Shown: positions 1-52,065 of the stretch, piece after piece
Position numbering within the stretch: position 1 is the stretch's first letter
Layout of the letters: every line of letters starts with the position of its first letter
Assembly (NCBI GenBank): GCA_016928955.1
Contig: JAFGJV010000036.1
Location: 1-52,065 of the forward strand
Direction of reading: 5' to 3'
Length of the DNA stretch: 52,065 nucleotides
Source of the DNA: Spirochaetales bacterium
GTDB taxonomy: Bacteria > Spirochaetota > Spirochaetia > Treponematales > UBA12059
Made by a program: the position numbers and the translations under genes
Notes under the pieces: generated by a model
Database searches by the model: none
The model's input: only the letters and a program-made list of their open reading frames with translations
What the model was told of the DNA's origin: nothing

Positions 1-226
1 CGAACTCATGACCTTCTATGAATCACGAGTTAAGCCTTATCTGTAAGATGGGCATAACGGGTTTACACAAAATACTTGACATGACCCGTGATCTTCGGAG
101 ATTAAATTCTTTGAGGGGGTATAATCATTGACATGGATCGGTCACGGCTGTCGTCTCGAATGCCAACACAAATGGTAACTTGACCATTAACGTGTGCAGC
201 GAGGGCAGCGCGTGGTAGGGCTTTCC
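1..226. other. Gene-poor left edge, possible gene remnant
   Basis: No complete gene is visible. The stretch is more AT-rich than what follows. A TATAAT hexamer lies at 120-125 and a TTGACA at 76-81, but they are not at promoter spacing. An open frame on the plus strand from 132 to the TAG at 216-218 reads like ordinary protein (it includes the string NANTNGNLTINVC), but it is preceded by an in-frame TGA at 129-131 and has no start codon. It may be the tail of a decayed gene or chance. Confidence 0.3.
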
Positions 227-721
227 TCAAGCGAGCCTTGAGAGCGCCCGCCGTATGTAAAACAGCCTGCACTTGATGGTCCCTTCCGGCTGGCCAAGCG
301 TTTTGGCCAGCTCGGATATGGGACGGCGCTCGCGGTAGAACAGGCGGTACAGCTCGCGGTCAGCCGGGCTCAAACCCTCAAGCATCAGGTCCACGCACAG
401 CCGCCGCCACTCCCCGTCCGGGCGGCCGTGCAGGGCCCGGTCGCTGGCGCAGTCGGCGGGCAGGGAGTCGCACAGCGCGTCCGCCTTCCGCACGCGCGAA
501 CGCGCCAGGTTCCTGGCTATGCCGTGCATCCAGGTGGACAGGCTGGAAGCGCCCCTGAACGAGCGCCTGGACAGCCAGGCCTCGGCCAGGGTGTCCTGGG
601 CAAGCTCCTCGGCCGCCTGCTCGTCGAGCAGCTCCTTCTTGAGCCACGCACACAGGCGGTCCACGCAGGACAGGGCGTCGGCCAGGAAGCGGCCGTCGTC
701 CGGCTCAGGCCCGGCCGGCAA
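227..721 (-). CDS. ECF-family RNA polymerase sigma factor
   Basis: A 164-residue sigma-70 family protein of ECF size. The N-terminal half has the region 2 pattern (EELAQDTLAEAWLSRRSF, then STWMHGIARNLARSRVR), and the C-terminal half has region 4 with a helix-turn-helix around PISELAKTLGQPEGTIKCRL. It would direct RNA polymerase to a dedicated set of promoters. The predicted start is a TTG at 721, which lies 17 bases inside the end of the upstream FliG-like gene, so the two are probably translationally coupled. No zinc-type anti-sigma gene is visible next to it, so the coupled FliG-like protein is the obvious candidate partner; that is inference. The start could be one or more codons further in. 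Confidence 0.85.
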   Translation of the reverse strand: MPAGPEPDDGRFLADALSCVDRLCAWLKKELLDEQAAEELAQDTLAEAWLSRRSFRGASSLSTWMHGIARNLARSRVRKADALCDSLPADCASDRALHGRPDGEWRRLCVDLMLEGLSPADRELYRLFYRERRPISELAKTLGQPEGTIKCRLFYIRRALSRLA

Positions 722-1331
722 GGTCCAGCACCTTCTCCGCGGTCAGGCCGGGCCGGTCGTGGCTGAGAACGCTGTCAAAGCCCTCCAGCGCCAGGTCCAG
801 GCGGCGTTCCTCGTCGGCCAGCATGGCGGCCTTCAGCTTTTCCAGCCTGATACGCGCCTGGAGGGGATCCGTCTGGTCCGCCACCAGGCGCAGGCCCAGG
901 CGGGTAAATGCGTCCGGGCAGGAATCGGACAAGGCCTGGATGTCGTCGTAGCGATCGCCGTCGACCATGCGGGCCAGATGGATAAAATTGGCCGCCTGCT
1001 CAAAGAGGCTAGACGGCCGGCTCAGGTACTCGGGCGTTGGCGGCTGGGCGGAGCCTTCCATGCGGTCAAAACGCTTAAGGAGGCGTTTGAACGTGGATAC
1101 GGCGCCGGCAATGGCCTGCGGGCCCAGGGTGCCCGCGTCCGACTCCATGTCTTGTTGCACGGCCTCGTACGCGCGCTTGGATATGTTCCGGTACAGGGCC
1201 TGGCGGGACTCGTCGTCCAGACCGACCAGGCAGGCAATGAAATCCCGGGTATCCACCTGCCGTATGGCCAGCTGGATGACGATGTTGTTGCGCTGGGTAT
1301 CTTCCAGGAACCGGCCAAGATTTTCTGACAT
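705..1331 (-). CDS. FliG C-terminal-domain-like protein
   Basis: This 208-residue protein opens with a segment closely resembling the C-terminal domain of the flagellar switch protein FliG: IQLAIRQVDTRDFIACL followed by YRNISKRAYEAVQQDM matches the FliG pattern of a VDxRD helix and an NMSKRA helix (roughly residues 17-70). The N and middle FliG domains are absent, and the remaining 110 or so residues are unfamiliar, helical and charged. It is therefore not a normal rotor FliG (about 330-345 residues). A good AAGGAGG site precedes the ATG. It overlaps the ECF sigma gene, suggesting a regulatory or structural partnership. FliG-C homology is seen directly; function is unknown. Confidence 0.65.
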   Translation of the reverse strand: MSENLGRFLEDTQRNNIVIQLAIRQVDTRDFIACLVGLDDESRQALYRNISKRAYEAVQQDMESDAGTLGPQAIAGAVSTFKRLLKRFDRMEGSAQPPTPEYLSRPSSLFEQAANFIHLARMVDGDRYDDIQALSDSCPDAFTRLGLRLVADQTDPLQARIRLEKLKAAMLADEERRLDLALEGFDSVLSHDRPGLTAEKVLDLAGRA

Positions 1332-1380
1332 GTCAACCTCCTTAGGTCTTGTCCCCGGCCGGGACCGACCTCAATCTATT

Positions 1381-1420
1381 GGGAACCCTCTAAAAACCCC
1401 ATGGTTATTAGAGGCTCCCT
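1381..1420 (+). repeat. Composite palindromic repeat, partial copy
   Basis: An imperfect inverted repeat: GGGAACCCTCTAAAAACC pairs with GGTTATTAGAGGCTCCC (1403-1419). It matches the A half of the composite elements near 35.2, 50.1 and 51.9 kb. The bases that follow (CCCTATTGTTTAG) resemble the left arm of the B half and then diverge, so the copy looks truncated. It sits in the 165-base gap between the divergent FliG-like and tldD genes, which otherwise holds little. Confidence 0.7.
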
Positions 1421-1496
1421 ATTGTTTAGTGCCCGTGGCCAGCCGGCAGGTTGAGAAAAAAACGCCGCGCTGGTATCGTTATGCGCCGGAGGCTTC

Positions 1497-2879
1497 ATGA
1501 AACACAGCGGCTTGGCCGATAGCGCCCGTCCCTTTGCCGAGTACACGGAAGTGCGGAGCCAGGAGAACCGGTCGTCACAAATCAGTTTATTGAACGGCGA
1601 CGTGGTGTCCAATGGCTCGGGTACGCAGTCCGGGGTGTCGGCCCGCGTGCACAAAAACGGCGTGTGGGGTTTCGCGTCGTCCCCCGAGAAGGACCGGGCC
1701 GCCCTGCGCTCGTGCGTGGAGCGGGCCACGGCCAATGCCCTGTTCCTGGCTTCCAAGGAGGGGCGCGACGCGGGGCTCCTGCCGTCCAGGCCCGGGACCG
1801 GGGACCACGACCTGGCCTCAGGCTCGCCTGGGCGGTCCAAGTCCGAGCTGGTTGAATTCATGCGCGACCTGGACGCGCACTGCGCCAAGAGCCTGCCGGG
1901 CCTGGCGTCCCGTTCGTTGGGCTTGAGCCGCCTGGACATGGAGAAAACCCTGGCCACGTCGGACGGGGCCGACTCCTGGTCGCTCATACCGCGTACCTTG
2001 ATTTTTGTGTCCCTGACCCTGGCCGCCAGGGGAGAGCCCATAGAGCTGTATGATGTGTTCGGCGGTCTGGGCAGCTTTGAGGACGTTTTTTCCGAGCCAT
2101 CAGCCCTGTACGGCCGCCTAGACCTGCTAGCCGAACGGCTCAGGCAAAAGGCCCGGGGCGTGTACGCCAAACCAGGTACCCATGACGTGATCCTGGACGC
2201 TGACCTGGCCGGCATCCTGGCCCATGAGGCCATAGGCCACACGGTGGAGGCCGACCTGGTGCTGGGCGGGTCTGTGGCGGCCGACTACCTGGGCCAGCCC
2301 GTGGCCAGTCCCCTCATCAGTCTTACGGATTTTGCGAACGACGCCCTAGGACGGCGCTGCCCGGTGCCCGTGTGGGTTGACGACGAGGGAATAGAGGCGC
2401 GGGACGCCGTGATCATAGACCGGGGGGTGCTTTCGTCGTACATGCACAACAAGGAGAGCGCCGCCCACTTCGGCGCCGAGCCCACGGGCAACGCGCGCGC
2501 GTACGGCTTTTCCGACGAGCCGATAATACGCATGCGGAACACGGCCATTCTGCCAGGGCAGAGCAGTCTGGAGGACATGATAGCCGGAGTGGACCGCGGC
2601 TACTACTTCCTGCGCCCGTCCAACGGCCAGGCGGATTCCACCAGCGAGTTCATGTTCGGCGTGACCATGGGCTACGAAATACGGGGCGGCAAGCTCGGCC
2701 CAGCGGTCAGGGACTGCACCGTATCCGGCGTGGCCTTTGACGTGCTCAAGACCGTGAGCGCCGTGTCGCGGGACATGAGCTGGACCGCCGCCGGCATGTG
2801 CGGCAAGAAGCAGTCCATACCGGTGGGCATGGGCGGCCCCGCCATACGCTGCAGGATGAACGTGGGAGGCCGGGCATGA
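1497..2879 (+). CDS. tldD: TldD family metallopeptidase
   Basis: A 460-residue TldD subunit of the TldD/TldE (PmbA) zinc metalloprotease, which in other bacteria trims unfolded or modified peptides in the cytoplasm. The catalytic HExxxH motif is visible as HEAIGH at residues 243-248, in the usual context (ILDADLAGILAHEAIGH), followed by the conserved glycine-rich C-terminal half (ending near GKKQSIPVGMGGPAIR). Length is typical. The stop overlaps the start of the next gene (ATGA), which encodes the partner TldE, so the two subunits are likely made in equal amounts. Upstream lies a palindromic repeat rather than a clear promoter. Confidence 0.95.
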   Translation: MKHSGLADSARPFAEYTEVRSQENRSSQISLLNGDVVSNGSGTQSGVSARVHKNGVWGFASSPEKDRAALRSCVERATANALFLASKEGRDAGLLPSRPGTGDHDLASGSPGRSKSELVEFMRDLDAHCAKSLPGLASRSLGLSRLDMEKTLATSDGADSWSLIPRTLIFVSLTLAARGEPIELYDVFGGLGSFEDVFSEPSALYGRLDLLAERLRQKARGVYAKPGTHDVILDADLAGILAHEAIGHTVEADLVLGGSVAADYLGQPVASPLISLTDFANDALGRRCPVPVWVDDEGIEARDAVIIDRGVLSSYMHNKESAAHFGAEPTGNARAYGFSDEPIIRMRNTAILPGQSSLEDMIAGVDRGYYFLRPSNGQADSTSEFMFGVTMGYEIRGGKLGPAVRDCTVSGVAFDVLKTVSAVSRDMSWTAAGMCGKKQSIPVGMGGPAIRCRMNVGGRA

Positions 2880-4201
2880 CGGATCGCGCAGACGGAATGG
2901 ACGTGGTACGGGCCGCGCTCAAGGAACTGAAGGACGCCGGCGCCGACCAGGCCGTGGCGTCGCTGACCCGGGGCGAGAAGAGCGAACTGAACGTGGACTC
3001 TGGCCGCATGAGCCTGTACCGGACCACGGCCAACGTGTCCATAGGCGTGATGGCCCTGGTCGGTTCGCGCAAGGGCTCGGTGTCCGTCAACGACGCGTCG
3101 CCGGAGGCCATACGCACGGCGGCCAAGGAAGCCGTGGCCACGGCCCGCGCCGGGCGGCCCGATCCGGCCAACGGGATATCCCCGGCCCGTGAGCTGGAGC
3201 GCTTCAGCCGCGGGCAGGACAAGCCGGATTCGGAGGCCATGTACGCTCGTCTGCGCGAATTCGTGGACTACGCCGGCCGAGAGTACCCGGACACCATGCT
3301 GGAGCAGTGCGTGCTGGACTTTGTGGCCGTGGATACGTTTTACGCCAACTCAAACGGCGCCGAATTCGCCGAGCGCGACGGCGCATACGACTTTTCCGCT
3401 ATGTTCACCACCAAGAAGGGCGGCCGCGCGTCCAGCTTCAACAGCTCGGGCGCCAGCCACCTGTCCCTGGACACTCCGCTTGCCCAATGGGGCACCCTGG
3501 ACAGGCTCATGCGCGAGTCGGCGGCCAGCCTGGACGCCCGGCCGGTGGACCGCGCCTTCAAGGGAGATCTCATACTGACGCCCGACTGCCTTGGGGATTT
3601 TCTGTCCTTCCTGGACGACGCGTATCTGGGCGACTACGCGCTGATCACCGGCAACTCGCCCTGGAAAAAGAAACTGGGCCGGCGCGTGCTGTCGCCCCTG
3701 GTTACCGTGCGCTCCGAACCTAACGGGCCGCGCGTCGAGCTGGGCTACGGCTACACGGGAGACGGTTTCCGGGCCGAGAACTGCTCCATCATAGAGGCCG
3801 GCCGCCTGGAAAGCTTCACCCTGGGCCTGTACGGATCCAACAAGACGGGCCTGCCGCGCTGTCCGTCGGGCGGCGGCGCCGTAATCATGGAGCCGGGCGG
3901 GACCCCGTATACCGACATGGTGGCGTCCGTTAAGCGCGGCATCGTCATGTCCCGCTTTTCCGGGGGCTCACCCTCTAAAAACGGGGACTTCTCCGGCGTG
4001 GCCAAGAACTCCTTCCTGGTGGAGGACGGCAGGATAATCCGCCCGCTGGCGGAGACCATGGTGGCCGGCAACCTGGCGCGCCTGTTCAACGACGTGCGGG
4101 CTGTGTCGAAGGAAACCGTGTCCTTTGGCTCAAGCATCCTGCCCTGGGTGCTCTGCGGCGGGGTGCACATATCCGGGGCGGTCAAGGGGAGGGGAGCGTG
4201 A
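2876..4201 (+). CDS. tldE: TldE/PmbA family partner subunit
   Basis: A 441-residue paralogue of TldD without the HExxxH motif, as expected for TldE/PmbA, the non-catalytic half of the heterodimer. Recognisable blocks include the N-terminal repeat-like domain (VASLTRGEKSELNVDSGRMS), the central DYALITGNSPWKKKLGRRVL and the glycine-rich stretch LYGSNKTGLPRCPSGGGAVI. The ATG at 2876 overlaps the tldD stop by four bases; an in-frame ATG further upstream lies inside tldD and would add unrelated residues. The stop overlaps the possible GTG start of the aminotransferase. Confidence 0.93.
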   Translation: MTDRADGMDVVRAALKELKDAGADQAVASLTRGEKSELNVDSGRMSLYRTTANVSIGVMALVGSRKGSVSVNDASPEAIRTAAKEAVATARAGRPDPANGISPARELERFSRGQDKPDSEAMYARLREFVDYAGREYPDTMLEQCVLDFVAVDTFYANSNGAEFAERDGAYDFSAMFTTKKGGRASSFNSSGASHLSLDTPLAQWGTLDRLMRESAASLDARPVDRAFKGDLILTPDCLGDFLSFLDDAYLGDYALITGNSPWKKKLGRRVLSPLVTVRSEPNGPRVELGYGYTGDGFRAENCSIIEAGRLESFTLGLYGSNKTGLPRCPSGGGAVIMEPGGTPYTDMVASVKRGIVMSRFSGGSPSKNGDFSGVAKNSFLVEDGRIIRPLAETMVAGNLARLFNDVRAVSKETVSFGSSILPWVLCGGVHISGAVKGRGA

Positions 4202-5334
4202 CCATGTTCCAGCCATTCGAGCTAGAGCGCTTCTTTGCCAAACACGAGTTCAGCGCCAAGTGGCTCCTCTGCTCGTCAGATTGCGAGACCTTCCCGGTCC
4301 GCGAGCTACTGGCCATGGACCCGGACGCCCTGGACCGGCTCCTGGACCTGCGCCTGGGCTACACGGAGACGCGGGGCGCGCCCAGCCTCCGGGCGTCCAT
4401 AGCGGACTTGTATGCCGGCCTGGGCGCCGACCAGGTGTTCGTGCACGCCGGCGCCGAGGAAGCCATCCTGAACCTGTTCATGGCCGAGCTTTCCCCGGGC
4501 GACACGGTGGTGGTCAACGCGCCGTGCTACCAGTCCCTGGGGGAGATACCGCGGGCCCTCGGTTGCCGGGTGGTGGACTGGAACCTGCGCGTGGACGGCC
4601 AGGGCGACGCGGCGCGCTGGACCCTGGATCCGGACGAACTGCCCGGCCTGTCGGGCGGCACGGCCAAGATCATCGTCCTCAACCTGCCGCACAATCCCAC
4701 GGGCGCCTTGCTCACGCGTGACGAGTTCGAGGCGGTGGTGACCTACGCCAGGCGCACCGGGGCCCTGCTTCTGGTGGACGAGGTGTACCGGCGCCTGGAG
4801 CGCGAGCAGGCGCGGCGCCTTCCGTCCGTGTGCGAGGTGTACGAGAACGGCGTGGCCCTGGACGTGCTGTCCAAGCACTCCGGCCTGGCCGGCCTCCGCG
4901 TGGGCTGGCTGGCGTCCAGGCGCGCCGACGTGCTGGACCGGGTGGCCGTGGTCAAGGACTACAACTCGATATGCTCGTCCGGACCCAGCGAGGTCCTGGC
5001 CGAAATAGCCCTCCGGAGCCTGGACCGCATCGTGGGCAGGAACCGCGCCCTGGTCGCCCGGAACCTGCTCGTGTTCGAGCGCTTTCTGGCCGAGCGGCCG
5101 GATTTTGCCGCCTGGGTCCGGCCCGAGGGAGGGTCCATAGGCTTTCCGCGCCTGGCCGACGGCTCGGACGCCGAAAGCCTGGCCGAGCGCCTGGTGGCTG
5201 AGGCGGGCGTCCTCATCCTGCCCGGCCGCTTTTACCGGTACGACCAGGCGCACTTCCGCGTTGGCTACGGCCGCGCCAATTTTCCTGACGCCCTGGAGCG
5301 CCTGGGCGACTGGCTGGACGGACGGAAGGACTGA
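4198..5334 (+). CDS. Class I/II PLP-dependent aminotransferase
   Basis: A fold-type I aminotransferase of about 378 residues. The lysine that would hold pyridoxal phosphate is K226 in SKHSGLAGLRVGW, preceded by the NLPHNPTG substrate/PLP motif and the LLVDEVYR aspartate loop. The substrate cannot be told from sequence. Two starts are possible: GTG at 4198, overlapping the tldE stop, or ATG at 4204; both follow a strong GGGGAGGGGAG site, and I give the longer form. It is the last gene of the tldD-tldE unit and converges on hslO with only 12 bases between them. A link to peptide processing by TldD/E is only contextual. Confidence 0.9.
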   Translation: MTMFQPFELERFFAKHEFSAKWLLCSSDCETFPVRELLAMDPDALDRLLDLRLGYTETRGAPSLRASIADLYAGLGADQVFVHAGAEEAILNLFMAELSPGDTVVVNAPCYQSLGEIPRALGCRVVDWNLRVDGQGDAARWTLDPDELPGLSGGTAKIIVLNLPHNPTGALLTRDEFEAVVTYARRTGALLLVDEVYRRLEREQARRLPSVCEVYENGVALDVLSKHSGLAGLRVGWLASRRADVLDRVAVVKDYNSICSSGPSEVLAEIALRSLDRIVGRNRALVARNLLVFERFLAERPDFAAWVRPEGGSIGFPRLADGSDAESLAERLVAEAGVLILPGRFYRYDQAHFRVGYGRANFPDALERLGDWLDGRKD

Positions 5335-5346
5335 ACGCCGGTTTTC

Positions 5347-6270
5347 TCAGGCCAGCATGCCCTTGATTTCAGCTTCCGTGAAGCTGTACACGGAGCCGCA
5401 GTTGTGGCAGGCAAGCTCGACGGGAAAGGGGCCGTTGGCCGCAAGGTCGTCCCGCTCGTCCTTGGGCAGGGCCCTGAGGAAGCCGGCCATGCGCTCCCTG
5501 TCGCACGGGCAGGAAAAGGCCAGGGGCCGCTCCTCAAGCAGGTTGAGGTCAAAGAAGGTGAAGAACCTGAAGGCCAGGTCCCGCCGGGAAACGCCTTCCG
5601 CAAAGGCGCTTCCCAGGCATGGCAGGCTGTACACCAGCCGCTCCACGCGCTCCAGCGCCTCGTCCGAGGCAAAGGGCAGGGCCTGGAGGTACAGACCGCC
5701 CGCTCCTATGACGCGCCCCTGCTTGTCCAGCCGAACGCCCAGGGTAAAGCTGGTTTTTATCTGCTCGGACGCGTGGAAGTACCAGGCCAGGTCCCGGGCC
5801 AGGTCGCCGGTTTTTGCCGCGGCGCTGCCCGTGAAGGGTTCGGTCCTGCCGGCCATGAAGCGGGTGACGGACAGGGTGCCCGGACCAACCAGCCCGGAGG
5901 TATCCAGGCTCTCCGGCGGGGCGTCCAGCTGGAAGGGCGACAAAAAAAGGCGGCCGCGCACCCCGCCGGCCGCCGTGCATTCAACCGCGTAGCCCTGGGC
6001 CTGACCCGAGCCGTCCGCGCGCACGGCCAGCCTGTCGTCGCCCTTGATCGTGACGGACAGAAGCCCGGCGGCCAGGTAGGCCTTGCCCAGCACCAGCGTT
6101 TCCAGCACGCCCAGACCGTGTGCGCGCCGCATGAGGGACAGCATCCTCGTGCCCGACGCCAGCGCGCCGCGGACGGAGTCGCCCTCAAGGGTGAATATGG
6201 TGATGCCGTCCGGGGGCAGCGATGCCAGGTGGCCCGCCTCGACGGGGTCGTCTATGACAGGTTCTATCAT
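5347..6270 (-). CDS. hslO: Redox-regulated chaperone Hsp33
   Basis: A 307-residue Hsp33, a cytoplasmic holdase switched on by oxidation when its zinc-binding cysteines form disulfides. The redox switch is intact: C254, C256, C288 and C291 form CxC-x31-CxxC (CPC and CHNC). The N-terminal substrate-binding domain has the family pattern of alternating sheets and helices, including GDDRLAVRADGSGQAQGY. Length is normal for the family. It is a single gene, convergent with the aminotransferase and divergent from the FecR-like gene. Confidence 0.95.
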   Translation of the reverse strand: MIEPVIDDPVEAGHLASLPPDGITIFTLEGDSVRGALASGTRMLSLMRRAHGLGVLETLVLGKAYLAAGLLSVTIKGDDRLAVRADGSGQAQGYAVECTAAGGVRGRLFLSPFQLDAPPESLDTSGLVGPGTLSVTRFMAGRTEPFTGSAAAKTGDLARDLAWYFHASEQIKTSFTLGVRLDKQGRVIGAGGLYLQALPFASDEALERVERLVYSLPCLGSAFAEGVSRRDLAFRFFTFFDLNLLEERPLAFSCPCDRERMAGFLRALPKDERDDLAANGPFPVELACHNCGSVYSFTEAEIKGMLA

Positions 6271-6467
6271 GGCGGTATCCTAGCCGGAACGCGTCGTGCG
6301 GGGAAAGCCCGCCAGGCCGGGTCCGTTCCGTCCGTGACATATCCTGGCCACAAAAATGGCGGCCGCGCTGTGATTTTGACCGGGTTCGGCGTATACTTTT
6401 CTGTGTGCCGGAACGCTTGTTTTGACGGCCGCAAGGCCGACCCTGCGCGCTCCGGGAAGGTGGAACA

Positions 6468-7268
6468 ATGTATAAGAAACGTATCGTTGCGTTCCTGGCT
6501 GCCCTCTTGCTGTTCGCGGCCGCGGTGGCCGCCCTGCCCGTGACCGTGGCCTTTGTGGACGGAACGGTTGAAGTCCAGAGCAAGGGAGCCTGGAAGGCCC
6601 TGGATTTTGGCGACAGCTTTGATTCCAGCCAGACCGTGCGCCTTGGGTCCAAGGCCGTGCTCGAGCTGTCCATACAGGGTGGCGACACCCTGGTGCTCGG
6701 GAATGCCGGCGTCTACGTGATAGACACCCTGATCAAGAAGAAGGCGCCAGCGGGCGTGGTGGCCACGGTCGCAGCCAAGCTCGAGAAGATAGCCAAGGGC
6801 GCCGGACAGGAAAGCACCGCCGGCGGCGTGCGGGCCGAGGACGTGAGCGACCTTGGCGCCGAGCTCCTGTGGGCTGGCGCCGGCAACGAGGCCGAGGCCA
6901 TGTACAACGCGGGCATCAACGCCTACGACGAGATGGATTATCCCCGGGCCTGGGAGCTGTGCCTGGAGGCCATCCGCATGTACAAGGAAGCGGCCGATCC
7001 GGCAGGCGCTGCCAGGGCGGCCTGGTACGCGTCCCTGTCCGGCCTTGCCTCAGGTTCGGGCGCCAAGGCCCTGTCCGCCCTCAGGCAAGCGTCTCCTGAT
7101 GACGCGGCCGCCCTGCGCGGATCCTACGTGCTTGCCCTGGCCACCCTGAACGCCCAGTACGGCAGTCCGGAGGAGGCCAAGACCCTGCTCAAGCATGCCC
7201 TGGACGAACACTGGTTTGACGATCCGTCCATGGAGCACGACGCCAGGAGTCTTCTGGCCGACCTGTAG
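6468..7268 (+). CDS. Secreted FecR-like / TPR protein
   Basis: A 266-residue protein with a clear signal peptide (basic MYKKR, then a hydrophobic run to about residue 22). Residues 25-90 resemble a FecR-type beta domain (VAFVDGTVEVQSKGAWKAL and QTVRLGSKAVLEL). The C-terminal half, from about residue 140, is helical with TPR-like periodicity (AMYNAGINAYDEMDYPRAWEL). It is likely periplasmic, possibly a scaffold; no enzymatic motif is seen. A TATACT at about 6392-6397 could be its -10 box. It is followed after 15 bases by tatD. Confidence 0.6.
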   Translation: MYKKRIVAFLAALLLFAAAVAALPVTVAFVDGTVEVQSKGAWKALDFGDSFDSSQTVRLGSKAVLELSIQGGDTLVLGNAGVYVIDTLIKKKAPAGVVATVAAKLEKIAKGAGQESTAGGVRAEDVSDLGAELLWAGAGNEAEAMYNAGINAYDEMDYPRAWELCLEAIRMYKEAADPAGAARAAWYASLSGLASGSGAKALSALRQASPDDAAALRGSYVLALATLNAQYGSPEEAKTLLKHALDEHWFDDPSMEHDARSLLADL

Positions 7269-7283
7269 TTTCCGGCGACCATC

Positions 7284-8078
7284 GTGCTGACGGACGCCCA
7301 CTTCCACGCCAACGACCTGGCCGCCGTCCAGCCGGACCTGGCCGGGTCGTACCGTTCCCTCGGCGTCCTGGGCGTGGCGTCCGTCCATGATCCGGCAGGG
7401 CTTCAAAGCTCCCGCCGCGCCATGGATGGCGCGGGAGCCTGGCTGGTGTCCGCCGGGGTGCATCCCCAGGCGCCCGATCCGGAATTGCTGCCGTTCGTGG
7501 AGGGGCTCGCCGAGTCCGGAGCCCTGGCGGCCGTGGGCGAATGCGGTTTTGACTTCTTTGGCGACCGTCCCGAACGCGTCCGCACCCCCGCCAACGAGGC
7601 TACCCAGCGTTGCGTGTTCGAGGCCCAGCTGGACCTGGCCACGCGCCACAGCCTGCCGGTCATCCTGCACCTGCGGCGCGCCAACGACATTGTGTTCGAG
7701 TACGCGCGGCGCCTGTCGGCCCTGCCCGCCGTGGTCTTTCATTCCTGGCCCGGTCCCCTCAACGAGGCCCGCGCGCTCCTGGAGCGCTGCCCGCGCTCGT
7801 TTTTCTCCTTCGGCGCATCCGTGCTCAACGGCAAGCGTTCGGCGGCGGAGTGCGCCGCGCTCCTGCCTGTGGGCCGCGTCCTTACGGAAAGCGACGCCCC
7901 GTTCCAGCCTCCGCGCGTTTCACCCCAGCCCCACGCCCCCCTGGCCAGGCAATACTCGACCTTTGCCGACATCCCCGCTATCATCGCGCGGATGGCCGGC
8001 TTGAGAGATATGGAGCCGGCCGAGTTGGAGAACAGGCTGTACGCCAATTTCACGGAGGCCTTTGGGCATGCCCTTTGA
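7284..8078 (+). CDS. TatD family metal-dependent DNase/hydrolase
   Basis: A 264-residue TIM-barrel hydrolase of the TatD family (3'-5' DNase, D-aminoacyl-tRNA deacylase-like fold). All expected metal ligands can be placed: H6 and H8 (DAHFH), E86 (GEC), H129, H153 and D204 (TESDAP). A GTG start at 7284 is used; it gives the family's usual N-terminus directly. The final bases overlap the start of the tcdA-like gene, so the two are co-transcribed. Members act in DNA repair and quality control in other bacteria; the substrate here is not known. Confidence 0.9.
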   Translation: MLTDAHFHANDLAAVQPDLAGSYRSLGVLGVASVHDPAGLQSSRRAMDGAGAWLVSAGVHPQAPDPELLPFVEGLAESGALAAVGECGFDFFGDRPERVRTPANEATQRCVFEAQLDLATRHSLPVILHLRRANDIVFEYARRLSALPAVVFHSWPGPLNEARALLERCPRSFFSFGASVLNGKRSAAECAALLPVGRVLTESDAPFQPPRVSPQPHAPLARQYSTFADIPAIIARMAGLRDMEPAELENRLYANFTEAFGHAL

Positions 8079-8907
8079 CGACAGAAGCAGGATACTCTTT
8101 GGCGAACAGGGGGCGCGCATTCTTGCATCGGCGCGGGTATGCGTGTGGGGTCTGGGCGGCGTTGGGGCCGCGGCCGCCATGGACCTGGTGCGCTCTGGCG
8201 TTGGCGGCATTGTGGCCGTGGACTTTGACCGGGTTGCCGAATCCAACCTCAACCGGCTGTACTTTGGCTACCGCGACACCGTGGACCTTCCCAAAACCGA
8301 CGCTTTTGCCTCTGCCGCAAGGCGCGTGAACCCGGACGTGGACATACGCCTGGTCGGGTCCCTGGTCCGCGGCGCCGCGGCCGCGGACAGCATACCCGCC
8401 GACTGCGACTTTCACCTGGACTGCATAGACAGCCTCAACCCCAAGGTCAACGTCTTGTCGGCTTTGCTTGAGCGGGACCTGCCCTTTGCCACCTGCATGG
8501 GCACCGCTGGCCGACTGGCGCCGGAACGCCTGCGCGTGGGCTCCCTGTGGGACAGTTCGGGCTGTCCCCTGGCCCAACGGGTGCGGCAGAGGCTCAGGCG
8601 CTTTGGCTGGGTTCGCCCGCCTTCGCGCCAGGAAAAGAGGGCCGCGTGGCTGGAACGCGCGCGCGCCCTGGAACAGGGCCTGGAACCGGAGGCCGGTCCG
8701 GGCACGCCGGCCCGTATCCTGGCCGTGTGGACGGACGAGCCTCCCGCTCCGCCGGCCCCGCCGCCTGACGGGCTCAGGGCAGGCCAGGTGGTGGACGGGG
8801 TGCGTATCCGTGTCGTCCAGGGGTCGGCACCTTTTGTGCCCCAGGCCGCCGGCCATATCATGGCCAGTCTGGCCGTACGGAGCCTTCTGGGCAAACCAGA
8901 CTGGTAA
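8068..8907 (+). CDS. TcdA-like ThiF/E1-family enzyme
   Basis: A 279-residue ThiF/MoeB/E1-like protein most similar in layout to TcdA (CsdL), the ATP-dependent dehydratase that makes cyclic t6A in tRNA. It opens with the family phrase RILFGEQGARIL, has the Rossmann motif GLGGVGAAAAMDLVRSG, then DFDRVAESNLNRLYF and the C-terminal acidic/proline linker. The ATG at 8068 has a GGAGG site nine bases upstream (8054-8058); a TTG at 8062 is too close to that site. No E1 zinc-binding CxxC pairs are seen, which fits TcdA. Assignment to TcdA rather than another ThiF-like enzyme is likely, not certain. Confidence 0.8.
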   Translation: MPFDDRSRILFGEQGARILASARVCVWGLGGVGAAAAMDLVRSGVGGIVAVDFDRVAESNLNRLYFGYRDTVDLPKTDAFASAARRVNPDVDIRLVGSLVRGAAAADSIPADCDFHLDCIDSLNPKVNVLSALLERDLPFATCMGTAGRLAPERLRVGSLWDSSGCPLAQRVRQRLRRFGWVRPPSRQEKRAAWLERARALEQGLEPEAGPGTPARILAVWTDEPPAPPAPPPDGLRAGQVVDGVRIRVVQGSAPFVPQAAGHIMASLAVRSLLGKPDW

Positions 8908-8951
8908 AGAAGCCCAGAGGAATACGGCGGCCGGAACGGCGGGGGCCTCCG

Positions 8952-9602
8952 CTATTTCTTGCGTTTGGAATTCACAAAGCGGATAAAGTCGTTGATGTTC
9001 TTGACCACGATGCGGTCCTGGTACAGCTCCACGCGGCGCTGGTTGGAGAAATGGCCCAGGATGGTCTGCACGTCGTTCAGGTTCATGCCGGCCCAGTGCG
9101 CCACGTCGTCCACGGTTACCTTGAACTCGCGCTTGTCGCCGTCCAGCTCGGCCGCGCCCTGGTTCATGGGCGCGCGCGTCTCGTCCAGCATGAGGAACAC
9201 GTCCGCTATCTTGGCCTGGGGATCCTCCAGGGTCAGGATCATGAAGCGGCGCTTCTGGTCGTATATGCGCTTGGCAAACAGCCTGAGGAGCCTGAGGGCT
9301 ATCTGGGGATTGCCCATCATGAGTATCTCAAAGTTGGCGCGGTTGAATTCCAGGACCTTGACCGTGTCCAGGGCAATGGCGTTGGCTGAGCGCGGAGCGC
9401 CCTCCAGAATGGCCATCTCGCCAAAGATCTCAGGCGGCTGGAGTATGTCTATGTTTTTCTCTATGTCCCCGACGATTTTGGTTATGCGTACCCTGCCGGC
9501 CTGGATCAGGTAAAAACTGTCGCCGGGCTCGTACTCGGCAAAGATCAGCTCCCCGGGTTGGTAGGTTCTGGCAAAGCGGCTGAAACCGGACAGGTCGGAC
9601 AT
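8952..9602 (-). CDS. Crp/Fnr-type cyclic-nucleotide-domain regulator
   Basis: A 216-residue protein with an N-terminal cyclic-nucleotide-binding beta roll (GRVRITKIVG, then the phosphate cassette PPEIFGEMAILEGAPRSANA), a long dimerisation helix and a C-terminal winged helix-turn-helix (VTVDDVAHWAGMNLNDVQTILGHF). This is the Crp/Fnr architecture, so it should bind DNA in response to a ligand. No cysteines for an Fe-S cluster are present. Its ATG overlaps the stop of the upstream cNMP-TPR gene as TGATG, so both are made from one mRNA. Confidence 0.85.
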   Translation of the reverse strand: MSDLSGFSRFARTYQPGELIFAEYEPGDSFYLIQAGRVRITKIVGDIEKNIDILQPPEIFGEMAILEGAPRSANAIALDTVKVLEFNRANFEILMMGNPQIALRLLRLFAKRIYDQKRRFMILTLEDPQAKIADVFLMLDETRAPMNQGAAELDGDKREFKVTVDDVAHWAGMNLNDVQTILGHFSNQRRVELYQDRIVVKNINDFIRFVNSKRKK

Positions 9603-10636
9603 CAGGCGCCTCCCATGGCGTTCATGGCCTTACGGGCCTTGATCCTGGCGCTTGAATCCTCGTCGCCCGGCATGGACAGGACCTTTTTGTAGAAGCCGGC
9701 CGCGCGCTCGTTGTCGCCCTTCTTCTCCCAGGCCTGGCCCATCATGAACAGGATGTCAGCCATGTCCGGGTGCCTGGGCGTTGACTGTATGATGCCCGTG
9801 AAGTGCCGTATGGTGGCGTCCCACTGGGACAGGGCGTACAAGCAGCGGCCCAGGTCAAAGGCGGCCTTGGGGCCGTACTCGCCGTCGTCACCGGATGCGT
9901 CCATGATGCGCTTGAACTCTTTCAGGGCGTCCTGGTGTTTGCCCTGGCTGAATAGGCTGACCGCGTTGTAGTAATCCTTGGCAACGTCAGTGAGCGCCGC
10001 CTGGGCCTGGGGCCTGGGCGCGGTGGCGGCCTGGGGCTCGGTGTCCGGCCTGCCCGCCTGGGACCCGGCCAAAGGAGCCGGACCCTTGCCGTCGCCATAC
10101 CGCGTCAGCGCGGTTTCTGCGGCCTCAAGGAAGCGCCCCGCCTGCTCGGCCATGCGCCCGGCCGGGTAGTAGGTCAGGTAGCGCCCGAACACGTAGCGGG
10201 CCTGGGAATACAGCCGGTTGCGGAGGTAGTACTCGCCGGCGCGGAACAGGCCGTTCTCCGGGTTGACGGACGTCTGGTTTTCCATGAGGTTCTCCACCTG
10301 GCCATGGATGCGCCTGAGCTGGTTGGAGAACACCTTGAGCATTTTCAGTATGATGCGGGTGTTGGACGACGCGAACTGCTCGAATTCCGGCACTGTGAAG
10401 GCCAGCACGGACGCGTCCTGGAGCACCACGGCGTTTTCCTCGCGCGGGTAGTGGCCCAACGAGCTTTTTACCCCGAAGAACTCGCCCCGCTCTATGACCT
10501 CGTGGATGTCCTTGCCGTTTTCTATGTCCGTGTAATTGAGGCTGACGCGGCCGCTCTGGAGGACGTAGACCTTGTCGGCCACATCCCCGTTGAAGTATAT
10601 GACCGAATTGGACCTGAACGCAGCGAGCTTGGGCAT
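9602..10636 (-). CDS. Cyclic-nucleotide-domain protein with TPRs
   Basis: A 344-residue soluble protein. Residues 1-115 form a cNMP-binding domain (IYFNGDVADKVYVLQSGRVS, ERGEFFGVKSSLGH), but the phosphate cassette is divergent. After a helical segment come TPR-like repeats: one around residues 130-170 and a set from about 220 to 335 (KDYYNAVSLFSQGKHQDALKEF; MADILFMMGQAWEKKGDNERAAGFYKKV), separated by a proline/alanine/glutamine-rich linker. There is no helix-turn-helix, so it is probably a ligand-responsive scaffold acting with the Crp-like protein encoded next to it. A TATACT -10 candidate lies upstream (10690-10695, minus strand). Confidence 0.75.
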   Translation of the reverse strand: MPKLAAFRSNSVIYFNGDVADKVYVLQSGRVSLNYTDIENGKDIHEVIERGEFFGVKSSLGHYPREENAVVLQDASVLAFTVPEFEQFASSNTRIILKMLKVFSNQLRRIHGQVENLMENQTSVNPENGLFRAGEYYLRNRLYSQARYVFGRYLTYYPAGRMAEQAGRFLEAAETALTRYGDGKGPAPLAGSQAGRPDTEPQAATAPRPQAQAALTDVAKDYYNAVSLFSQGKHQDALKEFKRIMDASGDDGEYGPKAAFDLGRCLYALSQWDATIRHFTGIIQSTPRHPDMADILFMMGQAWEKKGDNERAAGFYKKVLSMPGDEDSSARIKARKAMNAMGGA

Positions 10637-10743
10637 CGTCTCCCCTCGTGTTACGCGGCGCGGCGCTTGCGGCGCCCGCGCGGGTCTTCAGTATAGTACA
10701 AGTTGCCGTCCTCGGCCATCCTTGGGCCCGTGAGCGGGTTGCC

Positions 10744-10764
10744 AAAAAGCCGACGGCGGCTTTT
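10744..10764 (-). terminator. Rho-independent terminator
   Basis: On the minus strand, AAAAGCCG pairs with CGGCTTTT around a four-base loop, followed by a run of T. It lies 11 bases beyond the stop of the amidohydrolase gene and should end its transcript before the cNMP genes. Confidence 0.75.
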
Positions 10765-10774
10765 CATCGTCCTG

Positions 10775-11995
10775 TTAGCACTCAAAGGGCAGGTAGCCCA
10801 GCTTTTTCTTGAAGCCCACCGCCTCGCGCACGGCGCGGTACAGGCTGAGGGGCGTGCCTTTCACGCTCATGGCCCTGCCGCCAACGGTCACTGTTTCGTG
10901 CGGGCCCTCCGGCATGAGCTCGGCAAAGCGCTCGTCCGCGTATACCGGTTCGCCGTCCACGGACAGGAACTCAACGTCGTCCATGTCCGCTCGAGCCAGG
11001 TTCTCGTAGGGATCGTCGTGGCGGGCGCGGAGCACCAGGATGTCGGCTTTTTTGCCCTCGTCCAGGGTGCCTACCCTGTCCTGCATGCGGAAGGCCCGCG
11101 CCGGGTTGATGGTGACCATGCGGAACAGGGTTTCGGCCGGAAGGTCCTCGCCGTACAGCCTACGGTAGGTTTCCCGCGCGAATTTCACCTCAGCCATCAG
11201 GTTGATGGATCCGGTGTGCGTGGAGTCCGTGCCTATGGCCACGTTGACCCCGGCCTTGAGCAGTTTCCGGATCTTGCAGGTGACGTTGAACATGAACATG
11301 TTGGACGCCGGGCACCAGGACACGGACGCGCCGGCCTTGGCCGTTTTGGCCACGTCTTCGTCGGAAAAGCCTATGCAGTGGATGAACAGGTCGCGGTTGT
11401 CCAGGCAGCCCAGCCGCTCCAGGATGCTGATGCCGTCCTGCGACTCGGGATCAAAGCCCTCTTCCAGGTGCGTGATGAAGGGCCAGTCCTTCTCTTGCGC
11501 CATCTTGTGCTCTATCTCTATGCCCTTGCCCCATTTCAGGTCGTAGGACGAGCACTCGTGGGCCAGGGTGTATTCCTTGATGACGCGTATGGGCAGGCGG
11601 GGAATGAAGGGGTCGTTGATCTCGTGGGGGAAATGGTCGTTGACGGTGGCCACGCCGGAGAACAGGTTCTTGTACGCCGACAGGAAATACATGGTTTCCA
11701 CGTTCAGGTTGGCCCGTTCCTCGTACACGGGCGACGATTTGAGGTCGGCGTCCCAATACGACCAGTTCAGGTAGAAGCGGTCGCCTTTGGGGCCCACGCG
11801 GGGCACGTAATTGCCCCGCATGTGGTCGTGCACGTTGATCAGGGCCGGGTATACAAAGGACGAGCCGCCCAGGTCCAGGGCCGGGCCACCGTTGCGCTTG
11901 GCCGCGATGACGGAGCCGGCGACCGACACGGAGCCTTTTTTCCGTACAGCTGCCCCGGTGACGATATCGGCGTTTGTCAGTGTGTAGTGAGTCAC
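10775..11995 (-). CDS. Amidohydrolase-superfamily deaminase/hydrolase
   Basis: A 406-residue metal-dependent hydrolase of the cytosine deaminase / chlorohydrolase (TRZ/ATZ) branch. Metal ligands can be placed: H56 and H58 (NVHDH), H176 (THLEEG), H206 (IHCIGFS) and D257 (IGTDSTH). The C-terminus returns to the small beta domain (GTLDEGKKADILVLRAR) typical of the superfamily. The substrate cannot be read from sequence; deamination of a purine, pyrimidine or amidine-type compound is likely. It stands alone on the minus strand, ended by a terminator, with a degenerate palindromic repeat upstream of its start. Confidence 0.8.
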   Translation of the reverse strand: MTHYTLTNADIVTGAAVRKKGSVSVAGSVIAAKRNGGPALDLGGSSFVYPALINVHDHMRGNYVPRVGPKGDRFYLNWSYWDADLKSSPVYEERANLNVETMYFLSAYKNLFSGVATVNDHFPHEINDPFIPRLPIRVIKEYTLAHECSSYDLKWGKGIEIEHKMAQEKDWPFITHLEEGFDPESQDGISILERLGCLDNRDLFIHCIGFSDEDVAKTAKAGASVSWCPASNMFMFNVTCKIRKLLKAGVNVAIGTDSTHTGSINLMAEVKFARETYRRLYGEDLPAETLFRMVTINPARAFRMQDRVGTLDEGKKADILVLRARHDDPYENLARADMDDVEFLSVDGEPVYADERFAELMPEGPHETVTVGGRAMSVKGTPLSLYRAVREAVGFKKKLGYLPFEC

Positions 11996-12032
11996 TTCCG
12001 TCCATCCTTATGCCGGCCCGCGGCGCACGGTG

Positions 12033-12068
12033 GCCTCTCAAAAGAACCCAAGGGTCCTTTAAGGAGGC
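12033..12068. repeat. Degenerate palindromic repeat (A-type)
   Basis: GCCTC at 12033-12037 pairs with GAGGC at 12064-12068, with AAAAGAACC and GGTCCTTT inside. The arrangement matches the A half of the composite palindromes elsewhere in the window but with several mismatches. It lies just upstream of the amidohydrolase start. Confidence 0.45.
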
Positions 12069-12200
12069 TCGCTTTTTCAATGTCCCCGTAGGGCCCGCGG
12101 TCCTGAACGTTCATGCGTCCGGCCGTACCGTCCGGTCCGCCTCTTTACTTTTTCGGCGTTTTTGCCCCCAAGGTTGACATCCGCTCAGCATCGCGGAACG

Positions 12201-12318
12201 CCGCCTGTAAAACCGCCTGTAACCGGGCACGGGCGTCACCGTTGTAGCGTAAAGCACGCGTAAAGCCCGTGTAAAGCTCTGGCGCAAAAAGCTTATATAC
12301 CGTAGTATAGCGGATATA
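12201..12318. promoter_or_regulatory. Phased direct repeats and TATAC dyads
   Basis: Two perfect 10-base repeats CCGCCTGTAA (12201-12210, 12213-12222) with a 12-base period are followed by three copies of GTAAAGC at 12249, 12260 and 12271, exactly 11 bases apart, that is about one helical turn. Just downstream are alternating TATAC/GTATA hexamer-like motifs (12295-12318) that could include the -10 box for the acetyltransferase gene 190 bases further on. The arrangement suggests cooperative regulator binding; that is inference. Confidence 0.5.
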
Positions 12319-12366
12319 CGCTTCTGGTTCCGGTTTGCCGCTTCTTAAAGGCCCAAACGGCCATCC

Positions 12367-12495
12367 GGAAGCCGTGATGAAAAAGTACTATGCGGCTTCC
12401 CGCAGGCCAAGGCAGGCGCGGGGGCAAAAAAAATCGCGTTTTCAGCCGAAGACGCGGGGAAGCCTGAAAGGACCCTGAGGGCGTGGAGCTTCCCC
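12367..12495 (+). promoter_or_regulatory. Structured 5' leader of the GNAT gene
   Basis: Two long hairpins are possible in the expected untranslated leader. GGAAGCCG (12367-12374) pairs with CGGCTTCC (12393-12400). GGGGAAGC (12456-12463) pairs with GCTTCCCC (12488-12495), enclosing a small CCCTGAGGG hairpin. The second stem ends one base before the AAGGA ribosome-binding site at 12497-12501. A GGCCcaaacGGCC stem lies just upstream. I do not recognise a known riboswitch class. Because both stems use GGAAGC/GCTTCC arms, alternative pairing between them is possible. Confidence 0.45.
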
Positions 12496-12510
12496 CAAGG
12501 AAATGTGAGC

Positions 12511-13071
12511 ATGATAAATATTCGTGAATATGAGCTTCTGACGCTCGAGACGGGCGCGTACAGGGACATCGAGCTGGACATCCTCAAGGAAACGCTGGCC
12601 GCCTGGAAACAGAGCCCGGGCAGCCCCTATGAACTCATAGAGCTCAGGGACGGCCGCGTGCTGGCGGGATTCTGCCTGTATTACCATTCGCCGAACACCG
12701 AACATACCTATGACATACACACCTTTGTGGTGGGCAGGGATTACAGGAACAAGGCCGTGGGCCCCCGCCTTTTGGAGCTTCTCCTGGACGCGGTCCTGGA
12801 CAAGGTGGATTACGCGGTCATCAGGGTGGAAACGTCCCGTCTCAAGGAGGACGCCGTGGGCGACTCCTTCTACTCGGACAACGGGTTCCAGGCCATAGGC
12901 CATATACCGGGTTTTTACGACAACGAGAACGACTACTACATCTACGTTAAATCCGTGAGCGCGGAAAACGACGAGGATACCCTGGACGACGAAACGAACG
13001 ACGAAACGGGCGGGGATACGGACGCCGCGTCCCCGGACGGAGACGTGCGGTCGTCGGAAAAGACCGTGTAG
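12511..13071 (+). CDS. GNAT-family N-acetyltransferase, acidic tail
   Basis: A 186-residue protein. Residues 1-150 match a GNAT fold: the acetyl-CoA loop is in VVGRDYRNKAVGPRLLELLLD, followed by the late strand and helix FYSDNGFQAIGHIPGFY. The last 35 or so residues are very acidic and low-complexity (EDTLDDETNDETGGD). The ATG at 12511 lies nine bases after AAGGA; a GTG at 12505 is too close. The acceptor substrate is unknown. The gene is alone, with an unusually long and structured upstream region, and precedes the moxR-bat operon by about 80 bases. Confidence 0.75.
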   Translation: MINIREYELLTLETGAYRDIELDILKETLAAWKQSPGSPYELIELRDGRVLAGFCLYYHSPNTEHTYDIHTFVVGRDYRNKAVGPRLLELLLDAVLDKVDYAVIRVETSRLKEDAVGDSFYSDNGFQAIGHIPGFYDNENDYYIYVKSVSAENDEDTLDDETNDETGGDTDAASPDGDVRSSEKTV

Positions 13072-13152
13072 ATTCCACGGGCATGACCGGGCGTCCCGCT
13101 ACCGGCCCCCAACGGGAGCCGGGTAGTATCCGGGCGCCCCTCTGGAGACCGT

Positions 13153-14178
13153 ATGGACACAAGCGCAAAAGCGGCGCCGGCCGCCGACATCGAACGGGCC
13201 AGGGAAGCGGCCGGACGCCTCCGGAACGCCATGGCCAAGCGGCTGGTGGGCAAGCGGGACCTGGTTGACGGCATCCTGACGGCGGTCATGTCGGAGGGGC
13301 ACGTGCTTCTTGAGGGCGTGCCAGGCCTGGCCAAAACCCTGGCCGTGCGCAGTTTTGCCGCGGCCGCCGGCCTTGAGTACCGCCGCATCCAGTTCACTCC
13401 CGACCTTCTGCCCGGCGACATCACGGGCACCCTGTTCTACGACGCCGGCAGCGGCCGCTTTGTGCCCCGGGAAGGTCCCGTGTTCGCCAACATCGTGCTG
13501 GCGGACGAGATCAACCGGGCGCCGGCCAAGGTCCAGTCGGCCCTGCTTGAGGCCATGGAGGAGCGCCAGGTGACCATGGGCGACCGCAGCCTGGCCCTGC
13601 CGTCGCCGTTCTTCGTGCTGGCCACGCAGAACCCCATAGAACACGAAGGTACCTTCCGTCTGCCCGAGGCCCAGCTGGACCGCTTCATGCTGAAACTGCT
13701 GGCCGACTACCCGGACGAGGGCGAGGAGCTGGACATCGTTGTCCAGAACGCCGACCGCACGGGAGCCGCGGGCCAGGATTTTGGGCCGGCGGGCAAGGTG
13801 GTGGACGCCGCGGACCTGGTCGCCATGCGGAACGCCGCCCGGTCCGTGCGCGTGGAGCGCGAGGTGGCCGAGTACGCCGTGTCGCTGGTGCGCGCCACCC
13901 GTCCGGGCAAGGACGGGCGCAAGGACCTGCCCGCCCAGCGCGAGATCAACAGGTATATTGAATTTGGGGCCAGTCCCCGCGCATCCCTTGCCCTGTACCG
14001 GGCTGCCAGGGGCGGAGCCCTCTTGGACGGTCGCGACTATGTCCTTCCCGACGACGTCAAGAACGCCGCGCCCGCCGTGCTCAGGCATCGCATCGTCCCT
14101 TCCTACGAGGCTGAGGCAGAGCGCGTGGACGTTGAGGCCATCGTGAGAGCGGTGCTGGCGGCCGTGGCCGTGCCCTGA
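13153..14178 (+). CDS. MoxR-family AAA+ ATPase
   Basis: A 341-residue MoxR ATPase, a chaperone-like AAA+ protein that typically acts with von Willebrand A (VWA) proteins. Walker A is GVPGLAKT (residues 55-62), Walker B is LADEI (116-120), sensor 1 is ATQN (157-160), and the family motif GTFRLPEAQLDRF follows. It heads a chain of seven genes joined by stop/start overlaps, here TGATG with the DUF58 gene. A GGAG site precedes the ATG. In the 80-base gap before it, an imperfect hairpin (CTACCGGC with GCCGGGTAG) is visible but has no T-run. Confidence 0.95.
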   Translation: MDTSAKAAPAADIERAREAAGRLRNAMAKRLVGKRDLVDGILTAVMSEGHVLLEGVPGLAKTLAVRSFAAAAGLEYRRIQFTPDLLPGDITGTLFYDAGSGRFVPREGPVFANIVLADEINRAPAKVQSALLEAMEERQVTMGDRSLALPSPFFVLATQNPIEHEGTFRLPEAQLDRFMLKLLADYPDEGEELDIVVQNADRTGAAGQDFGPAGKVVDAADLVAMRNAARSVRVEREVAEYAVSLVRATRPGKDGRKDLPAQREINRYIEFGASPRASLALYRAARGGALLDGRDYVLPDDVKNAAPAVLRHRIVPSYEAEAERVDVEAIVRAVLAAVAVP

Positions 14179-15050
14179 TGGACGACGAGGAGCGAAAGCG
14201 CCGGATCAGGCGGCTGGTATTCGCCTCTCCGGCGCTGGCCCGGGCCCTCCTGGCCGGGGACTACCGATCGGCGTTCAAGGGCCGCGGCATGGATTTTGAC
14301 GGCCTGAGAGAGTACGGCACGGACGACGACGCCCTGCGCATGGACTGGAACGCAACCGCCCGCCTTGGAAAACCCTATGTCAAAACCTGGCGCGACGACC
14401 GCAGCCTGTCCGTCTATCTGGTGGTGGACGAATCAGAATCCATGGACCGGGGCGACAGGCGGGCAGACACGGCCCGCACGGCAGCCTCGCTGGTTGCCTA
14501 CGCGTGTTCGGCCAACGGCGTCCGCGTTGGCGGTCTCTTTTTTGGGGGCGACGCCCTTGAGCACGTGGAGCCGGACACCGGTCCGAGGCGGGCCCTGGCC
14601 CTGATCGAGCGCGTCATGGAAGGGCGCCGCGGCCCCGGCCACGGTTCCAGGCTCCCGGAAGCGCTGGAAGCCGCCGCGTCCTGGCTCAAACGCAGGAGCC
14701 TGGTCCTGATTGTCAGCGATTTCCAGGCGGCCGCCTACGCGGTGCCCCTGGCCTTGCTGGCCAGGCGCCACGACGTGGCCATGATCCATATACGGGACGG
14801 CTCGGACCTGCCTCTGGTACCTGACGGATGGACCCTGCGCGCCGTGGACGCCGAGTCGGGCCGCGCCCGGCTGGTGCCCGGCCGGTCCCGCGTCTGGAAA
14901 GGCGCCGTACGGCGCGCTTCGGCCGGCGCCAAGCTCGAGTTGCTGTCGGCGGCGGCCGCCGCCCGCGTGTCTGTCCTGCCACTGGGCCCGTCCGACGACC
15001 CTGTGCTGGCCCTGACGCAGTTTTTTGGCCGCCGCGGGAGACGTCCGTGA
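14178..15050 (+). CDS. DUF58 domain protein
   Basis: A 290-residue DUF58 protein. The domain's hallmark is seen at SAFKGRGMDFDGLREYG then ALRMDWNATAR and KTWRDDRS, followed by a VWA-like segment with VVDESESM, whose DxSxS-like spacing could bind a metal ion. DUF58 genes almost always follow moxR in bat-type operons. It lies between moxR (one-base overlap) and the next gene (GTGA overlap). No membrane segments are visible, so it probably acts on the cytoplasmic side with MoxR. Confidence 0.92.
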   Translation: MDDEERKRRIRRLVFASPALARALLAGDYRSAFKGRGMDFDGLREYGTDDDALRMDWNATARLGKPYVKTWRDDRSLSVYLVVDESESMDRGDRRADTARTAASLVAYACSANGVRVGGLFFGGDALEHVEPDTGPRRALALIERVMEGRRGPGHGSRLPEALEAAASWLKRRSLVLIVSDFQAAAYAVPLALLARRHDVAMIHIRDGSDLPLVPDGWTLRAVDAESGRARLVPGRSRVWKGAVRRASAGAKLELLSAAAAARVSVLPLGPSDDPVLALTQFFGRRGRRP

Positions 15051-15925
15051 GCCGCCGTACGCTTGCCCTGGTATTGGCCCTGGGCGGAAGCCTTGCCTGG
15101 GCGGATGTAGCCGTGCTGTCCCTGGAATTCGAGCCGCCCGAGTTTACGCCAGGCCAGATTGTGCTGGCCAGAGCCGTGTGGGACCCGGCGGGCACCCGCT
15201 GGACGGCCGAGCGCGTGTCCACGGGTTTTCCCGAACCCGGTGAGGACGGTCCGAGCGTCCTGTACGCAGAGACCCTGCAGCGCGGCGGCCGGACGGAACT
15301 GGTCGTCGCCTTCATAGCATGGAAACCCGGCCAGGGCGCCCTGCCTCCCCTGTACGTGGGCGGCGCAGCCTTTCCGCCCCTGGAATTCCAGGCAGGCTCC
15401 ATCCTGCCGGCGGCCGGCCGCCACGATCCCGGGATGTTACCCCAGTTGGAACCCAAAGGCCTTCGTACCAACGTATATGTGGCCGCTGGTGCCCTTTTGG
15501 CGGCCGGCATGGCCGCAGCCCTGATAGCGTACAAACTGCTGCCCTGGCTCAAAATCCTGGCCGCGCGCTGGGCGTTCCAGAAGGCCAGGAGGGATTTTGA
15601 GGCCGTGCTCGACTTCCTGCGGGGCGGTGCCGAGGGCCCGGCGGCCTGGGCCGCCCTGGCGTCGGCCCTGCGGCGGTACCTGAACGCCCGGTCCGAGCTG
15701 GATTTTTTTCCCCTGACCGCCCGTGAGGTGGCAGCCCTGCCCGATGGCGTCCTCCCCGGCCAGGTGACCGGCGACGCCGCGGTCATACTGTCGGCCAGCG
15801 ATTACGTTCGTTTTGGCTCGGCTGGAGCCGGGGACTTACCCGCCGCGGTCGAGCTTGCGGCGGCCGTGGTAACGCGGGTGGAGGAAGCTCTGGCGGACAC
15901 GGAAGCCGGGAGGAAACCCGCATGA
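15047..15925 (+). CDS. Unnamed Bat-operon membrane protein
   Basis: A 292-residue protein starting at a GTG that overlaps the DUF58 stop. It has a signal peptide (MSRRTLALVLALGGSLAWA), an extracytoplasmic beta-rich region of about 120 residues, one membrane helix near residues 145-168 (YVAAGALLAAGMAAALIAY) and a cytoplasmic helical tail containing ALRRYLNARSELDFFPLTAREV, which recalls DUF4381-like tails in similar operons. I do not recognise a named family. Its place between DUF58 and BatA suggests that it couples the periplasmic Bat proteins to the MoxR side. Confidence 0.7.
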   Translation: MSRRTLALVLALGGSLAWADVAVLSLEFEPPEFTPGQIVLARAVWDPAGTRWTAERVSTGFPEPGEDGPSVLYAETLQRGGRTELVVAFIAWKPGQGALPPLYVGGAAFPPLEFQAGSILPAAGRHDPGMLPQLEPKGLRTNVYVAAGALLAAGMAAALIAYKLLPWLKILAARWAFQKARRDFEAVLDFLRGGAEGPAAWAALASALRRYLNARSELDFFPLTAREVAALPDGVLPGQVTGDAAVILSASDYVRFGSAGAGDLPAAVELAAAVVTRVEEALADTEAGRKPA

Positions 15926-16935
15926 TCGTGTTCGAGCGCCCGTGGTTCCTGGCCCTGGTTCTGCCCGCCCTGGCTCTGTGGCTGTGGCTCGGCCGCAGAG
16001 GCTCGCGCCGGGGGATGCCCCTGCCCCTGGACGACTGGGGTGGCGCCCCGGGTCCGGAGGCGCCCTGGGTGTGGCGGCTTGTCCTGATGGCGTCGACCAC
16101 GCTAGGCCTGGCTGCCTGGCTGGCCACCATGCTGGCTGCCTCGGCACCCGTGCGCGTGGAACGCATACCGGCGCGCTACCGAAGCGAGCTGGACCTGATG
16201 TTCGTGCTGGACGTGTCGCCGAGCATGGCGGCCATGGATCTTGAGCCGACCCGGCTGGACGCCGCCCGGCAGTTCGTGCGCGCCTTTCTCAGGTCCGGGG
16301 ACGGGGCGTCCGGAGCTTCCGTGGGGGTGGCCGCCTTTGGTGCTGAGGCGTCCCTGCTGTGCCCGCCCACCGTTGATTACGGCACCGCCGATCAGCTGCT
16401 GGATCTCATGATGCCCGGGGCCCTTGGCGACGGCACGGCCGTGGGCCAGGGCCTGGCCCTGGCCTTGCGCCACCTGTTGGCCGGCTCGGGCAGCAGGAAG
16501 GCAGCCGTGCTTCTGACCGACGGCGAGGACAACGCTGGCCGCATTCATCCCCTGGACGCAGCGGCCACGTACCGGCGCTATGGCGTGGGCCTTATCGTGG
16601 TGGGCCTCGGTTCCCAGGGCGACGCGCCCATAGAGTACGTGGATCCGGACAGCGGCGAGACCCTGAAGGGTTCATACAGGAGCGCCTTCAGCGACGCGGC
16701 CCTTGCGGCCATAGCGGAAGCCGGGGGCGGCCGGTACCAGGCGGCACGTGACGTGCGGGCCCTGGAAGCGGCCATAGAGGACGTGGGAGCGCTGGCCGGC
16801 GTGGACCCCGGCTCGGCGTCGGCCCTGCCCCTGGCCCGGAGAACCAGCCTGGCCCGGCCCGTAATGGTCCTGGCCCTGATCCTGGCCGCCGGATCCTGGC
16901 TTTTACGGCGTTTGGTGCTGGGAGGCGTGGCATGA
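15922..16935 (+). CDS. batA: BatA-like VWA-domain membrane protein
   Basis: A 337-residue membrane protein with helices near residues 6-22 and 52-74, a VWA domain, and a C-terminal helix near 313-331. The metal-binding MIDAS motif is intact: DVSPS at residues 97-101, with DGTAVGQ and LLTDGEDN supplying the remaining positions. This is the BatA layout; in Bacteroides, Bat proteins contribute to aerotolerance, but the general role is envelope assembly or stress. The gene overlaps both neighbours by four bases. Confidence 0.9.
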   Translation: MIVFERPWFLALVLPALALWLWLGRRGSRRGMPLPLDDWGGAPGPEAPWVWRLVLMASTTLGLAAWLATMLAASAPVRVERIPARYRSELDLMFVLDVSPSMAAMDLEPTRLDAARQFVRAFLRSGDGASGASVGVAAFGAEASLLCPPTVDYGTADQLLDLMMPGALGDGTAVGQGLALALRHLLAGSGSRKAAVLLTDGEDNAGRIHPLDAAATYRRYGVGLIVVGLGSQGDAPIEYVDPDSGETLKGSYRSAFSDAALAAIAEAGGGRYQAARDVRALEAAIEDVGALAGVDPGSASALPLARRTSLARPVMVLALILAAGSWLLRRLVLGGVA

Positions 16936-17897
16936 CGCCCGACTACGCCTGGCTGTGGTTGCTTTTTGCCCTGGCCCCCTATATTGCCCTGAGCCTGCGC
17001 TGGCAGGGCACGCTCGCGTCATTCCGGCCAGGCGACCGGGAATGGGCATCCATGGTGGCACGGCGCCGCCGGTCCATGGCCGCAGGCGCGGCTTTCTGGG
17101 CATGCGGCGTGCTGGCAGTGTCCGGGATAAGCGGTTCCGTGCGCCAAGTGCCCGAGCGGGTGGGCGACGCGGTGGTCACCGTGGTGCTTGACGCGTCCAA
17201 CTCGATGCTGTCCCGGGCGACCGGGGGCGGAAGCCGCCTGGACGAGTCCCTGCGCTTGGTCCGCGCGCTGACGGCCTCCGTGCCGCCGGTGCGCTGGCGC
17301 CTGGTCGCCTTTGAGGGCAGGGCCATGACCCTCTGCCCGGCCACCTATGACCTGGCCGCCTTTGACGAAAGCCTGGCCTGGGTGGGGCCAGCCTTGAGCG
17401 ACGCCCCCGGCTCGGATCTGGGAGCGGCGCTTGCCGAGGTGCGGACGCGGGAAGACGGAAGCTCGTCCAGCGTGGTCCTGGTTTTGTCAGACGGCAACGA
17501 CACGGGCGGCAACGCGCGGCTCGAGGCAGGCCGCCTGGGAGCGTCCGGCGCGCGGCTGGTGTTCGTGGGAGCCGGAGGGCAGCCCGAACCTGTGGCCAAC
17601 GAGGCTGGCCTGCCCGTTCTGGACCACGAAGGCCGCCAGTTCAGCCTGGGCCTGGCCGAGGCGGCCATGAACGACTGGGCCAGGGCTTCCCGAGGAAGCT
17701 TTGTCCGCCTGGACGACCCCGCGGCCTTCCAGACCTTGGCGGACGTCATAGAGGAGGCTGCCCGGGGAGCGGGTAGCTGGCGGAACGTGCCCAGAAAAAC
17801 GGACGGGGCGCCGACCATGGCGGTTCTGGCGGCGCTTGCCCTGGCCCTTGCGGCTTTTTTTGACCTGCCCCAGCGCAGGGCGGGGAGGCGTAGATGA
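16932..17897 (+). CDS. batB: BatB-like VWA-domain membrane protein
   Basis: A 321-residue paralogue of the preceding protein. A short hydrophobic N-terminus and a helix near residues 51-67 precede the VWA domain, whose MIDAS motif is DASNS at residues 87-91 with VLSDGNDTGG later; a final helix lies near residues 295-310. BatA and BatB are thought to form a membrane complex. ATGA-type overlaps on both sides mean that expression is tightly linked to BatA and BatC. Confidence 0.88.
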   Translation: MTPDYAWLWLLFALAPYIALSLRWQGTLASFRPGDREWASMVARRRRSMAAGAAFWACGVLAVSGISGSVRQVPERVGDAVVTVVLDASNSMLSRATGGGSRLDESLRLVRALTASVPPVRWRLVAFEGRAMTLCPATYDLAAFDESLAWVGPALSDAPGSDLGAALAEVRTREDGSSSSVVLVLSDGNDTGGNARLEAGRLGASGARLVFVGAGGQPEPVANEAGLPVLDHEGRQFSLGLAEAAMNDWARASRGSFVRLDDPAAFQTLADVIEEAARGAGSWRNVPRKTDGAPTMAVLAALALALAAFFDLPQRRAGRRR

Positions 17898-18475
17898 GCG
17901 CGGTACGCGGGCGGATACTGTTTCTTGCCCTGTCGGTCTCAGGCATCTTGGCCTCGTGCGGGCGCACCGCCGACGGCATGGCCGTGCTCAAGGCCAACGC
18001 CGACTACGAAGCCGGCCGTATCCATGACGCCATAGCCTCGTATATGGACGTGGGCACGGCCGCGTTTGACGGCGCCGTGGCCTGCAACCTGGCCAACGCC
18101 TTCTCAGCCCTGGGCGAACTGCGCGCGGCCGAACCTCTCTACCAGGAGGCCGGACGCTCGCCCGACGCCCTGGTCGCCGCCGCCGCCTTCCACAATCTCG
18201 GGGTGGCTTTATATGGACTGGAGCGCTATCCGGAAGCTGCCCGAGCATTCAAATCCAGCCTCCTTGCCCGCCCCGGTTCCCTTGAGACCATGAGGGCCTA
18301 CGAGCTTGCCCTGGACGCGGCCCGCCCTGATTCCACGGCCGGAGCCGTGGAGCGGGGCGAGGCTGACCTGTCCGGCACGGGCGGGGAGCCTTCGTTTTTC
18401 AGCATGGCGCGCAAGCAGGACCAGGCAACATACACGGTTGGCGAGTCCGCGGCCTTGGAAGGAGCCGACCATTGA
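17894..18475 (+). CDS. batC: BatC-like TPR lipoprotein
   Basis: A 193-residue predicted lipoprotein: the signal peptide ends at a lipobox (LASC, C22). The mature part carries TPR-like helices (AVLKANADYEAGRIHDAIASY; AAAFHNLGVALYGLERYPEAARAF), fitting BatC, the TPR partner of BatA/BatB. It is short for BatC, with about three repeats, and has an unstructured C-terminus. The stop overlaps the TTG start of the next gene. Confidence 0.82.
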   Translation: MSAVRGRILFLALSVSGILASCGRTADGMAVLKANADYEAGRIHDAIASYMDVGTAAFDGAVACNLANAFSALGELRAAEPLYQEAGRSPDALVAAAAFHNLGVALYGLERYPEAARAFKSSLLARPGSLETMRAYELALDAARPDSTAGAVERGEADLSGTGGEPSFFSMARKQDQATYTVGESAALEGADH

Positions 18476-20109
18476 AAAAAGCGCTTGCCCTCGGGATGGC
18501 CCTGGCCGGAGCCTGGCTGTGGGCCCAGGACGCGGCGAACGGTTTCAGCATGCATCCTTCGGAGCCCGTGGCCGGCGACGTGGTTGTCATAGTCGTGGAC
18601 CTGCCCGGCATGGATCCCACCCGAATATCCTTTAAGGAGCCGGAGCTTGAGGGACCTGCAGGCTACCTGGCGTCCTCCATAGGCCCGCGCTCCGGCGGAG
18701 GCAGCAGGCTGGAGTTCAGGTTCCAGACCTCTGGACCGGGCACGGTCACTGTCAGGGAGCTGCGCGTGGCCGCCGGGAGCCAGGCCGTGGTCGTGGGTCC
18801 CTGGTCGTTCGTTGTTGGGCAGAAGGAAGGCGCCCTGCTTCCACGCCCGGGCGAATGGCTTGCTCCCAGGTCCGTGTACCGTTTCCAGCCCTTTGCCGTC
18901 AGCGCCCGGGGTACGGGAGGAGAAGCGTTACGGGCGGAGCGCCTGGCCGCCGAGGGCGTGCTCTTTGAGCCCGCCAGTGACGGTCTGTCCTGGCTGGTCC
19001 TGGCTACCGCCACCGGACAGGTTCGGCTTCCGGCTTTGGAACTGGACGGGGAGACGGGCAAGGTAGCCGTGGCAGGTACCACGGTCCAGGTCAAGGCCAT
19101 ACCGCCGCGCTCAGCCGCAAACCGTGCCGTGGGACGCTGGTCGCTTAGGCTGAGTCTTCTATCCGGCGAACGGAGGGTCCAGCTGGGCTCAGTGGTACCC
19201 GTCCAGGCCAGCGCGGTCGGCTCGGGTTCGGTAGGCGTGGCCAGCCCGCCAATCGTGCGCGTAACCGGCCCGGACGGCGGCGCCGTGGCTTTTGATCACG
19301 CCGGCGGGGTGTTCGGGGCGGCTCGGGTGCTAGGCGACACGTTTGAGGGCGAGCGCTCCATCAGAGGATCGTTTAAGGCCGAGCGTCCCGGCAGGTATCT
19401 GGTCAGTGTGGAGCCGTACGCGTGGTTTGACCCCGTGAACGGCAAGGAACACCTGGCCACGGTCCCGGACTTGGTAGTGGACGTATATCGCCCGGAAACG
19501 GCAGCGGTCGAGCTGGACACGTCCACGCTGGAGCTTGCTGAGAAGCTCGCGACCCTGTCCGGCACGGGCGGGCGGCCTGCCGCGCGGGACCTGCGCGCAG
19601 CAGCGGACGCGCTTCTTGGCGGAGAACCGGCCGTGGCCCTGCACAGGGCCTCAAAGGCGGAACGCGCGCCGTTCCCGCCTGCCGGCGCCGCTGTCCTGGC
19701 CGACGCGGCCGCCCGGTCCTTGGGTTTTTCCGACAGGCTCAGGGACGTGTTGCCCGCTCCCGGGCCTCTGTTCGCGGCGGCCCTGGCCTTGGCGGCGCCG
19801 GCCGCCGCCTTGTTCGCCTTCAGGAAAACCAGGCGACGGGGCGCGGGGGGCGCCGTGCTGTCCCTCGTGGCGCTGGCCCTGGCCTGCGCCGTGCTGGGCG
19901 GGGCGGCCGTGGTTGAGCGTCGCCAGGACATGCTCGTGTCCTTTGGGGCGCCTGTCCGCTCGGTGCCCGATGCCGCCGCCGCCTCGGGTTTCATAGCGTC
20001 GCCCGGGCTCCAGGGCAGGGTGCTTCGCGACGCCGGCGACTGGGTGTTCGCGGACTTTGGTTCGGGCCGATCGGGCTGGGTGCTTGCGGCCGACGTCGGC
20101 AGGTACTGA
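18472..20109 (+). CDS. batD: BatD-like protein with SH3-type tail
   Basis: A 545-residue secreted membrane protein. The start is a TTG in TTGA overlap with batC, with a GGAAGGAG site upstream, giving a good signal peptide (MKKALALGMALAGAWLWAQ). The first 330 residues are beta-rich, as in BatD (oxygen-tolerance family). Two hydrophobic segments follow near residues 425-445 and 455-480. The last 45 residues (GRVLRDAGDWVFADFGSGRSGWV) look like a bacterial SH3 domain, which elsewhere sits on BatE, so this may be a BatD-BatE fusion. Confidence 0.8.
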   Translation: MKKALALGMALAGAWLWAQDAANGFSMHPSEPVAGDVVVIVVDLPGMDPTRISFKEPELEGPAGYLASSIGPRSGGGSRLEFRFQTSGPGTVTVRELRVAAGSQAVVVGPWSFVVGQKEGALLPRPGEWLAPRSVYRFQPFAVSARGTGGEALRAERLAAEGVLFEPASDGLSWLVLATATGQVRLPALELDGETGKVAVAGTTVQVKAIPPRSAANRAVGRWSLRLSLLSGERRVQLGSVVPVQASAVGSGSVGVASPPIVRVTGPDGGAVAFDHAGGVFGAARVLGDTFEGERSIRGSFKAERPGRYLVSVEPYAWFDPVNGKEHLATVPDLVVDVYRPETAAVELDTSTLELAEKLATLSGTGGRPAARDLRAAADALLGGEPAVALHRASKAERAPFPPAGAAVLADAAARSLGFSDRLRDVLPAPGPLFAAALALAAPAAALFAFRKTRRRGAGGAVLSLVALALACAVLGGAAVVERRQDMLVSFGAPVRSVPDAAAASGFIASPGLQGRVLRDAGDWVFADFGSGRSGWVLAADVGRY

Positions 20110-20116
20110 GGCTGCT

Positions 20117-20599
20117 ATGGATTTTGGCGAGGTGATGCGGGAGTGGGAAAAAATCTCGGAAAAGGCCAAGGCGAACGGCAAGCTGCCCGGAAGCCAGGGT
20201 TTCCAGGAAGCGTGGATGGACACCGAGGCCGCCAGGTCCGCCGATCCCCATGAGGGCAGAAGCGGCCATGACCGAGGCCCCGGCGCCTACCTGAGCCGCA
20301 GGGACATAGACCGGCTCCCGGTGGACGCGACGCTGGACCTGCACGGCATGACGGGAACCGAGGCCGAGGCGGCACTGGGCGCCTTCTTTGAGCGCGCCGA
20401 GGCCGACGGCCTACGCAAGGTACTCATCGTGCACGGCAAGGGCCTGCACTCGCGCGGTCAGCCGGTGCTCGGCACGGTGGTAGCGCGCTGGCTTGAAGCG
20501 CGGCCGTCCGCCGGCCGCACGGGTACGGCAGGCAGAAGCCAAGGCGGCTCCGGGGCTGTATGGGTTCTGTTGAAGGAAGGGGATCAGCGCTCGCGGTAA
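20117..20599 (+). CDS. Smr-domain protein
   Basis: A 160-residue protein with a C-terminal Smr (small MutS-related) nuclease-like domain: the LDLHGMTG motif has D74-L75-H76-G77, and HGKG is at residues 106-109. Stand-alone Smr proteins in other bacteria cut DNA or rescue stalled ribosomes. The ATG at 20117 follows the batD stop by seven bases; an in-frame ATG 60 bases earlier lies in batD and is unlikely. Its 3' end overlaps the convergent infA gene by 16 bases. Confidence 0.88.
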
Positions 20600-20805
20600 A
20601 TGATGCGGCCCCTGGACAGGTCGTACGGGGAAAGGGCCACCTTGACCGTGTCTCCGGGGACGATGCGTATGTAATGCTTGCGCATTTTGCCTGACAGGTG
20701 GGCCAGGATCAGATGGCCGCCGTTTTTCAGTTCGACGCGGAACATGGTATTGGGGAGGGCCTCTCTGACGATCCCCTCTACCTCTATGGCTTCTTCTTTT
20801 GCCAC
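20584..20805 (-). CDS. infA: Translation initiation factor IF-1
   Basis: A 73-residue IF-1, an OB-fold protein that binds the ribosomal A site during initiation. The sequence is canonical: [38 protein letters not shown] and [16 protein letters not shown]. It starts at GTG (20803-20805) after a GGAGG site. Its last 16 bases are shared with the end of the convergent smr gene. It is divergent from the DksA-like gene. Confidence 0.97.
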
Positions 20806-20838
20806 GATGCCTCCAAGCGATAATTCGGCCTTGTCGTG

Positions 20839-20866
20839 TTGATGACGGCGGCCAGAGCGCTATAAT
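20839..20866 (+). promoter_or_regulatory. Sigma-70-type promoter P1 of the DksA-like gene
   Basis: TTGATG at 20839-20844 and a perfect TATAAT at 20861-20866 are separated by 16 bases. Transcription from here would give a leader of about 135 bases before the ATG at 21008. Confidence 0.6.
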
Positions 20867-20910
20867 AGTACGGGCCTGAGGTGCCAGTGTCAACACGGAA
20901 CGGCCGCAGG

Positions 20911-20939
20911 TTGACAAGGTTGCCCGATCTGTGAATAGT
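20911..20939 (+). promoter_or_regulatory. Possible second promoter of the DksA-like gene
   Basis: A perfect TTGACA at 20911-20916 and AATAGT at 20934-20939 are separated by 17 bases. The -10 box is weaker than that of the upstream promoter; the two may act in tandem. Confidence 0.4.
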
Positions 20940-21007
20940 GAGGCGCCCACCGCTTTTGGGTAGCTTCCCGGCGGTCGGAACATGCACAGCTTTGAGGAGG
21001 GGATCCT

Positions 21008-21364
21008 ATGGACAAAGAATTCACCGAAGCGATGCGACAGTCGCTCACCACGATGAAACAGGAGATCCTCGACAAGCTGGTTGCCGCAAACGCGGACTTC
21101 CGCGCCATTGTCGAAGAGATGGACCCCAAGGACTTTGCGGACGTGGCGTCCGACGACGTTGACCGCAAGATGCTGGAAGCCCTGGGCGCCCAGGACGTCA
21201 AGCGCCTGCGCTCTATAGAGGCCGCGCTGGTCCGCATACAGCAGGGACGCTACGGCCTGTGCGTGAAATGTAACAAGCGCATACCCCACGAGCGTCTGGA
21301 GGCCCTGCCCTACGCGGTCATGTGCATCGAATGCCAGAAGAGCGAGGAGCGACGCAACCGCTAG
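21008..21364 (+). CDS. DksA/TraR-family zinc-finger protein
   Basis: A 118-residue protein of the DksA/TraR family. The zinc finger is complete: C85, C88, C106 and C109 (CVKC and CIEC, 17 residues apart). The N-terminal part is a helical hairpin (residues 1-75) as in DksA, which inserts into the RNA polymerase secondary channel and can act with ppGpp. A DxxDxA-like tip motif is suggested by DFADVASDD at residues 42-50. It starts at ATG after GAGGAGG, is preceded by two candidate promoters and ends at a strong terminator, so it is monocistronic. Confidence 0.88.
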   Translation: MDKEFTEAMRQSLTTMKQEILDKLVAANADFRAIVEEMDPKDFADVASDDVDRKMLEALGAQDVKRLRSIEAALVRIQQGRYGLCVKCNKRIPHERLEALPYAVMCIECQKSEERRNR

Positions 21365-21386
21365 CCGGTCGTACGCGCGAATATGC

Positions 21387-21420
21387 CCGGCCGCGGCCCT
21401 TCGTGCCGCGGCCGGTTTTT
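21387..21420 (+). terminator. Strong Rho-independent terminator
   Basis: CCGGCCGCGGC (21387-21397) pairs perfectly with GCCGCGGCCGG (21405-21415) around a seven-base loop, followed by TTTTT. It ends the DksA-like transcript. The stop codon of the convergent PHP phosphatase (21419-21421) lies in the T-run. Confidence 0.92.
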
Positions 21421-22273
21421 ATGCGTCCAGCGGCACCGTTTCCCGGCGCCCGCGCCTGACTATGGTGAGTTCCCGGTATCCGGCCGCCCTGGCCGTCCCA
21501 ACGCCGGCCTCCCTGAACGCCGACAGGTGGGCCGTGTCGTGGGCGTCGCTGTTAACGCACACGGGCACGTCCATGGCCCGGAGTTCCCGTAGTATCCACT
21601 GCTCGGGGTAGGGAGAGCGCGTTTTGCCTCGGGCCATGCCGCCCGTGTTGATCTCGACTATGACGCCCGTGCCGCGCAGGGTCTCTGCGGCCTCCATGGC
21701 GGCGTCCCGGTAACGCCGGTGGTCTTCCCGGAAACGGCTCTGCGCTGGGTTGTTCTTGCGTACCAGGTCGAAGTGCCCAAGGATGTCAAAACCGCCGGCC
21801 TTGACGCATAGGCCTACGGCCCGGTAGTAATCCTCGGCCAGGGCCAGGGCGTCGCCGCCGTAACCCTGGGCTATCAGGGCGTCAAAGCCCTCCTGCGCCC
21901 CGTCCACCGTTGCCAGGGGATCGTCGCCAAGGGCGGGCGGACGCACGTGGTGGACAGAGCCTATGGAGAAATCCAGGCCCAGGGACGCAAAGCGCCCGTC
22001 CGCCGGGCCGCACAAACCGTCGATATAATCGATTTCCAGGCCCAGGAGCACGTCCATGTCCTTGGGCGCGTACTCGGCGGCCAGGGACCGGACGGTTGCC
22101 GCGTAGGCGTCCAGGTTGGCCCAGTCCATGGTCCACTCGGTGCGGAAGGGCAGGGGCGCGTGGGACGAGAACCCGAGCACCTTCATGCCCAGGCGGCTTG
22201 CTTCCGCGGCCATGGCCGCCGCGCTGGCCTTGCCGTCGCAGTATTCGGTATGCGTGTGGTGGTTGGCGTACAT
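21419..22273 (-). CDS. PHP-family histidinol-phosphatase-like enzyme
   Basis: A 284-residue PHP-domain hydrolase of HisK/histidinol-phosphatase size. Metal-binding motifs are HHTHTEYCDG (H6, H8), FSSHAPLP, GLEIDYI, SVHHVR, HFDL and the final NSDAHD. HisK hydrolyses histidinol phosphate in histidine synthesis, but PHP enzymes also act on other phosphoesters, and no other his genes are nearby. It follows the zinc-ribbon membrane protein gene by 34 bases on the same strand and may be co-transcribed with it. Confidence 0.8.
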   Translation of the reverse strand: MYANHHTHTEYCDGKASAAAMAAEASRLGMKVLGFSSHAPLPFRTEWTMDWANLDAYAATVRSLAAEYAPKDMDVLLGLEIDYIDGLCGPADGRFASLGLDFSIGSVHHVRPPALGDDPLATVDGAQEGFDALIAQGYGGDALALAEDYYRAVGLCVKAGGFDILGHFDLVRKNNPAQSRFREDHRRYRDAAMEAAETLRGTGVIVEINTGGMARGKTRSPYPEQWILRELRAMDVPVCVNSDAHDTAHLSAFREAGVGTARAAGYRELTIVRRGRRETVPLDA

Positions 22274-22307
22274 GCCCGGACGCGCCCCCGCCTGGTGCCT
22301 TAAAACC

Positions 22308-23249
22308 TTACGCCGCCGTGCCCGGGCGCCTGATGTTCAGGACCGGGACCTTGGCAGCCGTTGCCAGGTTCTTGATGATCTGCCAGGAGCCCAGGCCGGC
22401 GAAGAGGACACCCAAGGCCAGGTTGCCAAGGATTTCTTTCATGACGCCTTCCTGCTGGAGGATGATCGGGAGAAACTGGATGGCTTCTTTCAAGGTCAGG
22501 CTCAAGCCCTCGTCCTTGAAAACCTTCATGACCTCTATGGCCAGGCTGGCGCCTTCAGCGACAACGACGGACAGAAGGACGGCCAGGCCCAACAGCCAGG
22601 GCGTGGCCTTGTTTACCTTGCCCCGGGCCAGGGTATAGCCCTTGAAAGCCGCCCAGGCTATGGCAAGTCCGGCTATCGACGCGTAGAAGCCGGCCAACTT
22701 GATCAGGATCCAGACAATGGAACCTACCAGGCCGCCCAGAAGGGCTCCTCCAAAGGCCAGCGCCAGGGGACCCGGTTTCATCCGCTTGGACGAGTCCAGT
22801 TCCCTGCTGGCTTGTTCAAGGCTGTTATAGCACGCGCCGCACAAGCCAAGGGCTTCTCCCTCAACGATGGCGGGCGGTGCGTCCACGGCCGCGCGGCATT
22901 TCCAGCACGCCGGCCTCAAGCCCAGCTCGGCGGCCCTGGCCGAGAACGCGGCCGCAAAACCCGGCAGGTCTGGAGCCGCCAGCGCCGCGTTGGGGAAACG
23001 GACCACGATGGCGCCCTGGTCGTCCGACCAGTCGGCCAGGGTGCCGGCGCTCTTTTGCTCGGCCAGCCAGGAATCCAGGGCCAGGCGGCCGGACTCGCTG
23101 CCGCTCTCAACGGCGGCGCGCATGCTCATCTCGCCGCCCGCGTTCAAGCCAAGCCCGAACCACCGGCCGGACAACGTGCCCCAGGCCGTTCGGCCTTCTG
23201 TTGAAAAACCCATGCTCTGGGCGGTTTTGATAAAGTCCAGAAGATCCAT
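22308..23249 (-). CDS. Membrane protein with CxxC zinc-ribbon pair
   Basis: A 313-residue protein I do not recognise. The N-terminal 105 residues look soluble. Next come two CxxC pairs about 20 residues apart (CWKC and CGAC), suggesting a zinc ribbon, then four or five membrane helices from about residue 160 (LALAFGGALLGGLVGSIVWI; WLLGLAVLLSVVVAEGASLA) and a final hydrophobic segment near residues 280-300. It might be a small membrane adaptor or channel; nothing assigns a role. It probably leads the transcript through the PHP phosphatase. Confidence 0.6.
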   Translation of the reverse strand: MDLLDFIKTAQSMGFSTEGRTAWGTLSGRWFGLGLNAGGEMSMRAAVESGSESGRLALDSWLAEQKSAGTLADWSDDQGAIVVRFPNAALAAPDLPGFAAAFSARAAELGLRPACWKCRAAVDAPPAIVEGEALGLCGACYNSLEQASRELDSSKRMKPGPLALAFGGALLGGLVGSIVWILIKLAGFYASIAGLAIAWAAFKGYTLARGKVNKATPWLLGLAVLLSVVVAEGASLAIEVMKVFKDEGLSLTLKEAIQFLPIILQQEGVMKEILGNLALGVLFAGLGSWQIIKNLATAAKVPVLNIRRPGTAA

Positions 23250-23352
23250 GATAGCTCCTTGCTGGGGAAGCCGGAACGATAGGCGTTCAAGGCTGTCCCG
23301 TTTTTATGCTTTTTCCCCCGGCCGGGCGCTGCGCCGAAACGCGAAACGCGAC

Positions 23353-24513
23353 TTACGCTTTCTGGTACGGCATGCCCTTCCAGCGAGGGTTCTTGGACGA
23401 CATGTCCTCCACGTACAACGGAGGCTTAACGATCAGGGTCTTGGAGCCTATTATGGTGCCCAGATAGTGCGCTATCCAGCGAGACAGCCGGAGCACGACC
23501 ATTTTCTTGCGCAGACGGCCCTGCATGTCGCGGTTGAGTATCTGGGGTATGGTGTTGCTGACCACGATTTCGTCTATCACGGGGTTGTTCAGTTTTTCCC
23601 GGCCTTCCTGGCTGGTGTAAAAATGGGTGACCAGGAAGACGATCCTGCGCGGGGCGCCGGTCTTGATGAGCGAGCATGCCTTGACGATGGTGCTGCCTGT
23701 GCGGACCATGTCGTCGATTACCACCACGTCCTTGCCGGCCAGGTCGGACAGCCCTATGTCAGATTCCGGGTTGATTTCCATGGACACCGAGCGTTCGCCC
23801 GAGCGCTCCTTGTCGATCACCAGAATGGGCACGGACGGCCGCTTAAGCTCGGCGTGAACCTCCCTGACAAAGGGCAGGGCGCCCTTGTCCGGGGCGCACA
23901 GCACCAGGTTGCCCTCGTCCACTATGTCCGAGTCCGAAAGGTACTGGGCGTACACGTCCGCCGGCTGGAGGTTGTGGAAAGCGCCCTGGAAGGTCCTGCC
24001 GAACATTTCCTTGACGGCGTTCGAATGGTTGTGGACGGTGATCACCTCGTCCACGCCGGAGGATTTGAGCAGGTCGGCGTACAGCCGCGCCGAGAAGGGC
24101 TGCCCGTCGAATTTTTTGTAGTCGGCGGCGTCGCGCTCAAAGGCGGTGACCCCGTGCTCCGGACGGGGTCCGCGGTCCTGGGCGCTGAAGAACAGGTCGG
24201 GCTCAAGGAGGGTGACGCGCTCGACGCCGTTGTCCTTGGCCGCCCGTGCTATGAGGCAGTTGCGGAAGGCCAGGTCGTTGCGCGACAGGTCGGGCTGGGA
24301 CGTGCTCACCAGGAGTATCTGCCGGCCCTTGAGCTTGTTGCCCACGTTGTCCCAGCTGTCCTCGTCCAGGATGAAGCGCGGGCAGAATTCCGAATTCAGG
24401 AAGGTTTTCAGCGATATAAGGTCGGAGTAGTCGATGCGCTGGGTCATGTGGTGCGCGATGTCCTCGACGAAGGGGTTGTCGGCCACGGTTCCGACGATTA
24501 CGACGTCCTTCAT
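23353..24513 (-). CDS. Divergent ribose-phosphate pyrophosphokinase
   Basis: A 386-residue member of the PRPP synthase family. The PRPP-binding loop is intact (VVVIDDMVRTGST), and PDKGALPFVREV corresponds to the ribose-5-phosphate region. The protein is about 70 residues longer than standard Prs, has an atypical N-terminus (MKDVVIVGTVADNPF) and a C-terminal extension after the Rossmann domain (from about residue 320). It would make PRPP for nucleotide, histidine and tryptophan synthesis. The ATG at 24513 has an AAGGAGG site upstream and is clearly preferred over longer frames. A TATAGT -10 candidate lies at 24547-24552 (minus). Confidence 0.75.
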   Translation of the reverse strand: MKDVVIVGTVADNPFVEDIAHHMTQRIDYSDLISLKTFLNSEFCPRFILDEDSWDNVGNKLKGRQILLVSTSQPDLSRNDLAFRNCLIARAAKDNGVERVTLLEPDLFFSAQDRGPRPEHGVTAFERDAADYKKFDGQPFSARLYADLLKSSGVDEVITVHNHSNAVKEMFGRTFQGAFHNLQPADVYAQYLSDSDIVDEGNLVLCAPDKGALPFVREVHAELKRPSVPILVIDKERSGERSVSMEINPESDIGLSDLAGKDVVVIDDMVRTGSTIVKACSLIKTGAPRRIVFLVTHFYTSQEGREKLNNPVIDEIVVSNTIPQILNRDMQGRLRKKMVVLRLSRWIAHYLGTIIGSKTLIVKPPLYVEDMSSKNPRWKGMPYQKA

Positions 24514-24679
24514 GGTGGGAAAGCCTCCTTTGCCGGGAACGAGGCGACTATACCGGAAAGCGGGCCGCCGTGGATAGCCCGGCCGGGAACAAACGCGTCC
24601 GGGCGCTGGCGTCGTCCCCTGTATCCATTGTATAGTAGCCCAGAAGCGCCACCCGACGGCGCCGACGCAAGGAGAGACC

Positions 24680-25141
24680 GTGAAACGCTTCCTGCTCGCA
24701 ATCCTTTTGGCCTGCGCCGCCGGAGTCCCGGCGCTCGCCGATCCTGGCGCCGTAGGCCTGGGGGTTTTCCTGGGCCAGCCCACGGGCCTTACCCTGGGCA
24801 TAGACATGAACAGGTCCAACTGGCTGGACTTCAAGGCCGCCTGGAATTTTGCCGCTCCCCAGGGCGGTTTCAATATCATCCTGCAGGGCGACTACCAGCT
24901 GGCCTTTCCAGGCTCCCTGGTGATAGAGGGCGAGGATTTTGTGCCCTACGTGGGCATCGGGGCGGAGGCGGCCATAGGCGACAGCTCCCTGGACCTGGGC
25001 GTGCACCTGCCCTTTGGCCTGGCTTACCGCTTCCGCAAGGCCCCGATCGAGCTGTTCCTGGAACTCGGGCTTGGCTTGTATCTGTTCCCCGCCACCAGTT
25101 TTGGAGTGTCCGGCGGCCTGGGCATACGCTACCGCTTCTGA
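24680..25141 (+). CDS. Small outer-membrane beta-barrel protein
   Basis: A 153-residue protein with a signal peptide (MKRFLLAILLACAAGVPALA), then alternating amphipathic strands rich in glycine and aromatics, and a C-terminal phenylalanine (GGLGIRYRF), the usual signature of an outer-membrane barrel inserted by BamA. It should form a small eight-strand barrel. No further identity can be given. A TATAGT at 24631-24636 may be its -10 box. It converges on the GIDE-domain gene, with a perfect inverted repeat between them. Confidence 0.7.
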   Translation: MKRFLLAILLACAAGVPALADPGAVGLGVFLGQPTGLTLGIDMNRSNWLDFKAAWNFAAPQGGFNIILQGDYQLAFPGSLVIEGEDFVPYVGIGAEAAIGDSSLDLGVHLPFGLAYRFRKAPIELFLELGLGLYLFPATSFGVSGGLGIRYRF

Positions 25142-25160
25142 GCGCTTGGCCGCGCGCTGA

Positions 25161-25199
25161 GCTGGCTGTTGAGATACTCGACGCCGTTCAACAGCCAGC
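25161..25199. terminator. Perfect 12-bp inverted repeat between convergent genes
   Basis: GCTGGCTGTTGA (25161-25172) pairs with TCAACAGCCAGC (25188-25199) across a 15-base loop. It lies between the ends of the barrel gene and the GIDE gene and could stop both transcripts, although neither side has a T-run, so the terminator call is tentative. Confidence 0.4.
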
Positions 25200-25222
25200 C
25201 TGAAGAGCCGCTCCTGCCCCGC

Positions 25223-25990
25223 TCATATCACCTTCAGGATCATCAGCGCCAGGACGATCAGTGCAGAAGCGCCGCACAGGGCGGCCACGGCCATGAGCGC
25301 GCCCTGGCCCCGCTTGGCCGAGCGCAGGAGCTCCTCCTCGCTCTTGGTGGTAATGAGAAAGCGGCCGCCCTTGCCTGACGGCTTCTGGATCAGGAGCCTG
25401 CCGCCCTCGTCGCGCGCCTCTCCAAGCACGTACACGCGCCTGCCTATGGTCAGCGCCTCTTCCCGTATGCGGTAGCCCAGCGTCCCGAAGCCGCCAGGCC
25501 CAGGGCCTCCGAATTCCGGAGGCAGGCTGCCCTCAAAGCGGTCCATGACCTTCTCGCCCTCGAGCTTGGCGCCCTCCGGGTCCACTTCAACCGTGCCGCT
25601 CTGGTCGCGTACCAGGAAGGGCATGGACCGTTCCACGGACGACACGGTTTCCGTGTGGCGCTTGGTCACGCTGCGCCGGTGGCCGTCCGAGTCGCGCTCC
25701 CATTCGGTGGTCTCGTATTCCCGGGTGATGGACGAGCGGTACCACACGCAGGCCAGCCTGGCGTACTCGGACTGAAGCGGCGACGGGCTTTCAACCACGC
25801 CCTTGACCTCGGCCGCGCTGGCGAACGAACTGGCTCCCAGTTCGGCCGCCACCTCCCTGGACAGGGACTCCAGTTCCGCCGCGTCGGACGTTTCCGTTAC
25901 GGCTATGTCGTAGGCCTTGCGTCCCTGGCCCCTTCCCAGAAAAAAGAACAGAATGGTCAGGGCTCCCAGCCCTATGGGTATGAACAGCAT
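25223..25990 (-). CDS. GIDE-domain membrane protein
   Basis: A 255-residue membrane protein. A helix opens it (LFIPIGLGALTILFFFLG) and a second helix closes it (residues 230-252). Between them is a cytoplasmic domain matching GIDE/E3-ligase-like domains known from mitochondrial MULAN and many bacteria: SPLQSEYARLACVWYRSSI, then SMPFLVRDQSGTVEVDP with GAK, then ALTIGRRVYVLGEARDEGG. There is no RING finger, as usual for bacterial versions. The ATG at 25990 follows GGAGG; an upstream in-frame extension lacks support. Function is unknown; a role in membrane or lipid stress is speculative. Confidence 0.75.
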   Translation of the reverse strand: MLFIPIGLGALTILFFFLGRGQGRKAYDIAVTETSDAAELESLSREVAAELGASSFASAAEVKGVVESPSPLQSEYARLACVWYRSSITREYETTEWERDSDGHRRSVTKRHTETVSSVERSMPFLVRDQSGTVEVDPEGAKLEGEKVMDRFEGSLPPEFGGPGPGGFGTLGYRIREEALTIGRRVYVLGEARDEGGRLLIQKPSGKGGRFLITTKSEEELLRSAKRGQGALMAVAALCGASALIVLALMILKVI

Positions 25991-26133
25991 GCTCGCCTCC
26001 GCTCCCGCGGGCGCTCGGGGCGCCCCGCGTCTGTAACTGTCGCTCGCACGGGCGCGGGACGCAAGTTCCAAGGAGTCCTTTGTTCGGCGGCCAGCTTGAC
26101 AGGGCGGCCGCCCGGGCCAATACTCGCCTGTCC

Positions 26134-26895
26134 ATGTCGCAGAGATCCTTGTCGTATGAAGCCGTCATCCTCAGGGCGCGGGAAAGCCCGTCCGGCGACC
26201 GCATAGTCAGCCTGCTGTCTGGCGACGAGGGCGTTGTCGACGCCTTTGTGTTCGGCGGCCCCAAGAGCAAGCTGCGCTCGCTGGTGTCTCCCTGGCATTC
26301 GGGCCGCGCGTGGCTGTACCGCGACCCGGGCAGGAATTTCACCACGCTGCGCGACTTTGACGCCGCCGAGGACTTTCCCGGCATCCGGGCCAGCCTTGCG
26401 ACCATAGGCGCGGCGTCCCTTGCGGCCGAGCTGGTCATGGCCACGTCCGCCTTTGGCGGCGACGGTCCAGAGGCGCGCTCGCTCACGCTGGACCTGCTCC
26501 GTTGCCTTGACGGCAGCGACGACGACAGGGCCGCCCGGGCCCTGACCCTGTTCTGCCTGAGGGCCGTTGAGCTCATGGGGCTCATTCCGGATCCCTCAGA
26601 ATGCTCGGCCTGCGCTGGCCAAATCCCTTTCGATACGGTACACTCGTATTCCCGTTATTCGGGCGCCTTCCTGTGCCCGCCGTGCGCCTGCCAGGACGTC
26701 CATCCGGACGCCGTGCTGGACGTGCCGCCCGGCGCCCTGGCCTGGTGGAGGAATTCGGAAGGTTTGGATTTTGCCCAGGCGGCTTCCGCGGGACTTGCCA
26801 GCCAGTCTTTGGCGGCCATCAAGGCCGTGGCCCTGGACCTGGCCGGGAAGGCGGCCCACGGACGCCTGCGCACGTTGGAGAGCGGAGTGCTATGA
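26134..26895 (+). CDS. recO: DNA repair protein RecO
   Basis: A 253-residue RecO, which loads RecA at gaps with RecR. The N-terminal OB-fold is recognisable (SYEAVILRARESPSGDRIVSLLSGDEG), and a zinc-type cysteine set follows in the C-terminal half (CSACAG and CPPCAC). The ATG at 26134 starts the OB-fold directly; no strong ribosome-binding site is visible, and an earlier in-frame ATG would add an unrelated 18 residues. The stop overlaps the start of thpR as ATGA. Confidence 0.85.
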   Translation: MSQRSLSYEAVILRARESPSGDRIVSLLSGDEGVVDAFVFGGPKSKLRSLVSPWHSGRAWLYRDPGRNFTTLRDFDAAEDFPGIRASLATIGAASLAAELVMATSAFGGDGPEARSLTLDLLRCLDGSDDDRAARALTLFCLRAVELMGLIPDPSECSACAGQIPFDTVHSYSRYSGAFLCPPCACQDVHPDAVLDVPPGALAWWRNSEGLDFAQAASAGLASQSLAAIKAVALDLAGKAAHGRLRTLESGVL

Positions 26896-27470
26896 GGTGC
26901 TTCATCGCCCTGGTGCCGCCGGACAACTTCATAGGGGCGGCCGCCGCCTATCTCGAAACGGCCGGCACGGACGGCAACTGGCGCTGGGTACGCCCCGAGG
27001 GCGTCCATATAACGCTGGCCTTCCTCGGCGACGTGGACGCGGCCACCGTGGATGTGGCCCGTTCGGCCGTGGCGTCCATGGACGGCCGGATGCGGGCCCC
27101 CGCACTGCGCTTTGGCCAGGCGGAGGCTTTTCCCAATCCTCGCCGGCCGCGGGCCCTGGTCCTGCGTCCCACGGAAGGACACGTGGACGCCGAGGACGTG
27201 TGGAACGCCCTGAACGACGAGCTGGCCGCGCGGGCCGGGAACGCCGGTCTTCCTCCGCCCAATCCCGACTGGATTGACGGAAGGATATGGCATCCTCATC
27301 TGACCCTGGCCCGGCCCAAGAAGCCGGACGCCGAGGTGCCGGATCTTGCGGAGACGCCGGCGGAACTGCGCGCCCTGGTCAGGTTTGACCGGGTGGTTTT
27401 GTTTGAATCCCTGCTGGGCCAGGGCGGCTCCCGGTACCGGGCCGTGGAAACGGCCATGCTGGAGCGCTGA
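26892..27470 (+). CDS. thpR: RNA 2',3'-cyclic phosphodiesterase
   Basis: A 192-residue member of the 2H phosphoesterase family (formerly called 2'-5' RNA ligase). Both HxT motifs are present: HIT at residues 39-41 and HLT at residues 136-138. The opening MRCFIALVPPD is typical. These enzymes open 2',3'-cyclic phosphates on RNA ends. It overlaps recO by four bases and so shares its mRNA. An inverted repeat (GCGCCGC with GCGGCGC, 27488-27507) follows, but without a T-run. Confidence 0.92.
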   Translation: MRCFIALVPPDNFIGAAAAYLETAGTDGNWRWVRPEGVHITLAFLGDVDAATVDVARSAVASMDGRMRAPALRFGQAEAFPNPRRPRALVLRPTEGHVDAEDVWNALNDELAARAGNAGLPPPNPDWIDGRIWHPHLTLARPKKPDAEVPDLAETPAELRALVRFDRVVLFESLLGQGGSRYRAVETAMLER

Positions 27471-27605
27471 ATCCCCCGTATTTTCATGCGCCGCCCGTCC
27501 GCGGCGCGTATAGAGCATCTGAAGAATTGACGGCCGGGCGGCGCCGTTCGCGAACGATCCGCCGGGAGAAGCCGGCCGGAAGACCAGGCAAACCAGGAGC
27601 ACAGC

Positions 27606-28916
27606 ATGAGAGCAGTAGACATCATTATGGCCAAGCGCGACGGCCGCGAACTATCCCGGCAGGAAATAGAGTTCATGATCAGCGGCTACGTGTCCGGCGA
27701 CATACCCGAGTACCAGGTATCCAGCTGGCTCATGGCCGTGTTTTTCCGCGGCATGAGCTTCCGGGAAACGGCCGACCTCACCGACCTGATGCTCCGCTCC
27801 GGCTCAGTCATGAACCTGGCCGGCGTCCAGGGACCCTTTGTGGACAAGCATTCCACCGGCGGCGTGGGCGACAAGGTGTCGCTGGTGCTGGCCCCCATGG
27901 TGGCCGCCTGCGGCGTGCGCGTGCCCATGATGTCCGGCCGCGCCCTCGGGCACACGGGCGGTACCCTGGACAAGCTGGAAAGCATACCCGGCTACACCAC
28001 CCGCCTGGACGAAAAGAGCTTCCGCAACTACATAGCAGCCGACGGCTTTGCCATGACGGGCCAGACTGACGCCATCGTGCCGGCGGACAAAAAACTCTAT
28101 TCCCTGCGCGACGTCACGGCCACCGTGGAGTCCGTGCCGCTCATAACCGCGTCCATCCTGTCCAAAAAGGTGGCCGAGGGCGCCCAGGCCCTGGTGTTCG
28201 ACGTCAAGAGCGGCCCGGGCGCCTTCATGAAGACTGTGGACGACGCCGAGCGCCTGGCCAACAGCCTGGTGCGCACGGGCCAGGCCATGGGCAAACGCAT
28301 CGTCGGCGTGATCACCGACATGACCGAGCCCCTGGGTAACATGGTGGGCAACTTCCTTGAGGTTGAGGAAACCATAGACTGCCTCAAAGGCGGCGGCCCC
28401 GCGGACCTGATGGACGTGACCTACCGTCTGGGCGCGTGGATGCTGGTGGCCGGAGGCAAGGCCGCTGATGTGGCCGAGGGCGAGAGCCTGTGCCGCAAGG
28501 CCATAGCGTCCGGGGCGGCCTGGGACCTGTTCGTGGCCAACGTCAGGCGCCAGGGCGGCGACGCAGAGCGCATGGAGTCGCTCAAGGGAAATTACCGCTC
28601 GGCTCACCGCCGGGAACTGCGCGCGCCCGCGGCTGGCTTCATACAGGGCATAGACGCCTTCAAGATAGGCCTGGCCGGCGTGTACCTGGGCGTGGGACGC
28701 AACAAGACCACGGACGCCGTCCACCCGGACGTGGGCTTCCGCTTTGAGCGGAAGAAGGGCTACAGTGTGGCCGCCGGCGACCTGGTGGCAGAGGTATGGG
28801 GCAAGGACGCCGCGTCGCTGGATTCGGCGTGGCCCCTGATAGCGGAAGCCCTCAGCGTGGGCCCCGGCAAGCCCGCGGACACGCCCCTCGTCATCAAAGA
28901 AATCACTGCCCTATGA
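27606..28916 (+). CDS. Pyrimidine-nucleoside / thymidine phosphorylase
   Basis: A 436-residue nucleoside phosphorylase that splits thymidine, uridine or deoxyuridine to base and (deoxy)ribose-1-phosphate. The family signature SGRALGHTGGTLDKLE and the phosphate site KHSTGGVGDKVS are exact. The family is divided into DeoA (thymidine) and Pdp (both pyrimidines), and sequence reading cannot decide which. An AGGAG site precedes the ATG. The stop overlaps recJ (ATGA). Together with the uracil-PRTase-like gene downstream it suggests pyrimidine salvage. Confidence 0.93.
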   Translation: MRAVDIIMAKRDGRELSRQEIEFMISGYVSGDIPEYQVSSWLMAVFFRGMSFRETADLTDLMLRSGSVMNLAGVQGPFVDKHSTGGVGDKVSLVLAPMVAACGVRVPMMSGRALGHTGGTLDKLESIPGYTTRLDEKSFRNYIAADGFAMTGQTDAIVPADKKLYSLRDVTATVESVPLITASILSKKVAEGAQALVFDVKSGPGAFMKTVDDAERLANSLVRTGQAMGKRIVGVITDMTEPLGNMVGNFLEVEETIDCLKGGGPADLMDVTYRLGAWMLVAGGKAADVAEGESLCRKAIASGAAWDLFVANVRRQGGDAERMESLKGNYRSAHRRELRAPAAGFIQGIDAFKIGLAGVYLGVGRNKTTDAVHPDVGFRFERKKGYSVAAGDLVAEVWGKDAASLDSAWPLIAEALSVGPGKPADTPLVIKEITAL

Positions 28917-31033
28917 GATGGCGCAAGCGCGACGTTGCCCCCCAGGCCATCCGCGACCTGGCTGAACGCTACGGCCTTCCGTTGCTGGACACGTCCATCC
29001 TGGCAAGGCGCGGCGTCACCGATCCGGCCGATATCCTCTATTTTCTGGAGGACGACCTCCGCTTCCTCCACAATCCCTTCCTGTTCGGCGGCATGGAGGA
29101 CGCGGTGGACCGCGTGCTCTTGGCCGTGGACGAGGAGGAAAAGGTCCTGGTGTTCGGCGACCGCGATACCGACGGCGTCACGTCAACGGCCTTGCTGGTG
29201 GAGGCCCTGCGCGGGCTGGGGCTGGACACGCGCTATCGCCTGCCCTCGGAAGAGGAGAAATACGGGCTGTCCAGGGCGGCCGTGGACGAGTTCGTCGCCG
29301 ACTACGGCAGTCTCATCATTACGGTGGACTGCGGCATATCCAACCACGCGGAGGTGGCCTACGCGGCGGAGCGCGGCGTTGACGTCATCATCCTTGACCA
29401 CCATGTGCTTCAGGCGGCAGAACCTCCGGCGGCCCTAGCCGTCATCGACCCAAAAATAGAAGGCTGCGGCTACCCGTTCCGCGACCTGTCCGGCTGCGGC
29501 GTGGCCTACAAGCTGGCCTGGGCCCTGCGTTTTGCCCGGACGGCCCTGTACAAGCAGGAGCTTGCCCTGCTCAACGTGCGCCCGGTCAATGAAGCATACG
29601 TCATAGAAGCCGTGCGCCTGTCCAACCTGGCGGAGACGGGGCGCCTTTCGGAGACCATAGTACCGGGCATGGTTGACCTGGCGTCCACCCGGCTGGTGCC
29701 CTTCCTCCAGGGCAGGCAGATATTCGTGTGGGACGGCGAGCTCCAGAAGCGCATGCTGGCCAAGGCCCTGGGCTCCGCGGCCGAGGTCAACTGCTACGAC
29801 GTGCGCCCAGACGTGGCCCGCCTGATACCCCAGGCCGCGGGAGCCAGCCTCCTGCGCCTGTCCGAGCTGTCCAAGCTCAAGAAATACGGCGCCCAGGCCC
29901 CGTCCGAGCTGGACACCTTTGTGAGCGTGTTCACGTCCTTTGCCCTCCGGAGCGCCGGCCTGTACGGAGATACGGACAACAGTGTCCTCCAGCTGGTCGC
30001 CCTGTCCACCATCGCAGACCTTATGCCCCTGCGCGACGAGAACCGCATTCTGGTCCGCCTGGGCCTGGAATCGCTCAACCGTAAGCCGCGGCCGGGCCTG
30101 GCCGAACTGGTGGCCAGGCAGAACGCCGCCGGCAAGCGCCTGTCGGCCATAGACGTGGCCTGGCAGCTTTCGCCCGTGGTCAACGCGGCAGGCCGCATGG
30201 GCCAGCCCGAGGTGGCCGTCAAACTGCTGTTGGCCGACCAGCCGGCCGAGCGCGCCGCCCTGGCGGACAGGCTCCTGGAACTCAACCAGGAACGCCGCGG
30301 CCTGGGAGCCCAATGCTGGGACGCCGTCCTGCCCCTGGCCCGGAAGGCCGCGGACGAGGCGGGCGGCAAGTACGTCATCGTGGGAGACGGCGGCATCCAC
30401 CGCGGCATCACCGGCATACTGGCCAGCCGCCTGGCCGAAACCTTCCGCGCGCCTGCGGTCACGGCCACCTTCATGGACGACGGCACGGCCGTAGGCTCCG
30501 TGCGGAGCGCTCGCGGACTCAACGTGAAGGGCCTTTTGGAGTACTGCGAGGAGCTGTTCAACGACTATGGCGGGCACGACGCGGCCGCCGGCTTCAGCAT
30601 GCCGGCCGAGCGCTGGCCGCGCTTTGTGGAAATGGCTGGGACCTACCTGGCCGCCGTGGACCTGGACGACGGCGAGGAATTGATAGACGTGGACGCCGAG
30701 CTCCCGCACGAGTACGTGCGGCCCGACCTTTTGGACCTGTCCGAGCGCTTTGAGCCCTACGGCGAGGGCAACCCCCCGCTGGTGTTCATGGCCAAGGGCG
30801 TGCCCATAGCGGCCGCGGATATCGTGGGCAAGTCCGAGAAGTCACACCTCAAGCTGACCCTGAATTTCGGCAAGAACCTCTGGCCCGCCATGTGGTGGGG
30901 CGAGGCTGAACGCTTCCAGCGCGATTTTGGCCTGTCGGACCGTCTGGATTTGGTGTTCAAAGTGGGAAAAAACCACTGGAACGGCACGGAAACGCCCCAG
31001 CTGGTCATCCTGGACGCGCGCAAGGCCGAGTAA
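28913..31033 (+). CDS. recJ: Single-strand DNA exonuclease RecJ
   Basis: A 706-residue DHH/DHHA1 nuclease of RecJ type. The first metal motif is D83-R-D-T-D87 (FGDRDTDG), the DHH motif is D162-H163-H164 and VDCGIS lies between them; DHHA1 is recognisable at YGGHDAAAGFSMP. RecJ digests single strands 5' to 3' in recombination and mismatch repair, fitting with recO upstream. It is about 130 residues longer than E. coli RecJ, with a large insert around residues 225-350. The start is the ATG in the four-base overlap with the phosphorylase. Confidence 0.9.
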   Translation: MRWRKRDVAPQAIRDLAERYGLPLLDTSILARRGVTDPADILYFLEDDLRFLHNPFLFGGMEDAVDRVLLAVDEEEKVLVFGDRDTDGVTSTALLVEALRGLGLDTRYRLPSEEEKYGLSRAAVDEFVADYGSLIITVDCGISNHAEVAYAAERGVDVIILDHHVLQAAEPPAALAVIDPKIEGCGYPFRDLSGCGVAYKLAWALRFARTALYKQELALLNVRPVNEAYVIEAVRLSNLAETGRLSETIVPGMVDLASTRLVPFLQGRQIFVWDGELQKRMLAKALGSAAEVNCYDVRPDVARLIPQAAGASLLRLSELSKLKKYGAQAPSELDTFVSVFTSFALRSAGLYGDTDNSVLQLVALSTIADLMPLRDENRILVRLGLESLNRKPRPGLAELVARQNAAGKRLSAIDVAWQLSPVVNAAGRMGQPEVAVKLLLADQPAERAALADRLLELNQERRGLGAQCWDAVLPLARKAADEAGGKYVIVGDGGIHRGITGILASRLAETFRAPAVTATFMDDGTAVGSVRSARGLNVKGLLEYCEELFNDYGGHDAAAGFSMPAERWPRFVEMAGTYLAAVDLDDGEELIDVDAELPHEYVRPDLLDLSERFEPYGEGNPPLVFMAKGVPIAAADIVGKSEKSHLKLTLNFGKNLWPAMWWGEAERFQRDFGLSDRLDLVFKVGKNHWNGTETPQLVILDARKAE

Positions 31034-31152
31034 ACGCCCGGGCGCCCGTGACAGGGGGGCCGGCTCCTGCTATACTGGCTCGTGGCGCCATCCGTAGGGC
31101 GCCCACGACCTTTTTTGCGGCCGCGGCGGCACCGCGGCTACCAGGAGCCCGC

Positions 31153-31734
31153 ATGTCAGAGAATCGCGTTCTCATCAACCTCTCCAACCGGCATATCCAC
31201 GTATCCAAGGAGGACCTGGCCGTCCTCTTTGGGCCCGGCCATGCCCTAACCAAGACCAAGGACCTTCTCCAGCCCGGCCAGTTCGCCTGCGAGGAAACCG
31301 TCACCATACGCGGTCCGAAAGGCGCCATCGGCAACGTGCGCATTCTCGGGCCGGAGCGCAAGGAAACCCAGTGCGAGATCCTGGCCAGCGACATTTTCAA
31401 GCTGGGCGCCCTCGGCTGCCCCACCCGCGAGTCGGGCAAGCTGGACGGGTCCATGGGCATCACCATAGAGGGGCCGGCCGGCTCCGTGACCAAGTCACAG
31501 GGCCTGATCGTCGCCAAGCGGCACATCCACTTTGACCCGGCAAGCGCCCAGGCTTTTGGCGTCACGGACAACGAGATCGTGGACCTCAAGGTGGGCGGCG
31601 AGCGCGGAGCCATCTTCCTCAACGTTCTATGCAGGGTGAATCCCAGCTACGCGCTGGAATGCCACCTGGACTTTGACGAAGGCAACGCCGTGGGCATAGG
31701 CTCGGGCGCTTATGGCGAGGTGATCAAGCGGTAG
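31153..31734 (+). CDS. pduL: Phosphate propanoyltransferase, PduL type
   Basis: A 193-residue PduL-family phosphotransacylase, which converts acyl-CoA and phosphate to acyl phosphate. The two halves show the zinc-binding repeats NLSNRHIHVS and VAKRHIHFD, and the protein ends with ECHLDFDEGNAVGIGSGA. There are no microcompartment shell genes nearby and no N-terminal encapsulation peptide is obvious, so it probably serves as a free phosphate acetyltransferase making acetyl phosphate. An AGGAG site lies upstream, and a TATACT with a preceding TG (31068-31076) looks like an extended -10 promoter. Confidence 0.9.
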   Translation: MSENRVLINLSNRHIHVSKEDLAVLFGPGHALTKTKDLLQPGQFACEETVTIRGPKGAIGNVRILGPERKETQCEILASDIFKLGALGCPTRESGKLDGSMGITIEGPAGSVTKSQGLIVAKRHIHFDPASAQAFGVTDNEIVDLKVGGERGAIFLNVLCRVNPSYALECHLDFDEGNAVGIGSGAYGEVIKR

Positions 31735-31803
31735 TAACGGCGGATACGCCGGGGCCGCCCGCCGCGGAGCCCCGGTTCGCCAGAGCGACGATCGGGAGGA
31801 CGC

Positions 31804-32868
31804 ATGAACAAGGTGGTCTTGAAGGCCCAGGATCTGGACGGGTACCTGAACGATGGCGACCGGGCCATGCTTGAACGCATGGACGGCCTGTACCGCAAGG
31901 CCATGCTGTCGTTCAGCCTCCTGTCCGCCGCCAAGCGCGACGCCGAACGCGTCAAGGAGGAGGGCGCCCTCATCGAGCTGTACAACGAGATGGGCGGCCT
32001 GATGCAGGAACTCTGTCACTCGGAGAGCCGCATCAAGGTGTACTCCTTCGAGACGCCCAGCGAGAGCCACGGCGAGGCGTCCCGCCTGATAGCCAAGCTG
32101 CGCGACGTGGCCACGCCCCGGCACGAGTTTACCTACTACACCCAGCGCGCCTACGAGCTCCTGTTCAACCTGGCCTACGGCGGGGCCAAGAGCGACAACA
32201 AGAACTACCTGATCGTCCAGACACCGGTCACCCAGCCCGTGCAGAACTACGCCGTGCACAAAATACCCAACGTGGACGACAAGATAGAGAACACGGTCAT
32301 GTGCGTCATGCTCAGGGGCGCCCTTCTGCCGTCCATCATCATGTCCAAAGAGATCCAGGAGTTCTCGTCGCACGGCTACGTGACGCCCTTCGCGCTGTTC
32401 AAGATCAAGCGCGACGACACCAAGGACGAGACGGGCATGGAATACATCCTGGACCTGGACCGATCCTATTTCCGGCCCGAGGACCTGGACGGCAAGGACC
32501 TGATCTTTGCCGACCCCATGAACGCCACAGGCGGCTCCCTGGTGACCGTGGTCAAGTACATCCTGGACCAGGGCGTTAAGCCCAGGTCCATCAGCTGCTT
32601 CAACATCATAAGCGCCCTCAAGGGAGCGCTCCGGGCGGTGCGCGCCATAGACAACATGACCGTGTACACGCTGTGGATGGATCCCGTGCTCAACGAGATG
32701 GCATACATCATGCCTGGCCTCGGGGACGCCGGCGACCGCATCAACGGGCGCGACGAGGACGACTCCCCGCGCGACATGATCCGGCTGATAGCAGACTACG
32801 GATCCAACATAAGCAGTCTGTACCGCTCGCAGATACGGACCATAGAGGACACGGTGCTCGGCCGATGA
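31804..32868 (+). CDS. Uracil-phosphoribosyltransferase-like protein
   Basis: A 354-residue protein whose C-terminal half is a type I phosphoribosyltransferase of the uracil PRTase kind: the PRPP loop is DPMNATGGS (residues 237-245) and the uracil-binding stretch is [20 protein letters not shown]. The N-terminal 130 residues are an unfamiliar helical domain, making it much longer than Upp (about 210). It would make UMP from uracil and PRPP, consistent with the phosphorylase upstream; the extra domain may regulate it. The GGGAGG site at 31794-31799 supports the ATG. The stop overlaps the next gene by four bases. Confidence 0.75.
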
Positions 32869-33809
32869 AAGCGACCACCAAGCTGGCTGCCCTGGCAGCC
32901 GCCGCCCTGGCCCTGTCGTCGTGCGGAACCACGGACGCCGCGCGCCTGGCGTCGTCATGGACCGAGCTTGGCAACACCTGGGCCGACCTTGGCTACTGGG
33001 ACAAGGCCGGCCTGGCCTGGTCCGAGGCGCTCAGGCTGGATCCCACGCAGGCTGTGGCCGGTTACAACCTGGCCCGCGCGCTCGCTGAAGCCGGCAAGTA
33101 CGACGAGGCGGTCCAGGCGGCCGATGCCGTGCTGGCCAAGGACCCGGAGAACGCCAGCGTCCTGGCAGTCAAGGCTTATGCCCTGCACAAGGCCGGCCGA
33201 AACGCCGAGGCGGCGGCCGTGTACAGCCGCGTGGTGGAGCTGAACGCGGAGGACACTGCCAGCTCGTTCAACCTGGCGGTGCTTTTGGAGGAAGGCGGCC
33301 AGCTGGACGAGGCCCTGGCCCGTTACCTGGCCATCCTGGATGCCAAGCCCGACGACGCGGCCGCGTCCTTGCGGGCCGGCGTGGTGCTGGACGCTTTGGG
33401 CCGTCCGGAGGAAGCGGTACCCTATCTGGAGCGCTACACGGTGGCGACGCCCGCGTCCCTTGAGGCCAAGCGCGTCCTGGCCGACGTGTGCGAGCGCGCC
33501 GGCCTGTATATGAAGTCCATGGAAGCCCTGCTGGCCGTGCTGGCAGGCGCCAAGGACGACGCCGACGCCTGGTTCCAGCTCGGGCGCCTACGCCTGACCG
33601 TGGCGGACGACGCTGAGGGCGGGTTGGACGCCCTGGCCAAGGCGGCGGCCGCAGGTTTTGACGACGAGGACGCGGCCTGGGCCCTCCTGGACACTACCGG
33701 CCTGCCCGAGCGACAGCGCGTGGAAGCCGCCCTGGCGCCAGTTTTTGATAAGCCCGACGACCAAACCGATCCGGATGACGATACCCCCGCCGAGGAAGGC
33801 GAACTATGA
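32865..33809 (+). CDS. TPR lipoprotein
   Basis: A 314-residue predicted lipoprotein: a hydrophobic signal ends with the lipobox LSSC (C20). The mature protein is almost wholly TPR repeats from about residue 35 to 200 (for example [22 protein letters not shown] and [22 protein letters not shown]), and the tail is acidic. It should be a protein-binding scaffold on the periplasmic face. It overlaps both the uracil-PRTase-like gene and the propeller gene by four bases, so the three are made together; the reason for that pairing is unclear. Confidence 0.8.
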
Positions 33810-35077
33810 ACTTCCGCCGGTACACCGTGCTCTGCGCCCTGGCCTGCCTGGCCTTCGCCGCCGCCGCCCAGGACCTTTTTGACGTTGCCTTCAAGACCGG
33901 GCCTGCCGACGCCATCCTGGTGTCCGGCGACGCGGCCCTGAACATCCGCCGCGGCGACAACGGCTCGCGCGTGGCCAGACTGCCTGCCGGCACCCATGAG
34001 GTGCATATCCTGGCCGGCGGCTACATCACCAAGACCGTAACCGTGGACGTGAGCGGTCCGGGGCTCCTGGTGGAGGACAAGCTGGAGCGCGCATCATCGC
34101 GCCTCAGGCTGGCCGCCGTCATGCCGACGGACCGACGGCCCAAGAGCGTCGAGTACACCCCGGACGGTAAATACCTGGTGGTGGCTCCCCTGTCAGGGAG
34201 CGCCGTCAACATACTGGACGCGGCCACGGGCGCCCTGGTGGCGTCGCCAGCGCCCCCGGATAAATGGGCAAAGGCCCAGGGCTTTGTGGAGAGCGCTTTT
34301 CCCGCCGGCCGAAACGAGCTGTGGGTCAGCCAGATGTACACCGACTGCATCCACGTGTTCTCCCTGAGCGATTTTTCCTACCTGCGCACCCTGAAATGCG
34401 GCGGCGTCTTTCCCAAGGTGATCCTGGCCCATCCCGACGGCCGGGTGTTCGTGTCCAACTGGCTGTCCGAGACCGTGAGCGTCTTGGACGGCGAGGGCAC
34501 GCGGCTGGCGTCCCTGAAGGCACGCAGCATACCCCGGGGGCTGGCCCTGTCGGCAGACGGCTCGATCCTGTACGTGGCCAACTTTGGGGACGGGACCATA
34601 GAGGTGTTCGACGCGGCCGGCTACGAGCGCCTGGACGTGTGGTACGACGGCTCGGACGGAGAGCCACGGGGCGGTGCCAAGCGCCACCTGGTCCTGGACA
34701 AGGCGGCCGGGAGGCTGTACGCGTCGGACATGGCCCGGGGCAGCGTGTTCGTCCTTGACCTGGAGTCCGGCAAGCATGTGGCCGAGATAGCCGTGGGGCC
34801 CAAGGTGAACACCATTGCCCTGAGCCCGGACGGAACGCGGCTGTACGTGTCCACGCGCGGGCCGAACAATCCCGTAAATTACGAGATCAAAGGCCCGGTG
34901 TTCGGAGAGCTTGCGACCATAGACACCGCCACCCTGAAGGTCCTGGACAGGCAGTGGGGCGGCAACCAGCCAACCGGCCTGGCCGTATCGCCGGACGGCA
35001 CGCGGGTGGTCATCACGGATTTCCTTGACCACCGCGTGGAGCTGTACGACGTGTTCGCGGGGGGCAGTTCGCATTAA
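33806..35077 (+). CDS. Secreted beta-propeller (YncE-like) protein
   Basis: A 423-residue secreted protein. A signal peptide (about residues 1-22) is followed by a short PEGA-like beta segment (LPAGTHEVHILAGGYITKTV) and then a seven-bladed-type propeller with YncE-like repeats (SVEYTPDGKYLVVAPLSGSAVNIL; GLALSADGSILYVANFGDGTIEVF; GLAVSPDGTRVVITDFLDHRVEL). Such proteins bind ligands or partners outside the cytoplasm; no enzyme motif is visible. The ATGA overlap links it to the TPR lipoprotein, and the two may work as one envelope module. Confidence 0.72.
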   Translation: MNFRRYTVLCALACLAFAAAAQDLFDVAFKTGPADAILVSGDAALNIRRGDNGSRVARLPAGTHEVHILAGGYITKTVTVDVSGPGLLVEDKLERASSRLRLAAVMPTDRRPKSVEYTPDGKYLVVAPLSGSAVNILDAATGALVASPAPPDKWAKAQGFVESAFPAGRNELWVSQMYTDCIHVFSLSDFSYLRTLKCGGVFPKVILAHPDGRVFVSNWLSETVSVLDGEGTRLASLKARSIPRGLALSADGSILYVANFGDGTIEVFDAAGYERLDVWYDGSDGEPRGGAKRHLVLDKAAGRLYASDMARGSVFVLDLESGKHVAEIAVGPKVNTIALSPDGTRLYVSTRGPNNPVNYEIKGPVFGELATIDTATLKVLDRQWGGNQPTGLAVSPDGTRVVITDFLDHRVELYDVFAGGSSH

Positions 35078-35273
35078 AGAGCTGCTGACAAAGCCGATTG
35101 CCTTGCCAGCAGCCTATCGTTCGAGCGAATTCAAACGGGCAGGATACTCTTTAGAGCTTCCCTAGTGTTTTCGCCCGAAAACACTAGGTTTTCAAGGGAG
35201 ACCTCTAAAAACTTCAGTTTTTAGAGGTCCCCTTTAAGGTTCCTTTGCCGGAAGGCCGGGCATCCTAATAGTA
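35078..35273. other. Intergenic region with composite repeat
   Basis: No gene is seen in these 196 bases. A GCTGCTG (35081-35087) and CAGCAGC (35107-35113) pair may form a weak hairpin after the propeller stop. The composite palindromic element fills 35157-35231. Base composition falls here and remains lower until about 37.7 kb. Confidence 0.5.
35157..35231 (-). repeat. Composite palindromic repeat, full copy
   Basis: Two adjacent near-perfect palindromes. CCTAGTGTTTTCG (35161-35173) pairs with CGAAAACACTAGG (35176-35188) around two bases. GACCTCTAAAAACT (35200-35213) pairs with AGTTTTTAGAGGTC (35216-35229) around TC. Read on the minus strand, the order A then B matches the copies at 50.1 and 51.9 kb. 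Neither arm is followed by a T-run, so a terminator role is not obvious. Confidence 0.8.
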
Positions 35274-35669
35274 TCAAGGCGCCAACATCATCTTGATGAC
35301 AATCGTTTCATCACGCTTGACGACTACATACAGTTGCGAACCTACCATCCCTAGAACCGCCCAGAAACCTGTGGCCACCTGCCCATTGCTTCCCTGTATG
35401 GTGACATTTAAATACTGCGTATAGTCGCCACTTTGGACCGGTTCCGAAAGATAGATGTATTCGACCGATCCGTTATTATAGCGGACAGCAAGCTGGAATT
35501 GATCGGAATACTGATACACGGAAACTCTGCTGATCGTGTTTGCGATATCCTGGCCACTGCCGGTAATGCAGCTGGTACAGATTACGTCTTGGGATTGCTG
35601 AATCTGCGCGAAAGCGAAGTTGCCCAGCCACAATGCAAGCAAAAGAATGGTTGTAAGCGTCCGTTTCAA
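35274..35669 (-). CDS. Small secreted protein, island gene
   Basis: A 131-residue protein with a convincing signal peptide (MKRTLTTILLLALWLGNFAFAQ) when started at the TTG at 35669, which has GGAGG eight bases upstream; an ATG at 35684 is the alternative. The mature part (about 110 residues) has one CTSC cysteine pair and a likely beta-rich fold (QLAVRYNNGSVEYIYLSEPV). I do not recognise it. Codon use is less G+C-rich than in most of the window, as in the next two genes. It has its own promoter on the minus strand. Confidence 0.6.
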   Translation of the reverse strand: MKRTLTTILLLALWLGNFAFAQIQQSQDVICTSCITGSGQDIANTISRVSVYQYSDQFQLAVRYNNGSVEYIYLSEPVQSGDYTQYLNVTIQGSNGQVATGFWAVLGMVGSQLYVVVKRDETIVIKMMLAP

Positions 35670-35723
35670 GATTATATCCTCCATCAGGTAATTGCGAAGA
35701 AACTGAGTGTTCGACTCGAGCCT

Positions 35724-35752
35724 GTTATAGTATGCCGCCTCGGCCGTGTCAA
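35724..35752 (-). promoter_or_regulatory. Strong sigma-70-type promoter
   Basis: On the minus strand, TTGACA (complement of 35747-35752) and TATAAC (complement of 35724-35729) are separated by exactly 17 bases. It is well placed to drive the small secreted protein gene. Confidence 0.75.
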
Positions 35753-35826
35753 TCGTTCTGGGCGGCGGGGGTAAAACATCCAATGGCCTTTACCCGGCTG
35801 GACTAGGGTAAAAAGCCAACCCAGGC

Positions 35827-35855
35827 TTGACAAAGATCAAAACACGAAATAAAAT
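35827..35855 (+). promoter_or_regulatory. Strong sigma-70-type promoter
   Basis: TTGACA at 35827-35832 and TAAAAT at 35850-35855 are separated by exactly 17 bases, 45 bases ahead of the HTH regulator gene. It points away from the previous promoter. Confidence 0.75.
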
Positions 35856-35899
35856 GAAAAAAGAAGCAATAAAGCGAAGTTGGTGAGAGGATAATCCGT

Positions 35900-36328
35900 A
35901 TGTTTACTCTTAAAGACCTTGCCACAATGACCCAGCTGACGACGCGTACCTTGCAGAACCATTTGAAGGAAGGCTTATTAAAAGGCAGTAAAATCGGGCG
36001 GTCCTGGCGTTTTACGGATGAGGATATAAAACGCTACCTTGATCAGAGCATGACCCAGGGCTTCCTAAGAGAGACCTTGGACAGACAAATAAGCTCATTC
36101 ATGAATAAGGACCAAGAAGGCGTGCTAACCGTCCTCAAGCTCGGCCAAAAAAGCGGTTCAAGGCTCATAGCAGACGTTGCCGGTTTTATTTCCCAGCATG
36201 TCCCCGATGGGCTCGTGACATACAAAGCTTTTTTTGACCCATCCAAGGAATTGGCTGAGATCACCGTCATTGCATCGCTTGAAAGGACGCTTCAGATCAC
36301 CCGGTTCATTGCATCAAAAACAGGATGA
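35900..36328 (+). CDS. MerR/excisionase-type HTH protein
   Basis: A 142-residue protein. Residues 1-50 are a winged helix-turn-helix of the MerR/excisionase kind (FTLKDLATMTQLTTRTLQNH, then the wing GSKIGRSWRFTDEDIKRYL). The remaining 90 residues are an unidentified domain (EGVLTVLKLGQKSGSRLIADV; ELAEITVIASLERTLQITRF). It is probably a DNA-binding regulator of the island. A GAGAGG site lies nine bases before the ATG. It is about 200 bases upstream of the zincin-like gene and may control it. Confidence 0.7.
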   Translation: MFTLKDLATMTQLTTRTLQNHLKEGLLKGSKIGRSWRFTDEDIKRYLDQSMTQGFLRETLDRQISSFMNKDQEGVLTVLKLGQKSGSRLIADVAGFISQHVPDGLVTYKAFFDPSKELAEITVIASLERTLQITRFIASKTG

Positions 36329-36364
36329 CAGAAAGCAAAAAGATAGCAATGGACGCGCAGAGCC

Positions 36365-36501
36365 ATTCATCCCATCGCCAAGCAACGTGGCATGGCCGTG
36401 GAGCTCGCGCGCCGCGTTGAAGGATCGATCATGCGGGGGAGAAGAGGACGTTCCAGACAGCTGATATCCGAAGGGGAGTACCGACAATTTTGCTGCCCGT
36501 T
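36365..36501 (+). pseudogene. Possible gene fragment
   Basis: Between the HTH and zincin-like genes, a plus-strand frame reads HPIAKQRGMAVELARRVEGS and continues to a TAG near 36500, without a start codon. Its composition is more G+C-rich than its flanks. It might be a scrap of a transposase or other gene; the identification is weak. Confidence 0.2.
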
Positions 36502-36529
36502 ATGGGCATGAACGCCAGTAGGAGTGAAT

Positions 36530-37702
36530 ATGAATACAGCTACTGCCTATGAAATCGCCAGAGGTGCCCTGGAACATCCTATCTCGACGTGGCTGGATTA
36601 CTCGCCTAAAAACACGCCCCTTGTGCTGTTTGACGACAAGGATTTTATTTTCATGAATCATCCCGACCCGCCTGCAAAGAGACCGGACATCCTGAACGAT
36701 CGAGTTGGAACAGCCGCGGAAATCAATGGTGTCTTAACGGCGACCATCCCCGCGGAAATGTGTGGCGACGAGAAAACGCTGGTTCCCCTGCTGTATCATG
36801 AATGCTTTCACGTGTACCAAAACCGGCGTTTCAAGTTTGAGGGGAACTATGATTTTTTTGAGGTTCTGTCTTTTTATCCAGAGCTGGATGCCGCATACCG
36901 CGCCTTATGTTCGGCTGAAACAGAGATTCTAAGCGACCAGGGCTTGCCGGCTGCGGATAAAGCGAGGCGGCTGTCCGCCGTTGTGAAAAGAAGGCGGCAA
37001 ATCCTTGCATTGCATGATGGGCTCTTGGACTTCGAGGATAGACTCGAGAGGCTTGAAGGAACAGCGTCGTATGTGGATCAGAAAGTCTCACTGCGGCTTT
37101 TTGGCAAGTCGCCCGACAATTCATCGTGTTGTTATGGTTTTTCCCGGCAGTATTTTGTAGGCGCGGACCTGTGCTGGCTCTTTGAGCGGATGTTTCCTGC
37201 CGGGGAATGGCAAGGGAAAATAGAAGGCGGCCTTTCCCTCTCTGAATTGCTGCTAGAAATGGCTTTGCCTGAATATGACGTATCATCCTTGGGTCTGGAA
37301 GCCAAAGAAAGACGAGAGAATCAAGAGGTGGCCGAGGTACTTTCTGGCGTACGCGAGAAAATAGAGTGCCTCCGCAAAAACGGCGCGCTGACGATACAGT
37401 TGCCGTCAAAAATCGACGTTTTCAGATCCTTCAACCCGGGTGCCATCGTGTCGTTTGGCGATGGGCGGCTCGTTCATCTTGAATTTGTGACCATCCAAAT
37501 TCCCAATGGCAGTATTTCTATCAAAGGCGGAATAGCGCTGGAGGATTATACCAATAAGACCGTAACGCTCCCGTCAACAGCCTGCGACATCAAAAACAAC
37601 AGGCTGGATATTTGCACTGAGAACGTAAAGGTTTCATTGGCAAACGTGGCTCGGCGAACAGATGGAACTATTGAAGTTCTCCAGGACCATGAAGCGATCT
37701 GA
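36530..37702 (+). CDS. Zincin-like protein with HExxH
   Basis: A 390-residue protein with an HExxH motif at residues 90-94 (YHECFHVYQ) and a likely third zinc ligand, E176, in RLEGTASYV, the pattern seen in several gluzincin-like peptidases. The C-terminal third (from about residue 285) is beta-rich (VFRSFNPGAIVSFGDGRLVHL). No signal peptide is seen, so it is probably cytoplasmic. The ATG at 36530 lies five bases after GGAG; a GTG at 36524 overlaps that site. It could cleave a regulator or host protein, but the substrate is unknown. Confidence 0.65.
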   Translation: MNTATAYEIARGALEHPISTWLDYSPKNTPLVLFDDKDFIFMNHPDPPAKRPDILNDRVGTAAEINGVLTATIPAEMCGDEKTLVPLLYHECFHVYQNRRFKFEGNYDFFEVLSFYPELDAAYRALCSAETEILSDQGLPAADKARRLSAVVKRRRQILALHDGLLDFEDRLERLEGTASYVDQKVSLRLFGKSPDNSSCCYGFSRQYFVGADLCWLFERMFPAGEWQGKIEGGLSLSELLLEMALPEYDVSSLGLEAKERRENQEVAEVLSGVREKIECLRKNGALTIQLPSKIDVFRSFNPGAIVSFGDGRLVHLEFVTIQIPNGSISIKGGIALEDYTNKTVTLPSTACDIKNNRLDICTENVKVSLANVARRTDGTIEVLQDHEAI

Positions 37703-37741
37703 CATAACGACGCATAACGGTTCCTCACAAGGTCCGGCGGC

Positions 37742-37775
37742 AAAAGGCGGGCCTGGATTTTCCTCAAGGCCCGCC
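37742..37775 (-). terminator. Rho-independent terminator of the coiled-coil gene
   Basis: GGCGGGCCT (37746-37754) pairs with AGGCCCGCC (37767-37775); on the minus strand the stem is followed by TTTT. It lies 15 bases past the stop of the long coiled-coil gene and may also help to stop the convergent zincin-like transcript. Confidence 0.85.
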
Positions 37776-37789
37776 CTCCGTATTTCCGC

Positions 37790-40700
37790 TCAGTCCTCGT
37801 GGCCAAGTTCCAGGATCAACTCCACCTCCCCTCGCGACAGTTTGACGGCGCGGGCTATCTCATCCACCTTCCAGCCCTGGTGGGCCAGCTTGCGCACGGC
37901 TTCCTGAACCGACAGGGACGGGGCGCCCTTGTCGCGCTTGCCCGCCTTGGGTTCGTCCTTCAGAAGCTCGTTGAGCAGTTTCAGGTGGTCCTGGGTCTTC
38001 TTGTTCAGTTCCTCAAAGCGCGTTTCCGCGCGGGCCAGCCACTCGCGGGCCTGGTTCACCTCCGCGGCGCGCTTCTCCGTTTCGTCCAGGGCGCTGCCTA
38101 TGCCGTCCAGGCGCTTGACGGCCTCGTCCAGGGCCGGCTTGGCGTTCATCACCTCGTCCAGGGAGCGCTTGAGGTCTATGATGCGGTCGGGCACCTCGCG
38201 CAGGCCCTCGTCTATGGTGCGGATGTTGCGCTCGAGCTCGGATATGGACTGGAAATTCTTGTCCACGGCGTCCGCGGTGGCGTCCAGGAGATTGGCCTTC
38301 TTTTCCAGCCGCTCGTACTTGTCCGCGGCCTGGTCGGCTTCCTCCGACAGGCGGCGCATCTCGGCCTGGATCTGGGTCAGCTGGTCGTTGCTGGCCGTCA
38401 CCTGCGACAGTTTCTGGTCCACGTTTTGGGACAGGGCCACCAGGCGCTTGAAATCGTCCTCCATGGTGTCCAGGCGACGCTTCTCGGCCAGGAATCTGGC
38501 TATCTTCTGCCCAAGCTCGTCTTCCAGGCGCTTGACGCGCAGGTACTGGGTTTCCAGCTCGGCCATCTCGGCGCGGCGGCCTTCTATCTTGGACAGGTCG
38601 GACTTCATGGCGTCTATGGACTCCGACAGGCGTTGCTTGAGCTCGTCCGCCCGCTCGAAGAGGCGGGTCTGCGACTGGAAATTCTTGATGCTCTTGTCCA
38701 TGTCGGCAAAGACCTTCTCACGGGTCTTGCGCTCATCGTCCATGCTTGACGACAGGGCCGACCTGGCGGTCTCAAAGGCATCCTTGACGGCCTTGGCTTC
38801 CTTCTTGAAGTCGGCCACGGCGGCGTCCATGCCGGCGGCGGCCTCCTTGGCGCGGCGGGCGGCGTCCGAGCTCATGGCGTCGTAGGAACGCTTGAACTCG
38901 TCCATGGCGCCGGCCGTCCTGCCTGCCAGGCCGGAGCTCAGGGCGTCCACTTCCTCCGACAGGGTCTTCACGCTTTGGGCCAGGGCGTCGCGCTCGGCCT
39001 TGGCCTGCTCGATCACCTTCTTGCGTTCCTTGTCCCAGTCGGCCACCAGGGCGCCAACATTGGCGCGGAAGGAGTCGCCCAGGGCGTTCAGGGCCGCGGC
39101 GCGCTGGGCTTCCGCGCCCTTCTCCGCTTCCAGAACCTTCTTCTTTTCCTTGTCCCAGTCCGACGCCAGGGCGGCCGCGCTGGTCTTGAACGACTCGGAG
39201 AGCGAGGACAGGGCGGCGTTGCGCTGGGTCTCTGCGGCCTTGTACGCGGTCTCGAACTTGGCTTTCCAAGCGGCGGCATCGGCCAGCAAGGCTTTTTCCG
39301 CCTTCTCAAAGGAAGCGCGGGCCTGGGTTGCGGCGGTTTCCAGGGCGGCTATCTCGGACGCGCGGGAACGGCCGCTTTCGTCCACGCGCTCGGCCATGGC
39401 GTTCTTCCAGCGCTCAAGCTCGGCTTCCACAAAGGCGTTGGCGGCCTTGGTTGCGTCGGCCATGCTGGTCTTCATTGACGCTTTCAGCGTGTCCAAGGCC
39501 GAGTCTGCCTCTGCCAGGCGGGCGGACACGGACGCGCGGTGGGCTTCTATCTGCTGGGCCAGCTTGTCGGTCTGGTCCTGGACCTGGGCCTGGCTGGCCG
39601 CCAGCTTTGCCTTTATGTCCTGGGCCCAGGCCTTCTCACGCTCGGCCTGGACGGCCATGGCGTCGCGCTGGGCGTCTGCCAGGCGGCCGTCCAACTGGTC
39701 CTTCCAGGCGACGAGCTTGGCGTCGGTGTCCTCGCTCCGTCTGCGCAGGTCGGCAAAGAACTCGTCCTCGAACACCTTGAGCTTCTCCGACACGTCGGCG
39801 TAGGCCTTGGACTTGAGCGCGGTTATGTCGTTTTCCAGGTCGACCACGCTGGCCTTGAGCCTGGACGCGTCGGCGCGCAGCTCGTCCTCGAACTGCTTCT
39901 GGCGGGCGCCCAGGTCCTTGCCGAACAGGGCAAAATCCTCTTCCACCCGGCGCTCCACGCCGGCCAGGGCCTCGCGCAGGGCCTTCTCCATGCGGTCGGC
40001 GTCCAGCCTGAGGTTGGAAAGGCGCTCAAGCCCGGCTTCCACCACGGCGCGCACTTCGTCGCTCCGTTCGCGGAAGGAATCGCTTATGCCGCGCTCCAGC
40101 TCGGCGCCCTTGCCCGCAAAGTGGGACTGAAGGGCGGCCAGGGTGGCCGCGGATTTTTTTTCAGCCTCTAGGAGACGCTCGGATATGCGGGCCTGGAAGG
40201 AGGCGATGGCGTCCGATGTCTTCTTTTCTGCCGCGCCCAGCCCCGAGTCCAGGGCCGCCAGGCGCTTGGCCTGGTCCTGGGCCACCTCGTCGGCCGTGGC
40301 CTTGAAGGCGGCGCGCGACGAGTCCAGGGCGGCCACGGCCCTGTCAGCCTCTGCCTTGGTGGCTGCCAGGGTTTCCTTGATGGTGTTTTTAAGGACGGTC
40401 TGCTTGCTTCCGACATCGTCCTGGTAGGCCTTGAGCATGTCCTTGACCTTGGCCTGGTAGGCGTGGGCCAGCTCGGCCGCCTTGGCCTCTATCCGGGTAA
40501 AGCGGTCCTCGTACACGCCTTCTGCCTTGCGCACGAGCTCGTCAACGGCCTGCACGCGGCCGGCAAGTTCCTTGGCCTGGGCCTCAGCGTCGGCCTTGGC
40601 CTGGGCCATGACGGCGTCGGCGTCCTTGCGCCAGTCTGTCTTGAAGGCCTTGAGCAGGCCCTGGGTTTCTGCCACCTTCTCCCTGGCCTGGTCGCGCAGG

Positions 40701-41494
40701 GTGGTGAACTTGGCCTCTATGGCGTCTGACAGCTTGGCGCTGCGGGCTTCGATCTTGTCCTCAATGGCCTTGTACTCGGCGTCCTCGAGCTTCTGGCCCT
40801 CTTCCCGCGCCCGCCGGAAGGCGTCGGCCAGGTGCTTCTCTATGGTCTTGTAGCGCTCCTCGGCGGAGTCGACAGCGGCCGCGTGCATGGCGCCCACGGC
40901 GGTGACGCTCTCCTCGGCCGCCCTGCGCAGGATCTCTATCTGGTTCTGGGCGTCGTCCATGGCGGAGCGCAGTTCCAGGGAGAAGCTCTCCCTGAGCTCG
41001 GCGGCCATGGCCTTGAGGTCGTCGTCCAGGGTGTCCCGCATGGCCGGCACCGAGCCTTTGAGGCGCTCGATCTCGTCCTTGCTGGCCTTCAGGGTGCGGG
41101 CCACCTGGTCCACAAAGGCGCTCTCGTCGTGGATGACGCGAAGGTTCTCGTCCACCCGCGTGCTCATGTCCTTGAGCTCGAACAGGGCCTGGTCGTACTC
41201 GGCTATGCGCGTGGCCATGGCCCCTATGCTGTCGGCCTTCTCGTTCAGGGCCTCTTCCGTGCCCTGCACGCGGCGGAGCACTTCCTTGGCGGCCTTCTGG
41301 TACACGTCCAGCTCAACGGCGTAGGACTTGAGGTCCTCGGCGCGCTGGTCCGCGTAGGCGGCCATGTCTTCCCTGAGCTTGTCCGCGTACCTTTTGACCT
41401 TCTCCAGGGAGCGATTGTCCCTGTCCATGAGCCGGTACACGGCAAGCATGATGACGACGATGATGATGGTCGCTATGGTGCCCGCATCGAACAT
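37790..41494 (-). CDS. SpiroCoCo-type membrane-anchored coiled-coil protein
   Basis: A 1234-residue protein. One N-terminal membrane helix (TIATIIIVVIMLAVYRLM) is followed by over 1100 residues of almost unbroken coiled coil rich in A, E, K, D and R. Within it, several stretches recur (SLSESFKTSAAALASDWDKE and NALGDSFRANVGALVADWDK are near duplicates). The last 40 residues form a short helix-turn-helix-like unit (GWKVDEIARAVKLSRGEVELI), as in DUF6115-like tails. It fits the SpiroCoCo family of spirochaetes, proposed structural proteins of the cell cylinder; the exact role is unknown. A good terminator follows. Confidence 0.8.
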   Translation of the reverse strand: MFDAGTIATIIIVVIMLAVYRLMDRDNRSLEKVKRYADKLREDMAAYADQRAEDLKSYAVELDVYQKAAKEVLRRVQGTEEALNEKADSIGAMATRIAEYDQALFELKDMSTRVDENLRVIHDESAFVDQVARTLKASKDEIERLKGSVPAMRDTLDDDLKAMAAELRESFSLELRSAMDDAQNQIEILRRAAEESVTAVGAMHAAAVDSAEERYKTIEKHLADAFRRAREEGQKLEDAEYKAIEDKIEARSAKLSDAIEAKFTTLRDQAREKVAETQGLLKAFKTDWRKDADAVMAQAKADAEAQAKELAGRVQAVDELVRKAEGVYEDRFTRIEAKAAELAHAYQAKVKDMLKAYQDDVGSKQTVLKNTIKETLAATKAEADRAVAALDSSRAAFKATADEVAQDQAKRLAALDSGLGAAEKKTSDAIASFQARISERLLEAEKKSAATLAALQSHFAGKGAELERGISDSFRERSDEVRAVVEAGLERLSNLRLDADRMEKALREALAGVERRVEEDFALFGKDLGARQKQFEDELRADASRLKASVVDLENDITALKSKAYADVSEKLKVFEDEFFADLRRRSEDTDAKLVAWKDQLDGRLADAQRDAMAVQAEREKAWAQDIKAKLAASQAQVQDQTDKLAQQIEAHRASVSARLAEADSALDTLKASMKTSMADATKAANAFVEAELERWKNAMAERVDESGRSRASEIAALETAATQARASFEKAEKALLADAAAWKAKFETAYKAAETQRNAALSSLSESFKTSAAALASDWDKEKKKVLEAEKGAEAQRAAALNALGDSFRANVGALVADWDKERKKVIEQAKAERDALAQSVKTLSEEVDALSSGLAGRTAGAMDEFKRSYDAMSSDAARRAKEAAAGMDAAVADFKKEAKAVKDAFETARSALSSSMDDERKTREKVFADMDKSIKNFQSQTRLFERADELKQRLSESIDAMKSDLSKIEGRRAEMAELETQYLRVKRLEDELGQKIARFLAEKRRLDTMEDDFKRLVALSQNVDQKLSQVTASNDQLTQIQAEMRRLSEEADQAADKYERLEKKANLLDATADAVDKNFQSISELERNIRTIDEGLREVPDRIIDLKRSLDEVMNAKPALDEAVKRLDGIGSALDETEKRAAEVNQAREWLARAETRFEELNKKTQDHLKLLNELLKDEPKAGKRDKGAPSLSVQEAVRKLAHQGWKVDEIARAVKLSRGEVELILELGHED

Positions 41495-41620
41495 GGTGAA
41501 CGCTCCCCGTTGAAACGTTTCTGGCTGGGAAATCCCGGCAGGGATCTACAGAAGCCTCGCGACCGCCCGGTCAGTGGGCTCCCGCGCGCGTACGCCTTGA
41601 AACCGGCCGCTTGCGCCGCC

Positions 41621-41645
41621 CCCAAAACTGAAGTTTTAGAGGGAA
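41621..41645. repeat. Partial palindromic repeat
   Basis: AAAACT (41624-41629) pairs with AGTTTT (41632-41637) around GA, flanked by TAGAGGGAAG. The core CTGAAG is the reverse complement of the centre of the A palindrome at 35.2 kb. It looks like a worn partial copy, in the gap between the coiled-coil gene and proC. Confidence 0.45.
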
Positions 41646-41704
41646 GCTTTCGGCAATTATATCGCGGATCGGCCGAATGATAAAGGAAGGGCACGCGCCG
41701 CCCG

Positions 41705-42505
41705 TCAGGAGTTCAATTCCCTGCTGCGCCTGGCCGCGGCGTCTATGGCGTCCATCACGATGGCCCTGAACGCCTTCCGTTCCAGGCTGTGGATGCCCGC
41801 CATGGTGGTGCCTGCCGGGCTGGCCACAATGTCCTTGAGCTCGCCCGGGTGCTTGCCGGCCTGCAATATGACGGTGGCGGCGCCCAGAACGGTCTGGGCG
41901 GCCAGCTCGTAGGCCATCTGGCGGTCCATGCCGTTGAGCACGGCCCCGTCGGCCATGGACTCGATGAACAGGAAGGCAAACGCCGGACCGGAGCCGGACA
42001 GGGCGGTCACCGTGTCAAAAAGACGCTCCTCCACGATTCTAGCCCTGCCGGCCGATGAGAAGAGGTCCAGAAGGGCCTGGCCCTGGGCCTCCGGCACGCC
42101 CTGGTCCAGGCACACGGCTGTCATGCCGGCGCCCACGCCCAGGGGCAGGTTCGGCATGATGCGCGCCAGGAAGGGGCTGGCCGAAAAGTGCGAGCGCAGG
42201 GCGTCAAGGCTCACGCCCGCGGCCATGGATATGACCAGGGAGCCCTCGCGTATGTGCAGGGCCGCTTCAGACAGCACCTTGGCCACGGCGTGGGGCTTTA
42301 CCGCTATGAAAATCCAGTCCGAGCGCTCAGCAAGTTCTGCAATGGACGACGCTAGCCGCACCGGGTGCCTCAGCGCCAGGTCCTCAGCCCGGGAGGCTGT
42401 GCGGTTCCACACCAGCACCTCGTCGCCCGCAAGCCTGGGGGCCAGGGCCGTCAGGATGATGTCCACGATCTTGCCTGCGCCTATGAATCCTATGACCCTG
42501 CTCAC
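41705..42505 (-). CDS. proC: Pyrroline-5-carboxylate reductase
   Basis: A 266-residue ProC, which reduces pyrroline-5-carboxylate to proline using NAD(P)H. It opens with the dinucleotide-binding turn VIGFIGAGKI and has the family block TALSGSGPAFAFLFIESMADGAV near residue 165, then SPAGTTMAGIHSLE. The GTG start at 42505 follows AGGAGG and overlaps the stop of the MFS-HEAT gene by four bases (GTGA), so it is in the same transcript. Confidence 0.92.
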   Translation of the reverse strand: MSRVIGFIGAGKIVDIILTALAPRLAGDEVLVWNRTASRAEDLALRHPVRLASSIAELAERSDWIFIAVKPHAVAKVLSEAALHIREGSLVISMAAGVSLDALRSHFSASPFLARIMPNLPLGVGAGMTAVCLDQGVPEAQGQALLDLFSSAGRARIVEERLFDTVTALSGSGPAFAFLFIESMADGAVLNGMDRQMAYELAAQTVLGAATVILQAGKHPGELKDIVASPAGTTMAGIHSLERKAFRAIVMDAIDAAARRSRELNS

Positions 42506-44772
42506 AAGGCTCCTCCTTTGTGCCTGGCCGAGCGCCGGCGCTCGCCCCGGGCCCCCTCTATGGCGCACGCGGCCAGGAGCATGCGGAAACCGTCGTGGGC
42601 GGACAGCTCAGGATCCAGGGCCGCTTCCTCAAGCACGGCCGCCGCTCCCGGTTCCAGCCAGGGATGGGCGGCGAGGGCGCGGGCTATGGCCGGCCCGCCC
42701 TGCCCCCGGAGCACGAAATTTTCCGCCGCCAGGTGGAGCTCGTTGGACGCGTCGCGCTCGGCCGGCAGGCTGTCCAGCAGTTCGGCCAGGGCGTCGGCCG
42801 GATCCCTGGCGCGCGACGAGTATATGCGGTAGAAATCGCCCAGGCCGCCGAGCAGGCCGGCCAGGGCCAGCACGATCTCGTCAAAGGCAAAGGGCGGAGG
42901 GTTGCTGCGCTTGAGTGCGGCGACGAGGGACGGCACGGATCCGGGCGCCCGGTATATTTCCAGGGCGGCCGCCGCGCTGATAAGCAGGCGGGGATTGGTC
43001 GTTTCCTCGGCCATGCGCTCGATGGTATCCAGGCTGTCCGGGTCGCCCAGCCTGGCCAGGGCTATGACAGCCGCGCCTTTGAGCATGTAGTCTGCCGAGT
43101 CCAGGGCGGCCCGCAGTTCCGGTACGGCCGGAGCGTAGCCGCGTTTGCCAAGGACGCGGGCCGCCAGGTAGGCGGTGGACCATTCCCGCTCCCGAGCCTC
43201 CATGCGGAGGGCTTCCAGGGCCTTTGGGCTCAGGCGCTGCAGGTTCTCAAGGGCCAGGAGGGCCTCCACGCGCACGTCAAAGCGCGGGCTCGCCAGGTAG
43301 GGAAGGAGCTCCCGCTCGGCCAGGGGCGATCCCCGGGTCCCTATCTCCCTGATGACGCGGGTCTCCTCGTTCGGCGAATGGCTCCTGCCCAGCCGCTCCA
43401 GGAGGCCCACGGACCGAAAGTCGCGCACGCTGAACAGCACGCCCACCGATTCCAGGATGCCGGCCGAGCCGAGCGACTGCAGGGCACCAATGGCAAGGGT
43501 GGCCAGCGTGACGATGACGATCAGGGTTCCGTACAGGACGCGGTAGCTGATGGCCAGGGGAACGCCGGCGCAGGCCATGGCGTCCAGCGCCACGCCGCCC
43601 AGAGTCGAGCCCAGGGCCCCGCCCAGGCCAAAGATCAGGTAGTAGACCACGGCCAGGTCGACCATGTGCTGCGGTTTGACCATGGAGAAGAAGTACACCT
43701 GGGCGGCGTTTTCCTGCCCGGCCAGGCCAAAGCCCGCCAGGAAATTGACGGCCGCCAGGAAGACAAAGAGCCGGCTGCCCTGGTCCAAGGCGGGACTCAG
43801 GGCCACAGGCACCAGGGCAAGCGCCGACACCGCCGAGAAGGCGGCGTACATGGGCTTGGCGCCCAGGCGGTCCATCATCCGTTTGGACAGAAAGCCCATG
43901 CCGACCGATCCCAGGCTGGTGGCCACGGAAAACAGGAGTACCTGGCCGTCGTTCTGTAGGTAGAGGTCGCGGGCGTGGGTCAGGATGAAGGTACGGGCGG
44001 TGCCAGACGCGAAGGATAGCGCGGCCAGGACCCACATGAAGCGCTTGAAGCCTTGGTCGGCCAGGGCTTCCTTCATGGACGCCCCCAACGAGGAGCCCGA
44101 GGGCGGCTGGAAGGCTTCGGGCTCGGGCATGCGCAGGAGCATGACCGACGCGGTCACGCCAGTGACAACGCCCAGGGCCAAAAGCGGCCAGTACGCCATG
44201 CCGCCGTCAACATGGGCCATGATAAAGGCTGTGGCCACTCCCGTGGCTATGGACGTAAGGCTGCTGGATATCTGGACCGTGGACAGGAAGGCTCCCCTGC
44301 GGCCCGAGCCAGCCATGAAGGCCAGCACGGGATTGTTTCCTATGAGCCCCACGCCCTTGCACACGTTGAAGACCGCGCTGCCCGCCATAAGGATGCCAAG
44401 ACCGGCCAACGGTTGGCCCGCCCTGGCCAGGAAGGGCGCGGCCACGGCCGGCAGCATGCCCAGATACCGGCCCATCCACGCCCAGCCGAACACGGATACT
44501 ATCCTGAAGCGGCGTATGGCGTAGCGTCCCAGGGGCATAAGGAAGAACGTTACAAAATTGAGCGACCCCAGCACGCCTATGTAGGTTCCGGACGCGCCCA
44601 TGGACAGGGCCAGAAGGGCCGGTATGCTCCCGGACAGGAGCATGAACGAGAAGGAGTTGAGAACGTTGAAAACGTGGTAGGCGGGGCGGTAGCGGGCCGG
44701 CCGCAGCGCCCGGCCGCCAGTTGCGGTCGCGCTCACCAGAGCAGTATACGGTTTGTGGCCGTTGTGCGCCAT
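42502..44772 (-). CDS. MFS transporter fused to HEAT repeats
   Basis: A 756-residue protein. The first 440 residues contain about 12 membrane helices of major facilitator type, beginning around residue 30 (YHVFNVLNSFSFMLLSGSI). The last 300 residues are soluble and helical, with HEAT repeats (VRVEALLALENLQRLSPKAL; STAYLAARVLGKRGYAPAVP; YMLKGAAVIALARLGDP). The C-terminal part should face the cytoplasm and bind partners or regulate transport. The substrate is unknown. The start is uncertain; ATG at 44772 lacks a good ribosome-binding site. It lies between a MATE exporter and proC. Confidence 0.78.
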   Translation of the reverse strand: MAHNGHKPYTALVSATATGGRALRPARYRPAYHVFNVLNSFSFMLLSGSIPALLALSMGASGTYIGVLGSLNFVTFFLMPLGRYAIRRFRIVSVFGWAWMGRYLGMLPAVAAPFLARAGQPLAGLGILMAGSAVFNVCKGVGLIGNNPVLAFMAGSGRRGAFLSTVQISSSLTSIATGVATAFIMAHVDGGMAYWPLLALGVVTGVTASVMLLRMPEPEAFQPPSGSSLGASMKEALADQGFKRFMWVLAALSFASGTARTFILTHARDLYLQNDGQVLLFSVATSLGSVGMGFLSKRMMDRLGAKPMYAAFSAVSALALVPVALSPALDQGSRLFVFLAAVNFLAGFGLAGQENAAQVYFFSMVKPQHMVDLAVVYYLIFGLGGALGSTLGGVALDAMACAGVPLAISYRVLYGTLIVIVTLATLAIGALQSLGSAGILESVGVLFSVRDFRSVGLLERLGRSHSPNEETRVIREIGTRGSPLAERELLPYLASPRFDVRVEALLALENLQRLSPKALEALRMEAREREWSTAYLAARVLGKRGYAPAVPELRAALDSADYMLKGAAVIALARLGDPDSLDTIERMAEETTNPRLLISAAAALEIYRAPGSVPSLVAALKRSNPPPFAFDEIVLALAGLLGGLGDFYRIYSSRARDPADALAELLDSLPAERDASNELHLAAENFVLRGQGGPAIARALAAHPWLEPGAAAVLEEAALDPELSAHDGFRMLLAACAIEGARGERRRSARHKGGAL

Positions 44773-44847
44773 CCGTCCAGAACGGAGGCCGGGACGGCTA
44801 TCCGCGGCGTGTCGGGTGACCGGCGGGGGCTTGGCCTTCCGCTGGCT

Positions 44848-46209
44848 CTACTCGTCCAGCGCGGCCGCGGGAACGGGTTGCCGTACCACGGCCTTGCGCT
44901 TCCAGCGGCCGGTCAGGTAGTACCAGGTCGAGAAGAGGGCTCCGACCAACCAACCCGCGGGCATGCTCCACCACAGGCCGTCCGTTCCCAGGATGCCGGA
45001 CAGGATGGTCGCCATGGGTATGCGCACAACCCACAGGGCCAGAATCGTGCTGATCATCGGTATGAAGGCGTCGCCCGCCCCGCGCATGACGCCGTTGTTG
45101 ATGAACATGGTGGAGAACAGCACGTAGGTGGCACCCACGATGAAGAGGTAGCGGGCCCCCAGTTCCACCACCTCGGCGTCCTGCGTGAACATGCCCATGA
45201 GCGGCTTGCCGAACAGCATGACCACGGCGCCCACCGCGAGGGATATGCCGGTGCCTATGGCTATGGCTGACAGGTGGCCGTGCTTGACGCGCTCCGTCTT
45301 GCCGGCTCCCATGTTCTGTCCCGTGAAGGCTGACACGGCCTGGCTCAGGTTCATGGCCGGCATGGACGCAAAGCTGTCCAGGCGCGACGCTGCTGAGAAG
45401 GCCGCGATGACGGGGGTGCCAAAGCCGTTGACGATGCGCGTCATGGCCAGCATGCCCAGGGATACCATGGTCTGCTGTATGCCCGTGGGCAGGCCAATGC
45501 GCACGCTCTGCTTGAAGATATCGCGGTCAAAACGGAGGGATTTGAGGTCCAGCCGCACGTATTCGTTCCGGGTGTTGATGTACACAAGGCCCCCGGCGAA
45601 CGACAGGCCCTGGGCAATGACCGTGGCCCACGCGGCCCCGGCCACGCCCCAGCCGAACACGGCCACAAAGAGCAGGTCCAGGCCAACGTTTATGAGACTG
45701 GCGACGATGAGGAGGTACAGCGGCGTTTTAGAGTCGCCCAGGCCGCGCAAAATGGCCGATATGGCGTTGTAGCCGAACAAGGCCAGGAGCCCGGCAAAGA
45801 TGGCCCTGAGATAGGAGGACGCGCCGGGGAACACGTCCGCCGGCACCTTGAGGAGGCGAAGGATGGTATCCGTGGCCAGCACGCCGATCACCGACATGGC
45901 CAGCCCCGTCCAGAACAGAGTGATGTAGCCGGTGTCCACGGCGGCGCGCACCTTGTCCTTGTCCTTGGCCCCAAAGTACTGGGCAATGACCACGGTGCTG
46001 CCCATGGTCAGGCCCATGACCAGGGACACCATGAGAAAGATCACGGGAAAGGCCGTGCCCACGGCCGCCAGGGCCTGGGTGCCGACGAAATTGCCTACAA
46101 TGATGCTGTCAACGGTGTTGTACAGCTGCTGGAACACGTTGCCCGCGAGCATGGGTAAGGCAAAGGAGACAAGGACGGACGCCTCTTTGCCGGTAGTCAG
46201 GTCTTTCAT
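44848..46209 (-). CDS. MATE-family efflux transporter
   Basis: A 453-residue MATE (MatE) exporter with 12 predicted helices. The family features are present: GNVFQQLYNTVDSIIVGNFVG in the first helix pair and a second similar half (GMLAMTRIVNGFG). It would exchange a cation such as Na+ or H+ for a drug or metabolite. It is the first gene of a minus-strand run that continues after 75 bases with the MFS-HEAT gene and then proC. No clear ribosome-binding site precedes the ATG. Confidence 0.92.
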   Translation of the reverse strand: MKDLTTGKEASVLVSFALPMLAGNVFQQLYNTVDSIIVGNFVGTQALAAVGTAFPVIFLMVSLVMGLTMGSTVVIAQYFGAKDKDKVRAAVDTGYITLFWTGLAMSVIGVLATDTILRLLKVPADVFPGASSYLRAIFAGLLALFGYNAISAILRGLGDSKTPLYLLIVASLINVGLDLLFVAVFGWGVAGAAWATVIAQGLSFAGGLVYINTRNEYVRLDLKSLRFDRDIFKQSVRIGLPTGIQQTMVSLGMLAMTRIVNGFGTPVIAAFSAASRLDSFASMPAMNLSQAVSAFTGQNMGAGKTERVKHGHLSAIAIGTGISLAVGAVVMLFGKPLMGMFTQDAEVVELGARYLFIVGATYVLFSTMFINNGVMRGAGDAFIPMISTILALWVVRIPMATILSGILGTDGLWWSMPAGWLVGALFSTWYYLTGRWKRKAVVRQPVPAAALDE

Positions 46210-46388
46210 GGAACCGCCGCTGGAAGGGATGGCCGGTCGGCTGATCTGGTGCGATCGCGACGATGTGCCACGTGCCGGATCCGGTCATACCAATATACCC
46301 GGCCGACACCGGGCTCGGCAAGGCGCCGCGCGCCCGCTTTCGGACACGCGCTTCCCGCGTTTCCGCCTGGAACGTATACTGCTGTGCC

Positions 46389-47090
46389 ATGGACACCAGA
46401 ACGGCTATAGACGGCGAGTTTTTCCGGGACCTGCGGCGCCCGGTGGACTTTTGGATACTCAGGCACGGCGAGAGCCAGGGCAACGCCCAAGGCCGCATCC
46501 AGGGTTTGGCCGACTACGAGTTGTCGGACGTGGGCAGGGCCCAGGCACGGGAAGCGGGGCGCTGGTTCGCTACCCGGGGCGTGGCCGCCGTGCTGTCGTC
46601 CCCGCTCAAACGGGCCGCCGAGACGGCAGCCATCGTCGCCCAAGAAGCCGGCCTGCCCGCCCCCAGGCAGGAACCCATCCTGTCCGAGCTGGACGCCGGG
46701 CCTTTCTCCGGCCTCAACTGGAAGGAAATCAAGGAGCGGCATCCGGCAGACTATGAGCGTTTCGGTTACCTGAGCTGGGACGGCGTGGAGGGGGCCGAGC
46801 ATTCGGACAGCATGCTCCGGCGGGCCAAGGACGCATGGAAAACCCTCAGGGCGGAGGCCATGGCCCGTCCGGGCGGCGTTCTGGCCGTTACCCACGGAGG
46901 CGTGATGCAGTGGCTGGTGCGCTGTACTTTTGGATGGTCGTCCTGGTTGCCCATCCTGCCCACGGGCAACTGCTGCGTGTACCGATTGTCCGTCAAGCCG
47001 AACGGCAACGGGCTTCCGCCGTACATGGAATGGGCTGACCTCAATCGTTCCACCAGCGTGGGCATGCCGGCCGTACCGCCCATGTTCTGA
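46389..47090 (+). CDS. Histidine phosphatase family protein
   Basis: A 233-residue histidine phosphatase (phosphoglycerate-mutase superfamily). The catalytic His is H26 in LRHGESQGNAQGR, and the second motif is VTHGGVMQWL. It is probably a broad-specificity phosphatase (the cobC/GpmB branch), not a glycolytic mutase. A TATACT at 46375-46380 is only 8 bases from the ATG, so it probably is not its -10 box. It is divergent from the MATE gene and convergent with the RluA gene. Confidence 0.88.
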   Translation: MDTRTAIDGEFFRDLRRPVDFWILRHGESQGNAQGRIQGLADYELSDVGRAQAREAGRWFATRGVAAVLSSPLKRAAETAAIVAQEAGLPAPRQEPILSELDAGPFSGLNWKEIKERHPADYERFGYLSWDGVEGAEHSDSMLRRAKDAWKTLRAEAMARPGGVLAVTHGGVMQWLVRCTFGWSSWLPILPTGNCCVYRLSVKPNGNGLPPYMEWADLNRSTSVGMPAVPPMF

Positions 47091-47126
47091 CATGGCCGGC
47101 CGGTGCTGCCTGCGCGGCCGCGTTCC

Positions 47127-47801
47127 TCAGTTGTTCAGCGCGTCCTCAAAGCTGCCCCACAGCGGCTCGTCAGGCGGCGGTTCGGCCGTTACCTCGATAT
47201 GCCGCTTGTCGGGCAGTTCCAGATCCAGTTTCCTGGCGTGGAGCATGATGAGGCCGTTTTGGGTGGAGCGGCGGGCGCCGTATTTGAGGTCGCCGCGCAC
47301 GGGCATGCCCGCGGCCGACAACTGGGCGCGTATCTGGTGCGTCCTGCCGGTCAGGGGCCGGACCTCAAGCAGGAAGTAGCGCTCGCTCCGGCCCACCAGG
47401 CTCCAGGACAGCTCGGACACGCTCGCGTCGGCGTCGCTGTCCGCCGGCAGGGCCTTGGACACGTTCCGGCGCTTGTCATGGATAAGCCGGTGGCGCAGGG
47501 TGCCGGACGTGCCATCCGGCTGGCGTTCTATCACCGCCCAGTAGGTTTTCTTCACCTTGCGCTCGCGGAAAGCCTCTGACAGGGCGGCCAGGCAGTGCCT
47601 GGTCTTGGCAAAAGCCACAGCGCCGCTTGTGCGCCTGTCCAGCCTGTGGGCGGGCTCGACGAATTTCCCCGGCCGGAGCTCGGACACGAATTGCTTGAGC
47701 GACTCGTCCCCGCTCCTGTCCGGCAGGACGGGGACCGCGGCGAGCTTGTTTACGATAACCAGTTCGCCGTCCTCATAGATGACGTCAAAAATGCCGGGCA
47801 T
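47127..47801 (-). CDS. RluA-family pseudouridine synthase
   Basis: A 224-residue pseudouridine synthase of the RluA family. The catalytic aspartate is D55 in HRLDRRTSG, and the RNA-binding block LTGRTHQIRAQLSAAGMPVRGD follows. There is no N-terminal S4 domain. RluA-like enzymes modify rRNA or tRNA; which RNA is the target cannot be told. A long hairpin terminator of the TRAP operon lies between this gene and the permease. Confidence 0.92.
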   Translation of the reverse strand: MPGIFDVIYEDGELVIVNKLAAVPVLPDRSGDESLKQFVSELRPGKFVEPAHRLDRRTSGAVAFAKTRHCLAALSEAFRERKVKKTYWAVIERQPDGTSGTLRHRLIHDKRRNVSKALPADSDADASVSELSWSLVGRSERYFLLEVRPLTGRTHQIRAQLSAAGMPVRGDLKYGARRSTQNGLIMLHARKLDLELPDKRHIEVTAEPPPDEPLWGSFEDALNN

Positions 47802-47834
47802 GGGCGGGATGATAGCACAAAAGGGGGCTGAAGG

Positions 47835-47881
47835 AAAAGAGCGGCGGCGGCCCTTCCCCGGTATGGGGAAGGGCCGCCGCC
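47835..47881 (-). terminator. Terminator of the TRAP operon
   Basis: A perfect 17-base stem: GGCGGCGGCCCTTCCCC (47843-47859) pairs with GGGGAAGGGCCGCCGCC (47865-47881). On the minus strand it is followed by a T-rich TCTTTTCCTT. It ends the TRAP-TAXI transcript. Confidence 0.88.
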
Positions 47882-47908
47882 GAGGTGGCCGAAGGGAAGG
47901 AACTCAGG

Positions 47909-50080
47909 TCAGGCGGCCGCTTTGTCGGCCCGCTTCCTAATGATTTGGACGACGACAGCCGCCGCTATGATGCCGATGCCCACCAGGTCGGTGAAGGCGC
48001 CCGGATCGATCATGAGGATGCCGCCCAGCACGAACATGATGCGTTCCCACCAGTCAAGTTTCCTCATGAAATAGCCCATGACGCCAGCAGACACGCCGAT
48101 GATGCCGGTCAGGGACGTTATGATCATCCACACGGCGGGCAGGAATTCGACGTCGAACATGAGCATGGCGGGATTCATGACGAAGATGTACGGCACCAGG
48201 AAGGCGGCTATGGCCAGCTTGGACGCCTGGAAGCCGGTCTTCATGGGATTGGCCTTGGCTATGCCCGCGCCGGCAAAGGCCGCCAGGGCCACCGGCGGCG
48301 TTACGTCGGCTATGATGCCGAAGTAGAAGGCGAACATGTGGGCGGGCAGGATAATGGCCGCAGCGTCCGGGGCAAGCTCCGGCCTGATCTGGCGGAGTAT
48401 CATGACGATGGCCGGAGCAGCGATTGACGAGGTGATGATGTAGTTGGCCGTGGTCGGTATGCCCATGCCCAAGATGATGCTGGTCACCATGGTAAAGGCC
48501 AGGGTTAGGAGTAGGTTGCCGTTGGCGAGATCCACCAGGACCTTGCCCAGCTTGAGCCCCAGCCCGGTCTTGGTCACCACGCCTATGATGATGCCCGCGC
48601 ACGCCGTGGCCGCGAGCACGCCTATCGCCCCGCGCGCGCCCGATTCCAGGCCTTTGACCAGTTCCTTGGGGGCTATCTTGAGGGGTTTGTTGCGCAGGAC
48701 CATGGCGAACAGCACCGCCCCAAGAACCACAAGGGCGCCCAGGGGCGTCATTTCCGTGAAGTACTTGAGTACGCCGTCCGCGCCGTAGGGACCCACGTTG
48801 AAGATGGGCCGGGCCGCCGCGAAGAACAGCACCATGGCGCCTATGGGCAGGGGAGCCCACCAGCCCATGATGGCCGAGGCTATGGACAGGATGATGGCGT
48901 AGAAGGCGGCCAGCATGGGCGTATACCCTGATACCAGGAGCCACACGATGCCGACCAGGGGGATCATGAGGTAGCCGCGCTTGAAGAAGATTTCCTTCAA
49001 GTTGGGCAGCTCGTCCTTGCGAAGGCCGCGCAGTCCGGTTTTTTTGGCTTCAAAGTGAACGCCGGCCCACACGCCAAAGTAGTAGAGCAGGGCCGGCATG
49101 ACAGCGGCGCCTATGATGCGCACGTAGGGTATGCTGGTCATCTCGGACATCAGGAAGGCCGCCGCGCCCATGATGGGCGGCATCAGCTGGCCGCCGGTGC
49201 TGGCCGTGGCCTCAACCGCGCCGGCGAATTCCGGCCTGTAGCCCAGGCGCTTCATCATGGGTATGGTAAAGCTGCCCGTGCCGACCACGTTGGCCACCGA
49301 CGATCCGGACACCGTACCCATGAGGCCGCTGGACAGGACAGCGACCTTGGCCGGGCCTCCCGCGGCCCGCCCTGCCACCGAATTGGCCAGGTCTATGAAG
49401 TACTGGCCCAGGCCGGTTTTCTCAAGGTACGCGCCGAACAGGATGAACAGGAAGATGAAGGTGCTGGACACGCCCAGGGGTATGCCGAACACGCCCTCCG
49501 TGGTGAAGAACAGGTGCTGGACCAGGTCGTCCACGTCCACGCCCTTATGGGCCAGGGGACCCGGTATATAGGGGCCTGCGAAGGCGTAGACTATGAACAG
49601 CGACGCTATGATGACGATGGGCAGGCCCACGATGCGGCGGGCCGCTTCAAGAACCAGCAGCACGCCCAGGACGCCCACGACCATGTCCAAGGCCGTGGCC
49701 GTGCCGGCCCTGAGCACCAATTCCTGGTAGTTGGCGATGATGTACATGGGCGTGAGCGCGCCCAGCACCGCAAGACCCAGGTCCAGCGGGTGGAGCTTGT
49801 CGCGGGCCCACTTCCTGCTTGTTGGATACAGTAGGTAGATCAGCGTCAGGCCAAAAGCCAGGTGGACGGAACGCTGGAGCATGGCGTCCAGCACGCCGAA
49901 GACCGCCGTGTACACCTGGAAACACGAGAAGACAATGGCTATGGCTGTCACGGCCTTGGCCATGAATCCTGTATACACCCGGTAGTCGGCTTCTTTGTCG
50001 TACTTTCTGAGGATGTCGTCGGCGCTGCCCGTGTCCGGCAGGGCCTCGGGCGCGGCGGGGCCTTCCTTGCGTGCGCTCAT
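47909..50080 (-). CDS. TRAP transporter fused permease (TAXI type)
   Basis: A 723-residue permease that combines the small (4-helix) and large (12-helix) TRAP subunits in one chain, as is usual for TAXI-type TRAP systems. Recognisable blocks include LPIVIIASLFIVYAFAGPY, the GTVSGSSVANVVGTGSFTIPM loop and GMGIPTTANYIITSS. It would import a small carboxylate or amino-acid-like compound using a Na+ gradient and the extracytoplasmic receptor encoded 600 bases upstream. The ATG has GGAAGAGG upstream, at the edge of the palindromic repeat. Confidence 0.94.
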   Translation of the reverse strand: MSARKEGPAAPEALPDTGSADDILRKYDKEADYRVYTGFMAKAVTAIAIVFSCFQVYTAVFGVLDAMLQRSVHLAFGLTLIYLLYPTSRKWARDKLHPLDLGLAVLGALTPMYIIANYQELVLRAGTATALDMVVGVLGVLLVLEAARRIVGLPIVIIASLFIVYAFAGPYIPGPLAHKGVDVDDLVQHLFFTTEGVFGIPLGVSSTFIFLFILFGAYLEKTGLGQYFIDLANSVAGRAAGGPAKVAVLSSGLMGTVSGSSVANVVGTGSFTIPMMKRLGYRPEFAGAVEATASTGGQLMPPIMGAAAFLMSEMTSIPYVRIIGAAVMPALLYYFGVWAGVHFEAKKTGLRGLRKDELPNLKEIFFKRGYLMIPLVGIVWLLVSGYTPMLAAFYAIILSIASAIMGWWAPLPIGAMVLFFAAARPIFNVGPYGADGVLKYFTEMTPLGALVVLGAVLFAMVLRNKPLKIAPKELVKGLESGARGAIGVLAATACAGIIIGVVTKTGLGLKLGKVLVDLANGNLLLTLAFTMVTSIILGMGIPTTANYIITSSIAAPAIVMILRQIRPELAPDAAAIILPAHMFAFYFGIIADVTPPVALAAFAGAGIAKANPMKTGFQASKLAIAAFLVPYIFVMNPAMLMFDVEFLPAVWMIITSLTGIIGVSAGVMGYFMRKLDWWERIMFVLGGILMIDPGAFTDLVGIGIIAAAVVVQIIRKRADKAAA

Positions 50081-50105
50081 CGTGTACCTCTTCCTTTGCT
50101 GAGTG

Positions 50106-50166
50106 TCGGAAAACCCCGGGGCTTTCCAACAGGGAGCACCAAAACTTGTTGGTTCAGGGACTCCCT
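50106..50166 (-). repeat. Composite palindromic repeat inside the TRAP operon
   Basis: Read on the minus strand, an A palindrome (GGGAGTCCCTGAACC with GTTTTGGTGCTCCC) is followed by a B palindrome (TGTTGGAAA with TTTTCCGACA). The order and end sequences agree with the copies at 35.2 and 51.9 kb, but the arms are more diverged. The element overlaps the stop of the DUF1850 gene and ends just before the permease gene. Confidence 0.6.
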
Positions 50167-50609
50167 ACAGTCTGGTTCATTTTATCGTGTGCCGCCAATG
50201 TCGCGGCCGAGAAACTCAAAAGCCCACCAACGGGGGCCCAGCGCGTCAGGAGCCAGGTTCCGTAGCCGGTGCTCAGCCTGTGTCCGGGCACCGGGGATAC
50301 GGCAGCCTGCACGACCCTGAAGCGACGCCCGGGTCTCGTTACAAAGCGCCCGTTCTCCACGGCAAAGCCGTCGTCGTCGCCGGACGGCATGCCCGTCCCG
50401 AATTGGTCAAAGCGAAGCTCGCGGAGGGTCAGGAGGCCGTCCGCGTCCACCGTGAAGTATTCGTCCACGGGGCTCAAATTTATGGAATGGATGTAGCCCA
50501 GCCAGAAGCCGCCCTCAACGCGGAGGGTGGCCAGGGGGCGGCCATCGGCGCCGCCCAACCTCAGCCAGGGACCGGGCAGGCGGTAGAGCAGGGCCGCCGC
50601 CAGGGCCAA
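50154..50609 (-). CDS. DUF1850 protein
   Basis: A protein of about 151 residues of the DUF1850 family, found in TAXI-type TRAP loci (FWLGYIHSINLSPVDEYFTV and RELRFDQFGTGMPSG are characteristic). The only ordinary start is a TTG at 50609, yet the frame remains open and protein-like upstream to about 50690 without ATG, GTG or TTG, reading as a hydrophobic leader (ARLLAGAAWTAVRLGLALAA). The true start may be a rare codon, or there may be a frameshift. The last codons (VGSP) and the stop are contributed by the palindromic repeat. Function is unknown. Confidence 0.7.
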   Translation of the reverse strand: MALAAALLYRLPGPWLRLGGADGRPLATLRVEGGFWLGYIHSINLSPVDEYFTVDADGLLTLRELRFDQFGTGMPSGDDDGFAVENGRFVTRPGRRFRVVQAAVSPVPGHRLSTGYGTWLLTRWAPVGGLLSFSAATLAAHDKMNQTVGSP

Positions 50610-50691
50610 ACCCAGGCGGACGGCCGTCCACGCCGCTCCGGCTAGCAGGCGCGCACCCCGTCTGGGAGGCGCGCCCGTGTCAGGAACCTTG

Positions 50692-51636
50692 TTATTTAGC
50701 CGAGCCGTAGTATTTTTCGGCGCCCGGGTGAAGGGTCAGGGACATGCCGTCAGTGGCGGTGTCCAAGGTGACCATGGCGCCCATTTTGTGGGCGGCGGTC
50801 AGGCGGTCGTTGTTGCCGTAAAGGCTCTCGAGCATCTTCTCAATGGTGGCCGCGTCCAGCTTGCTGGATACGGCAAGCATGGCCTTGACGGACACGGTGG
50901 CCACGTCGCTGTCCATGCCCGGATAGATCCCGGCCGGGATGACGGTGGTGGTGTAGAAGGGGTAGTTGCTCATGAGCCGGGCGGCCAGGTCGCTGGTCAC
51001 GGGCACAACGCGGATCTTCTTGGACGCGGCTATGTCCTGGACGGCGGCGGTGGGGTAGCCGGCGGTCAGGAAGGCGGCGTCTATGTTGCCGTCTTTCAGG
51101 TTGCTGGCCGCCTCGTTGAAGGACAGGTACTGCGGGTTGATGTCTGCGTAGGTGATGCTGGCGGCTTCCATGATCTGGCGGGCGTTGGCCTCCACGCCGG
51201 AACCGGCGGCGCCTACGGCAACTTTTTTGCCGCGCAGGTCTGACACGCTCATGATGCCGGAATCGGCCAGTACGATCAGCTGGCAGGTTTCCGGATACAG
51301 GGTGGCCATGCCGCGGAGGTCGGCCATCTGGTTGTCCTTGAACATTTCCACGCCGTTGACAGCGTAGTAGGCTATGTCGTTCTGCACAAAGATGATGTCG
51401 GCATTGCCTTCCCTGAGCAGGTTGACGTTGGCCACGGACGCGCCAGTGGTCTGGGCGGCTGCGTTCATACCCTTGATGTTGTCGTTCCAGATGTTGGCCA
51501 TCGCTCCGGCCAGCGGGTAGTAGGTGCCGCCGGTACCGCCCGAGGCGATGTTGACAAAGGTCTGCTTGGGCGCGCCGCACGAGACGGCTAGAATGAGGGC
51601 GACGAAGGCGACCCCGATGAGGGCGAGCTTCTTCAT
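50692..51636 (-). CDS. TAXI-family TRAP substrate-binding lipoprotein
   Basis: A 314-residue TAXI-type receptor. The signal peptide ends in a lipobox (AVSC, C20), so it is anchored outside the inner membrane. The mature protein opens with the family's FVNIASGGTGGTYYPLAGAMA and has QTTGASVANVNLLREGNADI. It captures the substrate for the fused permease; ligands of the family include glutamate-like and other small carboxylates. A good AAGGAGG site precedes the ATG. It is the first gene of the operon. Confidence 0.95.
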   Translation of the reverse strand: MKKLALIGVAFVALILAVSCGAPKQTFVNIASGGTGGTYYPLAGAMANIWNDNIKGMNAAAQTTGASVANVNLLREGNADIIFVQNDIAYYAVNGVEMFKDNQMADLRGMATLYPETCQLIVLADSGIMSVSDLRGKKVAVGAAGSGVEANARQIMEAASITYADINPQYLSFNEAASNLKDGNIDAAFLTAGYPTAAVQDIAASKKIRVVPVTSDLAARLMSNYPFYTTTVIPAGIYPGMDSDVATVSVKAMLAVSSKLDAATIEKMLESLYGNNDRLTAAHKMGAMVTLDTATDGMSLTLHPGAEKYYGSAK

Positions 51637-52065
51637 GGTGAATCCTCCTTGAGGATGGGCAAAATGGGCGCAACGGCCCAGGATATGACACCTATCAGTC
51701 TAGCCACCAGTCGGCGAATCCCGCAAGTAAAAAACGACGCGGTTCAAGCAGAAGCCTTATTCAGTAAGCAATTATTACTAACAGCTTGAAGCCTTTCAAA
51801 GGTCGGACGAATTTTGAAAGAGCTTCAAATTGAAACGCGATGTGCGTAGCGGTTACGAAATATGTAAACAACCATGAGCAATCGCAAGGCCCAGTTCAGA
51901 AGTAACAGACTTTTGGGAACCTCCAAAACCCCCTTGGTTATTGGAGGTTCCCTGCGTTTTCGGCCGAAAACGCAGGGTTTCCATAGTGCCGCGAACCTTG
52001 TTGAAAATCGCGCAGAAGCAAGCGCGGCGCGTCCGCTTGGCGTAGCAGGGGCATCTCCGCTACTC
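51637..52065. other. Right-edge intergenic region
   Basis: No gene is supported in these 429 bases. The part from about 51720 to 51912 is AT-richer and probably contains the TRAP operon promoter, but I see no convincing hexamer pair. A full composite palindrome occupies 51915-51976. The last 90 bases show nothing I can assign. Confidence 0.5.
51915..51976 (+). repeat. Composite palindromic repeat, best full copy
   Basis: The A half pairs GGGAACCTCCAAAACC (51915-51930) with GGTTATTGGAGGTTCCC (51936-51952). The B half is a perfect 26-base palindrome, CCTGCGTTTTCGG followed by its complement (51951-51976). The two halves share the CC at 51951-51952. It lies outside any gene. Confidence 0.85.

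What the first reader, a model, noticed from the sequence alone, without database searches (positions are those of the whole stretch)
227..1331. FliG C-domain paralogue coupled to an ECF sigma factor
Seen: a 208-residue protein with the FliG-C pattern (VDTRD helix, NISKRA helix), but without FliG N and middle domains, overlaps an ECF sigma gene by 17 bases. Known: FliG-C is the torque-generating part of the flagellar rotor, and spirochaetes can have more than one FliG. Inference: the small FliG-like protein may be a sensor or anti-sigma partner that ties gene expression to flagellar or envelope status. I know of no described system of this kind.
Basis: partly seen in the sequence, partly recalled or inferred. 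Interest (0 to 1): 0.65.

Follow-up and report, generated by a model that had tools for sequence, protein, structure and literature searches.

The report
Rotor-stator chimera paired with sigma factor
Some flagellated spirochaetes carry a small soluble protein that joins the two faces of the flagellar motor that normally push on each other (FliG's C-terminal domain and MotA's cytoplasmic part, without membrane helices), made together with its own sigma factor, which suggests an undescribed link between motor state and gene expression.

Summary
Window 705-1331(-) encodes a 208-aa protein with a complete FliG_C fold, overlapping an ECF sigma gene (227-721) by 17 bp. It is therefore a soluble rotor-stator chimera. 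I found ten chimeras across the phylum. Eight have an ECF sigma gene directly downstream, mostly with stop/start overlap. A bipartite promoter-like motif, CAACC-N16/17-YACTAA, precedes most of them. It occurs once in the window's whole genome, at this operon. In one genome where the sigma gene lies 34 kb away, that sigma gene carries the same motif. Chimeras in reversed order (MotA-FliG_C, no sigma found) also exist. Nothing of this kind turned up in the held literature. Most likely the sigma drives its own operon, and the chimera docks on the motor and is titrated between motor and sigma; docking and sigma binding are inferred, not shown.

The parts
705..1331 (-). rotor-stator chimera gene, 208 aa (FliG_C domain + MotA cytoplasmic domain)
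1053..1328 (-). FliG_C domain, residues 2-93
   Evidence: Pfam FliG_C 31.3 bits; model Z 12.6 to FliG_C structures; hhalign to FliG 98.5% for the family
1008..1052 (-). low-confidence linker, residues 94-108
   Evidence: pLDDT under 50 at 94-103
714..1007 (-). MotA cytoplasmic loop + C-terminal tail without TM helices, residues 109-206
   Evidence: hhalign 99.0% E 3e-18 for the family, 91.2% for window+G002; PDB MotA hits E 8e-13 in two stretches; MotA/PomA are the top structural hits of this half
705..721 (-). 17-bp overlap of chimera end and sigma start (translational coupling)
227..721 (-). ECF sigma factor gene, 164 aa, TTG start
   Evidence: Sigma70_r2 44.8 bits, r4_2 29.3 bits; TIGR02937 60.1 bits
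479..661 (-). sigma region 2
   Evidence: residues 21-81
242..400 (-). sigma region 4
   Evidence: residues 108-160
1426..1453 (-). bipartite promoter-like element CAACC-N17-CACTAA, 94 nt upstream of the chimera start
   Evidence: only match in the whole genome; shared by most chimera operons
1337..1343 (-). ribosome-binding site AAGGAGG of the chimera gene
   Evidence: sequence
1387..1414 (.). short inverted repeat CCTCTAA...TTAGAGG between promoter-like element and gene; related copies elsewhere in the genome

Best explanation
The locus is a two-gene, probably self-regulated ECF sigma operon. Gene 1 makes a soluble protein holding both partners of the flagellar torque interface: a FliG_C domain and a MotA cytoplasmic domain whose membrane helices are gone. 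Gene 2, translated with it, makes an ECF sigma. SHOWN by sequence and structure comparison: the two halves, the missing TM segment, conserved pairing with the sigma, and a shared promoter-like motif. INFERRED: (1) the sigma reads that motif and so drives its own operon; (2) the FliG_C half docks on MotA and the MotA half on FliG of the resident motor and changes its output; (3) the chimera also holds the sigma, so that open motor sites draw the chimera away and free the sigma, while saturated sites leave chimera to restrain it. Sigma activity would then report, and act back on, the occupancy of the rotor-stator interface.
For: Homology: family profile hits PDB MotA (E 8e-13, loop and tail as two stretches) and FliG_C (E 4.5e-12); hhalign 99.0%, E 3e-18, with about 74 aa of TM3-TM4 skipped, negative controls. 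Coupling: 8 of 10 forward-order chimeras sit directly before an ECF sigma; 5 overlap, 3 lie within about 15 nt. Promoter: motif in 8 of 10 upstream regions against a shuffle mean of 0.004; exactly one genome-wide site in G000, G145 and G292, each at this operon; in G157, where the sigma is 34 kb away, the second of two sites lies directly before that sigma gene. Interface: FliG R281 equivalent kept in 10/10, MotA E98 equivalent in 9/10, while FliG K264 is lost and the R90/D289 pair is eroded; E98-R281 is the pair tied to torque (PMC7564593). Every chimera genome checked has further FliG_C proteins; all but G272 have a strong canonical FliG, and the window genome has MotA. No other candidate sigma regulator lies in the pair.
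Against: No binding data for chimera-sigma or chimera-motor. The window's own protein has lost both MotA charges (R90 to D, E98 to Q). G425 and the reversed chimeras have no nearby sigma, so the protein can work without one. The motif was first read from the regions it was then counted in, and it marks almost nothing else, so no wider regulon is known.
Confidence: 0.4

Rival explanations
1. Pure effector: the sigma responds to some other signal and its main output is the chimera, which acts as a motor clutch or brake by occupying FliG and MotA; the chimera does not bind the sigma.
For: The motif is nearly unique to this operon, so the chimera is the only evident target. G157 has chimera and sigma as separate units with the same motif. 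G425 and the reversed chimeras exist without a nearby sigma. Known brakes such as YcgR bind both MotA and FliG (PMC10140304).
Against: The tight stop/start overlaps suggest a stoichiometric partner of the sigma; no other sensor or anti-sigma is encoded in the pair.
Confidence: 0.28
2. Pure regulator: the chimera is an anti-sigma (or co-factor) that senses the motor interface but does not alter rotation.
For: Operon position, co-translation, and a sigma without C-terminal extension.
Against: Sigma-free homologues; no wider regulon seen with the motif; gene order (partner before sigma).
Confidence: 0.18
3. Repurposed fold: the domains no longer touch the motor and serve as a generic helical scaffold for an unrelated signal.
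For: K264 is lost throughout and D288/D289/R90 are eroded; the window member lacks E98.
Against: R281 and E98 are among the best kept positions of the family; both partner domains of one interface were joined, in two opposite orders.
Confidence: 0.13
4. Artefact or pseudogene of a draft assembly.
For: Draft genomes; contig end 226 bp beyond the sigma gene; the G002 sigma gene has an in-frame TAG.
Against: The same architecture recurs in 10 genomes from many families with open frames.
Confidence: 0.01

Closest known systems
FliG (flagellar switch protein), C-terminal domain PF01706
   Same: Complete FliG_C fold, RNMSxRA motif, R281 equivalent invariant
   Different: No FliG_N or FliG_M, K264 and most other torque charges lost, fused to a MotA domain, encoded with a sigma gene
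MotA/PomA/MotP stator subunit
   Same: Cytoplasmic loop (about MotA residues 74-139) and C-terminal tail (about 213-249) in order; E98 equivalent kept in 9/10
   Different: None of the four TM helices, so no ion channel and no membrane anchor; fused behind FliG_C
ECF sigma / anti-sigma operons (e.g. RpoE-RseA, FecI-FecR type)
   Same: Sigma with regions 2 and 4 only, co-translated single partner, shared upstream promoter-like motif
   Different: Partner is a soluble motor-derived protein encoded before the sigma; no anti-sigma domain recognised
YcgR-type flagellar brakes
   Same: A soluble protein that could contact both MotA and FliG
   Different: Built from the motor proteins' own domains, no PilZ match, linked to an ECF sigma; binding untested
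NF047717 LIC10244 family (Leptospira, PerRA/PerRB upregulated)
   Same: Matches the reversed-order MotA-FliG_C chimeras over profile positions 8-201 of 252
   Different: Annotated only as hypothetical; no sigma link known; match below the curated cut-off

Membership tests
FliG | C-terminal FliG_C domain fold | tested here: met
   Pfam above cut-off; Z 12.6 over 87 residues
FliG | N and middle domains for FliF/FliM binding | tested here: not met
   No FliG_N/FliG_M in the window protein; of the 8 family members scanned, only one matches FliG_N
FliG | Torque charges K264, R281, D288, D289 | tested here: not met
   Only R281 is invariant; K264 lost in 10/10
MotA | Cytoplasmic loop and tail homology | tested here: met
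MotA | Four transmembrane helices / ion channel | tested here: not met
   TM3-TM4 skipped in the alignment; TM1-TM2 region replaced by FliG_C
ECF sigma factor | Sigma regions 2 and 4 | tested here: met
ECF sigma factor | Operon preceded by a shared bipartite promoter | tested here: met
   Motif-level evidence only, no transcription data
Anti-sigma factor | Binds and inhibits the cognate sigma | not testable with these tools
   No co-complex prediction or assay available
Flagellar brake/clutch | Binds the motor and changes rotation | not testable with these tools
   Only residue conservation examined

The most novel reading that the evidence does not exclude
Spirochaetes have a transcription circuit that reads the mechanical rotor-stator interface: a soluble chimera of both motor surfaces is exchanged between the motor and its own ECF sigma factor, so that stator engagement sets gene expression and the sigma in turn tunes the motor.
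Probability: 0.33. Interest if true: 0.92.

Novelty: new variant of a known kind. Interest (0 to 1): 0.76.

Why it matters
A soluble protein that unites the two surfaces that generate flagellar torque is, as far as the held literature shows, undescribed. Its presence in two opposite domain orders is evolutionary support that these surfaces work as a pair. Linked to an ECF sigma it offers a concrete way for cells to sense or control stator engagement, which is an open question in motility and surface sensing. It also gives a small water-soluble handle for studying the FliG-MotA interface, and it may give a function to a Leptospira protein family now listed as hypothetical.

Tried and rejected
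Full-family alignment A5 was not conserved enough for the genome-contig scan; a four-member alignment found only four loci, all spirochaete MAGs. Foldseek on the whole model lists only FliG among meaningful hits, because one domain fills the list; the C-half alone was needed to see MotA, and those scores are modest (Z about 5), so the MotA claim rests on sequence profiles. The sigma tree is mostly unresolved, so monophyly of the sigmas is in effect untested. Pfam has no model covering the MotA cytoplasmic part well, hence no Pfam MotA hit. The Casas-Pastor ECF classification paper is not held, so whether this sigma belongs to a defined ECF group is open. The palindrome between promoter-like element and gene is an interspersed repeat, not operon-specific. 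Chance helical resemblance to MotA was rejected by negative controls (C-half against FliG, N-half against MotA, probabilities of 1.7% or less). Literature searches for a FliG-MotA chimera or a FliG-linked ECF sigma found nothing.

Full report
WHAT WAS CLAIMED AND WHAT IS THERE. The window is a whole contig (C49, 52,065 bases) of a 2.87-Mb, 59-contig genome. On the minus strand ORF 705-1331 (208 aa, ATG, RBS AAGGAGG at 1337-1343) is followed by ORF 227-721 (164 aa, TTG start), overlapping by 17 bp. The first protein matches Pfam FliG_C above cut-off over residues 18-65 and lacks FliG_N and FliG_M; the second has sigma-70 regions 2 and 4 and meets the NCBI sigma70-ECF model.

THE SECOND HALF IS MotA. 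Full-length relatives were found by profile search in 395 genomes of the class and 393 of the phylum. A profile of eight members hits PDB MotA chains (8ucs, 6ysf; E about 8e-13) in two stretches, the cytoplasmic loop (MotA 79-135) and the C-terminal tail (MotA 217-249), and hits FliG_C (1qc7, E 4.5e-12) with its first half. NCBI MotA/MotP/PomA models match five of eight members (best 3e-13). I then built profiles from 22 MotA proteins of relatives and 28 canonical FliG proteins. hhalign gives the C-half against MotA 99.0%, E 3e-18, 101 columns, skipping about 74 residues that are TM3 and TM4; N-half against FliG 98.5%, E 3e-15; the crossed controls give 1.7% or less. The window protein with only its closest relative (G002) still reaches 91.2% against MotA; the window sequence alone reaches 34.5%. 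So all membrane helices are absent and both cytoplasmic pieces of MotA are joined behind FliG_C.

STRUCTURE. AlphaFold2 (five-row alignment) gives two helical domains, residues 2-93 and 109-206, joined by a low-confidence linker (mean pLDDT 82.9, pTM 0.45). Domain 1 is a complete FliG_C (Z 12.6, 87 residues, rmsd 2.1-2.5 A). Domain 2 modelled alone (pLDDT 88.9, pTM 0.72) has MotA/PomA stators as its top structural matches (8ucs_C and 8brd_C Z 5.1, 6ykm_A 4.9). These scores are low, as expected if the chain crosses the removed membrane hairpin differently, and are supporting evidence only.

THE PAIR IS CONSERVED. Ten forward-order chimeras were read. Eight (G000 = window, G002, G145, G292, G042, G272, G144, G549) have an ECF sigma gene directly downstream. 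Five overlap the chimera stop (GTGA in G145 and G292, ATGA in G272, 8 bp in G144, 17 bp here) and three start within about 15 nt. G145 and G292 are 93% identical, so this is about seven independent cases. G549, outside the class, carries two FliG_C copies before the MotA part. In G157 the sigma is not adjacent. G425 has no sigma beside the chimera. Four loci could be named and are spirochaete MAGs (REEC01000092.1, RECN01000052.1, JANQQY010000648.1, JAGLYY010000560.1).

A PROMOTER-LIKE MOTIF TIES CHIMERA AND SIGMA. The upstream regions share [CA]AACC-N16/17-[CT]ACTAA: 6 of 10 with the strict form and 8 of 10 with the relaxed form, against shuffle means of 0.001 and 0.004 and a maximum of 1 in 5000 shuffles. 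Without naming the motif, the best 4+5 bipartite word is shared by 5 regions, against 2-3 in shuffles. The strict pattern occurs exactly once in the whole genomes G000, G145 and G292, each time just before the chimera gene (window 1426-1453). In G157 there are two sites: one before the chimera, the other about 34 kb away directly before an ECF sigma gene. That second site was not used to find the motif, so it is independent support. The backwards control pattern scores 57 times over the nine genomes, so scattered other hits (for example seven in G042) are at chance level.

INTERFACE RESIDUES. MotA E98 pairs with FliG R281 (torque) and MotA R90 with FliG D289 (positioning) (PMC7564593). In canonical FliG and MotA of relatives all are invariant, with E in place of D288. 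In the chimeras the R281 equivalent is kept in 10/10 and the E98 equivalent in 9/10 (Q in the window), while K264 is lost in all and R90/D288/D289 are variable. This fits a protein that keeps the torque-pair surfaces but not the stator-positioning pair; it is suggestive, not proof, because R281 lies in a motif that may be conserved for folding.

RELATED ARCHITECTURES. Three genomes (G554, G587, G569) carry the reverse fusion, MotA cytoplasmic domain first, FliG_C second, without TM helices and without a sigma seen nearby. Two opposite orders of the same two domains imply that the pairing itself matters. These also match the Leptospira LIC10244 family, annotated as hypothetical and listed at 6.61-fold in the perRA/perRB double-mutant comparison. 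G004 has the FliG_C-like domain on the C-terminus of a membrane protein.

HOW IT PROBABLY WORKS. Shown: domain make-up, genetic coupling, shared motif, presence in genomes with further FliG proteins and, in the window genome, MotA. Inferred: sigma autoregulation, docking on the motor, sigma binding. I favour a titration circuit in which the chimera is shared between motor and sigma. The strongest rival is a one-way clutch made by the sigma, favoured by the near-uniqueness of the motif and by sigma-free homologues. The evidence does not separate them.

NOVELTY. Searches of 5.39 million open papers gave no FliG-MotA chimera and no FliG-linked ECF sigma. The library is incomplete, and the main ECF classification paper was not held. 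As a system it is a new variant of the ECF sigma-partner kind with an unprecedented partner; if motor docking is shown it would be a new kind.

Noticed in passing
L003:22-1839(+) (G000:C1): A 605-aa fusion of FliM with FliG middle and C-terminal domains in the window's own genome; similar-length FliG_C proteins (618-673 aa) occur in other genomes of the phylum.
   Followed up: partly
L002:667-1848(+) (G000:C8): A second full-length FliG paralogue (393 aa) outside the flagellar operon.
   Followed up: no
L091:3010-3837(-), L092:340-1146(-), L103:1489-2286(-): Reversed chimeras, MotA cytoplasmic domain followed by complete FliG_C, conserved (55% identity between L091 and L092); related to the hypothetical LIC10244 family of Leptospira.
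   Followed up: partly
L036:5478-6572(-) (G004:C170): A membrane protein (TspO-like by eye only, no family hit) ending in the FliG_C-like domain of this family; no sigma beside it.
   Followed up: partly
L093:3-710(+) (G486:C68): Transporter-like membrane segments fused to a canonical FliG_C, cut by a contig end.
   Followed up: no
window 1387-1414: Short palindrome CCTCTAA...TTAGAGG with about a dozen related copies in the genome; sits between promoter-like element and chimera gene.
   Followed up: partly
L035 about 2742-2744: The G002 sigma gene has an in-frame TAG near its start; error or real cannot be told from one draft genome.
   Followed up: no
window 1497-4201(+): Divergent pair of PmbA/TldD-type peptidase genes next to the operon; not conserved beside other chimeras as far as seen.
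   Followed up: no
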